NCBI RefSeq assembly: GCF_964019385.1 | Contig: NC_088645.1 | Coordinates: 34,598,820 to 34,662,819, forward strand | Direction: 5' to 3' | Source of the DNA: Sycon ciliatum | Lineage: Eukaryota > Porifera > Calcarea > Leucosolenida > Sycettidae | Length of the DNA: 64,000 bases | Shown: positions 1 to 64,000 of the stretch, one piece after another | Layout: every line of letters begins with the position of its first letter | How positions within the stretch are numbered: the stretch's first letter is position 1 | The notes under the pieces: generated by a model | Seen by the model: only the letters and a program-made list of their open reading frames with translations | The model's database searches: none | Told to the model about the DNA's origin: nothing | Translations under genes and position numbers: made by a program

Positions 1-3000
1 CTGAAGAATGACTCAATCCTTCCGCTGTCCGCCAATGTGATTCCCCAAATCACTTCACCGATATGGCGCGTCCCCTTGGACACCAACAGACACCCGAGCC
101 TCAACACCCTTCCTCTTGCGGAGCCGCTCACGTCATCCAACGATCGCCTGTGTATCGACATCCTCATTGGTCTTGATCACTACTACAAGATCCTGGGCAC
201 TGACCGCATCTCCTTTCCCGATGGCCTGCAGCTGTTGGACTCGTCACTTGGTTTCGTTTGCGCCGGCACCGTAGCAACTGAGCACGCCTGTTCGGTAATC
301 GAGAGCAACACCACCTTAGCCGTAGCAAGTCATCGACGTGAAGATCCCTCGTTTGACCTTGAGCGCTTCTGGGCTGTTGAAGATTTCGACTCTCTCAGTG
401 CGACACGCCCCAGCAACGATCATGCGTATGACGACTTTCTCCAATCGGTCGTGTTTGAGGACGGACGGTACACCGTCGGGTGGCCTTGGCGACAACAACA
501 TCCGCCTTTGGAAAACAACTTTCCACTTGCTTTCGGACGTTTGAAGTCACTCATTAAGCGTCTTTGTCACGAGCCTGATACCTTCGTCAAGTACAGCAAG
601 GTACTTGAAGAGCAACTATCACTTGGTATCATCGAACGCGTTGCTTGTCCCAGCCAGAGAGACAACTCGCATCCAATCCACTACTTGCCACATCACTGTG
701 TGCTCAAGCTGTCCAGCAGCACCACTAAGATCCGTGTCGTGTACGACGCATCCGCTCGTGTATCGAAGACCTCGCCCAGTCTCAATGATTGTCTGTACCC
801 TGGGCCGTGCATGATCCCTGATCTCTGCGGCATTCTCCTGGGTTTCCGCATGCACCCTATTGCCGTCTGTAGTGACATCGAGAAAGCGTTCTTACAGATG
901 AATTTGAACGTAGCCGATCGTGATGTCACTCGTTTCTTGTGGTTGGATGACCCCAACCAACCAGTCAACTACAGCAATCTCCAAACTCTGCGTTTCTGTA
1001 GAGTCCCTTTCGGTGTTGTTTCCAGCCCTTTCCTGCTGTCTGCAACGATCAAGTACCACCTCACGCAGACCTGTTCACCGGAGACAGACGACATTCTCCG
1101 AAACACGTACGTAGACAACATCATCCTGGGCAAGGACACCATCAGCGATGCTGTCGCTCACTATCAATCAGCAAAGGCGACGTTCTCCGCAATCAGCATG
1201 AACCTTAGAGAGTGGGCATCAAACTCTTCCGAGGTTTTGGACAAGATCCCAGAACACGATCGCTCAAGAAGCACTCGCGAGAAATGCCTTGGTCTCCATT
1301 GGGACCCCAGAGAGGATGTCTTGTCCGTACAGTCGCCTAATGCAGCTAACATTGTTGTCACTACGAAACGCCAGGTTCTACAGGCACTGTCTCGCTTCTT
1401 CGACCCGCTTGGCTTGTTCGCCCCCGTGTCCATCAGAGCGAAGGTTCTTATGCAAGATATCTGGAAGCTTGCTGTGTCCTGGGATGACCCACTGCCCTCC
1501 GACATCCTCAGTCGCTGGCACCCAATAGCCGCCGACCTTGACGAGTCTAGCAGCTATCCGATCTCACGCTACGTCGGCGTACCCACATGTAAGAGTCCGT
1601 CGTATCAGTTGCACATCTTCTGCGATGCGTCAGCGATCGCCTATGCTGCCGTTGCGTACTTGGAAAGCACTGTCGGTGACAAGAATCAGCGGCACATCAT
1701 CTTCAGCAAGACGAAGGTGTCTCCCGTCAAGGGTCAAACGATCCCACGGTTAGAGTTGATGGCGGCAAGCCTAGGATCTCGCCTTATCGTGTATCTACGC
1801 AAGCAACTGGACATCCAGTTCCAAGCCACTCATCTGTACACCGACTCAACGACTGTACTCCATTGGCTCAAGTCCACGAAGCTCCCCGTCTTTGAGCAGA
1901 ACCGCGTCAACGCCATCGCAGCCGTTCCAGACGTTCTCCACCACTACGTCCCGACAAAGCTGAATCCAGCCGACCTGCCATCCCGTGGATTGAGCGCCGC
2001 AGCCTTGTTAAAATGCGACACCTGGTGGAACGGCCCCAGCCTGCCGATTGAAGGCACCACTGCAGCAACCGTCACTGTTGCGCCGGCGGAGGGTCCTCCG
2101 GAAGTAACCTCAAAGGGGTCGGGGGGTCAGCCATTTGGTCAGGGTTCACAGACAAATAAAAAATCTGATGTATTCCCATATGGCATTGTTGTGAACGACT
2201 TCTCGTCGTTCGACTCTTTAGTGCGTGTGTCTGCACTTTGCTTTCGTTTCCTTTGTAGGCTGCGGAAGAAACCAACTCCATCTGGACCTCTCACGCCTAG
2301 AGAAATCGAAGCAGCAGAGCAAGTCTGGATCAGCCACAGCCAGTCTGCACACTATGCAGATGTTATCACCGCTCTGTCCAGTGGGAAGCAACATCCGCTG
2401 GCAACTAAGCTCAACTTAGTGCTCGACAACGGAGTACTGAGATGCCGTGGAAGACTGGAGAATGCTGACCTCTGCTCCAAATCGAGGTTTCCCGTCCTGA
2501 TCTCCAAGGAACACGCCATTGCCAACCTGATCATACGTGATTGCCACCTCAAGGTCATGCATGGCGGCGTAGCGCACACACTATCCCGTGTCCGATATCA
2601 GTTTTGGATCCCGGAAGGCAGATCAGCTGTAAAGGCCCTCGTGCACCGCTGTCAGACGTGCATTCGCTACAAAGGCGCGCCATACAAGACACCTCAGATG
2701 AGTCCGCTACCTTCTACCAGAGTGACCCAAGCGCGACCATTCTCACACATCGGCCTGGACTACTTTGGCCCAGTCCTCGTCCGTACACAGTCAGAAACCG
2801 TTAAGGCATGGGTCTGCCTGATCACGTGCATGGTGACCAGAGCTGTTCATTTGGAGCCAGTCCACGACATGACAGCTGCCGAGTTTCTGCTCGCATTGAG
2901 ACGTTTCGTCGCCCGCCGTGGCACGCCAGAGCTAGTTGTGTCTGACAACGCTCCCCAATTTAAGCTGGCCAAGTCCGCTCTTGACATTGCCTGGAGCAAC

Positions 3001-3891
3001 ATTGTGGTGGACACCAGTGTTACGTCCTACATTAGCCACAATCAAATCCAGTGGCACTTCATCGTTGCCAACTCTCCGTGGATGGGTGGAATGTATGAAA
3101 GGCTTGTGGGTATTGTAAAGCGTTCTATGCGCAAGACCATTGGGAGACGCCTCCTCACAACCAGCCAACTCGCCACTCTCCTGCCAGAAGTTGAGTCTGT
3201 CGTCAATTCTCGGCCGCTAGTCTATGTCTACGAAGAACAGTGCACAGTCCTGACGCCTGGTCATTTTATCAGCCTGTCTGCCACACAGGGGTTCTTCACG
3301 GTCAGCAACGACCCAACCGACCCGAATTATCAGCCCATCAATTCCTCTGCAGACAGCCTGTTGGACCTTTGGAAGAAGGGCCAACGACATCTTGATCAGT
3401 TCTGGCTCGCCTGTAGGAACGAGTACCTCCTCAGTCTGCGAGAAGCCCACACGTCATCGTTCAAGCAGTCAAGGACTCGATCCTCAACGTTTCCGAAGCC
3501 TGCTGACGTTGTCCTCATCAAGGAGGAATTGCCTCGCGGCCACTGGCGCCTTGGACGAATCCAAGAAGTACACACCAGCAGCGATGGCAACATCCGCTCC
3601 GCCACCGTCCTCACTTCGGACAAACGCACCGTCAAGCGGCCAGTAAGTCTACTGTGTCCGCTTGAGACCAGCAGTCCCTCGGAATCCCCAGGTACCCCAG
3701 CTCAGGAGACCAGCAGTACCTCGGAATCCCCAGGTACCCCAGCTCAGGAGACCAGCTGTTCCTCAGAATCCTCAGCTACCCCAGCTCAGAAGACTAGCAC
3801 TCCCGTTGCAGTCGTACGAAGACCGACACGAGCCGCTGCCAGCAAGTTTCAGTCCAACTTGCAGGATTTGATCGCCGATGGCCGTGTTTAA
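1..3891 (+). CDS. BEL/Pao retrotransposon Pol polyprotein (5' end outside window)
   Basis: The frame is open from the first base of the window, so the start lies upstream; it ends with TAA at 3889-3891. Counting residues from the GTG at 37, I see the end of a retropepsin-like domain (IDILIGLDHYYKILG, about residue 40), then reverse transcriptase (KIRVVYDASA, DIEKAFLQM, YVDN near residue 357). RNase H follows (FCDAS near 526, RLELMAA, YTDST near 600), then the integrase HHCC zinc module (H..H..CQTC, 825-880). The integrase core is at 905-1025 (GLDYFGP, SDNAPQF, MYERL supplying D, D and E), followed by a DUF5641-type C-terminal domain (GHWRLGRIQEVH near 1165). This order and the Peptidase_A17-type RT are diagnostic of BEL/Pao. 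No stop or frameshift interrupts the frame, so the copy is young. The catalytic box reads YVDN rather than YVDD. The tail carries three copies of a 14-residue Ser/Thr/Pro repeat. Confidence 0.95.
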   Translation: MKNDSILPLSANVIPQITSPIWRVPLDTNRHPSLNTLPLAEPLTSSNDRLCIDILIGLDHYYKILGTDRISFPDGLQLLDSSLGFVCAGTVATEHACSVIESNTTLAVASHRREDPSFDLERFWAVEDFDSLSATRPSNDHAYDDFLQSVVFEDGRYTVGWPWRQQHPPLENNFPLAFGRLKSLIKRLCHEPDTFVKYSKVLEEQLSLGIIERVACPSQRDNSHPIHYLPHHCVLKLSSSTTKIRVVYDASARVSKTSPSLNDCLYPGPCMIPDLCGILLGFRMHPIAVCSDIEKAFLQMNLNVADRDVTRFLWLDDPNQPVNYSNLQTLRFCRVPFGVVSSPFLLSATIKYHLTQTCSPETDDILRNTYVDNIILGKDTISDAVAHYQSAKATFSAISMNLREWASNSSEVLDKIPEHDRSRSTREKCLGLHWDPREDVLSVQSPNAANIVVTTKRQVLQALSRFFDPLGLFAPVSIRAKVLMQDIWKLAVSWDDPLPSDILSRWHPIAADLDESSSYPISRYVGVPTCKSPSYQLHIFCDASAIAYAAVAYLESTVGDKNQRHIIFSKTKVSPVKGQTIPRLELMAASLGSRLIVYLRKQLDIQFQATHLYTDSTTVLHWLKSTKLPVFEQNRVNAIAAVPDVLHHYVPTKLNPADLPSRGLSAAALLKCDTWWNGPSLPIEGTTAATVTVAPAEGPPEVTSKGSGGQPFGQGSQTNKKSDVFPYGIVVNDFSSFDSLVRVSALCFRFLCRLRKKPTPSGPLTPREIEAAEQVWISHSQSAHYADVITALSSGKQHPLATKLNLVLDNGVLRCRGRLENADLCSKSRFPVLISKEHAIANLIIRDCHLKVMHGGVAHTLSRVRYQFWIPEGRSAVKALVHRCQTCIRYKGAPYKTPQMSPLPSTRVTQARPFSHIGLDYFGPVLVRTQSETVKAWVCLITCMVTRAVHLEPVHDMTAAEFLLALRRFVARRGTPELVVSDNAPQFKLAKSALDIAWSNIVVDTSVTSYISHNQIQWHFIVANSPWMGGMYERLVGIVKRSMRKTIGRRLLTTSQLATLLPEVESVVNSRPLVYVYEEQCTVLTPGHFISLSATQGFFTVSNDPTDPNYQPINSSADSLLDLWKKGQRHLDQFWLACRNEYLLSLREAHTSSFKQSRTRSSTFPKPADVVLIKEELPRGHWRLGRIQEVHTSSDGNIRSATVLTSDKRTVKRPVSLLCPLETSSPSESPGTPAQETSSTSESPGTPAQETSCSSESSATPAQKTSTPVAVVRRPTRAAASKFQSNLQDLIADGRV
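3664..3789 (+). repeat. 42-bp tandem repeat in the BEL/Pao C-terminus
   Basis: Three in-frame 42-bp copies begin at 3664, 3706 and 3748 with GAGACCAGC and encode a 14-residue unit of the form ETSSPSESPGTPAQ. The length is a multiple of three, so copy number can change without breaking the frame. Confidence 0.85.
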
Positions 3892-4033
3892 CTCTCTCTC
3901 TCTCTCGCTCGCTCGCTCTCATTACTCTCGCATTCTTTATGCTCTTCAGTAATATCTTTCCACATGTTTTGTGTGAAATTTCTCCTTGTTATTAATTATG
4001 GTTAATTCTGTTCTCCGGCCAATGCCCGGGGAG

Positions 4034-4300
4034 TGTCGTGAATATGCATCACGAATCCGCGTTACGCTCATTATTATGTCTTTATTTGTTTATGTGTTAC
4101 ATCATGTTGACGTCATGCTGATGTCTTGCTGCACGCATCGCGTGCACCGGTTTGCAGCTCTCAGCCCGGAGCATGCGCAGCGAGCCTGTGGCTCCTTTTT
4201 TGCTGCTTTTTCCCTTTTGCATGCTTCACTTGTCACTACCACTTGTCTCTACTTGTCTCAACTAACTAGAACTTGTCTCAAATAAGGTTTTCTGGCGACA
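4034..4300 (+). mobile_element. 3' LTR of the BEL/Pao element
   Basis: The stretch starts TGTCG and ends CGACA, a 5-bp inverted terminal repeat with canonical TG...CA ends. It lies 142 bp after the pol stop, next to a purine-leaning CCCGGGGAG tract that could be the polypurine tract, and contains AAATAAG close to its end as a possible poly(A) signal. The matching 5' LTR is outside the window, so the ends are inferred from one copy only. The next 5 bp (CTCCT) would be the target duplication if the call is right. Confidence 0.6.
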
Positions 4301-4443
4301 CTCCTTTTCAAGTCACCCAATCCTTTCAAGTAACAAGTGCAATGTCGTTCCGTGAACCGGAACCACTCCATATTTGAGTTACCAAGACGTATTTGTGCGT
4401 GGCTATACAAGCTCTCCCACTCAACAGTTCAAAGTTGCGCACA

Positions 4444-4472
4444 GCTACTGCTACTACTACTACTACTACTAC
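4444..4472. repeat. (CTA/ACT)n trinucleotide microsatellite
   Basis: About nine repeats of a TAC/CTA/ACT triplet between the LTR and the sushi exon. Confidence 0.85.
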
Positions 4473-4649
4473 TCGCCTAAGTACAGTCATTAAGTTTTAT
4501 TCACGCCACAGATTAATTGCTGACCCTCTGATCATTTGGGAGACTAAAATCCGTCTTCATTTATATTATGACTTATGGTATGAATTCTGGAGCTGAGTTT
4601 TCGATTCCTTTGAGCAACTGGCTTGAATTTTTGCTTCCTTTGTCTCCAG

Positions 4650-4835
4650 AACTGTGCCCTGATCTAGTATCAGCGCACTTCAATTACCAACCCATAGCAA
4701 GTTTCAGCAGGGCGATTGGTACGCATATCCAAATCATGTGCCAAGGAGGGTATCTTCCGAGCAATGGTCTGGCTATCACAAACTCTATATGCCAGATTGG
4801 CGGAGTCTGGTACCCAAGTCCACCAGGATGTGAAA
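4650..4835 (+). CDS. Sushi (CCP) domain exon of a host gene
   Basis: The 186-bp exon has a pyrimidine-rich acceptor (TTCCTTTGTCTCCAG ending at 4649) and a strong donor (GAAA then GTAAGTG at 4836). Both boundaries are phase 1, the classic symmetric layout of shuffled extracellular modules. The reading starts ELCPDL, contains IMCQGGYLPSNG and ICQIGGVWYPSPPGC, and so shows the four cysteines, the GY and the late Trp of a complement control protein/sushi fold. Such domains bind ligands on secreted or cell-surface proteins. No other sushi exon is visible here; earlier exons should lie upstream. A transmembrane exon in matching phase lies at 22679. The exon sits between a BEL/Pao element and a DNA transposon, both apparently intronic insertions. 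Confidence 0.75.
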
Positions 4836-5040
4836 GTAAGTGTGTATATTAAATATGCGGGCTTTAGGAGTATGGGGAAGTGAGTTGTTTTGGAACTTCA
4901 TCTGGGTATGCTCAGTTGCCGTACAAGAACAGTTTGAAAGCGGCTCCAAATGGACGTGAAGTTGTGCGCAGGTCATTGGGGTCTCAAAGTGTTAACTGGT
5001 GATGGAGGTCACATTCTACTTGCTGTGCTTGTCTAGATAT

Positions 5041-7485
5041 GAGCCAGGGACTACAGAAACCACCCTATGGCACTTTTTGGCGAAATTTTTTTTTTCCTCT
5101 CAAAATGTTGGTATGGTATGGTAATGTGCTCAAACAAAATTTCAAGTTGATCTGCGATGGTAAAATGTGCCTAACCACCTATTTAATAATGGCATGTCAA
5201 TTGAGCGATATAGAGCAAATTTATGTACACAGTTTGTAATGTTCGTTGTATATCTCCCGGCATTCTTGCTAGTTAGGCAGCCAAGGGAGCTGACTTCCCT
5301 CCGAGAAGTACTGAGCCACATTCTTCTCCAGGTACTGGCGGCGTGCATCTGATATCCCTGGTGCTGGTAATACTGCTGGGCGAACTGCATCCTTGGCTTT
5401 CTCCCTGAAGGTTTCATCTTTCAACAGGGTGAATGACTCCTCTTCACCGTGGCATTCCTTCCTCATGTGCACCACACCAGGGCTGTCAGAAGCGAACCTG
5501 AAGTGCTGATAGTGCCCGATCCCTTTCAGAGGCTTGAAGATGGTGCTCAGGTAAGTATCCCATTCTCTCCATGACCAGCTGTATGCAAGCGGGGTGTTTG
5601 CGGCACATGAGGATGAAGTGCAATCCATGACATCTTGCATAGTGTCCATCTCTAACGCACGGAACTTCTTCTTCAGGAGCCCAAAGTAGCCGTCCACTGC
5701 ACAGCGAGTATGGCCCACTCGCATGAACGAGAGCTCGATGGTATCTGACATGCCACACATAATGCGCCATGCCATGTAGGCCAGTACAGTTTTATTCTTG
5801 TTCTGGCCTACACAGTTGTCCGCGTGAAAGTGAATGTTCCGTTTCCCATCGGTGTGGCATGTTAGGAACTCATCGAGCATCGATACAACTGCATTCGGGC
5901 CGTGCGCCTTCTTTCCATCCTCACCGATCGTTTGGCCCTCGTGGAACAGGAAGTTCATTTGCCGCTGGCGGGCCTCTTCTGCAATGCCGAATAATTGAAC
6001 CCTGAAGCGGACCTTGAAATACAGAGGACCGACCTGGCGAGTATGAAATGGCAGTTCAAGTTGCTGGGCAAAATCAAATGTATAGTGAACTATGCCCTCA
6101 GCTTCATCCAGTGACGCCTGCGCGCCGTCCACTAAGTCTCGGTAGTACTGCCGCTCCTCTTGTGCAAGTGATATGTGCGAACGCAGGGCCTGAACACTAC
6201 ATTCCGTCTCTTCCTCTGTACGAGCGACACGAATTTTGTCCCGCAGCTTGTCACACAGTGCGCATACGTCTGTCCTTGGCTTCATCACTTTGATGTGTGC
6301 TGTCTGTCTCCTCCAAATGCGGCAAAATGACCTGTAATGAATAGGCGAATACTGTGTGACGGTCTTGGTATAGATGTTGTATGCAGACTTCTTGTTCTTG
6401 GATGCTGGTAAGTATACTGGAGGGTCTTCAGCACGACCTCGTTCCGCTGCAGGCTGAGGTAGACCGTACATGTTAGCGTATGAATAAATAAACTGCACTA
6501 CATCCTGCTCCATGTCTGCTGAAATGGCTAAGTGCTCTGGTATTCTCCCAGTCAAGCCATGGTGTGCCAGTTGAACGACTCCTTTGCTTGCCTTTTTTTG
6601 AAGGCGCTTCATTACATGACTTCCAACAGCATGAACTGCCATGAACACGTCTTTGCACAACTCGTAACCACGTACATGATAGCGGAAATAGAAAGGTCGA
6701 TCACCACCACCAGTCGTCGACTTTCGCATGCTTCCAGTCAGTGCGCCCAGAACAAACTGCTTGAAGCGCTTTTTCGATTCTCGGAGTTTAGAGACTTCAA
6801 ACATGTAGTCCTCGAGCTGCTGCTCTGGGATGACTTTCCAATGATTCTTCGACTTGCATCCACAACCTCTCTCAATCCCATCGCGTATGTCTGAAGACAG
6901 GAGACCACGCTTCACCTGCTCCGTCGTCGGTGGCTCAGGTGCGGGGTCATCTGGCTCGTCATCCGATTCCGAGTAGTCGGTGTCACTCTCCGCGTTTGAA
7001 ATTTCCGAGCTGTCGGGGCTTGGCGTTTTCGACACAACACTAGCAGCACTCGAGCTTGCTGCGACTCCATACGTCTTCTTCTTAGGTGGCATATCATCGC
7101 CGTCGCTGTCAGCATCGGTGTCGGAATCGCTCGCGGACGACTCGTGGGTGCCAGCGCTGAATCCGTAAAAATTCTCGTCGTCCGATTCAAGCGCCTGCGC
7201 TATTGCGTCAGGGACTCCACACAGCATCGAGCTGCGTCGTCTACTAGATGTTGTAGCCATAATCAATCACAGCAAGTGGAGCCTCTTGAGTTACTCGACA
7301 ATCGCTGGGAATCCTATTGTCTTCACCAAACACCTAATCAACATAACAAGAGGACAGCTCTTGAGTCTTGTCGAAACAAAAGTGACGAGTTCTGCGCTTC
7401 GCGTAACTTTGAGTCGCGTGACTTTGAAACGTCATAACTTGATTTTGATATCAAACGTCGTAGGGCGGTTTCTATAGTCCCTGGC
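5041..7485 (-). mobile_element. Complete DNA transposon carrying a DUF7869-like gene
   Basis: The two ends are inverted copies of about 27 bp: GAGCCAGGGACTA, then (C/T)AGAAACC(A/G)CCCTA, with two mismatches. The left end reads inward from 5041 and the right end from 7485. Both are flanked by ATAT (5037-5040 and 7486-7489), a likely target duplication; because ATAT is palindromic, a shorter TA duplication with slightly longer ends is equally possible. The only gene inside is the intact minus-strand ORF at 5269-7260, with about 225 bp of non-coding DNA on each side. Defined ends, a target duplication and an intact ORF together make this a probable autonomous element about 2.45 kb long. Confidence 0.75.
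5269..7260 (-). CDS. DUF7869-like protein, probable transposase (663 aa)
   Basis: I place the start at the ATG at 7260-7258 (MATTSS); the two codons before it begin with TTG. Residues 1-110 are Ser/Asp/Glu-rich and probably disordered. A Cys-rich GCGCKSKNHW stretch follows, then a basic segment and a CALCDKLRDK motif near the middle that may bind zinc. The C-terminal half carries HYTFDFAQQLELP, HFHADNCVGQNKN and MRVGHTRCAVDGYFG, the signature I know from DUF7869-type proteins of invertebrates and plants. The Asp in TFDF, the Asp in HADNC and a later Asp or Glu could form a DDE/D-type RNase H-fold active site; that is inference. The ORF is uninterrupted and sits centrally between inverted repeats, which supports a transposase role. 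A domesticated host gene is less likely because of the flanking ends. Confidence 0.8.
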   Translation of the reverse strand: MATTSSRRRSSMLCGVPDAIAQALESDDENFYGFSAGTHESSASDSDTDADSDGDDMPPKKKTYGVAASSSAASVVSKTPSPDSSEISNAESDTDYSESDDEPDDPAPEPPTTEQVKRGLLSSDIRDGIERGCGCKSKNHWKVIPEQQLEDYMFEVSKLRESKKRFKQFVLGALTGSMRKSTTGGGDRPFYFRYHVRGYELCKDVFMAVHAVGSHVMKRLQKKASKGVVQLAHHGLTGRIPEHLAISADMEQDVVQFIYSYANMYGLPQPAAERGRAEDPPVYLPASKNKKSAYNIYTKTVTQYSPIHYRSFCRIWRRQTAHIKVMKPRTDVCALCDKLRDKIRVARTEEETECSVQALRSHISLAQEERQYYRDLVDGAQASLDEAEGIVHYTFDFAQQLELPFHTRQVGPLYFKVRFRVQLFGIAEEARQRQMNFLFHEGQTIGEDGKKAHGPNAVVSMLDEFLTCHTDGKRNIHFHADNCVGQNKNKTVLAYMAWRIMCGMSDTIELSFMRVGHTRCAVDGYFGLLKKKFRALEMDTMQDVMDCTSSSCAANTPLAYSWSWREWDTYLSTIFKPLKGIGHYQHFRFASDSPGVVHMRKECHGEEESFTLLKDETFREKAKDAVRPAVLPAPGISDARRQYLEKNVAQYFSEGSQLPWLPN

Positions 7486-7842
7486 TCATATAATGATCAC
7501 TCAATCTCTATACAGAGAGCGAGTGTGCGGGTAAGTACCTAGCTGCATGTACCACAACTTAACATTGGTCTGTTGTGAATTGTAAAATGGTTCCCACTTC
7601 GGTGCTTAAGCCTAGTTCACATTCGAGGCAACGGTGACGGTACGGGACGTAAGGGCTTGTCGGAACGGCTGCGGCGAGCTGTAAAAGCCTGTACGATTCG
7701 AATGACATTGCAATGCTCAACGTCGAACGGCGCGAGTCATAAGGCATGGTCCGTGACAGATTCACGGACCATGTCAGTCACGTAGTCACAGACTTCTTTT
7801 AAATTATTTCTCCTTGCTTGAAGCGCAATCAAGTTCACAATA
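7486..7842. other. Non-coding stretch between two DNA transposons
   Basis: I see no gene. The stretch holds the left end of a possible outer element at 7611 (CCTAGTTCACATTCGA) and the TA at 7841-7842 that flanks the satellite-bearing element. A 15-bp candidate micro-exon around 7516-7530 (after ATACAG, before GTAAGT) is not strong enough to call. Confidence 0.5.
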
Positions 7843-7860
7843 CAGTAAAAGGTGTAACTA

Positions 7861-10800
7861 CCGAACACCGTGACTAGCGACCAGCCTGGTACTACAGACC
7901 ACCGTGACTAGCGACCAGCCTGGTACTACAGACCACCGTGACTAGCGACCAGCCTGGTACTACAGACCACCGTGACTAGCGACCAGCCTGGTACTACAGA
8001 CCACCGTGACTAGCGACCAGCCTGGTCCTACAGACCACCGTGACTAGCGACCAGCCTGGTACTACCGACCACCGTGACTAGCGACCAGCCTGGTACTACA
8101 GACCACCGTGACTAGCGACCAGCCTGGTACTACAGACCACGGTGACTAGCGACCGGCCTGGTACTACAGACCACCGTGACTAGCGACCAGCCTGGTACTA
8201 AAGACCATCGTGACTAGCGACCAGCCTGGTACTACAGACCACAGTGACTAGCGACCAGCCTGGTACTACAGACCACCGTGACTAGCGACCACCCTGGTAC
8301 TACAGACCACCGTGACTAGCGACCAGCCTGGTACTACAGACCACCGTGACTAGCGACCAGCCTGGTACTACCGACCACCGTGACTAGCGACCGGCCTGGT
8401 ACTACAGACCACCGTGACTAGCGACCGGCCGGGTACTACAGACCACCGTGACTAGCGACCGGCCTCGTACTACAGACCACCGTGACTAGCGACCAGCCTG
8501 GTACTACAGACCACCGTGACTAGCGACCAGCCTGGTACTACAGACCACCGTGACTAGCGACCAGCCTGGTCCTACAGACCACCGTGACTAGCGACCAGCC
8601 TGGTACTACCGACCACCGTGACTAGCGACCAGCCTGGTACTACAGACCACCGTGACTAGCGACCAGCCTGGTACTACAGACCACGGTGACTAGCGACCGG
8701 CCTGGTACTACAGACCACCGTGACTAGCGACCGGCCTGGTACTACAGACCACCGTGACTAGCGACCAGCCTGGTACTACAGACCACCGTGACTAGCGACC
8801 AGCCTGGTACTACCGACCACCGTGACTAGCGACCAGCCTGGTACTACAGACCACCGTGACTAGCGGCCAGCCTGGTACTACAGACCTCGGTGACTAGCGA
8901 CCGGCCTGGTACTACAGACCACCGTGACTAGCGACCGGCCTGGTACTACAGACTACCGTGACTAGCGACCAGCCTGGTACTACCGACCACCGTGACTAGC
9001 GACCGGCCTGGTACTACAGACCACAGTGACTAGCGACCGGCCTGGTACTACAGACCACCGTGACTAGCGACCAGCCTGGTACTACAGACCACCGTGACTA
9101 GCGACCAGCCTGGTACTACAGACCACCGTGACTAGCGACCAGCCTGGTACTACAGACCACCGTGAATAGCGACCAGCCTGGTACTACAGACCACCGTGAC
9201 TAGCGACCAGCCTGGTACTACCGACCACCGTGACTAGCGACCAGCCTGGTACTACAGACCACCGTGACTAGCGACCAGCCTGGTACTACAGACCACCGTG
9301 ACTAGCGACCGGCCTGGTACTACAGACCACCGTGACTAGCGACCGGCCTGGTACTACAGACCACCGTGACTAGCGACCAGCATGGTACTACAGACCACCG
9401 TGACTAGCGACCGGCCTGGTACTACCGACCACCGTGACTAGCGACAGACCACCGTGACTAGTGACCAGCCTGGTACTACCGACCACCGTGACTAGCGACC
9501 AGCCTGGTACTACAGACCACCGTGACTAGCGACCAGCCTGGTACTACAGACCACCGTGACTAGCGACCAGCCTGGTACTACAGACCACCGTGACTAGCGA
9601 CCAGCCTGGTACTACCGACCACCGTGACCAGCGACCAGCCTGGTACTACAGACCACCGTGACTAGCGACCGGCCTGGTACTACAGACCACCGTGACTAGC
9701 GACCAGCCTGGTACTACAGACCACCGTGACTAGCGACCGGCCTGGTACTACAGACCACCGTGACTAGCGACCAGCCTGGTACTACCGACCACCGTGACTA
9801 GCGACCAGCCTGGTACTACAGACCACCGTGACTAGCGACCAGCCTGGTACTACAGACCACCGTGACTAGCGACCAGCCTGGTACTACAGACCACCGTGAC
9901 TAGCGACCAGCCTGGTACTACAGACCACCGTGACTAGCGACCGGCCTGGTACTACCGACCACCGTGACTAGCGGCCAGCCTGGTACTACCGACCACCGTG
10001 ACTAGCGACCAGCCTGGTACTACAGACCACCGTGACTAGCGACCGGCCTGGTACTACAGACCACCGTGACTAGCGACCAGCCTGGTACTACAGACCACCG
10101 TGACTAGCGACCGGCCTGGTACTACCGACCACCGTGACTAGCGGCCAGCCTGGTACTACCGACCACCGTGACTAGCGACCAGCCTGGTACTACAGACCAC
10201 CGTGACTAGCAACAAGCCTGGTACTACAGACCACCGTGACTAGCGACCAGCCTGGTACTACCGACCACCGTGACTAGCGACCAGCCTGGTACTACAGACC
10301 ACCGTGACTAGCGACCAGCCTGGTACTACAGACCACCGTGACTAGCGACCAGCCTGGTACTACAGACCACCGTGACTAGCGACCGGCCTGGTACTACCGA
10401 CCACCGTGACTAGCGACCAGCCTGGTACTACCGACCACCGTGACTAGCGACCAGCCTGGTACTACAGACCACCGTGACTAGCGACCGGCCTGGTACTACA
10501 GACCACCGTGACTAGCGACCAGCCTGGTACTACAGACCACCGTGACTAGCGACCAGCCTGGTACTACCGACCACCGTGACTAGCGACCAGCCTGGTACTA
10601 CAGACCACCGTGACTAGCGGCCAGCCTGGTACTACAGACCTCGGTGACTAGCGACCAGCCTGGTACTACCGACCACCGTGACTAGCGACCAGCCTGGTAC
10701 TACAGACCACCGTGACTAGCGACCGGCCTGGTACTACAGACCACCGTGACTAGCGACCACCCTGGTACTACAGACCACCGTGACTAGCGACCAGCCTGGT

Positions 10801-13800
10801 ACTACAGACCACCGTGACTAGCGATCAGCCTGGTACTACAGACCACCGTGACTAGCGACCAGCCTGGTACTACAGACCACCGTGATTAGCGACCAGCCTG
10901 GTATTACAGACCACCGTGACTAGCGACCAGCCTGGTACTACCGACCACCGTGACTAGCGACCAGCCTGGTACTACAGACCACCGTGACTAGCGACCGGCC
11001 TGGTACTACAGACCACCGTGACTAGCGACCAGCCTGGTACTACCGACCACGGTGACTAGCGACCAGCCTGGTACTACAGACCACCGTGACTAGCGACCAG
11101 CCTGGTACTACAGACCACCGTGACTAGCGACCGGCCTGGTACTACAGACCACCGTGACTAGCGACCGGCCTGGTACTACAGACTACCGTGACTAGCGACT
11201 GGCCTGGTACTACCGACCACCGTGACTAGCGACCGGCCTGGTACTACAGACCACCGTGACTAGCGACCAGCCTGGTACTACAGACCACCGTGACTAGCGA
11301 CCAGCCTGGTACTACCGACCACCGTGACTAGCGACAGACCACCGTGACTAGCGACCAGCCTGGTACTACAGACCTCGGTGACTAGCGACCAGCCTGGTAC
11401 TACCGACCACCGTGACTAGCGACCAGCCTGGTACTACAGACCACCGTGACTAGCGACCGGCCTGGTACTACAGACCACCGTGACTAGCGACCACCCTGGT
11501 ACTACAGACCACCGTGACTAGCGACCAGCCTGGTACTACCGACCACCGTGACTAGCGACCAGCCTGGTACTACAGACCACCGTGACTAGCGGCCAGCCTG
11601 GTACTACAGACCTCGGTGACTAGCGACCAGCCTGGTTCTACCGACCACCGTGACCAGCGACCAGCCTGGTACTACAGACCACCGTGACTAGCGACCGGCC
11701 TGGTACTACAGACCACCGTGACTAGCGACCACCCTGGTACTACAGACCACCGTGACTAGCGGCCAGCCTGGTACTACAGACCTCGGTGACTAGCGACCAG
11801 CCTGGTACTACCGACCACCGTGACTAGCGACCAGCCTGGTACTACAGACCACCGTGACTAGCGACCGGCCTGGTACTACCGACCACCGTGACTAGCGACA
11901 GACCACCGTGACTAGTGACCAGCCTGGTACTACCGACCACCGTGACTACCGACCAGCCTGGTACTACAGACCACCGTGACTAGCGACCAGCCTGGTACTA
12001 CAGACCACCGTGACTAGCGACCAGCCTGGTACTACAGACCACCGTGACTAGCGACCAGCCTGGTACTACAGACCACCGTGACTAGCGACCGGCCTGGTAC
12101 TACAGACCACCGTGACTAGCGACCAGCCTGGTACTACCGACCACGGTGACTAGCGACCAGCCTGGTACTACAGACCACCGTGACTAGCGACCAGCCTGGT
12201 ACTACAGACCACCGTGACTAGCGACCGGCCTGGTACTACAGACCACCGTGACTAGCGACCGGCCTGGTACTACAGACTACCGTGACTAGCGACTGGCCTG
12301 GTACTACCGACCACCGTGACTAGCGACCGGCCTGGTACTACAGACCACCGTGACTAGCGACCAGCCTGGTACTACAGACGACCGTGACTAGAGACCAGCC
12401 TGGTACTACCGACCACCGTGACTAGCGACCAGCCTGGTACTACAGAACACCGTGACTAGCGACCAGCCTGGTACTACAGACCACGGTGACTAGCGACCGG
12501 CCTGGTACTACAGACCACCGTGACTAGCGACCGGCCTGGTACTACAGACCACCGTGACTAGCGACCAGCCTGGTACTACAGACCACCGTGACTAGCGACC
12601 GGCCTGGTACTACCGACCACCGTGACTAGCGACAGACCACCGTGACTAGTGACCAGCCTGGTACTACCGACCACCGTGACTAGCGACCAGCCTGGTACTA
12701 CAGACCACCGTGACTAGCGACCAGCCTGGTACTACCGACCACCGTGACTAGCGACCAGCCTGGTACTACCGACCACCGTGACTAGCGACCAGCCTGGTAC
12801 TACAGACCACCGTGACTAGCGACCAGCCTGGTACTACAGACCACGGTGACTAGCGACCGGCCTGGTACTACAGACCACCGTGGCTAGCGACCGGCCTGGT
12901 ACTACAGACCACCGTGACTAGCGACCAGCCTGGTACTACAGACCACCGTGACTAGCGACCGGCCTGGTACTACCGACCACCGTGACTAGCGACAGACCAC
13001 CGTGACTAGTGACCAGCCTGGTACTACCGACCACCGTGCCTAGCGACCAGCCTGGTACTACAGACCACCGTGACTAGCGACCAGCCTGATACTACAGACC
13101 ACCGTGACTAGCGACCAGCCTGGTACTACAGACCACCGTGACTAGCGACCAGCCTGGTACTACCGACCACCGTGACTAGCGACCAGCCTGGTACTACAGA
13201 CCACCGTGACTAGCGACCGGCCTGGTACTACAGACCACCGTGACTAGCGACCAGCCTGGTACTACAGACCACCGTGACTAGCGACCGGCCTGGTACTACA
13301 GACCACCAATGACTAGCGACCAGCCTGGTACTACCGACCACCGTGACTAGCGACCGGCCTGGTACTACAGACCACCGTGACTAGCGACCGGCCTGGTACT
13401 ACAGACCACCGTGACTAGCGACCGGCCTGGTACTACCGACCACCGTGACTAGCGACCGGCCTGGTACTACAGACCACCGTGACTAGCGACCAGCCTGGTA
13501 CTACAGACCACCGTGACTAGCGACCAGCCTGGTACTACAGACCACCGTGACTAGCGACCGGCCTCGTACTACAGACCACCGTGACTATCGACCGGCCTGG
13601 TACTACAGACCACCGTGACTAGCGACCGGCCTGGTCCTACAGACCACCGTGACTAGCGACCAGCCTGGTACTACAGACCACCGTGACTAGCGACCGGCCT
13701 GGTACTACAGACCACCGTGACTAGCGACCGGCCTGGTACTACCGACCACCGTGACTAGCGACCAGCCTGGTACTACAGACCACCGTGACTAGCGACCGGC

Positions 13801-14832
13801 CTGGTACTACAGACCACCGTGACTAGCGACCGGCCTGGTACTACAGACCACCGTGACTAGCGACCAGCCTGGTACTGCTGACCACCGTGACTAGCGACCG
13901 GCCTGGTACTACAGACCACCGTGACTAGCGACCGGCCTGGTACTACCGACCACCGTGACTAGCGACCAGCCTGGTACTACAGACCACCGTGACTAGCGAC
14001 CGGCCTGGTACTACAGACCACCGTGACTAGCGACCGGCCTGGTACTACAGACCACCGTGACTAGCGACCAGCCTGGTACTGCTGACCACCGTGACTAGCG
14101 ACCGGCCTGGTACTACAGACCACCGTGACTAGCGACCGGCCTGGTACTACCGACCACCGTGACTAGCGACCGGCCTGGTACTACAGACCACCATGACTAG
14201 CGACCGGCCTGGTACTACAGACCACCGTGACTAGCGACCGGCCTGGTACTACAGACCACCGTGACTAGCGACCAGCCTGGTACTACAGACCACCGTGACT
14301 AGCGACCGGCCTGGTACTACAGACCACCGTGACTAGCGACCGGCCTGGTACTACCGACCACCGTGACTAGCGACCGGCCTGGTACTACCGACCACCGTGA
14401 CTAGCGACCAGCCTGGTACTACAGACCACCGTGACTAGCGACCAGCCTGGTACTACTGACCACCGTGACTAGCGACCGGCCTGGTACTACAGACCACCGT
14501 GACTAGCGACCGGCCTGGTACTACCGACCACCGTGACTAGCGACCGGCCTGGTACTACAGACCACCGTGACTAGCGACCAGCCTGGTACTACAGACCACC
14601 GTGACTAGCGACCAGCCTGGTACTACAGACCACCGTGACTAGCGACCGACTTGGTACTACAGACCACCTTGACTAGCGACCAGCCTGGTACTACAGACCA
14701 CCGTGACTAGCGACCAGCCTGGTACTACAGACCACCGTGACTAGCGACCGGCCTGGTCACGGTGGTCTGTAGTACCAGGCTGGTACTACAGACCACCGTG
14801 ACTAGCGGCCAGCCTGGTACTACAGACCTCGG
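7861..14832. repeat. 34-bp satellite array 1 (about 205 monomers)
   Basis: The monomer is 34 bp: half-unit GACCACCGTGACTAGC followed by half-unit GACCAGCCTGGTACTACA, and the two halves look related (GACCA start). Common variants are A/G in the second half (CCAGCC or CCGGCC) and ACAG/ACCG at the joint. Rarer marked variants are GACCTCGGTG, CCACCCTGG, GTGATTAGC and TGCTGACC. Truncated 20-bp monomers recur near 9441, 11329, 11895, 12628 and 12988. Higher-order copies are visible: a 360-bp unit at about 12480-13200 and a 204-bp (six-monomer) unit at about 13670-14090. Confidence 0.95.
14756..14802. repeat. Perfect fold-back of satellite monomers
   Basis: Two 22-bp arms (GTCACGGTGGTCTGTAGTAC... 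and its complement) are separated by GGC. One monomer has flipped orientation near the right edge of array 1, giving a perfect hairpin in an otherwise head-to-tail array. Confidence 0.85.
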
Positions 14833-14833
14833 C

Positions 14834-16545
14834 CTAGCGACTACCTGCTGAACACGACCAGCGACCGCCTTTTCTTGTCCCAATGTCGAATTTGGACCCG
14901 TAACTAGCGACCGTGATGTAGCAAATCAAACATTGCTCGAAGCTCCTTCTCGAAATTTTGATGATTTTCCATTGTCGTTTCGATACTACAGCTGGACAAA
15001 TGAACGCAGTCTCATTTTTACTGTGGAATCAGTGTGGACTGCACTACACCTGTCATAATTTCAAGTGCTGTCAAGAACAAACATGATAGGAAACGTCTTG
15101 GAGAACGCATCCAAAGCGCTCTGTGATCGAATTTACTACTCGAAGGAGAAACTACGACTGAGCGGCTCCCAGTCGAAGTGCAATCACACAGCTCACCAGG
15201 TCACACTGACAGTCTGTACTGGCTAGCTAGCATGCTACGGTACATGTGCTCACCTGTACGGAACACAGGCCAGGATACGATGGCGGATACTGTCTGTAGT
15301 AGTCTACAGTGAAGGTGGGAAAACTCGCAACATCGCCGCATCACGTACTGGTACACACCAGTGCAGTTTACGCTACACTACATCCAAGTCGGAGCGACTG
15401 AGTTTCCACTGTAGATCTACACACCGATACCTGTTGCCAGTGTAGTCGCACACAGATGAGGATGGAGTCGATAGTGACTAGTCCACTGCCTGGCCAGGCC
15501 AGCGCTGCTCTGGAAACCCAGTGAGTCGACATGTCGTATCGCTTCCGGTGTATAAAAAACTTGATTTTCTCTCTCTCCAAGTGTTGTATGATCTGAAAGA
15601 AGAATGTCAGTGCGCAAGTGGTGCGGGACTGTATTATCTGCATTTTGACATACATATCATATAATGGGATCCACATATGGTCGCGCCGTGCAAACCTCTA
15701 ACTAAAGACCACCTGCCACTAAAGACCACTTTTCCGGGCACCAAGGGGTGGTCGTTAGTTACAGGTTTTACTGTACCAGTTTTTCATGGAAAAAAAGTAG
15801 CCCTGAAAGTGGTGGCATTCAAATATTAGCCCCGGGGAATGATAGAACAGTTTCTCTGTCACGCTCCTGAGCTGTCCCTAAGTCCAATGAAGTGGCCTAA
15901 GATCATATCTTCAAAAAAATTCAACTCAAGTCGTGCCAGCCATTCTGTGAGTTATCGTGACAAGCGTAATGTTCAAAATGCTAAAATTGTCCTCACGTAC
16001 GAATCGGGAGTTGTCGGCGCATTGTCGGCGCACGGCGACGTCTCCTGTTCACACTCGATTTGCAACCGTTGTGTACTCTTGGGTCTCTGTCTTCACCCAT
16101 CTGCTGTATTAAACGTTGAATCAATTCACCTCTTGCCCTGGCTTCCCCCATCTGTACGGTAGTAAGGTTGTGTTCCCGTTCCTGGTATTCACGTTCAATG
16201 CCGTTAGACCGTCCAGTCGCTTCCCGGTCATCCTCACGTCACGTCCCGTCTCGCCCAGTCGAATGTGAACTAGGAGTTAGCGCCAGGCGGTGAACACTAA
16301 TGCCACTGGCAATGTTTGAGTGCACACTCATGTATGTGACTGTCTATGTGCACTTAAGATGTCTATAATACATGTGCTAGTGTGTTGGTATCTGTGTGCG
16401 TGTTCTGTGCTGTGTTCTATTTAGAAGTCTCACCAACAAGTCCTGATACTGACGGTACGTTCCACTTCTGTTTCTCTTTGCCTTGCACTTTCAGTGAGTG
16501 CATCAAGCACTGCAATGGGTTCTGAAAACACTGTAGGACCACTGT
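14834..16545. repeat. Copy 1 of a 1.7-kb segment in a 5.6-kb tandem duplication
   Basis: This stretch matches 20435-22146 at a constant offset of 5601 bp with only a handful of substitutions that I could see. It contains the satellite-free body and right end of the TA element (to 15773), then 770 bp of flanking DNA including a candidate 30-bp exon. At 16545/16546 the flank breaks directly into satellite, which marks the duplication junction. ORFs inside (for example 15368-15676 minus and 15839-16162 plus) have no recognisable domain and I do not call them. Confidence 0.85.
16425..16454 (+). CDS. Candidate 30-bp stalk exon, copy 1
   Basis: A 30-bp interval is bounded by a good acceptor (GTGTTCTATTTAG) and donor (GACG then GTACGT). 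Both boundaries are phase 1 if read to fit the sushi exon (4650-4835) and the TM exon (22679-22910). It would encode a short Ser/Thr/Pro stretch, VSPTSPDTD, typical of an extracellular stalk. The fit is good but rests on splice signals alone. Confidence 0.35.
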
Positions 16546-19500
16546 GTTGCTAGCGACCGGCCTGGTACTACAGACCACCGTGACTAGCGACCAGCCTGGT
16601 ACTACAGACCACCGTGACTAGCGACCGGCCTGGTACTACAGACCACCGTGACTAGCGACCAGCCTGGTACTACCGACCACCGTGACTAGCGACCAGCCTG
16701 GTACTACAGACCACCGTGACTAGCGACCAGCCTGGTACTACAGACCACCGTGACTAGCGACCAGCCTGGTACTACAGACCACCGTGACTAGCGACCAGCC
16801 TGGTACTACCGACCACCGTGACTAGCGACCAGCCTCGTACTACAGACCACCGTGACTAGCGACCAGCCTGGTACTACAGACCACCGTGACTAGCGACCAG
16901 CCTGGTACTACCGACCACCGTGACTAGCGACCAGCCTGGTACTACAGACCACCGTGACTAGCGGCCAGCCTGGTACTACAGACCTCGGTGACTAGCGACC
17001 AGCCTGGTACTACCGACCACCGTGACTAGCGACCAGCCTGGTACTACAGACCACCGTGACTAGCGACCGGCCTGGTACTACAGACCACCGTGACTAGCGA
17101 CCACCCTGGTACTACAGACCACCGTGACTAGCGACCAGCCTGGTACTACAGACCACCGTGACTAGCGACCAGCCTGGTACTACAGACCACCGTGACTAGC
17201 GACCAGCCTGGTACTACAGACCACCGTGATTAGCGACCAGCCTGGTATTACAGACCACCGTGACTAGCGACTAGCCTGGTACTACCGACCACCGTGACTA
17301 GCGACCAGCCTGGTACTACAGACCACCGTGACTAGCGACCGGCCTGGTACTACAGACCACCGTGACTAGCGACCAGCCTGGTACTACCGACCACGGTGAC
17401 TAGCGACCAGCCTGGTACTACAGACCACCGTGACTAGCGACCAGCCTGGTACTACAGACCACCGTGACTAGCGACCGGCCTGGTACTACAGACCACCGTG
17501 ACTAGCGACCGGCCTGGTACTACAGACCACCGTGACTAGCGACTGGCCTGGTACTACCGACCACCGTGACTAGCGACCGGCCTGGTACTACAGACCACCG
17601 TGACTAGCGACCAGCCTGGTACTACAGACCACCGTGACTAGCGACCAGCCTGGTACTACAGACCACCGTGACTAGCGACCGGCCTCGTACTACAGACCAC
17701 CGTGACTAGCGACCGGCCTGGTACTACAGACCACCGTGACTAGCGACCTGGCTGGTACTACAGACCACCGTGACTAGCGACCGGCCTGGTACTACCGACC
17801 ACCGTGACTAGCGACAGACCACCGTGACTAGCGACCAGCCTGGTACTACAGACCTCGGTGACTAGCGACCAGCCTGGTACTACCGACCACCGTGACTAGC
17901 GACCAGCCTGGTACTACAGACCACCGTGACTAGCGACCGGCCTGGTACTACAGACCACCGTGACTAGCGACCACCCTGGTACTACAGACCACCGTGACTA
18001 GCGACCAGCCTGGTACTACCGACCACCGTGACTAGCGACCAGCCTGGTACTACAGACCACCGTGACTAGCGGCCAGCCTGGTACTACAGACCTCGGTGAC
18101 TAGCGACCAGCCTGGTTCTACCGACCACCGTGACCAGCGACCAGCCTGGTACTACAGACCACCGTGACTAGCGACCGGCCTGGTACTACAGACCACCGTG
18201 ACTAGCGACCACCCTGGTACTACAGACCACCGTGACTAGCGGCCAGCCTGGTACTACAGACCTCGGTGACTAGCGACCAGCCTGGTACTACCGACCACCG
18301 TGACTAGCGACCAGCCTGGTACTACCGACCACCGTGACTAGCGACCAGCCTGGTACTACAGACCACCGTGACTAGCGACCAGCCTGGTACTACAGACCAC
18401 GGTGACTAGCGACCGGCCTGGTACTACAGACCACCGTGACTAGCGACCGGCCTGGTACTACAGACCACCGTGACTAGCGACCAGCCTGGTACTACAGACC
18501 ACCGTGACTAGCGACCGGCCTGGTACTACCGACTACCGTGACTAGCGACAGACCACCGTGACTAGTGACCAGCCTGGTACTACCGACCACCGTGACTAGC
18601 GACCAGCCTGGTACTACAGACCACCGTGACTAGCGACCAGCCTGGTACTACAGACCACCGTGACTAGCGACCAGCCTGGTACTACAGACCACCGTGACTA
18701 GCGACCAGCCTGGTACTACCGACCACCGTGACTAGCGACCAGCCTGGTACTACAGACCACCGTGACTAGCGACCGGCCTGGTACTACAGACCACCGTGAC
18801 TAGCGACCAGCCTGGTACTACAGACCACCGTGACTAGCGACCGGCCTGGTACTACAGACCACCGTGACTAGCGACCAGCCTGGTACTACCGACCACCGTG
18901 ACTAGCGACCAGCCTGGTACTACAGACCACCGTGACTAGCGACCAGCCTGGTACTACAGACCACCGTGACTAGCGACCAGCCTGGTACTACAGACCACCG
19001 TGACTAGCGACCAGCCTGGTACTACCGACCACCGTGACTAGCGACCAGCCTAGTACTACAGACCACCGTGACTAGCGACCGGCCTGGTACTACAGACCAC
19101 CGTGACTAGCGACCAGCCTGGTACTACAGACCACCGTGACTAGCGACCGGCCTGGTACTACCGACCACCGTGACTAGCGACCAGCCTGGTACTACCGACC
19201 ACCGTGACTAGCGACCAGCCTGGTACTACAGATCACCGTGACTAGCAACAAGCCTGGTACTACAGACCACCGTGACTAGCGACCAGCCTGGTACTACCGA
19301 CCACCGTGACTAGCGACCAGCCTGGTACTACAGACCAACGTGACTAGCGACCAGCCTGGTACTACAGACCACCGTGACTAGCGACCAGCCTGGTACTACA
19401 GACCACCGTGATTAGCGACCAGCCTGGTATTACAGACCACCGTGACTAGCGACCAGCCTGGTACTACCGACCACCGTGACTAGCGACCAGCCTGGTACTA

Positions 19501-20392
19501 CAGACCACCGTGACTAGCGACCGGCCTGGTACTACAGACCACCGTGACTAGCGACCAGCCTGGTACTACCGACCACGGTGACTAGCGACCAGCCTGGTAC
19601 TACAGACCACCGTGACTAGCGACCAGCCTGGTACTACAGACCACCGTGACTAGCGACCGGCCTGGTACTACAGACCACCGTGACTAGCGACCGGCCTGGT
19701 ACTACAGACCACCGTGACTAGCGACCGGCCTGGTACTACCGACCACCGTGACTAGCGACCGGCCTGGTACTACAGACCACCGTGACTAGCGACCAGCCTG
19801 GTACTACAGACCACCGTGACTAGCGACCAGCCTGGTACTACAGACCACCGTGACTAGCGACCGGCCTCGTACTACAGACCACCGTGACTATCGACCGGCC
19901 TGGTACTACCGACCACCGTGACTAGCGACCGGCCTGGTACTACCGACCACCGTGACTAGCGACCAGCCTGGTACTACAGACCGCCGTGACTAGCGACCAG
20001 CCTGGTACTACTGACCACCGTGACTAGCGACCGGCCTGGTACTACAGACCACCGTGACTAGCGACCGGCCTGGTACTACCGACCACCGTGACTAGCGACC
20101 GGCCTGGTACTACAGACCACCGTGACTAGCGACCAGCCTGGTACTACAGACCACCGTGACTAGCGACCAGCCTGGTACTACAGACCACCGTGACTAGCGA
20201 CCGGCTTGGTACTACAGACCACCTTGACTAGCGACCAGCCTGGTACTACAGACCACCGTGACTAGCGACCGGCCTGGTACTACAGACCACCGTGACTAGC
20301 GACCGGCCTGTTACTACAGACCACCGTGACTAGCGACTGGCCTGGTACTACAGACCACCGTGACTAGCGACCGGCCTGGTACTACAGACCAC
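16546..20392. repeat. 34-bp satellite array 2 (about 113 monomers)
   Basis: Same monomer and orientation as array 1. The block 17800-18330 matches 11320-11850 almost base for base (offset 6480), including the truncated 20-bp monomer and the GACCTCGGTG, CCACCCTGG and GACCAGCG variants. The arrays therefore share a recent common origin and later changed length by unequal exchange or slippage. Confidence 0.95.
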
Positions 20393-21374
20393 TTCGTCAG
20401 GCACGGAAGGTCTCACATTCAAAATGCACTGTGACTAGCGACTACCTGCTGAACGCGACCAGCGACCGCCTTTTCTTGTCCCAATGTCGAATTTGGACCC
20501 GTAACTAGCGACCGTGATGTAGCAAATCAAACATTGCTCGAAGCTCCTTCTCGAAATTTTGATGATTTTCCATTGTCGTTTCGATACTACAGCTGGACAA
20601 ATGAACGCAGTCTCATTTTTACTACGGAATCAGTGTGGACTGCACTACACCTGTCATAATTTCAAGTGCTGTCAAGAACAAACATGATAGGAAACGTCTT
20701 GGAGAACGCATCCAAAGCGCTCTGTGATCGAATTTACTACTCGAAGGAGAAACTACGACTGAGCGGCTCCCAGTCGAAGTGCAATCACACAGCTCACCAG
20801 GTCACACTGACAGTCTGTACTGGCTAGCTAGCATGCTACGGTACATGTGCTCACCTGTACGGAACACAGGCCAGGATACGATGGCGGATACTGTCTGTAG
20901 TAGTCTACAGTGAAGGTGGGAAAACTCGCAACATCGCCGCATCACGTACTGGTACACACCAGTGCAGTTTACGCTACACTACATCCAAGTCGGAGCGACT
21001 GAGTTTCCACTGTAGATCTACACACCGATACCTGTTGCCAGTGTAGTCGCACACAGATGAGGATGGAGTCGATAGTGACTAGTCCACTGCCTGGCCAGGC
21101 CAGCGCTGCTCTGGAAACCCAGTGAGTCGACATGTCGTATCGCTTCCGGTGTATAAAAAACTTGATTTTCTCTCTCTCCAAGTGTTGTATGATCTGAAAG
21201 AAGAATGTCAGTGCGCAAGTGGTGCGGGACTGTATTATCTGCATTTTGACATACATATCATATAATGGGATCCACATATGGTCGCGCCGTGCAAACCTCT
21301 AACTAAAGACCACCTGCCACTAAAGACCACTTTTCCGGGCACCAAGGGGTGGTCGTTAGTTACAGGTTTTACTG
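16546..21374. mobile_element. TA-flanked transposon, copy 2, left end missing
   Basis: It begins abruptly with satellite at the duplication junction and so lacks its own CAGT left end. It keeps ACTTCGTCAGGCACGG and TCTCACATTCAAAATG after the array (20392-20430), a stretch also present in the compact copy at 29.1 kb but lost from copy 1. It ends in the inverted terminus at 21374, followed by TA. Confidence 0.75.
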
Positions 21375-22146
21375 TACCAGTTTTTCATGGAAAAAAAGTA
21401 GCCCTGAAAGTGGTGGCATTCAAATATTAGCCCCGGGGAATGATAGAACAGTTTCTCTGTCACGCTCCTGAGCTGTCCCTAAGTCCAATGAAGTGGCCTA
21501 AGATCATATCTTCAAAAAAATTCAACTCAAGTCGTGCCAGCCATTCTGTGAGTTATCGTGACAAGCGTAATGTTCAAAATGCTAAAATTGTCCTCACGTA
21601 CGAATCGGGAGTTGTCGGCGCATTGTCGGCGCACGACGACGTCTCCTGTTCACACTCGATTTGCAACCGTTGTGTACTCTTGGGTCTCTGTCTTCACCCA
21701 TCTGCTGTATTAAACGTTGAATCAATTCACCTCTTGCCCTGGCTTCCCCCATCTGTACGGTAGTAAGGTTGTGTTCCCGTTCCTGGTATTCACGTTCAAT
21801 GCCGTTAGACCGTCCAGTCGCTTCCCGGTCATCCTCACGTCACGTCCCGTCTCGCCCAGTCGAATGTGAACTAGGAGTTAGCGCCAGGCGGTGAACACTA
21901 ATGCCACTGGCAATGTTTGAGTGCACACTCATGTATGTGACTGTCTATGTGCACTTAAGATGTCTATAATACATGTGCTAGTGTGTTGGTATCTGTGTGC
22001 GTGTTCTGTGCTGTGTTCTATTTAGAAGTCTCACCAACAAGTCCTGATACTGACGGTACGTTCCACTTCTGTTTCTCTTTGCCTTGCACTTTCAGTGAGT
22101 GCATCAAGCACTTCAATGGGTTCTGAAAACACTGTATGACCACTGC
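20435..22146. repeat. Copy 2 of the 1.7-kb duplicated segment
   Basis: Matches 14834-16545 at offset 5601. Differences seen include A/G near 14854/20455, TG/AC near 15020/20622, G/A near 16036/21637, and three near the right end. After 22146 the flank continues into unique DNA, so this copy keeps the original right junction. Confidence 0.85.
22026..22055 (+). CDS. Candidate 30-bp stalk exon, copy 2
   Basis: Identical to the candidate exon at 16425-16454, with the same acceptor and donor, copied by the 5.6-kb duplication. Because it is a multiple of three with phase 1-1, inclusion of one or both copies would not break the frame. Confidence 0.35.
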
Positions 22147-22243
22147 GTTGCATCTACCGGTGCAGAAATGAACATTAGATCAGTGACAACACCTTTCTGC
22201 AGAATGTACTAGAAAGACTTGTGGCAGGATTTGTTCTAGTCGG

Positions 22244-22352
22244 GCAAAGATGCAGGTGTCTTTCATGGAAGGCTGGATGTGCAGTCTGTATACGAATAGA
22301 AGTGCAAAGATGTATGTGTCTTTCATGGTTGGCTCGGTGTGTACTCTATATA
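22244..22352. repeat. 60-bp imperfect tandem pair
   Basis: GCAAAGATG and GTGTCTTTCATGG recur 60 bp apart (22244 and 22304), followed both times by a TATACGA motif. No gene seen. Confidence 0.6.
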
Positions 22353-22395
22353 CGACCAGTATGTCTGTACCACACCACCCAGCATGTCAGAAGTA

Positions 22396-22582
22396 CAGTC
22401 AACTTTGCGTATAACCACACTCGGCCGGGCATCAGAAAAGTGTCCTTATTCGCGAAGTGTCGTTATACCCTAAGTCTCATTACATGTCTACAGGTGGAAT
22501 GAACTTTGTTCTGGGCAAGGAAATTCTGTCGTTGTTCGCGAATTGTCGTTATATCCGCAGTCGTTATTAGCCAAGTTGACTG
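22396..22582. mobile_element. 187-bp TA-flanked MITE
   Basis: The ends are CAGTCAACTTTGCGTATAAC and, inverted, CAGTCAACTTGGCTAATAAC, flanked by TA at 22394-22395 and 22583-22584. Inside there are further GTCGTTAT repeats. No ORF; non-autonomous. Confidence 0.8.
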
Positions 22583-22678
22583 TAACTTGATGCTCGACCT
22601 CTGCTACTGAATTCCTCGTTTTTGTTTGCCATTTTGTTGCCCTAAAAACATGCGGTTCCTACACAACTACATCAACAG

Positions 22679-22910
22679 TCACAGCAACGCCTCAATCACA
22701 AACATCAGTGATGCAGACTGCAGACTTGACAGCGATGTCAAGCGTGACGGTGCGCTCTGCCTCACCCGCATCAAAGTATTCTTCAACGACTGATGATTCT
22801 GCAGAGGAAGGCGTGCAGTCCGCAACAGTTATTGGCGTTGGGATTGTATTCGGTGTCGTCGTATTTGCCCTGTCAATCGCCTTCATCTTTGCAATGAGGA
22901 GGCATTGCAG
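22679..22910 (+). CDS. Single-pass transmembrane exon of a host gene
   Basis: The acceptor is the first AG (ATCAACAG, 22678) after a T-rich tract and a branch-like CTAAAAAC; the donor is GCAG then GTAGGA at 22911. Read in phase 1, it encodes a Ser/Thr-rich stalk (about 45 residues, TATPQSQTSV... and TTDDSAEEG), then a hydrophobic helix (VIGVGIVFGVVVFALSIAF) and a basic stop-transfer (AMRRHC). That is a type I membrane anchor. The start phase equals the end phase of the sushi exon at 4650-4835, so both may belong to one receptor-like gene with an intron of about 18 kb filled by transposons and satellite. The upstream frame is open only to 22591, which fits an exon. I do not recognise the family. 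Confidence 0.6.
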
Positions 22911-23388
22911 GTAGGAACTTCTTATTGGTTCCTAGTTTATATCAGGGTGGCATGTGTACTCTTTTCCCTTGATCTGTTCGGTAAAGTACTGCTAGAGCGC
23001 TCCGTCTCGCAAGAGCATCGCACCTTGATTTCACAGACAGGAAAAATGATAATCGTATGGCGGAGTGCAACAAAGTGTCCACAGTGTGAGAACCTTAGTG
23101 AAGTTGGGACACCCTTTTTGAAGCAGGTTTTTGTGTGAAGGTCGTGTCCGCTCGGAGAAATTTCCACACACTGCGTGCAGTGCACAGAGTCATGTTAATC
23201 CGATGCGGCCAGCACGCTGCAGCGCACAATGCATGTTCCGCTATCCACGGCGGGCTGCATGGCCAGCTCCCTGGGGCCGCTTGACGTGCCACCAGATTTC
23301 CATGTCCACGACAGTAGATGGGGATTTGTTGGCGAAATGTCACTAAATGCGGCATTACTTTTTTTCTAAATGCATGGATGAACGCAAA

Positions 23389-23768
23389 TGACCCTTATGT
23401 TGTAGTCTTTTGGACCCTGATTCGACTGGTTTTGGTCCGAGAAGGCTGCAATGCAACGTTTAGCTATTATTCCCAATTGAACACGGTTGAGTAAGTTATC
23501 ACGTACTCAGGCATGCACCAGTCACCTGGTCACCGTCTCTGCAGGCTAACACGTGAAGATGGTTAGGGCACTTTCCTGTCAATCGAGTTGAACCTTGGTG
23601 CGAAATGTGTAGCCTGCAGGCATGGTTACCAGGTGACTGGTGTACACATGAGAACGTGACCGCTTACTCAACCGTGTTCGATTGAGAATACTGGCCGAAC
23701 GCTGCATCCCAGCCTTCTCGGACCAAACCCAGTTGACTCAGCGTCCAAGAGACTACAACATAAGGGCA
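23389..23768. mobile_element. 380-bp fold-back element
   Basis: The two halves are long imperfect inverted repeats: CCCTTATGTTGTAGTCT, GGTCCGAGAAGGCTG and CACCTGGT on the left mirror CAGCCTTCTCGGACC and GACTACAACATAAGGG on the right. Arms exceed 150 bp with a small centre around CTGCAGGCTA/TAGCCTGCAG. No ORF. Confidence 0.8.
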
Positions 23769-23920
23769 AACCGTCTTTTGCCTCTTTTATTGACATTTTC
23801 CATAAAAATCCCTATGTAGTAGGGCGCAATCCCCCGGTTTCTGTGAAAGTGGCGCGTTGGATCAGGTGAATTGTGTACACATCTCTAGCTTTACACGGAT
23901 TTGACTTGCTTGTTTGACAG

Positions 23921-23939
23921 AGACAAGGCAATGTTGTGA
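23921..23939 (+). CDS. Possible terminal exon of the TM gene (coding part)
   Basis: After TTGCTTGTTTGACAG the phase-2 reading gives RDKAMLL and a TGA at 23937-23939, a very short cytoplasmic tail after the TM exon. The support is one acceptor and phase agreement only. Confidence 0.2.
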
Positions 23940-24216
23940 GAAGATGTCAAGTGACAGGCTCAGTGCACGTTGTCATCTTCGGCCTTGTTCTCCGTCAGCA
24001 CCACTCCTACTATCTCATTCTGTCTGTCTTTCCGTGTTTCTTTCTCTCTTCCTATCCATTTTCCCGTACTCCAGGGCCTCGGGCAAGCATGTCATAAACT
24101 AGGCCACGGTTCTTCTCGCTGACGTGCTCACCTGTACAAGACTTCTTCATCGTAACTGGAAGGTTTACTGGTATCGCCATGCTGCCCTGTGTCTGTGCAT
24201 CATGACTATCAGCCTA

Positions 24217-24430
24217 CGCACGCGCACACAAACACACACACACACACACACACGAACACACATGCGCCTGCACGCACCCACCCACACACGAACACACACG
24301 CGCCTGCACGCACCCACCCACACACCCTCGAACACACACACGCACGCGCACACATAAACATGCACGAACACACATGTGCGCGCACGCACATACACTCGCA
24401 TGCGGCCACAAACACCCACCCACGCGCGTG
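24217..24430. repeat. Impure (CA)n microsatellite
   Basis: ACACAC tracts interrupted by CGCACGCGC and by a 34-36-bp repeat of CGCCTGCACGCACCCACCC that occurs twice. Frames across it give His/Thr-rich or Cys/Val-rich artefacts. Confidence 0.9.
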
Positions 24431-26506
24431 TTGCGTGCTATTCTCCCCACTGTTAATGTTGCTGTGCATAATTGAGCGTCGCAGCTTCCGAAGTACCTGT
24501 GCAAATTCTTCGGCAGGTGATGCTCAATCCGCACGTAGTTCGACACACCCCTGCATGCCGCTCTCCTAGTTTTTGGTACCAAATGCAAAATCATAAAAAA
24601 TAGCCCTTTGCTCGTGTATTAAATATTGGTCATGCCCGCATTACACAATTCATCATGATCAGTCTTAGTTGTCACCCGTCCACTTGCATGTATCCCTGGT
24701 CACCAACTGCTAGCCAACACCCTTCCTCAGCAAAAGAAAAATACAGGACAAAGTAGTGTTGCCGTATTCTCTCCCTCCGCATTTGATCCCGTGTCCTTGT
24801 TCTTGTTTTTAGCTTTCTTTTTTTTCCTTAGGCTTTTCAACTTGCTCCGTACATGCACTTACATCATCTTGCGCAAACACCTGTAGAGTTACCTAGTTTA
24901 GCAGGCTGTATGCTTTCTTTTTTTTCTTTAAATAAATAAATGACTGTATTGTATGCTTCCATGCCATGTTTTGTGACCGATTCTGAGCAATCCCTAGTTT
25001 CGGTTTCCTTGCAGCTCGAGAAGTACATGTACTCCCTTTTGCTCTTTTCTTTGTGATGTACTTTGTATGGATCTGCTGCGCCTTTTATAGCACGAGGCAA
25101 GTTGCTGTTTGTTCTATTCGCTGCATTGCCAATTTGCCATTTCTTAACCGCTTAAGCGCTAGCAAGGGTGCCGGTGCATTGTCTTTTATCATCAGATTTT
25201 CAAAATTATATCTTTTGTGCATTGCAGGGTTTCGACCTAACCTTATGTAACTACTTCTTGAGCCGAGGAATAGATACTCAACGGGAGTAGATAGCATGCT
25301 ATATATTTAGGGGGAGTTCTAGGCTCTGTACTAGCTCTGCCCATATCTGAACTGAGCACTGTCATGAGCAACCATAACTCTCTCCCAGTGTAGGGGGAGA
25401 GCATAGGTGATAGGTAACAAACTGCAATGGTAGACGATGTAGGTGCGGCTATCCACAGTCTATTGACAGTTGAATCAATGTGTATACATTGGCCCGCTAT
25501 GCTTGGTGAAAATCTAGCCTGTTTGTTCTTCAGTGCTCCGTTCTTCGGAGAATTCCTATTGCCTGCCACCAGGAAAGAAATAGAGCGCATGCCATACTGC
25601 ATAGAAACAAATGGGAGAACTAAGGCCCTTTGTGCCCTGCCCCGGGTGCATGCCTGGTGACCAGGTGCAGTCGCCCCGAGCTGGTACTGAGACTGAAGAA
25701 GAGGACTAGCAAGATGTTGGGCCAAGCAGCTGCACACAAAAAAACATAGAGCTTGAGGCTAATTGTATGTTCTAAAAAACAGAAGCATGGTGAAGTTCAA
25801 TAGGCGTGGTTCGATCGAATCCAGAAACTCTTTCTTCACCCCCGACAATACAGTGGCATAAGTTCGAAAAGAGTCGAATGCCGCCATATCGCTGCCAATT
25901 GCAAGCTCGATTTTTCCTGAACGTGTACCACCCATCGTTCGGATACAAGCGAATACAGCTTCCGAGATGAATGCAAGAGCCGCAGACGATTGCAGATTGC
26001 GGCAAAATAGACGCATAAACTGCATTTTACACACGCTCGTCATGGGGTAGATGGAGCTGCACCAGGTCCAATGGACCAGTGCTCCATGCAATACATGCTT
26101 TCAGACTTCACTGTAATGTTGAATACCAGGCGTTGAGTCATGCGTTCCGGCGGGATGCTTCACCACACAAGACACCTAATCAGTGTGGCAATATGACTGG
26201 CTGCATGTTCACACAATACTCACGACTAACAAAGACTAGAGACTGAGCACGTTCAGGCTGGGTGTTTCCTAAACACTCTCGTTCACGATTCCAAACCGGC
26301 GACAGATGTTGCGCGCAACGGACGGTCCGGGCTCCAGTGGCGAGGTTGCAATGTGAGTTTTTAGTAGAGTCATGACAGTGATCGGTATTTCTTTTTTATT
26401 AGCAAGTACAGCCCTACGAATAATCAGGGAAGGAGGACAACTGACATGACACTGGACAACAAGACAAAGGGAAGTAGGGGCGATATGCCGATGTGGTTGG
26501 TGAGGC
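24431..26506. other. Gene-poor stretch, nothing recognised
   Basis: T-rich tracts and scattered short ORFs only. The longest conserved-looking frame, 25759-26091 on the minus strand (MRLFCRNLQSSAALAFISEA...), has reasonable composition but no family signature and no convincing splice partners, so I leave it uncalled. Confidence 0.5.
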
Positions 26507-27126
26507 TCATCCGACCGGAGGTCTCGGAATTATTTCCGACAGCGGCTCCGACCTTTTCCCATGCGGCTGATTCCAGGCTTGCAGTCTATCAGTGCAAGTC
26601 ACCAAGTCACTAGTGTAGCCGAATCGAGTAGAGTCGATAAAGGCGTAAAATAGGGCAGCAAGGTGCTTACAAGACCCGTGGGGACCTTTGCCAGCGGGAC
26701 ACGAACACTCGGCATGGGTGACACGCTCCACGGTATGGCAGTCAGTGCCACTGCCGCCCTTGGTCTGCACAGACAGACAGAGCTGATACGCCCCTTCAAC
26801 GTGCGTTTTTCGGGCTGACAGCGAGACTTGTAGTGCACACTATTGCTGGATCACGCAACCTCTATTTTCTGTACGTACCCTCTCTCATCAAGTCTTGATG
26901 ACTTTTTGTCCGAGGCAGAAATGGCTTTGAAATTGCTGGCTGACTTGCCATCTTCAGCAACAGTATCCAGGTAGTACCGCAGCATAGTTTGCACAGTGAC
27001 CTCTGAGCACAGGAGGCGACCCGCTACAAGTGGTTTTCCATACCAGAGTTGGGGCTTGCTGGTCGTCCACTCCACCAGATGACACATGCACGACACTGCT
27101 CGTAGCTTGGTGAGGCGAAGCTGCAA
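26507..27126 (-). pseudogene. Decayed SWIM zinc-finger gene fragment
   Basis: The clearest part is 26507-26770: AECSCPAGKGPHGSCKH (CxCx(n)CxH, the SWIM metal site), then LAALFYAF and TCTDRLQAWNQP. This is the form found in a large invertebrate family that often also carries a YqaJ-type nuclease domain. Upstream, 26851-27126 gives a related part ending SSRLDERGYVQKIEVA and a TGA; the frame then has to shift near 26800 to reach the SWIM part. The simplest reading is a pseudogene with one stop and one frameshift. A very small intron (GTAC...TAG, about 26840-26874) could also bridge the two frames. No nuclease domain is visible downstream. Confidence 0.6.
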
Positions 27127-27336
27127 CTGCGCCGGATTCAGCCGTCACTGCAGGTTCGGGTCTACACACAAACAACATAATCATGACAGAGTTGGATTTA
27201 GTTCGAGCGTTCAGAAAGACAACTCGAAGTTTATTGGCATTGCACTTTCTGATAGCCGAAACCACATAGATTTCAAAACTAGTTTCTAGACCAGACCAGT
27301 GCATTTCTCGGATGCTAGAAGGAAGCAGTCACTTAA

Positions 27337-28434
27337 AGGGGCAGCCTACCCATAAACTTCATATGGCATTCAATTGACCGTAACTTTGGTGTTTCTCAAT
27401 GGATTTGAGTGAAATTTTGACCCCACAGTCCTGCCACTATGCTGGCCCTCTGGACAATATTATTATTATTTGAGGGATTCCCCAAAGGCCGAAGCCTAAA
27501 TCAAGGGGGTCTCCGAGAAAAAACATGATTTACAAGTTCTTGCGCCTAGCTGACAGGCTTTCCAGGCCGTAAAAATTCAGAAATTCCGGCATAGTGCCAC
27601 GGCGTGCGAGCCACCCAGGAGCCGAACAAATGCATTGTACAATTTGTTCACATTTTCTTGCCCATTCTGTCCATGCGCGCGATCCAAACCTAAAGAATGT
27701 CCACAAGCACCCATGGATGACGGGATAGGGCCCTTCAACGTGGCCCTGGAATCTGTCACAACGGCAAGAGTGGGCGTTCTCTCACACACTCCCACAGACC
27801 CAAGTCAATTTTTGATTTTTTTAGGTTTAGCACGTGCTACGAGGTCGTACCTTTGATACAACATCCAGTGCTGGGACGTCCACAGCAAGCCGTTTCCACA
27901 GCGCTGCAAGCCGAATCCAGGATACCCTCAAAAATCAGCAAAAACTACCACTCACGTTCCACTACTGCCTAGTACTGAATCCTACCTGACTTATTGACGC
28001 GACTCAAACTTCCAAAAGTCACTAAATCAACGTGAACTACAATAATCAAGCCACATATCTGCAACGTCACGAGGGTGCTGGCAAAAGTCCTGCTGCAAGG
28101 TGGCGGGCGAAGCCCGCCGCCGTGCAGCCCAATACGTGGCTAAAAAACGTGATTTTTGGACTTGGAGCAAAATTCTGCACACTTTCGCGTCTTTCCATGA
28201 TACAAGTTGCGCACGGTCTGCTCACATTCAAATACAGTGCTGCCAACAAATGACAGCGTGCAACAAAAAAATCTTTCCGAGCACGGGCACATTTTCGGCC
28301 ATAACTCTTGAACGGCTGGTGAGATCAAGCCAAATTTTGATTTTGCAGCTGTTCATGCTCTTTCAACTGATGTAGCACTCGATATGAATTTACAAATTCG
28401 ATTTTTCAGGGATTTTACGACCAGGCTGCCACCA
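27337..28434. mobile_element. TTAA-flanked non-autonomous element, copy 1
   Basis: The element is bounded by TTAA (27333-27336 and 28435-28438). The ends are AGGGGCAGCCTACCC and, inverted, TGGTGGCAGCCTGGTCG. It is the reverse-complement relative of 39663-40688, with matching blocks throughout. TTAA duplication is typical of piggyBac and Kolobok elements; without a transposase I cannot choose. It carries an extra insert of about 75 bp near 27452-27525 that the other copy lacks, and a GGCGGGC-GAA-GCCCGCC hairpin at 28102-28118. Confidence 0.75.
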
Positions 28435-28534
28435 TTAACCGAAATTGCCTGAATATTTTTTAGTTTTTCGAAGAAGTACTGGTGAGTGTTCAAAAAAGTG
28501 GCGAAGCGAAAGTCCAATTTTTGTAAACGAACTA

Positions 28535-28710
28535 CAGTAAAACGTGGTGTAAGCGACCTCTGGTTTTAGCGACCACCTGCTGTTGACGACCGTTTCTCCA
28601 TGCACCCACAGTTCTACACATACACTGTGGGATCTGGTTCTAAACACCACCTGGCTTTAACGACTCCTTTTGCTCGCACCTTGGGGTGGTCGCTTAACCA
28701 GGTTTCACTG
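28535..28710. mobile_element. 176-bp TA-flanked MITE
   Basis: The ends CAGTAAAACGTGGTGTAAGC and, inverted, CAGTGAAACCTGGTTAAGCG are flanked by TA (28533-28534 and 28711-28712). The internal GCGACC and CGACC motifs resemble the larger TA element at 29088, so the two belong to related families. Confidence 0.8.
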
Positions 28711-28955
28711 TATAATTATTGTGGACCAAATAGCCAACACGCATCCCCCTTTCCACTGTCAAATTTGAAATCGAAATGGTACAATTTGCATGCACATCCA
28801 TATACATACACACCTGCATTGATGGGTGTACTTTTTTTTTTTTAATGTTTCTTTGAATTCGGATAGCTCAACAGTACAGAAGTACAACTACAAAGAGTAC
28901 CGAATAGAAGGCCCCGAGAACGGGAAACCAAAAAAACAAAAACAGCAACATCAAG

Positions 28956-29085
28956 TTACTGATTATGCACATTGCTTGAAAGCAAATCACAACAATGATT
29001 AAGAGTTAAGCTGTCTTTTAGCCAAATAGCCAATTTGACGCGGAAATCTGCGATAGTAGGGCAGGACTTCAGGTCGTCTGGTAAA
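28956..29085 (-). pseudogene. LINE reverse transcriptase, C-terminal segment
   Basis: The minus-strand frame gives LPDDLKS and FRVKLAIWLKDSL followed by TAA, matching the usual LPDDLRS-type tail of LINE RTs. It continues the frame of 30829-31905 when the TA element and one TA duplicate are left out. Confidence 0.75.
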
Positions 29086-29087
29086 TA

Positions 29088-30826
29088 CAGTAAAACCTGT
29101 AACTAACGACCACCGTGACTAGCGACCGGCCTGGTACTACCGACCACTTTGTCAGGCACGGACGGTCTCACATTCAAAATGCACTGTGACTAGCGACTAC
29201 CTGCTGAACGCGACCAGCGACCGCCTTTTCTTGTCCCAATGTCGAATTTTGACCCGTAACTAGCGACCGCGATGTAGCAAATCAAACATTGCTTGAAGCT
29301 CCTTCTCGAAATTTTGATGATTTTCCATGGTCGTTTCGATACTACAGCTGGACAAATGAGCGCAGTCTCATTTTTACTGTGGAATCAGTGTGGATTGCAC
29401 TACACCTGTCATAATTTCAAGTGCTGTCAAGAACAAACAAGATAGGAAACGTCTTGGAGAGCGCATCCAAAGCGCTCTTTGATCGATGTTACTACTCGAA
29501 GGAGAAACTAAGACTGAGCGGCTCTCTGTCGAAGTGCAATCACACAGCTCAGTCACCAGACTCACCACTACACCAGGTCACACTGACAGTCTGTGCTGGC
29601 TAGCTAGCGTACTACGGTATTATGTACTCAGCTGTACGGAACACAGGCCAGGATACGATGGCGGATAATAGTCTACAGTGAAAGGTGCGAAAACTCCCAA
29701 CATCGCCGCATCACGTACTGGTAGAGGAGACGGCTCGATACCGGGACGTTTTGACAGCCAAATTTGTATAGACCCAAACCGATCACCAGCGTTGATTTTT
29801 CACTCGAAATATGTTTGTGGAAGGAAACTGGTATGTTGAAGTTTGCTCTGGGGCCAGAGTCAATCGAACTGAGCCACTCCTTTGTGTTGACCCATTGCCT
29901 CCAAGTTGCCCAATTTTTCGCTTCAAAAAAGTTCAAATCAGAGGTGGCTCCAAACCGGACACGTTTTAGAGTGCACGTCAAATTCACTCTGGGTCTGAAA
30001 TTAGGTAACTGCTATCGCTCCACGACGGCCAGTACAGAGTAACAATAAGCCTTGTGTGTGCTTCCATTAGTTTTGATTGGTATGCGGTGCTTTATTGGCG
30101 AGAGGCGAGCCGCTGTTTACCTGCGACAAGGAGTTGATTTTTCGAAAGTCGTAAAACTCAAGTCGCAGTGCGAAGCAACACGTCAAAAACTCACCTGCTT
30201 GATATGGCGCTTCTGGTCATCGCAGAGCCATGACATTTTGGCTCGGAGTATAACACATCGTAGTCTCACTGTGACATATGTTTTCTAATCAAAATACCAA
30301 GAGAGAAAGTGAATATTGAGTCCGTTCCGGTTTGCAACCGGTGTCCTATTTGAAACCGTCCCCTCTACACACTACTCACTAGTACAGTTTACGCTACACT
30401 ACATCCAAGTCGGAGCGACTGAGTTTCCACTGCAGATCAACACACTGATACCAGTTGCCAGTGTAGTCGCACACAGATGAGGATGGAGTCGATAGTGACT
30501 AGTGCACTGCCTGGCCAGGCCAGCGCTGCTCTGGAAACCCAGTCACCAGTGAGTCGACATACATGTATGTGTCAAAAGGTCGTATCGCTTTCGGTGTATA
30601 AAAAACTTGATTTTGTCTCTCTCCAAGTGTTGTATGATCTGAAAGAAGAATGTCAGTGCGCAAGTGGTGGGCCATGGGGGATTGTATTATCTGCATTTTG
30701 ACATACATATCATATAATGGGATCCATATATGGTCGCGCGGTGCAAACCTCTAACTAAAGACCACCTGCCACTAACGACCACTTTTCCGGGCACCAAGGG
30801 GTGGTCGTTAGTTACAGGTTTCACTG
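29088..30826. mobile_element. Compact TA-flanked transposon, presumed ancestor of the satellite
   Basis: The ends CAGTAAAACCTGTAACTAAC and, inverted, CAGTGAAACCTGTAACTAAC match over about 27 bp with one mismatch and are flanked by TA (29086-29087 and 30827-30828). Directly inside the left end is a single 34-bp unit (GACCACCGTGACTAGC plus GACCGGCCTGGTACTACC), then ACTTTGTCAGGCACGG and a body that matches 14834-15773. It lies inside a LINE, whose frame confirms the boundaries. A 645-bp insert at about 29722-30366 is absent from the satellite copies. Confidence 0.85.
29722..30366. mobile_element. Insert nested in the compact TA element
   Basis: Both satellite copies pass directly from ACGTACTGGTA to CAGTTTACGCTACAC at this point. 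Here about 650 bp intervene, starting GAGGAGACGG and ending with the inverted GGGGACGGTTTC. The ends look like short inverted repeats. No recognisable ORF; frames such as 29673-29987 (minus) are uninformative. Confidence 0.5.
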
Positions 30827-30828
30827 TA

Positions 30829-31905
30829 ATTCCAAACAAGAGCCGATTTACTTGAAAAGGACAGAAAGCCAGACATAGATCTATAGCGATTGATACTCAT
30901 GTTATGAGTTGTAGAGCCGCGAGTAGTTCGGGTAGACGTACAGATGGGAAAGAGGGACTGCAAGCAAACAGCCGGCTTAATACAGTAACAGTGGAAAATG
31001 AATACAAGGAACAAAAATACTGATCGATATTGGAAAGAGGAAACATTGAGGTGGTGAAGAAGTGGCGTGATATTAGCTTGGGGTGATGCGCCACAAGCAA
31101 CTCGTACAGCGCGCCGGTGGAGTGAGGCTAGCTTGTTTCTATTTTTAGCGGATATAAACGAAAGGTATACAGGGAGAGCATATTCTAGATCAGGCTGAAT
31201 AACACCGACAACGAAAGTACGGCGGGCAAACAGGTTCATCTGGCGGAAAGATCGCCGCAGTACACCGATCTTCCGTGAGGCTTTCCGGACGACTTTGTTA
31301 ATGTGTTGGTCAAAGGACAGCTTATTGTCAACAACGACTCCTAAGCATCTGGTGCTTTCCACTTCCCCTAGCGTAACATTTGACAAGGTGATTTGCAGTT
31401 GTTGCCTTTGTTGTTGTTGCTGACTCCCTGTGGCACGTTTGGGATGGATTTGCATGACAGCGGTTTTGTCGGTATTTATCTGCATACCAATGGAGTCAAG
31501 GTGGTTGTTTAGTATCTCCAGTGCCGATGACAACTTGGCTTCGGAACGCGCCTTCGACGGATCACTAGAGTAGACTGTCTTGTCATCTGCGAACATCAGT
31601 AATTTTGAACCCGCTGTCTCAGCAAGCCGGGGAAGGTCCCTCAGGTAGACATTAAAGAGGGTAGGGCCTAAAATACTTCCCTGAGGAACTCCTCGAGACA
31701 CTGCAAGACTTGAAGACTGGCTGGCTTGCGTGACGACACGCTGAGATCTCCCGGCGAGGTACGACGCAAACCAACGCAGGGCGCTTGCATGAACACCCAT
31801 GCCATGGAGCGCAATGAGTAACTGTTGATGCTGGACGCGATCAAACGCCTTGCTGAGGTCGATAAAGGCTACACTGGTAGTCTCTCCGCGGTCCTGTGTA
31901 CTTAT
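30829..31905 (-). pseudogene. LINE reverse transcriptase, N-terminal segment of split gene
   Basis: Motifs in order are AFIDLSKAFDRV (31860 region, upstream of the first ATG), SRGVPQGSILGPTLFNVYL, LLMFADDKTVY (catalytic FADD), the LGVVVDNKLSFDQHI thumb region and the HRRAVRVACG C-terminal region. The FADD box, GVPQGS and overall order identify a non-LTR retrotransposon RT of the jockey/CR1/RTE type, probably inactive because the 5' part and endonuclease are missing. The apparent C-terminal residues after LVWN come from the inserted TA element. Confidence 0.85.
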
Positions 31906-31949
31906 GCAATGCCCTGTGATCAGTTATACCCATTTCTACACGGCTGGGA

Positions 31950-33310
31950 TTCACATAATGAAGGAGACAGAATCACTGTCAATTTGACGTCACCCCACCC
32001 ACTGTAGTGAAGTAATGAAATTATACTTCTACCTCGGATAATGTTTTCCCTATCTTTTCCATTGTTTTCTCTATAATCTTATAAAATCAACGAAGATATT
32101 CGAAGAGAGGCGGCGAAAATAAGAGTAGGCTCAACGGGAGTGTGAGGACGGTTCTTTGATGGGTGCCTCATTCAGATAATCTGCAGGTAACACGCCAGTC
32201 TCCAAAACCAACGTTTCCGACAGTGCTGTGTGTGCACCTTGTCAGAGCAAGCCTGAAACACACTCACCTGAACAATGTAATGCCACTGTGAAGCAGCAGG
32301 CCAGGACAATGTCGCAACCATCCATTGAAACATCGATTACCTCCTCGAGACACATCCAGTCTGAGGGGAACGCTCGTTGTCATCTTCCGTGAAAAGGACG
32401 CGGAAGGGTCCGAGTACAGTCTTCCGGAAAGGCTGTTGTTGCTAGTGTTGGAGGATCTATTATCACACAACGGGTAGATAATGAAGATCTCCTCAAGAAA
32501 ATGGCCAAAAGAGGGAAGATGATTGGCGGGAGTACAAGATTGCTCGGCGTGATCGTAAAGACGCTGCTGCCCTGGATGCCTCACTCACATCATGCTCAGG
32601 TAGTACGCCAGTCTCCAGACCCAACGTTCCCGACAGCGCTGTGAGTGCGCAGAGAAAGCCCGACACAAACTCATCTGCAGAAAGTAATGCCAGTGTGGAG
32701 CAGCGAGATGGTTAATGTCGCAGCCATCTAGTGAAACATCCTCGACACAAATCCAGTCCAGTGAAACATCTATTACCTCCTCGACACACATCATGTCTCA
32801 GGGGAACGCTCGTTGCCATCTTCCGTCAAAAGGACGCGGAGGGGCCCAGTACAGTCGTCCAGCAAGGCTGTTGTTGATAATGTTTGAGCATCAACTGGGA
32901 AGAAATCCAGTGTGTGTGGAGGACTGGCCAGGGATAGCCCGGAACAAATAGGGTCTATAACAATGACCTCCGTAAAATCTGAAGTTGAGATGGCTGCCAA
33001 GCCTGAAACTTTTATATTTCCCAAGCCTGAACCAGTGATTGTAGCAGGTAGAGATGTGAACTGTTCGCCATCATTTTTCCCTAGTAGGCTAGACAAAGTG
33101 AACCGTAGAAGGTTGTTGCATAGAGCGTCGTTTCCAGCCAGTGGGTCATCTGCCTCCCAAACGAGAAAGAGGTCCTAATCCATTTGCTTTGCAGGCTTTC
33201 AGAGTGCACTAGTCGGTCTTCTGAAGGAGGTACACGCTAAGAACAAGACTTTGCATCGAGATGAGTCAAAACTCTTGTCAGGTAAGGCGACCGTGGTGCC
33301 TAAGTGTGTA
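31950..33310 (+). pseudogene. G2 family, copy a (two decayed repeats)
   Basis: This block is a diverged relative of the G1 exon 3 region. It starts with a remnant of the G1 intron-2 end (AGAATCACTGTCAAT, TGACGTCA-like) and repeats the module twice (about 32170-32460 and 32460-33300). Recognisable pieces are NEDLLKKMAKR-like, QSEGNARCHLP, KGRG and, at 32912-33178, a frame with TSVKSEVEMAAKPETF and SASQTRKRS. The end is GLLKEVHAKNKTLHRDE before a GTAAGG donor. Stops and frameshifts break most frames. It shows that the family is older than the G1 copies. Confidence 0.6.
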
Positions 33311-33345
33311 GCCTAGCTAAGCCAGACAGTCCACTCACCATGATC

Positions 33346-33527
33346 AACGTGGTAATCAGAGGCCAGATAAGAAGCCAGGGACACTGTTGAGATTCATAAC
33401 TGACTGAAGAAGTCAGGAAAAGAAACGACGATAAAGAACACACCACATGCCATATTTGCAACCGATAATGAATAATCGAGAATTACGAGTCTCTTTGGCT
33501 TCTTATCTGGCCTCTGACTACCACGTT
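33346..33527. repeat. Local inversion framed by inverted repeats
   Basis: CAACGTGGTAATCAGAGGCC at 33346 recurs inverted near 33500-33527. The DNA between runs opposite to its relative at about 41740-41870, so this is a 120-bp inversion with flanking inverted copies. Confidence 0.65.
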
Positions 33528-33531
33528 GTTC

Positions 33532-33965
33532 TACAACTAACTGGCTAACAGCGCTAGCATAATTATCTTGGATGCGCACTCCAACAGCCTTTCAACTAAC
33601 TGATACTTGCAAGATTCTAAGTCATGGAAATAACATAAGGAGTGTTGGAGTGGGCATCCAAGATTAGATGTCACGCACAGCTCATGAACTGTTACTTTTT
33701 GTAATGGGTTGACGCAGCGGAGCCAAGAAAAGGAGTTGCAAAATATTAGAATTTTAGTACTCTTGGGGATGAAAAACATTTTCATAAATCTGGTCTGTTT
33801 CGGTCGCATTTGGACAGATCTTTGAAGCAACTTTCGTTACTCGATCCCGGACGATTGAAATCTTATGAATCTTAGTTGTGAGCAACCTCTCTAATGAAAT
33901 GAACTTTACTTACGTGATGCCCAGGTTGGTCATTGTCGCTTCTGCGCGTTGGTCTCTCCAATACT
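33532..33965. repeat. Duplicated non-coding block R2, copy a
   Basis: Similar to 42121-42540 and, in part, 62852-63085 (GGAAATAACATAAGGAGTGT, CTGTTTCGGTCGC, GAAATGAACTTTACTTAC). No ORF shared between copies. Confidence 0.7.
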
Positions 33966-34486
33966 TTCATTTCGAAATACGTGTTGATAACAAATCGACT
34001 TCGGAAGGTCTCTTTTTGCAAGGTGTCACTAAGACTGAGTTAGTTGTAGCATAAACTACACAATGATCACTGGGAGATGAAACAGTGGAACTACGGAGAC
34101 TTCGAAAGCTAAATGGTTGGCATTCGTAGCGTGGCTGGTGAAGAGTGTCTGTACTGTCACTGTATGCACGGGCCATAGATCTACTCTACACACGCTGTAG
34201 ATGTAAAGGAAAACTAGTCTCGTACACGAGTACACGCACGGATAGTACAGAAGTAATACTGGAATAACTCAACACGAAACAAGACTGTCTTCTTCTTGAC
34301 TGCTACGTTTGTGAAAATGATCTGCCGAACGGCAGAAGCCTAGTTTCCAATCTCGACTTTTTCTGACACGTTTGACTTCTGGACCCTGAGTTCGTGCAAT
34401 CCACGCACGATTCGGCGATGCTTAGAATCTTCACGGGCTTTGAAGCGATTAAGGCAAAAGTCAAGATCACCACATCGGCAGGTCGC

Positions 34487-35173
34487 CCTAGGATCCCCAT
34501 CACCACACACACTTCGCATTACATGCAGGATGCAGTCATGATGGATCTGTTTTCTGAGAGGGTGAAGTGCAGCGCGAGCTGACATAGACTGCATAACTAT
34601 GATAAAGCACTCAAGCTCACCTAGATCTACAATACTCAATAGATGCACGTGACTCATCAAGCTGCTAACTATTTTAATGGTGTGACGTCAATGGGCCCTT
34701 GGCAACGTAGAGCACAATGGACAAACAATAATGGCGAGGCCCAGTGGGATACTTTGATCTTGCTCCTTTCTATGGCTTGCACGTACATGTACGCTCAGAT
34801 TCTAGTCGTCGCGGGTCGTGCGGGCGTGCTTTACCCACGCCTAAAACCTGGTATAAAGGTGAGCGCGGGAACTAGCATTCTCGCAGTTACGTTGGTTACA
34901 CAAGTCAGTAGTGAAGAAGAAATCGGTTACGTTTGGTGTTGATTCAATACTAGCTGTTTACAGTTCTGACCTGTAGTTTCATGAGACTAGTTTTGTTGTA
35001 GATCTACAGCGTATATAGAGCTGATCTACGTGCACTTTGCAATTTGAAAGACTCCTTCTTCACTGCTGTTTTATTCCTCGAAATCACGGTTTTCTAAGCT
35101 ACAACTTACTCCGTGTGTGACAACCTCGAAGAAGTGTTTTAGCAGACCCTCTGTCAGCACCTGGTATTTCGAA
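34487..35173 (+). promoter_or_regulatory. 5' block of G1 copy A with CRE and TATA-like motif
   Basis: This block precedes every G1 copy (also 45689, 57695 and 63412). It holds a perfect CRE, TGACGTCA (34683-34690), followed by AATGGG, and TATAAAGG (34852) 322 bp before the ATG. The same TATAAAG is followed by GTGAGCG, which also looks like a splice donor, with a possible acceptor at GATCTACAG about 150 bp later. Either reading puts the 5' end of the transcript here. Frames through it are open only in copy D, so it is not conserved coding DNA. Confidence 0.5.
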
Positions 35174-35230
35174 ATGTACGCATCCAAGAGAACACCGCGG
35201 AATAGTGACAGTGACCCTCCCCGCCTTCAG
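35174..35230 (+). CDS. G1 copy A, exon 1
   Basis: ATG to CAG, 19 codons (MYASKRTPRNSDSDPPRLQ), then the donor GTGAGTA at 35231, phase 0. Copies B (46949) and C (58421) have the same length and donor with MDV...RTPRKSESDRPRLQ, so start, length and donor are conserved while bases differ. The segment is short, basic and Ser/Arg/Pro-rich. Confidence 0.55.
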
Positions 35231-35469
35231 GTGAGTACATTTTCATTCCTTCAAACAAGGTTCTCAGCGACTGCTTTTATTGAGTATTCAAACGTCATCT
35301 GACTCTCATGAGTTTGAGGCTCGGCTTTTTTTCTTCTTCATATCTTGCACTCTGCTGCCGTGTATTTTTATGTTCCAAAATGGCTCGTGGGAAGATGTTG
35401 TCACCAATAAGATATTTAGCAGTTGCGTGTCAGTTATCTGGTACATGGTGCCCTCGAGATCGAATGCTT

Positions 35470-35890
35470 TTGAATAAATGAATAATCTTGGTTACTGACA
35501 CTATGTAGATAATGACCATCTTGTGCTTATGGTTGAAAAGGAATGTGCACCATACGTATCTGAGTTTGGTGCAGTATTACTAATTTGCTAGTTTTAGAGT
35601 TAGATAGTCAATGTGCTCATCTACATGACATGTCATTGTACTGAATGTGCGGACAAAACTGTTGCGTAATTTGTGCGTTAAATGAGTAAATGAATAATCT
35701 TGGTTACTGACACTATGTAGATAATGACCATCTTGTGCTTACACTTGAAAGGGAATGTGCACCATACGTAGTTTGGTGCAGTATTACTTCTTTGCTAGTT
35801 TTAGAGTTAGATGGTCAATGTGCTCATCTCCATGTACATGACATTGTACTGAATCTGCGAACAGAACTGTTGCGTAATTTGTGGGCTAAT
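35470..35890. repeat. 212-bp tandem duplication in G1-A intron 1
   Basis: GAATAATCTTGGTTACTGAC occurs at about 35479 and 35691, and the following 200 bp match. Copies B and C have one unit only. Confidence 0.8.
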
Positions 35891-36259
35891 CAGCGCAGCA
35901 CAGAGAAAATGAGACCGAACGTGATAGCAATGAAATTATAAATTGTCCAAGGCCAGACATTGTATAAAGACTGACTTGTAAGAGCGAGTCGTATAACGGC
36001 AACGTTCACGATGCCCCCTTTTCACATTTACACTGGAAGTAGGCCTGCAAATTTTACAGTGCAAATGAACTATCAGTGTACTGTTGGAGAACCAACTGGC
36101 CGGATGACTGAACAGCGACACAGGCGACTTGCAACTGTAGATCCGTATCTCCGACGCTAGCAACTGGTATAACTGCACTGAGGGTGAGTAAACACAGGCG
36201 GATGTAGTTGATTCTGATGATCTCCTTGCGTTTGTTTGTTTTTCATGGTTCAATCATAG

Positions 36260-36385
36260 GAGCGTGGCGTTGAAGGTCTAAGAAATTTATTGTCGAAGAA
36301 CGCGTTAGCCCAGTCACACGTACCGCTGAATCCAAATGCAGCGTCATTTGTTCCTCGCGTACTGAGAGCACCGGACCTACCTACG
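36260..36385 (+). CDS. G1 copy A, exon 2
   Basis: The acceptor GGTTCAATCATAG and donor ACG then GTAAGC bound 42 codons in phase 0-0: ERGVEGLRNLLSKNA, then a Pro-rich AQSHVPLNPNAASF and VLRAPDLPT. Copy C keeps the first 15 residues (ERGVAGLRNLLSKNA) and then a shorter end; copy B has lost the exon. Confidence 0.5.
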
Positions 36386-36591
36386 GTAAGCTACCACACC
36401 ATTGATCATATCAACCCATGTAGTCTTAGCCATAAAATACACCACATCCATCGCCTCTTGTATGCTCATAAAATTCACATCTTATCTATTTAAAACGAAA
36501 CTCATATTGATAGCAGCATACCTAACTCCAGCGTGCATATTCCAGGCTATAATCTGTACCGCAGAGACCTAGATTAACAGGTTGGTGGAGT

Positions 36592-36900
36592 TTACCTTTA
36601 CGTCCATTCTGACATTCACTAAGTGTCAGTACCAGTTGCTGACGCAGGAGTGGAGTGCTTGTTTGTCCGTGTACGTATTAGCGCCAAAGGCCACGGAATT
36701 TGTTGTGTGCAGTGTGTACCGTTCACCCAGTACTGCTGTTCATTTTTGGGACCTGTACAGCCAGCATCTTGAGGCGGTAACAAGCAGCGACTGTAGACTT
36801 ATTGTGCTTGGAGAATTCAACACTGATGTGCCACACCCTACACCCACTAGTAACCATCATCATAAGCACCTGCTCAACTTGTGTGCACGTCCAAGTCTAG
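36592..36900 (+). pseudogene. LINE endonuclease (APE/EEP) fragment
   Basis: The frame 36582-36917 contains FVVCSVYRSPST and CRLIVLGEFNTDV, the YRSP and DFN-type motifs of LINE apurinic-like endonucleases. No start or RT is attached. It sits inside G1-A intron 2. Confidence 0.65.
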
Positions 36901-37026
36901 AAATGACTATAGCGTAGATGCCAGCACGTATTCCACTCTCTACGCCGAAATTTGGTTTGGTTATGTGACCAATGATGCCTGTCTACAATATGCGTGTGCA
37001 GTAGTAGTATGTATAGCAGACCATAG

Positions 37027-37145
37027 ACACACACACACACACACATACGCACACATACACATACACATACACAGAGTAACACACATCCACACACAAAAAC
37101 ACAAAACAGATACACACACTGACACACTCACACATACACACACAG

Positions 37146-37243
<98 letters not shown>

Positions 37244-37340
37244 CCATACACTCACACGCACACACACACACTCACACACATACACGCACGCGCATACACA
37301 CTCAAACCCACAAACACACACAGACACACACTCCTGTTTG
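37027..37340. repeat. (CA)n microsatellite in G1-A intron 2
   Basis: A nearly pure CA run at 37142-37242 with impure CA on both sides. Shorter CA tracts sit at the same place in copies B (47776) and C (59452). Long His/Thr or Val/Cys frames across it are artefacts. Confidence 0.95.
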
Positions 37341-37653
37341 CTTTGGTTTTTATTATTCCATTTCGCTGCCTCAACAATACAAAGTACACTAAAGTCTTGT
37401 TCAGTGTACTTTCGCAACAATACACATGCAAAAAGGCGTTATATGCAAATGCAGGATATGTACATGACTGTATAAATTATAATCTATGAGTACTTCTGCA
37501 TAGTTCTGCACAGTTTTGACTGATATCATGAGGGTAAGAGAATCACTGTCAATATGACGTCATCGCAACCAATGTGGTAAAGTGATGCACTGAATTTCGA
37601 CTGGGTCACTGAATTGCCTGTCTTTGCCCTTTGTTTTCTCTTGAATGTCGTAG

Positions 37654-38520
37654 AAACAAGCGTCAGATGGTGATGTTGGAGCATCAACTGGGTCACAGCC
37701 ATCAAGTCTAACTTCTACCATATCCTCGAGACAACTCCAGTCTGCGGGGAATGCTCGTTGTCGTCTCCCGCCAAAAGGACCCGGAAGATGCCGAGCACAG
37801 CCTCCAAACATGGCTGGTGCTGGGAATGGTGGAGCATCAACAGGGCCGCCTACTACCGCATATGGACGAATGACGTTGACTCCCACCGACCAACCTGGAT
37901 CTAAGCAGAAGATGAGGGATAGTGATAGTGATTCGTTGCAGAGTGCCTCATTTCCATCGAGTGAGTCGCCGTCCCTTCAGGCCAGAAAGAAGCCTGAATC
38001 CAATCGGTTTGCAGAGCTTCGGAGTGCGCTACTCGGCCTTGTAACTGAAATACACGCCAAGAACGAAACCTTGAAAGAGAGGCAACTCCAGTCTGCGGGG
38101 AATGCTCGTTGTCGTCTCCCGCCAAAAGGACGCGGAAGAGGCCGAGCACAGCCTCCAAACATGGCTGGTGCTGGAAATGGTGGAGCATCAACAGGGCCGC
38201 CTACTACCCCATATGTACGAATGACGTTGACTCCCACCGACCAACCTGGATCTAAGCAGAAGATGAGGGATAGTGATAGTGATTCGTTGCAGAGTGCGTT
38301 GTTCCCATCGAGTGAATCGCCGTCCCTTCAGGCCAGAAAGAAGCCTGAATCCAATCGCTTTGCAGGGCTTCAAGGTGCGTTACTCAGTATTGTCAATGAG
38401 GTACACGCGAAGAACGAAACCCTGAAAAAGGGCCAGTCCGCACTGTTTTCTGGACATGTGCAAGTGATGAGTAAGCCGAACAGGACTCCCACTGAACAAC
38501 CAGGGCACAACCAAAGCTGA
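37654..38520 (+). CDS. G1 copy A, exon 3: repeat protein of unknown function
   Basis: After a pyrimidine-rich acceptor (TTTGTTTTCTCTTGAATGTCGTAG) the phase-0 frame is open for 288 codons to TGA at 38518-38520. With exons 1 and 2 the protein would be 349 residues. It contains two in-frame repeats of 351 bp (117 residues). Each repeat holds an R/G-rich part (LPPKGRGRGRAQPP), MAGAGNGGASTGPP, a threonine/proline part (RMTLTPTDQPG), an acidic serine part (SDSDSLQS), SSESPSLQARKKPESNRF and a helical end (LVTEIHAKNETLK). Most of it should be disordered and basic; the last 20-25 residues of each repeat could form a short coiled coil. I do not recognise it. Three copies share exon layout, splice sites and the reading frame, which favours a real gene or a gene carried by an element. 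Confidence 0.55.
   Translation, partial: KQASDGDVGASTGSQPSSLTSTISSRQLQSAGNARCRLPPKGPGRCRAQPPNMAGAGNGGASTGPPTTAYGRMTLTPTDQPGSKQKMRDSDSDSLQSASFPSSESPSLQARKKPESNRFAELRSALLGLVTEIHAKNETLKERQLQSAGNARCRLPPKGRGRGRAQPPNMAGAGNGGASTGPPTTPYVRMTLTPTDQPGSKQKMRDSDSDSLQSALFPSSESPSLQARKKPESNRFAGLQGALLSIVNEVHAKNETLKKGQSALFSGHVQVMSKPNRTPTEQPGHNQS
37731..38432 (+). repeat. Two 351-bp in-frame repeats within G1-A exon 3
   Basis: CTCCAGTCTGCGGGGAATGC occurs 351 bp apart (37735 and 38086), and the following 340 bp are nearly identical. The unit equals 117 codons. Copy B also had at least two units; copy C has one full unit plus a diverged one. Confidence 0.9.
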
Positions 38521-39658
38521 AGTACAGATGTGTCCGACCAGCCTGAATCAGTATAATACGCAAAGCAGTGATGTTATAATCTCTCGCCCGTTATGTGCCT
38601 CACCAGTGTCTACACCCTCCCACCCTTCATGTCTGCCCATCTTCTTCCATTTCTTTATTGGCTGTAGATATGTTGTGCCTGTTTTCACGCTGCCATGTTG
38701 CCACTTGGGGTTATACACCCGGTTTTTTCCCTCATTCGTGCGTCTGTCGGCGCGAGGTTTTTTTCCCGGCTGGCTCGGTCCAGAGAAATTAATCTGACGG
38801 TCCCAAGTGGTGCTTGTCCTGGCTCTTTTATGTAAGCTGAATGTACTCATTCTTTCCTCCTGGGGTCTGTCCCCCTGTTGCTGCTCCTAGTTTTCTTCTG
38901 CATCACGGTTCACGTCTGGCTGCGGCCTACTACCATCACTCTGTGTGCTCCTGTCGCTGTTGTCTGGGTCCATGTCGTTATGTCGGTGTATGTGGAGCGA
39001 GAAGAGATGAAAACTAGAAAAAACTGGCACTGAAGGTACTGAGGACCAAGCAGACTGCATATAGGAAGTGTCTTCCACGCCTCCAGCAATGTCATCTATT
39101 TAGACAAGCAACCATACTGCTGTACTCTAGCCAGCAGACCACGCCATCAGGGGCATGCCAGTTTCCAGATTTGTCTGAACGGCATAATTGGTTACCACTA
39201 ATGTGCAAATGGAATCAAATTCCAGACTATTTGTCCAGGTCTGTTTACTGTCACCTGTGACTATTGATGCATGTCTATTCCTAGCTATGTGTTGATTACC
39301 AAGCTGTTTCTGGGTTAGCGCTCTGCTACCAGCGAATGAAAAAGAAAGAAAGAAAAGAATGCATCAGCGGGGTGAAATTTTATCACTGTGTTGACCGTGG
39401 TTGGGAACGGCGAGATAAGCTAGCAAAAGAGGCGAGCCTGCCTACAAGGTGGCATGACATTTAACATGGTCTATGAACTGTCTAATATTGGATATTGCTT
39501 TCATTTTCATGGGCAGCTGGGGCCAATACGAGTATGCAGAGAAAATAGGAGATTTGGTAAGCATAGTTGACAAAGCTCTGGGAAGTACTATGCCATTGCG
39601 AGTGTCTCGTGCGAAAGTAAACCAATAACTTGCTGAGATGTTCAGGGACACTGTTCAG
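38521..39658. repeat. Duplicated 3' block of G1 (T block), copy A
   Basis: Downstream DNA shared with copy B (49514-50174, cut by a Helitron) and copy C (60679-61931): CCTCCCACCC, TTTATTGGCTGTAGATATGT, TCCAGAGAAATTAATCTGAC, GAGATGAAAACTAGA. It probably includes the G1 3' UTR. Small frames on either strand are not conserved. The TTAA element interrupts it at 39659. Confidence 0.7.
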
Positions 39659-39662
39659 TTAA

Positions 39663-40688
39663 GGTGGCAGACTACCCAAAAATTCGCTGAAAAATCGAAT
39701 TTGTAAATTCATATTGAGTGCTACGTCAGTTGAAAGAGCATGAATAGCTGCAAATTCTCTGAAAATTGTGTCCCGATCTGACCGGCCGTTCAAGAGTTAT
39801 GGCCCCTGGCAAGGAAAGATTTTTTTGTTGCACGCTGTCATTTGTTGGCAGAACTGTATTTGAATGTGAGCAGACCTTGCGCAACTTGTCGTATTATGGA
39901 AACACATGAAAGTGTGCAGAATTTTGCTCCAAGTCCAAAAAATCAGGTATTTGAGCCACGTATTGGGCTGCACGGCGGCGGGCGAAGCCCGCCGCCGTAC
40001 AGCAGAACTTTTGCCAGCACCCTTGTGACGTCGCAGATATGTGGCTTGATTATTGTAGTTGACGTTGATTTAGTGACTTTGGCAAGTTTGAGTCGCGTCA
40101 AGAAGTCAGGTAGGATTCAATACTAGGCAGTAGTGAAACGTGAGTGGTAGTCTTTGCCGGCTTCTGAGGGTATCCTGGATTTGGTGTGCAGCGCTGTGGA
40201 AATAACTTGCTGTGGAGGTCCCAGCACTGGATGTTGTATCAAAGGTACGACCTCGTAGCACGTGCTAAACCTAAAAAAATTCAAAAATTGACTTGGGTCT
40301 GTGGGAGTGTGTGAGAGAACGCCCACTCGTTCCGTTGTGACAGATTCCAGGGCCTCGTTGAGGGGCCCTACCCCATCACCCATGGCTGCTTCTGGACTTG
40401 TTCTAGGTTTGAGTCCCGCGCACGAACAGAATGAGCACGAAAATGTGAAAAAATTATAAATGCATTTGTTTGGCTCCTGGGTGGCTCGCACACCGTGGCA
40501 CTATGCAGGAAATTTGAGTTTTTCCGGCCTCGAAAGCCTGTCAGCGAGGCGCAAGAACTTGTAAATCATGTCCTGAGGGCCAGCATAGTGGCAGGAGTGT
40601 GTGGTCAAAATTTCACTCAAATCCATCGAGAAACACCAAAGTTACGGTCAATTGAATGCCATATGAAATTTATGGGTAGGCTGCCCCC
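39663..40688. mobile_element. TTAA-flanked non-autonomous element, copy 2
   Basis: The ends are GGTGGCAGACTACCC and, inverted, GGGGGCAGCCTACCC, with TTAA on both sides (39659-39662 and 40689-40692). The duplicated locus at 61911-61950 is the same flank with a single TTAA and no insert, which proves the boundaries to within one base. It is inverted relative to the copy at 27337 and carries a longer hairpin at 39972-39998 (12-bp stem, GAA loop). No transposase. Confidence 0.9.
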
Positions 40689-40917
40689 TTAAAATACGAT
40701 GGACCAGAACCCATGACTGTTTTGGCGACAGGATAGGGATGGGGCTGGTGGATGCCAAGCTATAGATCAGTAGAGGGGAAAAGAGAGGGTTTACAAAAAA
40801 TAATTTTCAACACACGTTCATGATGTATTTCTAGTGCATGTACAAGAGATTTACTAAGCAAGAAATGCAAAGCAGTGGCCCCGTACAGAAAGATAGGAAG
40901 AAGGGAGCATTTATAAA
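40689..40917 (-). pseudogene. LINE RT C-terminal fragment
   Basis: The minus frame contains FYKCSLLPIFLYGATALHFLL and HERVLKIIFCKPSLFPSTDL, and matches the longer fragment at 61936-62534. It breaks off where the G2-b block begins (40918). Confidence 0.7.
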
Positions 40918-41720
40918 AGAGAGCGTGATCGTGAAGAAGCTGCTGCCCTGGATGCCTCATTCAGATCATCCACAGGTAGCACCCCAGGCTCCAGACCCAA
41001 GTTTTCCGAAATCGCTGTGTGTGCGCAGAGCCAGCGTGACACACACTCATCTGTACAAGCTATTGCCAGTGTGGACGTGAACGCCGGGTGTATGTCGCAG
41101 CCACCCAGTGAAACGTCGTCGACATAAATCCTGTACAGTGTAACATGTAATACCTCCTCGAGACAAATCCAGTCTGTGGGGAACGCTCGTCGTCATCTTC
41201 CGCCAAAAGGACGCGGAAGGGCCCGAGTTCAGCTGTCCAGTAAGGCTGTTGTTGGTAATAATGGAGCATCAACTGGGAAAAAAACAGTGTGTATGGAGGA
41301 TTGACCGGAGATCCCTTGGAATATGTAGAGCCTATAGCAATGACCTCAGTCAAATCTGAAGTTGAGATGGCTGCCAAGCCTGAAACTTTTATATCTCCCA
41401 AGCCTGAACCAGTGATTGTAGTAGGTAGAGATGAGAACTGTTCATCATTATACCGTAGTAAGCTAGACAAGGTGAACCATAGAAGCGCGTTGCAGAGAGA
41501 GTCGTTTCAAGCCAGTGGTTCACCTGCCTCCCAGACGAGAAAGAAGTCCTATTGATTAAATCTCTTTGCTTTGCAGGGTTTCAGAGTGCACCAGTCGGTC
41601 TTCTGAAGAACGTACACGCCAAGAACCATACCTTGCAACGAGGTGAGCCAAAACTCTTGTCAGGTAAGGTGACGTGGTGCCTAAGTGTGTAGCCTAGCTA
41701 AGCCAGACAGTCCACTCACC
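40918..41720 (+). pseudogene. G2 family, copy b
   Basis: Related to 32460-33310 and 56190-57100. It opens with GAGAGCGTGATCGTGAAGAAG (the QRDREEA-type coiled region of G1 exon 3). It then has QSVGNARRHLPPKGRGR, the frame 41289-41555 with TSVKSEVEMAAKPETF, PKPEPVIVVG and SPASQTRKKS, and ends near LLKNVHAKNHTLQR before GTAAGG. Several stops separate these parts. Confidence 0.6.
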
Positions 41721-41729
41721 CTGATCAAC

Positions 41730-42120
41730 GTGGTAATCAGAGGCCAGATAAGAAGCCAAAGAGGCTCGTAATTCTTAATGATTCATTGTCGGCTGCAAAT
41801 ATGGCATCTGGTGTGTTCTATATGGTCGTTTGTTTTCTTGACATCTTCAGTCAGTTATGAATCTCAACAGTGTCCCTGCCCTCCCGACTTTCATTTCTGT
41901 GCATCTTATCATTACGCGCAGCTGAATACGATGGATGTGCCAATGATGGCTCATCAGGCGTGCAGGAATGGATTCAGATGGAAAGCCAAGGTTTAATTTA
42001 TACAAAAGAGAAAGACCAAGGCACTACAAGTTACGCTATACTGTCCACCTACACGATCAGTTACTAAACAATCAGCTCATGCGATAACATTGCACGACAC
42101 TGACCGACGGTACTCGCCAC
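41730..42120. other. Unassigned stretch
   Basis: The first part is the forward version of the segment inverted at 33375-33500. The rest has no recognised feature; short ORFs here are not conserved in other blocks. Confidence 0.45.
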
Positions 42121-42540
42121 TACGTTCTACAACTAACTGGCTAACAGCGCTCTAGCACATATTGGATGCGCACTCCAACAGCCTTCCAACTAACTGTTAC
42201 TTGGTAGGTTTTAAGTTATGGAAATAACATAAGGAGTGTTGGAGGTCGCATCCAAGATGTCACGCACAACGCGTGAACCTTTCGTAGTGTGTTGACGGGG
42301 CGGAGCCAAGAAAAGGAGTTGTAAAATATCAGTATTTCAGTAATCCAGGGGACAAACATATTCTAGTAGATCTGCTCTGTTTCGGTCGCGTTTTGGGCAG
42401 ATCTTTGTAGCAACTTTCGTTTCTCGAACCCGGACGGTTGACAGTTTACGACTCTTCGTTGTGCGCAACCTCTATAGTGAAATGAACTTTACTTACAAGA
42501 CGCCCAGGATGGCTATTATCGATTCTGCGCGTTGGTCTCT
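42121..42540. repeat. Duplicated block R2, copy b
   Basis: Matches 33532-33965 with moderate divergence and small indels. Confidence 0.7.
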
Positions 42541-42619
42541 CCCTCTACTGTTTTTGTGGTGTTTTCGAGACACGGTTAGCAGTTCGGCTTCTTTAGTGAT
42601 GTATGTATATTCCTACGGC

Positions 42620-43240
42620 ATCACTGGTTTCTACAAATGTGCAAGTGGAATCAAATTCCAGACTATTTGTCTAGGTCTGCTGAGGAAGCACTCTTGTTTG
42701 TTGTACTGTTCTAGGGATTGAGCGACCCTGATCTGTCATCTGTGACTAGTGATGTATGTACATTCCTAGCTATGTGTTCATTAGCTATGTGTTCATTACC
42801 AAGCTGTTTCTGTGTTAGCGCTCTGCTACCACCAAATTAGGTTTCTTTTCTCTTTTCTCTTCACATTCTTCTACTACTCGTGTTTACCTTATTCCTGTTC
42901 ACACACACCCATAGTACATTTTATGCATTTTCTGCTGGAGATACACACATCAGGGTATCATAATGTTCATTTTTATTTTTATTTTTAAATTTAATTTCAC
43001 CGTCCAATGGCTGAGGCCAATGCAAAGGAGGGGGCGTTAGCCAGCCGAGGCAAGAGAAGAAAAAAGAAAGGAAGGAAAGAATGCATCAGCGGGGTGAAAT
43101 TTTTCACTGTGTTGACCATTGTGGAGAGCGGGGAGATAAGCTAGTAAAAGAGACGAACGAGCCTACAACGTGGCATGTGATTTTAACATTGTCTATGAAC
43201 TGTCTAACTGCATACTTCTGCAATTTTTTCAGCAATGCGA
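42620..43240. repeat. Partial T block, copy b
   Basis: Shares GGAATCAAATTCCAGACTAT, ACCAAGCTGTTTCTG and AATGCATCAGCGGGGTGAAA with 39190-39480 and 61460-61760. An A/T-rich insert with CCAATGGCTGAGGCCAATGC lies at 42970-43040. Confidence 0.65.
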
Positions 43241-43269
43241 AAATCATAATTTCACTAAAATATTGGCAT

Positions 43270-43610
43270 AATCCGTCAAGGCCTAACGGTCGGTGTGTAG
43301 AGGGCGAGTCTACTGTTTTTGACGTGTTTTCGAGACACGGTTAGCAGTTCGGCTTCTGAGTCCTGACTCCTGACGCAAAGATAGACGTGTGAGGTAACCC
43401 TAGTTGGAATCTTACCGTTTCGTTCTCCCGCTAAAAAGAGCTTTCTATCGCCGAAACGGTACCAAACTGATGGTATTTTGGGTTTGGGGTACGAGTGCCG
43501 TTGGATCTAGCGCGTGAACTGTAAAATGCAATGTCTACACACACAAAAAAAGGTGCAGGCCGACCGTCGGAAATAGCGTGAACGGTAAGATGCTAACCAT
43601 GTCAGCCCTA
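43270..43610. repeat. Duplicated block R3, copy b
   Basis: Shared with 57290-57690 and 63100-63415: GGTCGGTGTGTAGAGGGCGA, TTCGTTCTCCCGCTAAAAAG, GGTGCAGGCCGACCGTCGGA. Non-coding. Its tail (45200-45312) was separated by a LINE insertion at about 43612. Confidence 0.75.
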
Positions 43611-43611
43611 A

Positions 43612-44590
43612 CCGGTGAGAGCTGGCGTCCCCCAGGACAGCATCCTGGGACCGACACTGTTCATCTTGTACACAAATGACGCCGAGGACAATCTCCCTCC
43701 TGGAATGGACCTCGCAGCATATGCTGATAGCACTACGCTCTTCATCTTCATCACCTCAAGAGTGTCCATACCTGGCAGCTCTGCTATCATGCAACAGGGT
43801 GTGGATGCACTGTCTCGCTGGGGCGTGGAGTGGAAGATCAAGTTTGAGCCCTCCAAGACCCAAGCCATGACAACTGCGCGCACATCATCGCCAGACTTGG
43901 CAGCTCCCGGGAACCACTTTCGACGCTACACCAGTCAGCGAGGCAGGCCACCTGAAGCTCCAGGGCGTCAACTTTGTCTCCCAGCTGACATATGCGCAGC
44001 ACATTCGCACAATCCACTCCAGAGCACAGCAACGCCTAGGCTTCCTGCGGAAGGCCTCTGCTATCCTAGAGCCCCCTGGCCGACTCCGAGCCTACAATGG
44101 GTTTGTCCGACCTGTGCTGGAGTACTGTCCCCTGGTCTGGCTTGGTGCGCCACCCTCGCACTTGGTCAAGCTGGACCAGATCCAGCGACGAGCCATCCAC
44201 ATCATCGGATCGGGCTCCTGGCTCCCTAGTCGATCTCTGCGGTGGACAGTGGCCTCGCTTGCATACTTGTACAAGCTATTCTGCCTAGATGCGGACAGCC
44301 CGCTAAAGAAGATCCTCCCCCTGGTGCCCAACGTCGACCTCAGGACATACAGCCCACCAGCGTGTCTGCTCAGCCTACGCACCCACACCAGCTATCGACT
44401 AACCTGCCAGCACGCACCCGAAACAGCTGTCTTCGCGCATTTCCTGCCAGCGCTGTGCAGACATGGAATGCTCTGCCCCAAAGAATACTGCTGAGACCCT
44501 CACACCTGGAGAGCCTGCAAGCCTTTAAGTGCCGTGTCCACCGTCACCTCCAGCTGCACCACTGGAGCTGGGCGACTGAGAGCCTCTAGC
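43612..44590 (+). pseudogene. Truncated LINE RT (family shared with 51012-52413)
   Basis: RT sequence starts within GVPQDSILGPTLFILYTND, continues to AAYADSTTLF (catalytic YADD changed to YADS), then shifts frame. The later part reads VLEYCPLVWLG, LDQIQRRAIHIIG and VQTWNALPQ. It is 5'-truncated, frameshifted and catalytically dead. The 3' end runs into a long CT tract. The jockey-superfamily/CR1-L2 style of motifs matches the 51-kb copy. Confidence 0.85.
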
Positions 44591-44843
44591 AGACCTCTCA
44601 CACCCACCTCAGCCGTAGTGCACACACCGCGTCTGAGACAGTGTCTTTTTTGAAGTTTTTTCGCTAGATTATAATTATACTCTCCCTCGCTCTATGTTGC
44701 GGCACAGTAGCTCCCTTGTTCATGTAATAGCTGGCCTACAGTAACAATTAGGACTTTGCCGGCCAAATAGCTGAGGCTGCGGTCACCTCACCAATCATCT
44801 CATATTTTCAATGTTCCTTTTATTTTACTTTAACAATTTCGCA

Positions 44844-45053
<210 letters not shown>

Positions 45054-45199
45054 CCACCCACTCTTGGTGCGTCTAGGTGGCTATGAAGTCGAGACCCTAG
45101 GTCGGCGGAGCTCCCTAAACCTCACCACCACTGCCACGATTCAGGTTGTGCGTGCTTCCCCTACCTGCATCTCATGTTTGGCATTAGGTGGTCTTTGTA

Positions 45200-45312
45200 A
45201 AATATAATATAAAATAAAAATGTCTAGTGACGCTTAGAATCTGCACGTTAATGTACATTGACGCGATTATAGCAAACGTCAATATACGTGACGTCACTAC
45301 ATCCCCCTACGC
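45200..45312. repeat. Tail of block R3
   Basis: TGTACATTGACGCGATTATA, CAAACGTCA and GTGACGTCAC match 57600-57686 and 63330-63411. The second CRE-like TGACGTCA of the block lies here. Confidence 0.7.
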
Positions 45313-45320
45313 CCTAGGAT

Positions 45321-45688
45321 TAAGGGTGGCCACATCATGCAATTATTGTGTCCAAAATTGAATTTTAAAAAGCGAAAAAAACTGTCGAAATGTTTTAAAA
45401 GAACATTCAAAAAATCCCCCAAAATGCAGAAAAAAATCGATCCGTTGCCAGGGTTTTTACAGTACTCGTACCCAATAGTTAAAAAAAAAACAAAAAAATC
45501 CACAAACTGCTTATCATGTGTGTCTGTCTGCTTCCAAATTCGGGGATGGGTGTCAAAAGATCAAAGGTCAAAGGTGTTTGTATTTGAAAGTACTGTTTTC
45601 ACATGTCAAACTTGGTAATAATATTGAGCAGCATATGTACTCTCTTGATGTGACAAAAATAATTGAAAACATTTTTTGGACAAGCCTA
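45321..45688. mobile_element. 368-bp hAT-like MITE with 8-bp TSD
   Basis: It is flanked by CCTAGGAT on both sides (45313-45320 and 45689-45696). The ends are TAAGGGTGGCC and, inverted, TAGGCTTGTCC (8 of 11 match), the style of hAT termini. The paralogous sites at 34487-34494 and 63412-63419 carry a single CCTAGGAT without insert. AT-rich inside, no transposase. Confidence 0.85.
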
Positions 45689-45926
45689 CCTAGGATCCCC
45701 ATCACCACACACACTTCGCATTACATGCCTGATGCAGTCATGATGGATCTGTTTTCTGAGAGAGTGAAGTGCAGCGCGAGCTGACATAGACTGCAACGCA
45801 CTCAAACTCAAACTCACGTAGATCTACGTGACTCAGCCACTACTGGCACTAGACATGAGTGACCGTACCGTGCACGTACGTGGGAGGTCATCAGTCAGCA
45901 CAGTCCACGCTTACATTTCATTGTAA

Positions 45927-46226
45927 TCTTTACTTATAAAGAAGAGGCACCTGTGACGTGTGTGTGTCACGCTCAGGCCATGCTGCGGAGCAGCGCTGCC
46001 CTGAGCACGCGAAGCGTGCGATCAGTGTAGCTAGCGGCCGCAGAAGCACTGAGCACGCGAAGCGTGCGAATCGTGTAGCTAGCGGAAGCAGCCACAGAAG
46101 CACTGAGCACGCGAAGCGTGCGAATCGTGTAGCCACCACCACGTGCTGAGCACGTGTGCTGTTCATGTACTTGCTTCACCCGCATGCCACGTTCGGCCAG
46201 GCAACGCTGGCCGCGGGTGCTGCTAG
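45927..46226 (+). mobile_element. 300-bp non-autonomous Helitron, copy 1
   Basis: It begins TCTTTACTTATAAAG directly after A and ends GCTGCTAG directly before T. A 7-bp-stem hairpin (CGGCCAG, loop GCAACG, CTGGCCG; 46194-46213) lies 9 nt before the CTAG. The duplicated loci at 63636/63637 and 57928/57929 are uninterrupted A|T sites. No target duplication, TC start, 3' hairpin and CTAG end are the defining Helitron features. It carries three GCACGCGAAGCGTGC hairpins. Confidence 0.85.
46005..46121. repeat. Three GCGAAGC mini-hairpin repeats
   Basis: GCACGCGAAGCGTGC at 46005-46019, 46053-46067 and 46107-46121: 6-bp stems closed by a GAA loop, each followed by GAA or GAT and GTGTAGC. Confidence 0.95.
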
Positions 46227-46261
46227 TAATAATAATAATAACGGGGCTGCTAATTTTATAG

Positions 46262-46948
46262 TGTGACGCCAATGGGTCCTTGGGTACGCGTCGCAACGCA
46301 GAGCACAATGGACAAATAACAATGGCCAGGCCAAGTGGGATACAGTGATCTGGCTCCTTTCTATTGCTTGCACGTACATGTACGCTCAGATTCTAAGCGT
46401 CGCGGATGGATCGTGAAGCCCTTTCACTTTGTTTACCCACGCCTTAAACCTTGTATAAAGGTGAGCGCGGAAGCTAGCCTTCTCGCAGTTACGTTACAGA
46501 AATCAGTAGTGAAGAAGAAATCGGTTCCGTTTGGTGTCGGATCGATATAAGCTGTTTACAGTTCTGACCTGTAGTTTCATGAGACTAGTTTTGTTGTAGA
46601 TCTACAGGGTGTTGCTCCTTTCTATGGCTTGCAAGTACATGTACGGTCAGATTCTAACCGTCGCGGATCGTGAAGCCCTTTCATGTGCTTCACCCACGCC
46701 TAAAACCTGGTATAAAGGTGAGCGCGGGAACTAGCCTTCTCGCAGTTACGTTACACAAGTCAGTAGTGAAGAAGAAATCGGTTCCGTTTGGTGTTGATTC
46801 ACTACTAGCTGTTTACAGTTCTGACCTGTAGTTTCATGAGACTAGTTTTGTTGTAGATCTACAGCGTATATAGAGCTGATCTACGTGCACTTTGCTATTT
46901 GAGAAAGTTGTTTAGCAGACCCTCTGTCAGCACCAGCCGTATTGTGAA
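46262..46948 (+). promoter_or_regulatory. 5' block of G1 copy B, with duplicated core
   Basis: Same block as at 34487, but the CRE is mutated (TGACGCCA). A 257-bp segment with the TATAAAGGTGAGCG element is tandemly duplicated (TATAAA at 46454 and 46711). Exon 1 follows at 46949. Confidence 0.5.
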
Positions 46949-47005
46949 ATGGACGTATTGGAGAGAACACCGCGCAAAAGTGAGAGTGACCGTCCCCGCC
47001 TTCAG
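46949..47005 (+). pseudogene. G1 copy B, exon 1
   Basis: 19 codons, MDVLERTPRKSESDRPRLQ, then GTGAGTA, as in copies A and C. The exon itself is intact, but the rest of the gene is broken: intron 1 runs straight into the CA tract at 47776 and exon 2 is absent. Confidence 0.6.
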
Positions 47006-48127
47006 GTGAGTAAATTTCATTTCTTCAACCAAAGTTCTCAGCGTCTGTTTTTATTGAGTATTCAAACTTCATTCGACTCTCACGAGTTTGAGGCTTTGCT
47101 TTTTTTCTTCTTCAAATAGTGAACTCTGCTGCCGTGTATTTTATGTTCCAAAATGGCTCATTGGAAGATGTCACCAATAGGATTATTGTCGTTGCGTGTC
47201 AGTTATCTGGTGCCCGCGAGACCGAATGCTTTTGAATAAATGAATAATTTTGGGTACTGACACTATGATTGTAGCCAGTGACTATCTTGTGCTTACAGTT
47301 GAAAAGGGCTGTGCACCATACGTATCTGAGTATGTTGCAGTAATACTAATTTGCTAGTTTTAGAGTTAGATAGTCAATGTGCTCATCTACATGTACATGA
47401 CATTGTACTGAATCTGCGGACAGAACTGTTGCGCAATTTGTGGGCTGATCAGCGCAGCACAGAGAAATACGACCGAACGTGATAGCAATGAAATTATAAA
47501 TTTTCCCAGGCCAGACATTGTATAAAGACTGACTTGTAAGAGCGAGTCGTAATGCTATATAACGGCAACGTTCACGATGCCCCCTTTCCACATTTACACT
47601 GGAAGTAGGCCTGCAAATTTTACAGTGCAAATGAACTATCAGTGTGCTGTTGGAGAACCAACTTGCCGGATGACTGAACAGCGACATAGGCGACTTGCAA
47701 CTGTAGACCCGTATATCCGCCGCTAGCAACTGGTATAACGGCATTCATAATGAGCATACACAAGCGCATGTAGTTACACACACACACACACACACACGAA
47801 CACACACTCTTGTTTGCGTTGGTTTTTATTATTCCATTTCGCTGCCTCAACAGTACAACGTACACTAAATTCTTGTACAGTGTACTTTCGCATCAATACA
47901 CATGCAAACATGCGTTATAAGCAAATGCATGTACATGACTGTATAATAGATCCATGATTACTTCTGCACAGTTCTGCATAGTTTTCACTCATATCATGAT
48001 ATGAGCGCAACAGAATCACTCTCAAGATGCCGTCATCGCAACGAATGTAGTAAAGTGATGCAATGAATTTTGAACTGGATCACTAAATTGCCTGTCTTTG
48101 CCCTTTGTTTTCTCTTGAATTTTGTAG

Positions 48128-49513
48128 AAACAAGCGTCAGATGATAATGAAACAGATGATATCCTCCAGAAAATGACAAAGAAGAACGAAGAGATTAAAC
48201 GGAAATTCAATATCGCTCAACGAGATCGTGAAGAAGCTAGGCTCCTTTCTGGCCTGGAGGGACGGGGACTCACTCGATGGGAACGACGGACTCTGCAATG
48301 AGTCACTATCAATATCCTTCGTCTCCTGCTTGGATCCAGGTTGTTCGGTGGGACTCCTGTTTGGCTTAGTCACCACTTGCACCTGACAAGAACAAGGTGT
48401 GGATATATCCTCATGCAAGGTTTCGTTCGTTTCATTGGATACGGGCATCTTGCTTGCCTGGAGGGACTGCGAGTCTGCGACTCACTCGATGGTAACGACG
48501 AAGTCTGGAACGAATCACTATCACTTTCCCTCATCTTCTGCTTGTGTCCAGGTTGTTCAGTGGGAGTCAACGTCATTCGTCCATATGCGGTAGTATGCGG
48601 CCCTGTTGATGCTCCAACATTTCCAGCACCAGCCATGTTTGGAGGCTGTGCTCGGACTCTTCCGCGTCCTTTTGGCGGGAGACGACAACGAGCATTCCCC
48701 GCAGACTGGAGTTGTCTCGAGTATATGGTAGAAGTTTGACTTGATGGCTGTGACCCAGTTGATGCTCCGACATTACCAACGACAGCCATGTGGGAAGACA
48801 GTGGTCGTATCCTGGCTCATCCTTTTGGCGGAAACGACGCAGTCTGCAACGAATCACTATCACTATCCCTCATCTTCTGCTTTTGTCCAGGTTGTTCAGT
48901 GGGAGTCAACGTCATTCGTCCATATGCGGTAGTATGTGGCCCTGTTGATGCTCCACCATTTCTAGCACCAGCCATATTTGGAGGCTGTGCTCGGACTCTT
49001 CCGCGTCCTTTTGGCGGGAGACGACAAGGAGCATTCCCCGCAGACTGGAGTTGTCTCGAGTATATGGTAGAAGTTTGACTTGATGGCTGTGACCCAGTTG
49101 ATGCTCCGACATTACCAACGACAGCCCCGTGGGAAGACAGTAGTCGTATCCTGGCTCATTCTTTTGGCGGAAGAGGACCACAAGCACTCCCGGCAGACTG
49201 GATTTGTCTACAGGACAAACCAGATGTTTGACTGGATGGCGGGGACATTATTCTGGCGTGCTCCACACTGGCAGAATGTTGCTCAGATGAATGTGTTTCG
49301 GGCTTGCTCTGACTTTGCGGACACACAGCGCCGTAAGAACCATTGAGTCTGGAGGCCTGCGTGCTACATTGGGAACTCGGCCTTGTAACTGAGATACACG
49401 CCAAGAACGAAACCTTTCAAGAGGATCAGTCCACACTGTTTTCTGGATATGTGCAAGTGGTGAGTAAGCCGAACAGGACTCCCACCGAACAACAGGGACC
49501 AAATCAAAGCTGA
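48128..49513 (+). pseudogene. G1 copy B, exon 3 with internal inversion
   Basis: The exon starts normally (KQASDDNETDDILQKM...QRDREEA, acceptor TTTTGTAG). At about 48236 the sequence flips: 48236-49385 reads as G1 exon 3 on the minus strand and carries two repeat units (frames 48370-48789 and about 48830-49130, with NARCRLPPKGRGRVRAQPP). At about 49386 it returns to plus orientation (LVTEIHAKNETF, then the stop at 49511-49513). One 1.15-kb inversion explains the layout and removes the reading frame. Confidence 0.75.
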
Positions 49514-50174
49514 AGTACAGATGTGTCCGGCCAGTCTAAATTAGTATAATACGCTAAGCAGTGATGTTATAGTTTCCCGCCAGCCGAGCGGAGCAGAGTG
49601 AGGCGAGAAATGATTTCTCTCGCAACAAAATTATTTTTCTTGCGAATATATGGAATCTGATTATTTTCTTTTTTTGTTGCCGTTCTTTTTGCCTGACTCC
49701 TTCGGTCAGTTTTTTGTGTCTAACCAGTGTCCCCACCCTCCCACCCTTTATGTCTGCCCATCTTCTTCCATTTCTTTATTGGCTGTAGATATGTTGTGCC
49801 TGTTTTTATGCTGCCATGTTGCCACTTGGGGTTATACACCCGGTTTTTCCCCTCATTTGTAAGTCCGTCGACGCGAGGGTTTTTTTTTCCAGCTGGCTCG
49901 GTCCAGAGAAATTAATCTGACGGTCCAAAGTGGTGCTTGTCCTGGCTTATTTATGTTAGGTGAATGTACTCATTCTTTCCTACTGGGGTCTGTCCCCCTG
50001 TTGCTCCTCCTAATTTTCTTCTGCATTCCCGTTGACATCTGGCTGCGGCCTACTACCGTCACTTTGTATGCTCCTGCCTCTGTTGTCTGGGTCCATGTCG
50101 TTATGTCGGTGTATGTGGAGTAAGAAGAGATGAAAACTAGAAGAACTGGCACTGAAGGAACTGAGGACCAAGCA
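49514..50174. repeat. T block, copy of G1-B, cut by a Helitron
   Basis: Matches 38521-39040 and 60679-61320 and ends at GAGGACCAAGCA, where the Helitron begins. Confidence 0.75.
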
Positions 50175-50315
50175 TCTTTACTTATAAAAGAGAGGCACCT
50201 GTGACGTGTGTCTGTGTGTGTGTGTGTCACGCTCCTTATAAAGAAGAGGCACCTGTGACGTGTGTTTTTGTGTCACGCTGAAGCGCTGCGCGCATGCGGA
50301 GCAGCGCTGCCCTGA

Positions 50316-50592
50316 GCACGCGAAGCGTGCGAACAGTGTAGCACACTGTAGCTAGCGGCCGCAGAAGCACTGAGCACGCGAAGCGTGCGAATCGTGTAGC
50401 TAGCGGAAGCAGCCACAGAAGCACTGAGCACGCGAAGCGTGCGAATCGTGTAGCCACCACCACGTGCTGAGCACGCGAAGCGTGCGAACAGTCAGTGTAG
50501 GTAGACCCAGGTGGTAGCAGCCACGATCAGTACGAGTAGCAGCAGCAGCCGCGCGCAGAAGCACTGAGCACGCGAAGCGTGCGAATCATGTA
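50316..50592. repeat. Five GCGAAGC mini-hairpin repeats
   Basis: GCACGCGAAGCGTGC at 50316, 50374, 50428, 50471 and 50578, each 15 bp, within Helitron copy 2. Confidence 0.95.
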
Positions 50593-50772
50593 GCCACCTA
50601 GCCTAGGCCATAGGCATAGGTAGCACTAGCAGCCGCACAAGCGCTGCGGACCACGTGAACCGTTCTCTGCAAATAGAAACATCTGCAACAAAAGGATACA
50701 AAAGATCTGCACTGACTGCACTCTGCATCTGATCTGCAGTGAAGAGCGCATCGCACTTTTGTTCGTAAGTTT

Positions 50773-50910
50773 ATGAATTTTTTGAGCCGCTTCATCCGCC
50801 ACCAGGTGATGGACAACCCTGACCAGCCTCCCGAAGGCGTAACAGACGTCCCTCCTTCTCCTTCCAACCATGAAGAACCTTCCTCACCAGGACTTCAGCG
50901 GTCTGGCCAC
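50773..50910 (+). other. Possible captured coding fragment in Helitron 2
   Basis: A frame from ATG at 50773 reads MNFLSRFIRHQVMDNPDQPP, then a Pro/Ser/Glu-rich PSPSNHEEPSSPGLQRSG before entering Helitron end sequence. Composition looks coding, and the stretch is absent from the short copy. The source gene is unknown. Confidence 0.3.
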
Positions 50911-51011
50911 CACCACGTGCTGAGCAAGTGTGCTGTTCATGTACTTGCTTCACCCGCATGCCACATTCGGCCAGGCAACGCTGGCCTGGGGTGCTGCTAG
51001 TATATATATAT

Positions 51012-52413
51012 ATCACTGTGGAAGCTGTGGATGCTTGCCTCAGTTGTACCTGTGCACAAGAAGGTTCGAAGTCCGCAACAAAGAACTACCGACCCATATA
51101 TCCCTGCTGCCATTACTGTCAAAGGTCATGGAAGCTATCATCAATCGTAGCCTTATGGGATTCCTTGAGCGCCAGCACATCCTCACTGCTAACCTGTACG
51201 TCTTCCGCTCCGGCCTGGGAACGCAGGACCTCCTTACCCTACTACACCATCGTTGGAGTACCGTGGCTGCAAGGGGCGGAGCTGTGCGGGTTGTTGCTGT
51301 GGATATTGCTGGAGCGTTCGATCGAGTCTCCTACCCAGGTGTGATCCACAAAGCCCAGCGGTACGGTGTATCCGGCATGCTCCTTGCATGGTTGGGGGAC
51401 TACCTGCTGGATAGGCGCCAGAGTGTTGTCTTTGGTGGGCAGTCGTCCAGCCCACACCGAGTCACAGCCGGTGTTCCGCAAGGTAGCTTGTTGGGACCGA
51501 CACTGTTCCTCCTCTACACGAACGATGCCGATGACCACCTTCCACCAGGTGTAGATCTGGCCGCTTATGCCGACGACACAACGCTGTTTCAGTGCCTGTC
51601 CACCATGAATACCATTGACCACAGTTCGACAGTCCTGCAAAATGCTCTCGATGCCCTTGTGAATTGGGGCACCAGCTGGAGAATTGCATTCGAGCCAGTC
51701 AAGTCCCAGGCCATGACTATTGACCATCAACCCGCCTGGGACCTCCCAGCAGTACAGATTGCGGGTGTCCCCCTGAATGGAGAGAGTAACCTCAAGCTTC
51801 TTGGGGTAACCTTGGACAGCCAACTTTCCCACCGCAACCACCTCCGTACCATCGCCATCAGAGCACGCCAGCGTCTCGGGCTCCTGCGGAAGGCCTCGCC
51901 GCTCCTGGATTCTCGCGGTTTGTACGCCCAGTAATGGAGTACTGCCCATTGGTCTGGATGGGCGCAGCAGATTGTCACTTGCAGCGACTTGATCAGACGC
52001 AACGCTCAGCCCTCCACTTGATAGGCCCCGGCGCAATGCTGCAAAGCCTGTCTATTCGGCGCATGGTAGCTGCGTGTACCTACATTTACAAGCTACTGTG
52101 CTCCAATCCTACCAGCCCACTTCGTCAGCTCTTGCCTCCCTCTCAAGCCCCCCGACCAGCCCATGTTCGACCCACTCGTTTCTCTCTCGTCCGTCTCGAC
52201 ATGCATAACTACCAGCTTGAGACAGGGCTACCTGTCAACAGCCGGGAAAGTTGCCGTAGCGCTTTCCCCGCCTGTGCTGTCCCTGTATGGAATGCCCTGC
52301 CACCCGCCGTCCTCAGCCAGCCACCTGACCGGAAACGGCTTCAAAGTTTCAAAGTGTCTGTCTTCCGGCACATCCGTGCCCAGCAATGGCACTGGGCCAC
52401 TGACACTTTGTAA
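51012..52413 (+). pseudogene. 5'-truncated LINE reverse transcriptase
   Basis: The RT begins near NYRPI (frame 51040-51097), shifts by one base, then continues LLPLLSKVMEAIINRSLMGF, VVAVDIAGAFDRVSY, AGVPQGSLLGPTLFLLYTND, AAYADDTTLF (catalytic YADD intact) and LKLLGVTLDSQLSHRNHL. A second shift near 51934 leads into EYCPLVWMG, LDQTQRSALHLIG and VPVWNALPPAVLS, with a stop at 52413. Two frameshifts and the missing 5' part make it inactive. Motifs fit the CR1/L2-jockey group. The CT-rich 3' end resembles that of the related copy at 43612. Confidence 0.85.
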
Positions 52414-52565
52414 GTTGTATGCACATCTGCCCACACACTGCTGCATATTGCCATACGCCTCGTGCCCTGCTTACTCTTTTCTCTGGATCTGAATGTGCAC
52501 CCCTTACGCATTATTTAATTATACTTCATTTCGTTCTCTCTCCCTCTCTTGCCCCCAACCCTCTA

Positions 52566-52567
<2 letters not shown>

Positions 52568-52663
<96 letters not shown>

Positions 52664-52812
52664 ATCTCTCTCTCTCATTTATATTATTATACTTTATTTA
52701 GTTCTCTTGTTTAGTTCTCTCGCTCCCCAACCCTCCCCGCTCTCTCTCTATCTCTATCTCTCTCTCCTATCTCTCTCCTCTCTTTCTCTCTCTCTCTTTC
52801 TTAGTCTCTTTC
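52568..52812. repeat. (CT)n microsatellites
   Basis: Two CT tracts (52568-52676 and 52738-52812) with interspersed TATC, separated by a short unit containing TTATTATACTTTATTT that resembles the sequence before the first tract. Confidence 0.9.
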
Positions 52813-52827
52813 TCTTTTTCTATCGTT

Positions 52828-53016
52828 ATGATGAAGAAAGGAAAAGGACAAGTGGTGGAGAAGTGTTGGAGCTAGATGTCAGGTTGCCGAATGTCTCAGT
52901 TCTCCTTGCCAGTTTTGTGCCATTTTGTAGCACTCGCTGACTGTATAAGATCTGGTTACGTTGGTGGCCAGTTTTTCATAACTCGTAACATTTTGTCCTT
53001 TTCCTTTCTTCATCAT
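52828..53016. mobile_element. 189-bp element with 23-bp perfect inverted ends
   Basis: ATGATGAAGAAAGGAAAAGG plus ACA at 52828-52850 is repeated perfectly inverted at 52994-53016. No ORF of note; a MITE is the simplest reading. Confidence 0.7.
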
Positions 53017-53053
53017 ACACAAAATTACAATAAAAAAAGATTTCGAACAAGAC

Positions 53054-53220
53054 ATGCTTGACATCCTGGGACTGACGGAGCCCAGGATGAACGGAGCTAG
53101 CGCAGATACGTTGATCTACGACAACGGACTTGTTCTGTACAGTTCGGGTGGTTCGTCGTCCAGAGCTGGACTAGAGTTGGTCTTCTCACCAACAAAACTG
53201 ATGGCCCTTGGGTCTTTTTC
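53054..53220 (+). pseudogene. LINE endonuclease N-terminal fragment
   Basis: LDILGLTEPRMNGASADTL, VLYSSGG and LELVFSPTKLMAL resemble the start of the LINE APE domain (ILGLTETR..., YSG..., GVGLVLS). The frame ends soon after. Confidence 0.6.
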
Positions 53221-53368
53221 CCTTCCCCAGGGACCCACATGGTTAGTTTCTGGACCCTACAAGAAGTGAAAGAATGTGATTGCTTTCTGAAAGGATTGGG
53301 AGAACTTCAAATTCAAAAGTTCTAGGTTTTCTTGGTTCTCTAGGTTTTATGCCTTCTAGGTTCAGTCT

Positions 53369-53440
53369 GGTCCCATAGCTCGGTGGTTAGAGCATTGCCC
53401 ATGACAAGCAAGGTGCCGAGTTCGAGTCCTGGTGGGTCTG
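53369..53440 (+). tRNA. Degenerate tRNA-like sequence (pseudo-tRNA or SINE head)
   Basis: GGTCCCA acceptor arm, an A-box (TAGCTCGGTGG) in a good GCTC/GAGC D-arm, an anticodon arm TTGCC/AGCAA around CATGACA (anticodon position TGA), and a B-box (AGTTCGAGTCC). The 3' acceptor strand (TGGGTCT) pairs at only about four to five positions and the T stem is imperfect, so a functional tRNA is unlikely. Confidence 0.4.
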
Positions 53441-53518
53441 GTGATTTGTTTCCTTTTTCAGGCAGTTCACTTCCCCGACTTACCATAAAAGAAACTCCAC
53501 CATTTCCCACCTAACTTT

Positions 53519-53640
53519 AGGAGTGGCCTCCTGGTGCCAGTATACAAACGAGGAAGGCTTATGGCAGCACCGAACAGTTACCGACCAGTCATGCTCTTTT
53601 CAGTTGTTCGCAAGTTGCTGACACGCATCATCATCATGCG
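53519..53640 (+). pseudogene. LINE RT N-terminal fragment
   Basis: The frame reads LLVPVYKRGRLMAAPNSYRP, then VMLFSVVRKLLTRI, the P-x-YK-G...NYRP motif that opens LINE RT domains. About 40 codons only. Confidence 0.6.
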
Positions 53641-53906
53641 TTCACAACAATCGACCACCTCTTTTGTACAAGCCATCAAGCTTTACACTGGGACGTCCCA
53701 CAGTTGACACCCGTGTCAAGTGCGAATGTGCACTATTCGGTGACTGGAAATACTCTGCGGCACCAATAGACTCCAGCGGAGGATTTGACACTGTTGTCTG
53801 CGAGAATTCATTGGCACGGTTGTTTGACTCTGGAGCTGGCACTGATGTCGTTACAACTCTGATCTCGGACACGATTATTATTTTTGTTACTAGTATTATT
53901 ACTAAG

Positions 53907-54046
53907 AAAGGGTTTGTTCCCCACACCGGAGCTCGCGCTATTCCGCCGACTTTACTTGACACTTGACTGACTCACGACTGCCATCAGTGAAGTGTCAAGT
54001 CATCAGCGGAATAGCGCGAGCTCCAGTGTGGGAGCAAACCCATTTC
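53907..54046. mobile_element. 140-bp fold-back element
   Basis: Arms 53907-53973 and 53990-54046 are inverted copies (GAGCTCGCGCTATTCCGC and its complement) around a 16-bp loop. Confidence 0.8.
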
Positions 54047-54065
54047 TATTATTATTTTTATTTTT

Positions 54066-54576
54066 AACCTACGTGGAGATAATAATTTTAAAATAGATAT
54101 GAATAGGATGAAGGCCGCAGACATCACGCAACTACGTTACTTGTTTGACATGTATTTACTGTGTATATTACAACAAAAATATTATTGAAAACCCATAATC
54201 GATTTTCTTGTTCCTATCATCAGTGGGAAAAATACGGAACTAAGGATACAACCAAAGAAACTGAAGTTAGAATTCGGATAACCACCACAATCACGACACT
54301 GTTTCAGGAACGAAACATTCAGTGAAAGGCAATTACAAACATTGTGCTTTCGCAGGGTATTATTCAGAATGTCTATCTGTTGTCTCGTGTATCTCCGCTT
54401 GAAATATACAACTAATCTACGTGGAGACAATATTTTAATATAGCTATGAATAGGATGAAGGCCGCAGACATCACGCAACTACGTTATTTGTTTGACATGT
54501 ATTTACAGTGTATTTTATAACAAAAACATTATTGAAAACCCATAATCGATTTTCTTGTTCCTATCATCAATGGGAA
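54066..54576. repeat. Two direct repeats of about 165 bp
   Basis: 54066-54230 and 54414-54576 share AATAGGATGAAGGCCGCAGA, CATCACGCAACTACGTTA and TCGATTTTCTTGTTCCTATC. About 185 bp of unrelated sequence separates them. No gene seen. Confidence 0.8.
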
Positions 54577-54599
54577 AAAATAATTTTTTTATTCATATT

Positions 54600-55815
54600 T
54601 TACTAGGGGAGTCCCCACAGACCTATGGTCTCCTTACAGGGTGCCCTAGTCACGTGAAGATAGCGGAGCGAATTGCAGCAGGCAGGGATATGGTGCGAAT
54701 CGCGGCAGGGAGGGAGTTCCATCGGTCAGCTCCAAAATAAGATACAAAGTGATAGCCAAAATACAATCTGGCATGGGGCAGTACCAGGCCGAGCGATTCC
54801 TGAAAACGAGTAATTCTAGCAGTGCGGGATGATGAGACAGCACGAGGAGTGAAAAGTAGGCAAAGTAGGGGACTAGCACGAGCATTTATGCATCTATGTA
54901 GAAACACATAGAGGTTGGCAGAATAGCGAATATTTAACGGTGTTAAGTGCTGTCTAGCTGGGTTGGATGGAGGCAGAGGGTGGGAAGCTAAAGACAGTGA
55001 GAATCGCCCGATTCGCAGTGCTAATAAGAGCGTAATAGGTAGTCTGTCGCAAGAAGTGCACTTATGCATTGCTCGCGCGTACTCCAGGGTAGATTGGACA
55101 AATGCAAGATAGACAGTTCGCTTGGCTCTAGCACTGAGAAGGTGACGGCAACGGTGAAAAGCATTGACCTTGCCAATAACTGTACTTCTAATGTTACTTA
55201 CTTGCTGTTGAAACGACAGATACTCATCTATCATGATGCCCAGGTACGTGGCTTGCTGCGATTGCTGTATACGGCTGTTGCTGAACTGGACTGCACAGTC
55301 TGCATGTACATTGGGTTTCAGTAGGGGTAGGAATTGTGTCTTGGATGTGTTCAGCTGCATTCCACGGGCCTCCAGAAAGCTGCTCACCCGGGTCAAATCA
55401 TGTTCCAAGGTCTCTTTGGCAGTGGAATGAGACGAATCAGCAGCGTAGATGTTGGTGTCATCTGCATACAGGAGGCAGAGGGATGACTGTAGGCAGGCTG
55501 GTAGGCGCCTGGTGTACACCGTGACCAGTGCTGGTCCCAGGACTGAGCCCTTAGGGACACCGCAATTGGCCGTGTACCGGGTTCCAGGTGGTTGACGGAG
55601 GCATTTCACTTGCTGTGATCGGCTGTACAGATAGCTAGAGAACCATTGCAGAACAGTGCCTCCTACTCCTCAGCGCTGCAGCTCCAGAAGGAACTTACCA
55701 TGCAGGACACAGTCAAAGGCTTAGCTGAGGTCGAGGAATGATACAGCCACCACGTTGGGGTCCAGTGATCGCTGCCAACTGTCAATGCATAGTGCCAGTG
55801 CGTCACGGCATGAAT
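54600..55815 (-). pseudogene. 5'-truncated LINE reverse transcriptase
   Basis: On the minus strand the frame enters near 55815 (AVSFLDLS), meets a TAA within the AFD motif where most relatives have Lys, and continues with WFSSYLYSRSQQV, NCGVPKGSVLGPALVTVYT, LLYADDTNIYAADSS (catalytic YADD) and TYLGIMIDEYLSFQQQV. It ends in DRWNSLPAAIR at 54650. The open part (54650-55609) has no further stop. It differs in motif detail from the LINEs at 51 kb and 31 kb and so is a third family. Confidence 0.85.
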
Positions 55816-56189
55816 GACAGGAGCGATATGCGAACACTTCGTGATAGTGAAGCTCAGTTCAGCTTCCCATTCAGGCAAAGCGCTTGATACAAACATGGGA
55901 GTATAGCAGAGGATACGCTCTCTCCCATTATGTATAATGTGCATGCTGAGGGATCCATGCACCATATTGCTCCTATGTTATCGCACGTAAACACAAAACA
56001 CAGTCAGCCCAGCTAGCAGATGATCACGAGAATATTCACACCGATGTTAATTGGGACTTAGAGCACTTCAACAAATATGCCACACAGTCAAGTAAGCCAA
56101 TTTGGTAACCGAACGTTTTTGTTCCCTTCTCATCATGGCCAGGGCGTCACACACCGTACGACTACTGCGACCATGGTCACATACCACTT
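55816..56189. other. Unassigned stretch
   Basis: No gene, repeat or splice signal that I could support. Confidence 0.4.
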
Positions 56190-57100
56190 TGTTGCTAGTG
56201 TTGGAGTGTTGCTAGTGTTGGAGCATTTATTATCACAAAACGGGCAGATAATGAAGATCTCCTCACGAATATTGCCAAAAGAGGCAAGAGTTTTGGCGGG
56301 AGTACAAGATTGTTCAGCGTGATCGTGAAGAAGCTACTGCCCTGGATGCCTCATTCTCATCATGTTCAGGTAGCACGCCAATCTCCAGACCCAACATTCC
56401 CGACAGCGCTGTGTGTGCACAGAACAAGCCTGACACACACTCCTCTGCAGAAAGTATTGCCAGTGTGGAGCAGCGAGATGGTTAATGTCGCAGCCATCTA
56501 GTGGAACATCCTCGACACAAATCCAGTCCAGTGAAACATCTATTACCTCCTCGAGACAAATCCAGTCTGAGGGGAACGCCCGTTGTCATCTTCCGTCAAA
56601 AGGACGCGGAAGGGTCCCAGTACAGTCGTCCAGCAAGGCTGTTGTTGGTAATGTTGGAGCATCAACTGGGAACAAAACCAATGTGTGTGGAGGACTGGCC
56701 AGGGATAGCCCGGAACAAATAGGGTCTATAACAATGACCTCCGTCAATCTGAAATTGAGATGGCTGGCAAGCCTGAAACTTTTATATCTCCCTAGCCTGA
56801 ACCAGTGATTGTAGCAGGCAGAAATGTGAACTGTTCGCCATCATTTTTGCTAAGTAGTCTAGACGAAGTGAACCATAGAAGCGCGTTGCAGAGAATGTCC
56901 TTTCCAGCCAGTGGGTCACCTGCCTCCTAGACGAGAAAGAGGTCCTAATCCATTTGTTTTGCTTTGCAGGCTTTTAGAGTGCACTAGTCAGTCTTCTGTG
57001 AAGGAGGCACACGCCAAAAACAAGACTTTGCATCGAGATGAGTCAATACTCTTGTCAGGTAAGGTACCGTGGTGCCTAACTGTGTAGCCTAAGCTAAGCC
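56190..57100 (+). pseudogene. G2 family, copy c
   Basis: Close relative of 32440-33310: GGAGCATTTATTATCACAAA, NEDLL-type start, QSEGNARCHLPSKGRGRVPV (frame 56485-56808), NVGASTG, CGGLARDSPEQIGSITMTSV. A deletion in VKSE shifts the frame, and the end contains VKEAHAKNKTLHRDE before GTAAGG. Not intact. Confidence 0.6.
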
Positions 57101-57289
57101 AGACAGTCAACTGACCCGGATCAACGTGGTAATAAGAGGCCAGATAAGAAGCCAAAGAGACTCGTAATTCTCAATTATTCATTATCATTACCACGTTCGA
57201 CTTGTGGACCCTGAGTGTGGACCCTGAGTTCGTGCAAGCCGCGCATGATAACTCATGGTTAGCATTTTACCGTTCACGCTATTTTCGAC

Positions 57290-57686
57290 GGTCGGTGTGT
57301 AGAGGGCGAGTCTACTGTTTTTGATGTGTTTCCGAGACACGTTTAGCAGTTCTGCTTCTGGGTCCTGACTCCTGACGCAAAGATAGACGTGTGAGGTAAC
57401 CCTAGTTGGAATCTTACCGTTTCGTTCTCCCGCTAAAAAGAGCTTTCTATCGCCGAAACGATACCAAACCGATGGTATTTTGGGTTTGGTGTACGAATGC
57501 CGTTGGATCTAGGGCGTGAACTGTAAAATGCCACATCTACACACAAAAAACGGTGCAGGCCGACCGTCGGAAAAAGCGTGAACGGTAAAATGCCATGTCT
57601 AGTGACGTTAACAATCTGCACGTACATATACATTGACACGATTATAGTAAACGTCAAGATACGTGACGTCACCACACCCCCTACGC
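57290..57686. repeat. Duplicated block R3, copy c
   Basis: Matches 43270-43610 plus 45200-45312, and 63100-63411. Confidence 0.75.
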
Positions 57687-57701
57687 CCTAGGAATTAGGA
57701 T
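57687..57701. other. Apparent hAT excision footprint
   Basis: CCTAGGAATTAGGAT replaces the single CCTAGGAT of copies A and D and the element-flanking pair of copy B. It looks like two slightly trimmed TSD copies left after excision. Confidence 0.6.
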
Positions 57702-57924
57702 CCCCATCACCACACACACTTCGCATTACATGCATCATGCAGTCATGATGGATCTGTTTTCTGAGAGGTTGAAGTGCAGCGCGAACTGACATAGACTGCA
57801 CAACGCACTCAAACTCACCTAGATCTACGTGACTCAGCCACTAGTACGGCACTAGACATGAGTGACCATACCGTGCACGTACGTGGGAGCTCAGCAGTCA
57901 GCACAGTCCACGCTTACATGTCAT

Positions 57925-57935
<11 letters not shown>

Positions 57936-57958
<23 letters not shown>
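57936..57958. repeat. (AAT)n microsatellite
   Basis: About eight AAT units at the A|T site where the Helitron sits in the B block. Confidence 0.9.
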
Positions 57959-57959
<1 letters not shown>

Positions 57960-58420
57960 GGGGTCGCACCCTGTAATAATAACGGGGCTGTTAATTTTAT
58001 AGTGTGACGTCAATGGGTCCTCGGATACGCGTGGCAACGCAGAGCACAATGGACAAACAACAATGGCCAGGCCCAGCGGGATACGGTGATCTGGCTCCTT
58101 TCTATGGCTTACATGTACGCTCAGATTCTAAGCGTCGCGGATCATGAAGCCCTTTCACGTGCTTCACCCACGCCTACAACCTGGTATAAAGGTGAGCGCG
58201 GGAACTAGCATTCTCTCAGTTACGTTACACAAGTCAGTAGTGAAGAAGAGATCGGTTCCGTTTGGTGTTGATTCAATACTAGCTCTTTACAGTTCTGACC
58301 TGTAGTTTCATGAGACTAGTTTTGTTGTAGATCTACAGCCTGTACAGAGCTGATCTACGTGCACTTTGCTATTTGAGAAAGTTGTTTAGCAGACCCTCTG
58401 TCAGCACCAGGTATTTCGAA
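57959..58420 (+). promoter_or_regulatory. 5' block of G1 copy C
   Basis: Perfect CRE TGACGTCA (58005-58012), TATAAAGGTGAGCG (58195) and GATCTACAG (about 58332), in the same order and spacing as copy A. Confidence 0.5.
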
Positions 58421-58477
58421 ATGGACGTATCGGACAGAACACCGCGCAAAAGTGAGAGTGACCGCCCCCGCCTTCAG
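58421..58477 (+). pseudogene. G1 copy C, exon 1
   Basis: MDVSDRTPRKSESDRPRLQ, 19 codons, donor GTGAGTA, phase 0. Intact as an exon. Confidence 0.55.
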
Positions 58478-59139
58478 GTGAGTAAATTTCATTTCTTCAA
58501 CCAAAGTTCTCAGCGACTGCTTTTATTGAGTATTCAAACTTCATTCGACTCTCACAAGTTTGAGGCTTTGCCTTTTTCTTCTTCAAATAGTGGACTCTGC
58601 TGCCGTCTATTTTTATGTTCCAAAATGGCTCATTGGAAGATGTTGTCACCATTAAAATGTATTGCCGTTGCGTGTCAGTTATCAGGTGCCCGCGAGACCG
58701 AATGCTTTTGAATAAATGAATAATTCTGGTTACTGACACTATGTAGCCAATGACCATTTTGTGCTTACAGTTGAAAAGGGCTGTGCACCATACGTATCTG
58801 AGTTTGGTGCAGTATTACTAATTTGCTAGTTTTAGAGTTAGATGGTCAATGTGCTCATTTACATGTACATGACATTGTATAAAGACTGACTTGTAAGAGC
58901 GAGTCGTAATGCTATATAACGGCAACGTTCACGATGCCCCATTTCCACATTTACACTAGAAGTAGGCCTGCAAATTTTACAGTGCAAATGAACTATCAGT
59001 GTACTGTTGGAGAACAAACTGGCCGGTTGACTGAACAGCGACATAGGTATAACGGCATTCGGAATGAGCATACACAAGCGCATGTAGTAGATTCTGATGA
59101 TGTCTTTGCGTTTTGTTTCTTTTCATGGTTCAATCATAG

Positions 59140-59196
59140 GAGCGCGGCGTTGCAGGTCTGAGGAATTTATTGTCAAAGAACGCTAAGTGCCCCAAG
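59140..59196 (+). pseudogene. G1 copy C, exon 2 (short form)
   Basis: ERGVAGLRNLLSKNAKCPK, 19 codons, acceptor TCAATCATAG and donor CCAAG then GTAAGC, phase 0-0. The last four residues differ from copy A, whose exon is 23 codons longer. Confidence 0.5.
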
Positions 59197-59451
59197 GTAA
59201 GCGGCCCCTTCTTAATAAGCATCCGCGAAAAAACACGTTTTCTAACCCTCAATAAATATTATTATGTATTTCCTTTTCAAAGAATGACTGGGGGAGTTTT
59301 ATAACCTTGCTGAAGAGAAGTCCAAGTCTAGAAATGACTATAGCGTAATTGCCTCTCTACGCCGAAATTTGGTTTTGTAATGTGACCAATAACGCACTAC
59401 GTACAATATGCGTTTGCAGCACTGGTATGTATAGACCATAGACACGCACAC

Positions 59452-59510
59452 ACACACAAGCACACACACACACAAGCACACACACACACACAGACACACA
59501 ACCACACACT
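59452..59510. repeat. Short (CA)n microsatellite
   Basis: Interrupted CA run in G1-C intron 2, at the position of the longer run in copy A. Confidence 0.9.
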
Positions 59511-59829
59511 CTTGTTTGCTTTGGTTTTTATTATTCCATTTCGCTGCCTCAACAATACAAAGAACACTAAAGTCTTGTACAGTGTACTTTCGCATCAATA
59601 CACATGCAAACATGCGTTATATGCAAATGCATGTGCATGACTGTATAATAGATCCATGATTACTTCTGCACAGTTCTGCATAGTTTTCACTGATATCATG
59701 ATATGATGGCAACAGAATCACTCTCAAGATGACGTCATAGCAACGAATGTAGTAAAGTGATGCAATGAATTTTGAACTGGATCACTAAATTGGCTGTCTT
59801 TGCCCTTTGTTTTCTCTTGAATTTTGTAG

Positions 59830-60678
59830 AAACAAGCATCAGATGATAATGAAACAGATGATATCCTCCAGAAAATGGCAAAGAAGAACGTAGAGATTCA
59901 ACGGAAATTTGATATCGCCCAACGAGATCGTGAAGAAGCTGCTGCCGTGGGTGCCTCATTCCGTTCTTCCCCACGTAGCACGCAGGCCTCCAGAGCCAAT
60001 GTTTCTTGCGGCGCTGGGTGTGCTCGAAGTCATAGCAAGCCCGGAATAATGTCCCCGCCATCCAGTCAAACATCTGGTTTGTCCTGTGGACAAATCTAGT
60101 CTGCCGGGAGCGCTTGTGGTCCTCTTCCGCCTAAAGGACGAGCCAGGATTCGGCCACTGTCTTCCCACATGGCTGTCGTTGTTAAGGTAGGAGCATCAAC
60201 TGGGTCACAGGCATCAAGTCAATCTTCTAGCATATCCTCAAGACAACTCCAGTCTGCGGGGAATGCTCGTTGTCTCCCGCCAAAAGGACGCGGAAGAGTC
60301 CGAGCACAGTCTTCAAACATGGCTGGTGCTGGAAATGTTGGAGCATCAACAGGGCCGCATACTACCGCATATGGACGAATGACGCTGACTCCCACCGAAC
60401 AACCTGGATACAAGCAGAAGATGAGGCATAGTGATAGTGATTCGTTGCAGACTGCGTCGTTTCCATCGAGTGAGTCGCCGTCCCTCCAGGCACGAAAGAA
60501 GCCTGAATCCAATCGCTTTGCAGGGTTACAGGGTGCGCTACTCGGCCTTGTCACTGAGGTACACGCCAAGAACGAAACCTTGAAAAAGGATCAGTCCACA
60601 CTGTTTTCTGGACATGTGCAAGTGGTGAGTCAGCCGAACAGGACTCCCACCGAACAACCGGGGCACAATCAAGGTTGA
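59830..60678 (+). pseudogene. G1 copy C, exon 3 with one in-frame TAG
   Basis: After the acceptor AATTTTGTAG the phase-0 frame runs 283 codons to TGA at 60676-60678 with a single TAG at 60097-60099, where relatives have CAG (Gln). The first part has a segment absent from copy A: DNETDDILQKMAKKNVEIQR and FDIAQRDREEAAA, a charged heptad-like helix. The rest matches A: NARCLPPKGRGRVRAQ, MAGAGNVGASTG, SDSDSLQTASFPSSESPSLQ, LVTEVHAKNETLKK. The frame is otherwise fully open on both sides of the TAG, so inactivation is recent, or the stop is read through or is a sequencing error. Confidence 0.6.
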
Positions 60679-61931
60679 AGTACAGATGTGTCCAGCCAAC
60701 CTGAATCAGAATCGGTGATGTTATAATTTCTCGCCGGCCGACCGGAGCGAGTGAGGCGAGAAATGATTTCTCGCGCAACAAAATTACTTTTCTTGCGTAT
60801 GTGGAATCTGATGTGTTCTCTGTTTGTTGCTGTTCTTTTTGCCTGACTCCTTCAGTCAGTGTTTTGTGTCTCACCAGTGTCTCCACCCTCCCACCCTTCA
60901 TGTCTGCCCATCTTCTTCCATTTCTTTATTGGCTGTAGATATGTTGTGCAAGTTTTCATGCTGCCATGTTGCCACTTGGGATTATACACCCGGTTTTTTC
61001 CCTCATTCGTACGTCCGTCGGCGCGAGGGTTTTTTCCCGGCTGGCTCGGTCCAGAGAAATTAATCTGACGGTCCCAGGTGGTGCGTGTCCTAGCTTTTTT
61101 TATGTCAGTTGAATGCACTCTATCTTTCCTCCTGGGGTCTGTCCCCCTGTATCTGCTCCTAGTTTCCTTTTGCATTCCGGTTCACATCTGGCTGGGGCCT
61201 ACTACCATGACTCTTTGTGCTCCTGCCTCTATTGTCTGGGTACATGTCGTTATGTCGGTGTATGTGGAGCGAGAAGAGATGAAAACTAGAATAACTGACA
61301 CTGAAGGTACTGAGGACCAAGCAGACCGCATGTAGGAAGTGTCTTCCACGCCTCCAGCAATGTCATCTATTTAGACAAGCAACCATACCGCTGTACTCTA
61401 GCCAGCAGACCACGCCATCAGGGGCATGCCAGTTTCCAGATTTGTCTAAAAGGCATAATTGGTTTCTAGGAATATGCAAGTGGAATCAAATTCCAGACTA
61501 TTTATCCAGGTCTGTTTACTGTCACCTGTGACTATTGATGCACGTCTATTCCCACCTTGTGTTGATCACCAAGCTGTTTCTGTGTTAGCGCTCTGCTACC
61601 ACCAAATTAAAAAAAGAAAGAAAGAAAAGAATGCATCAGCGGGGTGAAATTTATAACTGTGTTGACCATGGCGGGGAGCGGCGAGATAAGCTAGCAAAAG
61701 AGGCGAGCCTGCCTACAAGTAGGCATGACATTTAACATGGTCTATGAACTGTCTAATATTGGATATTGCTTTCATTTTCATGGGCAGCTTGAGCCGATAC
61801 GAGTATGCAGAGAAAATAGGAGATTTGGTAAACATAGTTGACAAAGCTCTGGGAAGTACTATGCCATTGCGGGTGTCCCGTGCGAAAGTAAACCAACTAT
61901 GCTTGCTGAGATGTTCAGGGACACTGTTCAG
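60679..61931. repeat. T block, copy of G1-C, with empty TTAA site
   Basis: Matches 38521-39658 along its length. At 61932-61935 a single TTAA marks the spot where copy A holds the TTAA element. Confidence 0.8.
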
Positions 61932-61935
61932 TTAA

Positions 61936-62534
61936 ATACGATGGACCAGAACGCATGATTGTCTCTGTGGCAGGATAGAGATGGGGCTGGTGGAGGCCAA
62001 GCTATATACTTAGATCAGTAGAGGCGAAAAGAGAGGGTTTACAGAAAATAATTTTCAACACACGTTTATGATGTATTTCTAGTGCCTGTCCTGCAGATTT
62101 ACTAAGCAAAAAATGCCAAGCAGTGGCGCCGTACAGAAGGATAGGAAGAAGGTAGCATTTATAAAATTGACTAATACATTCGGGGGACAAGTGGGAGCAG
62201 TGAGACATCAGGCAACGTCCAGATTTGCTAACTTTGTTGTACACAAAATCTACGGGAGAATTCCAGGACAATTGCGAGTCAAATACAACACCCAAATGCA
62301 TCTACAATCTACAATATTAATAGCCGAATCAAGTCAGGGAAGGGTGAATATGGGAGGGTGGTCTAGTTGAGACAGAAAGACGTTTTGGTTCTTCAAAATA
62401 TTGGGTTTCAGACGCCATGACAATATCCATTTATGAACAACATTGATTCCATTCTGAAGCTTCATCCACAGATTTACAATGTCAGCGTCAAACTGAAAGA
62501 GGGCTGTGTCATCAGCAAAATAGTGGCAAACCAT
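61936..62534 (-). pseudogene. Decayed LINE RT fragment
   Basis: The minus strand reads FADDTALFQFDADIVNLWMK and INVVHKWILSWRLKP (62534-62334). After a frame change come HLGVVFDSQLSWNSPVDFVY, FYKCYLLPILLYGATAWHFL and RVLKIIFCKP (62301-62002). Catalytic FADD present, frame broken, both ends missing. Confidence 0.75.
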
Positions 62535-62690
62535 CTATACAGTCAGGCAGATCGTGGCGATCATCAGACAGCAATGATTACAAAAACTCAATGAATGTTC
62601 TTGATATAGTGTGGTAAGGTGCTAGTGGAATCAGAGAATTTAAGCGCAAATAAGGTCAAGCGGTGATTCTATGCATGTACTTGCAAGATC

Positions 62691-62847
62691 AGCGCCTGGT
62701 GTACACCGTGAACAGTGCTGGTCCCAGGACCGAGCCCTGAGGGACACCGCAATTGGCCGTGTACGGGGTTCCAGCCCGACTTCCAGGTGGTTGACGGAGG
62801 CATTTCACTTGCTGTGGTCGGCTGGACAGATAGCTGGAGAACCATTA
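62691..62847 (-). pseudogene. Short fragment of the 54.6-kb LINE family
   Basis: GCGCCTGGTGTACACCGTGA and GACACCGCAATTGGCCGTGT match 55505-55640 closely; about 157 bp covering the GVPKGS region of the RT. Confidence 0.75.
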
Positions 62848-62851
62848 AAAT

Positions 62852-63411
62852 TTAACCAATACAATATCAGTATTTTAGTACTCCGGGGACGGAAAATTAT
62901 TTTCGTACTTCAGAAGTAGATCTGCTCTGTTTCGGTCGAATTTGGACAGAATGATCTTTGTAGCAACTTTAGTTACTCGAACCCGGACAGTTGAAATCTT
63001 ACGAATCGTAGTAGTGAGCAACTTCTCTAATGAAATGAACTTTACTTACGTGATGCCCAGGTTGGTCATTGTCGCTTCTCATACCACGTTTGACTTGTGG
63101 ACCCCGAGTTCGTGTAACCCTGGTTGGAATCTTACCCTTTCGTTCTCCCGCTAAAAAGAGCTTTCTATCGCCGAAACGATACCAAACCGATCTTGGTTTG
63201 GGTTTGGGGTACGAGTGCCGTTGGATCTAGCGCGTGAACTGTAAAATGCCATGTCTACACACACAAAAAACGGTGCAGGCCGACCGTCGGAAATAGCGTG
63301 AACGGTAAAATGCTGACCATGTCTATTGACGTTTACAATCTGCACGTACATGTACATTGACGCGATGATAGCAAACGTCAAGATACGTGACGTCACCACA
63401 TCCCCCTACGC
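62852..63411. repeat. Blocks R2 (partial) and R3, copy d
   Basis: 62852-63085 matches R2 and 63100-63411 matches R3, in the same order as at 33.5 and 42.1-43.6 kb. They lead into the G1-D 5' block. Confidence 0.7.
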
Positions 63412-64000
63412 CCTAGGATCCCCATCACCACACACACTTCGCATTACATGCTTGATGCAGTCATGATGGATCTCTAAGAGGGTGAAGTGCATCGCGAGCT
63501 GACATAGACTGCATAACGCACTCAAACTCACGTAGATGTACATATACGTGACTCAGCCTCTAGACATGAGTGACCGTACCGTGCACGTACGTGGGAGCTC
63601 AGCAGTCAGCACAGTCCACGCTTACATGTCATGTAATAATAATAAAAACGGGGCTGTTAATTTTATAGTGTGACGTCAATGGGTCCTCGGATACGTGTGG
63701 CAACGCAGAGCACAATGGACAAACAACAATGGCGAGGCCCAGTGGGATACGGTGATCTGGCTCCTTTCTATTGCTTGCACGTACATGTACGCTCAGATTC
63801 TAAGCGTCGTGGATCGATCGTGAAGCCCTTTCATGTGCTTCACCCACGCCTAAAACCTGGTATAAAGGTTAGCGCGGGAACTAGCATTCTCGCAGTTACG
63901 TTACGCAAGTGAGTAGTGAAGAAGAAATCGGTTACGTTTGTTGTTGATTCACTACTAGCTGTTTACAGTTCTGACCTGTAGTTTCATGAGTCTAGTTTTG
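63412..64000 (+). promoter_or_regulatory. 5' block of G1 copy D (gene continues beyond window)
   Basis: Single CCTAGGAT (63412-63419, empty hAT site), uninterrupted A|T Helitron site (63636/63637), CRE TGACGTCA (63671-63678) and TATAAAGG (63861). Here the motif after TATAAAG reads GTTAGCG instead of GTGAGCG. Exon 1 should lie a few hundred bases beyond the window edge. Confidence 0.55.

What the first reader, a model, noticed from the sequence alone, without database searches (positions are those of the whole stretch)
7843..20392. Satellite arrays grew from the left end of a TA-flanked transposon
The compact element at 29088-30826 has one 34-bp unit just inside its CAGT end. The element at 7843-15773 has the same ends, the same TA flanks and the same body, but about 205 units at that position. 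The arrays therefore lie inside an element and descend from its subterminal sequence. Ancestor-like and expanded states are both present within 25 kb.
Basis: partly seen in the sequence, partly recalled or inferred. Interest (0 to 1): 0.8.

Follow-up and report, generated by a model that had tools for sequence, protein, structure and literature searches.

The report
Transposon ends multiplied into satellite arrays
A family of small animal jumping genes has one end that seems to multiply in place, from a single copy to hundreds in a row, so this genome may show how a satellite repeat is born inside a transposon.

Summary
The window (C3 of a 538-Mb eukaryotic assembly) holds a TA-flanked, CAGT-ended element with ~204 units of 34 bp at its left end (7843-15773), a second array (16553-20392) without that end, and a compact one-unit copy (29088-30826). 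The two array blocks are a segmental duplication. The compact copy carries a nested 642-bp insertion and is ~10% diverged (gaps counted) from the array element: a cousin, not the ancestor. Among copies sampled by body, 32 of 34 left ends read have one unit and two have two. Of 32 listed array sites, 29 had a readable outer edge; 25 of these start at the CAGT end. Unit number runs 1, 2, 5, 6, 8, 10, 11, 15, 17, 20, 29, 30, 37 ... ~204, ~280. The same position also yields 16-bp and 52-bp registers. The 52-bp unit is the complete transposon terminus: 2,384 exact terminus-to-terminus junctions genome-wide, none in the control. Best reading: direct repeats in the terminus prime duplication and unequal exchange expands it. 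Transposon-borne satellites are known (miDNA4, Xstir, Tetris); repeating the whole end, in several registers, looks like a new variant. Direction of change within subfamilies is not settled.

The parts
7843..15773 (+). Array-bearing element 1: CAGT...ACTG ends, TA on both sides (7841-7842, 15774-15775)
7843..7869 (+). Left terminal inverted repeat; overlaps the first array unit and differs at 4 positions from the right end
7857..14757 (+). Array 1: about 204 units of 34 bp (ACTACMGACCACCGTGACTAGCGACCRGCCTGGT)
14758..14784 (-). Inverted piece of a unit at the damaged right edge of array 1
14834..15773 (+). Body and right end of element 1 (99.7% to 20435-21374)
15774..16552 (+). Right flank, repeated at 21375-22160 (99.1%): the flank shared by the duplicated blocks
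16553..20392 (+). Array 2: 113 units of 34 bp; lacks the CAGT end because the duplication broke inside the array
20393..21374 (+). Body and right end following array 2, with the undamaged array/body junction
29088..30826 (+). Compact copy of the element with one unit (29102-29135) and a 12-bp partial unit (29136-29147); TA at 29086-29087 and 30827-30828
29724..30365 (.). Nested, unrelated young element inside the compact copy (GAGGAGACGG...CCGTCCCCTC ends, TA on both sides); not part of the family
28535..28710 (.). Short relative with the same kind of end (CAGTAAAACGTGG...CCAGGTTTCACTG, TA flanks) and GCGACC-like motifs about 16-17 bp apart, read by eye; with up to 2 mismatches the motif scan found only one hit at its left end and one towards its right end

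Best explanation
This is a non-autonomous, TA-targeting, CAGT-ended DNA transposon family. Its left end carries three copies of a ~10-bp motif (ACTANNGACC) at 16- and 18-bp spacing, the outermost lying inside the terminal inverted repeat. These built-in direct repeats, probably transposase-binding sites, let the left end duplicate itself. Exchange between the outer and inner motif adds a 34-bp unit, exchange between neighbouring motifs adds a 16-bp unit, and joining the terminus to the TA of the inner motif adds a 52-bp unit that contains the whole end. Once two units exist, unequal exchange lengthens, shortens and homogenises the array. Long arrays are then copied with their chromosomal neighbourhood and can break free of the element, as array 2 did. 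Shown: the anatomy, the three registers at one position, the range of unit numbers, and the duplication in the window. Inferred: the exchange steps, the role of the motif, and the direction from one unit to many.
For: 34-bp array sites: 25 of 29 with a readable outer edge begin at a CAGT-type end, 22 of them directly preceded by TA (on letters). Body-sampled copies: 32 of 34 left ends read have one unit and 2 have two. The compact element without its nested insert has 10 ACTANNGACC motifs (at most 1 mismatch) against 0.9 expected, maximum 5 in 300 simulated sequences; three lie at positions 15, 31 and 49. Array edges often keep compact-type sequence while the interior is homogenised: the inner partial is ACTACCGACC at 10 of 17 readable right edges and the outer unit is of the terminus type (TAAAG or TAACG) at 9 of 12 left edges. 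Other registers at the same place: 42 spacings of 16 bp in L102 and 5 in L081; 52 bp in L095, L103 and L104. 2,384 exact 52-bp junctions genome-wide, 0 in control. Arrays 1 and 2 share unit order.
Against: The body tree puts the one-unit copies as a young group nested among array-bearing ones, so single units there could be returns; its array rows were found by an array search, so the sample is biased. Four of 29 arrays start without a CAGT end (window array 2, L087, L101, C9:13.06M); three further listed places were not readable (C14:6.51M and C7:22.41M run past what I fetched; L079 has masked bases at the edge). At 7 of 17 right edges the inner partial is not ACTACCGACC. The 29 sites were found with a 34-bp array query; apart from C2:42.71M and C1:2865948 (both with an adjoining body), the surroundings of the 52-bp junctions were not examined, so arrays of ends outside elements are not excluded there. 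Window array 1 and C3:34.55M are copies of one locus, so the 25 sites are not all independent. No transposase was identified. Long reads across the arrays could not be checked.
Confidence: 0.73

Rival explanations
1. Array first: the family's ancestor already carried a multi-unit end, and one-unit copies such as 29088-30826 are contractions or internal-end excisions that then multiplied in a burst.
For: Tree: one-unit copies are a tight young group, array-bearing copies the more diverged remainder. The 52-bp register contains many complete ends, so one excision from an inner end would restore one unit.
Against: The tree's array rows were chosen by array search. A one-unit copy with an older-type end exists (L110: ACTAAAGACC outer motif and CAGCC unit). 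A short relative in the window (28535-28710) also shows a single set of spaced motifs, read by eye.
Confidence: 0.3
2. [quoted passage not shown]
For: A few arrays lack element ends (L087, L101, C9:13.06M).
Against: The unit overlaps the terminal inverted repeat itself, and the 52-bp unit includes the whole terminus; arrays without ends are 4 of 29 readable edges.
Confidence: 0.07
3. The 52-bp arrays arose by self-insertion: a copy jumped into the TA of the inner motif GGTAC-TA-CCGACC of another copy, and homologous exchange between the two nested bodies left two ends in tandem, later expanded.
For: The 52-bp junction reads GGTAC-TA-CAGT: the end joined exactly at TA of the inner motif (the exact pattern presupposes this junction, so variants would not be counted). 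L074 has two successive complete ends, the outer degenerate.
Against: No nested intermediate (whole element inside the inner motif) was seen or searched for; a 3-bp match (TAC) could equally guide slippage.
Confidence: 0.35
4. The doubled block in the window is an assembly artefact (two haplotypes laid end to end).
For: Blocks are 99.1-99.7% identical and the arrays differ mainly by unit indels.
Against: A third copy 36-47 kb left of the window's start shares both flanks (98.9% and 99.7%), and the join at 16552 runs straight from flank into an array unit with no gap bases.
Confidence: 0.15

Closest known systems
miDNA4 of Xenopus tropicalis (Tc1/mariner MITE driving a satellite; Scalvenzi and Pollet 2014, not read; seen only as described in passages of reviews PMC12628747 and PMC9659126)
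   Different: There the authors suggest capture of a pre-existing repeat inside the element; here the unit overlaps or equals the terminus itself and occurs in three registers
Tetris / TIR-220 of Drosophila virilis (PMC4079207; abstract and two discussion sections read)
   Same: Tandem repeats inside a terminal inverted repeat, partly similar to the outer terminus, expand into satellite arrays (up to 66 copies), unequal crossing-over proposed; extra transposase-binding sites proposed
   Different: Foldback element with ~220-bp units; here a short-ended TA element with 16/34/52-bp units, the 52-bp unit containing the complete end, and arrays of 200 or more units
Xstir tandem repeats riding on a MITE in Xenopus (Hikosaka and Kawahara 2004, not read; via review passages)
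   Same: MITE, array and composite forms coexist
   Different: Described as derived from internal MITE sequence, or from the TIR in a review table; a multi-register terminus is not mentioned in what I saw
Galileo (Drosophila), only as cited in PMC4079207 section 19
   Same: Tandem repeats inside the ends carrying additional transposase-binding sites
   Different: Foldback-like element; not read directly

Membership tests
Satellite-bearing MITE (miDNA4/Tetris type) | Array lies inside a terminal-inverted-repeat element with target-site duplication | tested here: met
   7843-15773 with TA on both sides; 25 of 29 readable 34-bp array edges start at the CAGT end; not examined for most 52-bp arrays
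Satellite-bearing MITE (miDNA4/Tetris type) | Same unit occurs as a single monomer in some copies and as arrays in others | tested here: met
   32 of 34 body-sampled left ends have one unit, 2 have two; arrays of 5 to ~280 elsewhere
Satellite-bearing MITE (miDNA4/Tetris type) | Non-coding element | tested here: met
   No stop-to-stop frame of 150 aa or more lies within either element; one frame (30808-31923) overlaps only the last 19 bp of the compact copy
Tc1/mariner superfamily | TA target-site duplication | tested here: met
   TA at both ends in 26 of 26 fetched copies in which both ends were found, of 30 examined
Tc1/mariner superfamily | DDE/D transposase of that superfamily mobilises it | tested here: inconclusive
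   A 33-aa reading-frame fragment in L064 has no significant Pfam match (one at E 0.065, below cut-off) and no PDB match; a search for an autonomous partner was not run
pogo/Tigger-like | pogo-type transposase, CENP-B-like DNA-binding domain | not tested
   Resemblance of the CAGT...ACCTG ends to pogo-type elements is recalled, not tested
Classical satellite DNA | Long homogenised tandem array | tested here: met
   Array span up to 10.8 kb end to end (C3:32.76M; middle read only in part); within-array unit identity 0.87-0.99
Classical satellite DNA | Heterochromatic/centromeric location | not testable with these tools
   No cytology or chromatin data

The most novel reading that the evidence does not exclude
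A common form of this repeat is a satellite in which every 52-bp unit is a complete transposon end with its own TA. Each unit is then a possible cleavage site: excision from an inner end would shed units and re-found compact elements, while insertion or exchange at the inner TA adds units. The array would be a reversible, transposase-readable structure, neither plain satellite nor plain transposon, that trades between the two states and keeps re-seeding itself.
Probability: 0.22. Interest if true: 0.82.

Novelty: new variant of a known kind. Interest (0 to 1): 0.62.

Why it matters
How satellites begin is usually inferred from finished arrays. Here one-unit, two-unit, small and very large arrays of one family coexist in one assembly at one defined position, in three registers, with edges that often keep compact-type sequence. 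That would let the first steps (1 to 2 units, choice of register, homogenisation, escape by segmental duplication) be counted rather than guessed. If the repeated 52-bp ends still work as ends, it also links satellite turnover directly to transposition.

Tried and rejected
Pre-existing satellite captured by the element: disfavoured because the unit overlaps or equals the terminus. Direct ancestor-descendant pair inside the window: rejected (nested insert, ~10% divergence; a closer relative with two units at C1:40057903). Same insertion, compact and expanded, at C14:26983118 (L046): both flanks match the window up to the TA on each side, but at 77-79% (82-83% without gaps), while the elements are ~95% alike without gaps, so one old shared insertion is not shown; two insertions into one older repeat, or gene conversion, fit as well. 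Transposase fragment in L064: no Pfam or PDB support (searches used a wrong frame). The 20-base unit pattern had 0 exact matches in genome contigs and in viral contigs, as expected for an animal repeat. Genome-wide counts of 34-bp junctions and of one-unit ends were asked for and never answered, as were the two flank searches.

Full report
Place. The window is C3:34598820-34662819 of G000, a 538-Mb assembly in 313 contigs. One 665-aa frame (5269-7266) matches PF25273-bearing proteins, and two of the 120 listed hits carry scpid/scgid names; I recall those as Sycon (sponge) identifiers, which I did not test.

Observation. Element 1 (7843-15773) has TA on both sides, CAGT/ACTG ends, and an array from 7857 to 14757 of about 204 units of 34 bp. 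Array 2 (16553-20392, 113 units) is followed by the same body (99.7%) and the same 787-bp right flank (99.1%), and it starts without an element end. The order of unit variants in array 2 copies that in part of array 1: 37 identical units in the best local alignment, score 81 against at most 18 in 50 shuffles. So the two blocks are a segmental duplication broken inside the array. A third array-bearing copy lies at C3:34551846-34562409, left of the window, with the same flanks (98.9% over 355 bp and 99.7% over 775 bp); its array spans 9,566 bp, about 280 units if unbroken (middle not read).

The compact copy. 29088-30826 has TA flanks and one unit plus a 12-bp partial. Its extra 642 bp (29724-30365) is a different element: of 42 rows, one is the copy itself, 39 are matches to this insert at 98-100%, and 2 are short end matches. 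The remaining body is 89-90% identical to the array elements with gaps and ~95% without. It is a cousin, not the parent.

Other copies picked by body. One search scored 40 of 586 candidates and gave 30 loci (L031-L060, one of them the window's compact copy). 27 of 30 keep the left end: 26 have one unit and one (L033) has two; I read L033 by eye, the script printed 1. In 26 of the 30 both ends were found, all with TA on both sides. L054 and L055 are identical in the parts compared (body and printed left edge) and 9.4 kb apart. One search scored 40 of 1,667 candidates with the array-type body; I read the left end of 7 of its places that I did not already hold: six have one unit (L109-L114), and L108, the nearest body relative of the window's array element outside its own cluster (95%), has two. 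That is 32 of 34 with one unit. One search also lists array-bearing places: the window's two bodies, the third copy, and C1:2865948, which abuts a 52-bp array of at least 14 ends. With the three of these whose left side is known to be an array, 32 of 37 have one unit. Other places were not read.

Arrays elsewhere. One search scored 40 of 625 candidates for the 34-bp array and printed most of 175 matches, which fall at 32 places by my grouping. I fetched edges of all of these (L061-L107). The outer edge could be read at 29, window arrays included. 25 start at a CAGT-type end (one reads CAAT, one CAGC, several have other single changes, one is degenerate), 22 of these directly after TA (exceptions C3:32.76M, L078, L088). 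Four start without it: window array 2, L087, L101 and C9:13.06M. Three were not readable (C14:6.51M, C7:22.41M, L079, the first and last possibly one array). Unit numbers between end and body junction: 5, 5, 5, 6, 6, 6, 8, 8, 10, 11, 15, 17, 20, 29, 30, 37; L081 and L102 mix 16- and 34-bp steps and are left out of that list. Larger ones, from edge positions: C11:18.09M (2,392 bp, ~70), C2:37.14M (4,077 bp, ~120), the window (~204), C3:34.55M (~280) and C3:32.76M (10,776 bp, mixed registers). Bodies include the long type and a short type of a few hundred bases; a short one-unit copy lies 1.1 kb from the C11:18.09M array.

Registers. 34 bp is not the only unit. L102 has 42 spacings of 16 bp and L081 five. 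L103/L095 at C2:42.71M start with a run of 52-bp units followed by 34-bp units, and L104 mixes both. The 52-bp unit is the whole terminus: TA, CAGTAAAACCTGTA, and the motifs up to GGTAC. Genome-wide, the exact end pattern occurs 2,656 times (control 0), the exact 52-bp junction GCCTGNTACTACAGTAAAACCTGTAACTANNGACC 2,384 times (control 0), and the exact array/body junction 438 times (control 0). Only the first 100 places of each are listed; they fall in 11 clusters in the first 3.9 Mb of C1, 9 of them with two or more ends at 52-bp steps or multiples (one run contains two 103-bp steps). That stretch is one end of one contig and may not be typical. The 34-bp junction count did not complete, so which register is commonest is not known.

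Why this end. The compact element without its nested insert has 10 ACTANNGACC motifs (at most 1 mismatch) against 0.9 expected and at most 5 in 300 simulated sequences. Three sit at positions 15, 31 and 49, so the outer and third motifs are 34 bp apart and the first two 16 bp apart, matching two of the registers. The 52-bp junction joins the terminus at the TA of the third motif. The common array unit ACTACAGACC can be read as a hybrid of an outer ACTAAAGACC and an inner ACTACCGACC, or as one point change. Some small arrays are instead mostly ACTACCGACC (L073, L075, L086, L098), and L077 has a G-type unit, which fits several independent starts. Mean unit identity is 0.959 within sites and 0.943 between sites (21 sites): sites differ, but not strongly.

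Direction. For growth: one unit is the usual state in body-sampled copies, two-unit copies exist, and edges often keep compact-type sequence (inner partial ACTACCGACC at 10 of 17 right edges, terminus-type outer unit at 9 of 12 left edges). Against: 7 of 17 right edges do not, and in the tree (45 rows, weak support, one long row) the one-unit copies form a young group among array-bearing ones. The array rows were found by array search, so this is not decisive. L046 shares the window element's insertion site, but its flanks are 82-83% identical without gaps while the elements are ~95% alike, so it is not clean evidence of one insertion in two states.

Known relatives. Reviews (passages of PMC12628747 and PMC9659126) describe miDNA4 and Xstir; for Tetris I read the abstract and two discussion sections of PMC4079207. 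For Tc1/mariner I saw passages of PMC7325037. In the literature searches I ran (listings only, apart from the papers named) I saw no description of a satellite built from complete transposon ends in several registers; most subscription papers are outside that library.

Change of odds on checking: confidence in the best explanation lowered from 0.75 to 0.73, because most 52-bp arrays were not examined for an adjoining element and the edge evidence is 10 of 17 rather than general.

Noticed in passing
window 29724-30365: Nested element (GAGGAGACGG...CCGTCCCCTC ends, TA flanks); 39 further matches at 98-100% identity among the 40 candidates scored. Its high identity suggests a recent burst.
   Followed up: partly
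L114 1-120, L103 ~720-930, window 22396-22583: Another CAGT-ended repeat (ACAGTCAACTT...AAGTTGACTGT), seen by eye. In L114 the compact element sits exactly at the terminal TA of such a repeat (GACTG-TA-CAGT).
   Followed up: no
L046 (C14:26983118, minus) against window 7600-7842 and 15774-16270: One-unit copy at the same TA of a related sequence (flanks 82-83% without gaps, elements ~95%): shared site, conversion or repeated targeting.
   Followed up: partly
window 32000-64000: Large direct and inverted repeats spaced about 11 kb, with several frames that look like reverse transcriptases (recalled motif, no search run).
   Followed up: no
window 5269-7266, minus: 665-aa open frame related to proteins with Pfam PF25273.
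   Followed up: partly
L054 and L055 (C8:4570951 and C8:4561541): Two copies identical in body and printed left edge, 9.4 kb apart: probably a recent local duplication carrying the element.
   Followed up: no
L076 right side (C10:25.88M): The right-end motif ACTAAAGACCACCTGCC is also repeated about 3-4 times at 17 bp (by eye), so the other end can multiply too.
   Followed up: no
L050, L085, L091, L099, L110 left ends (and L102, changed): A shared 3-bp insertion (GACCGGCACCGTG) in the first motif may mark a subfamily; it is seen with one unit, with small arrays, and in changed form at the 16-bp array.
   Followed up: no
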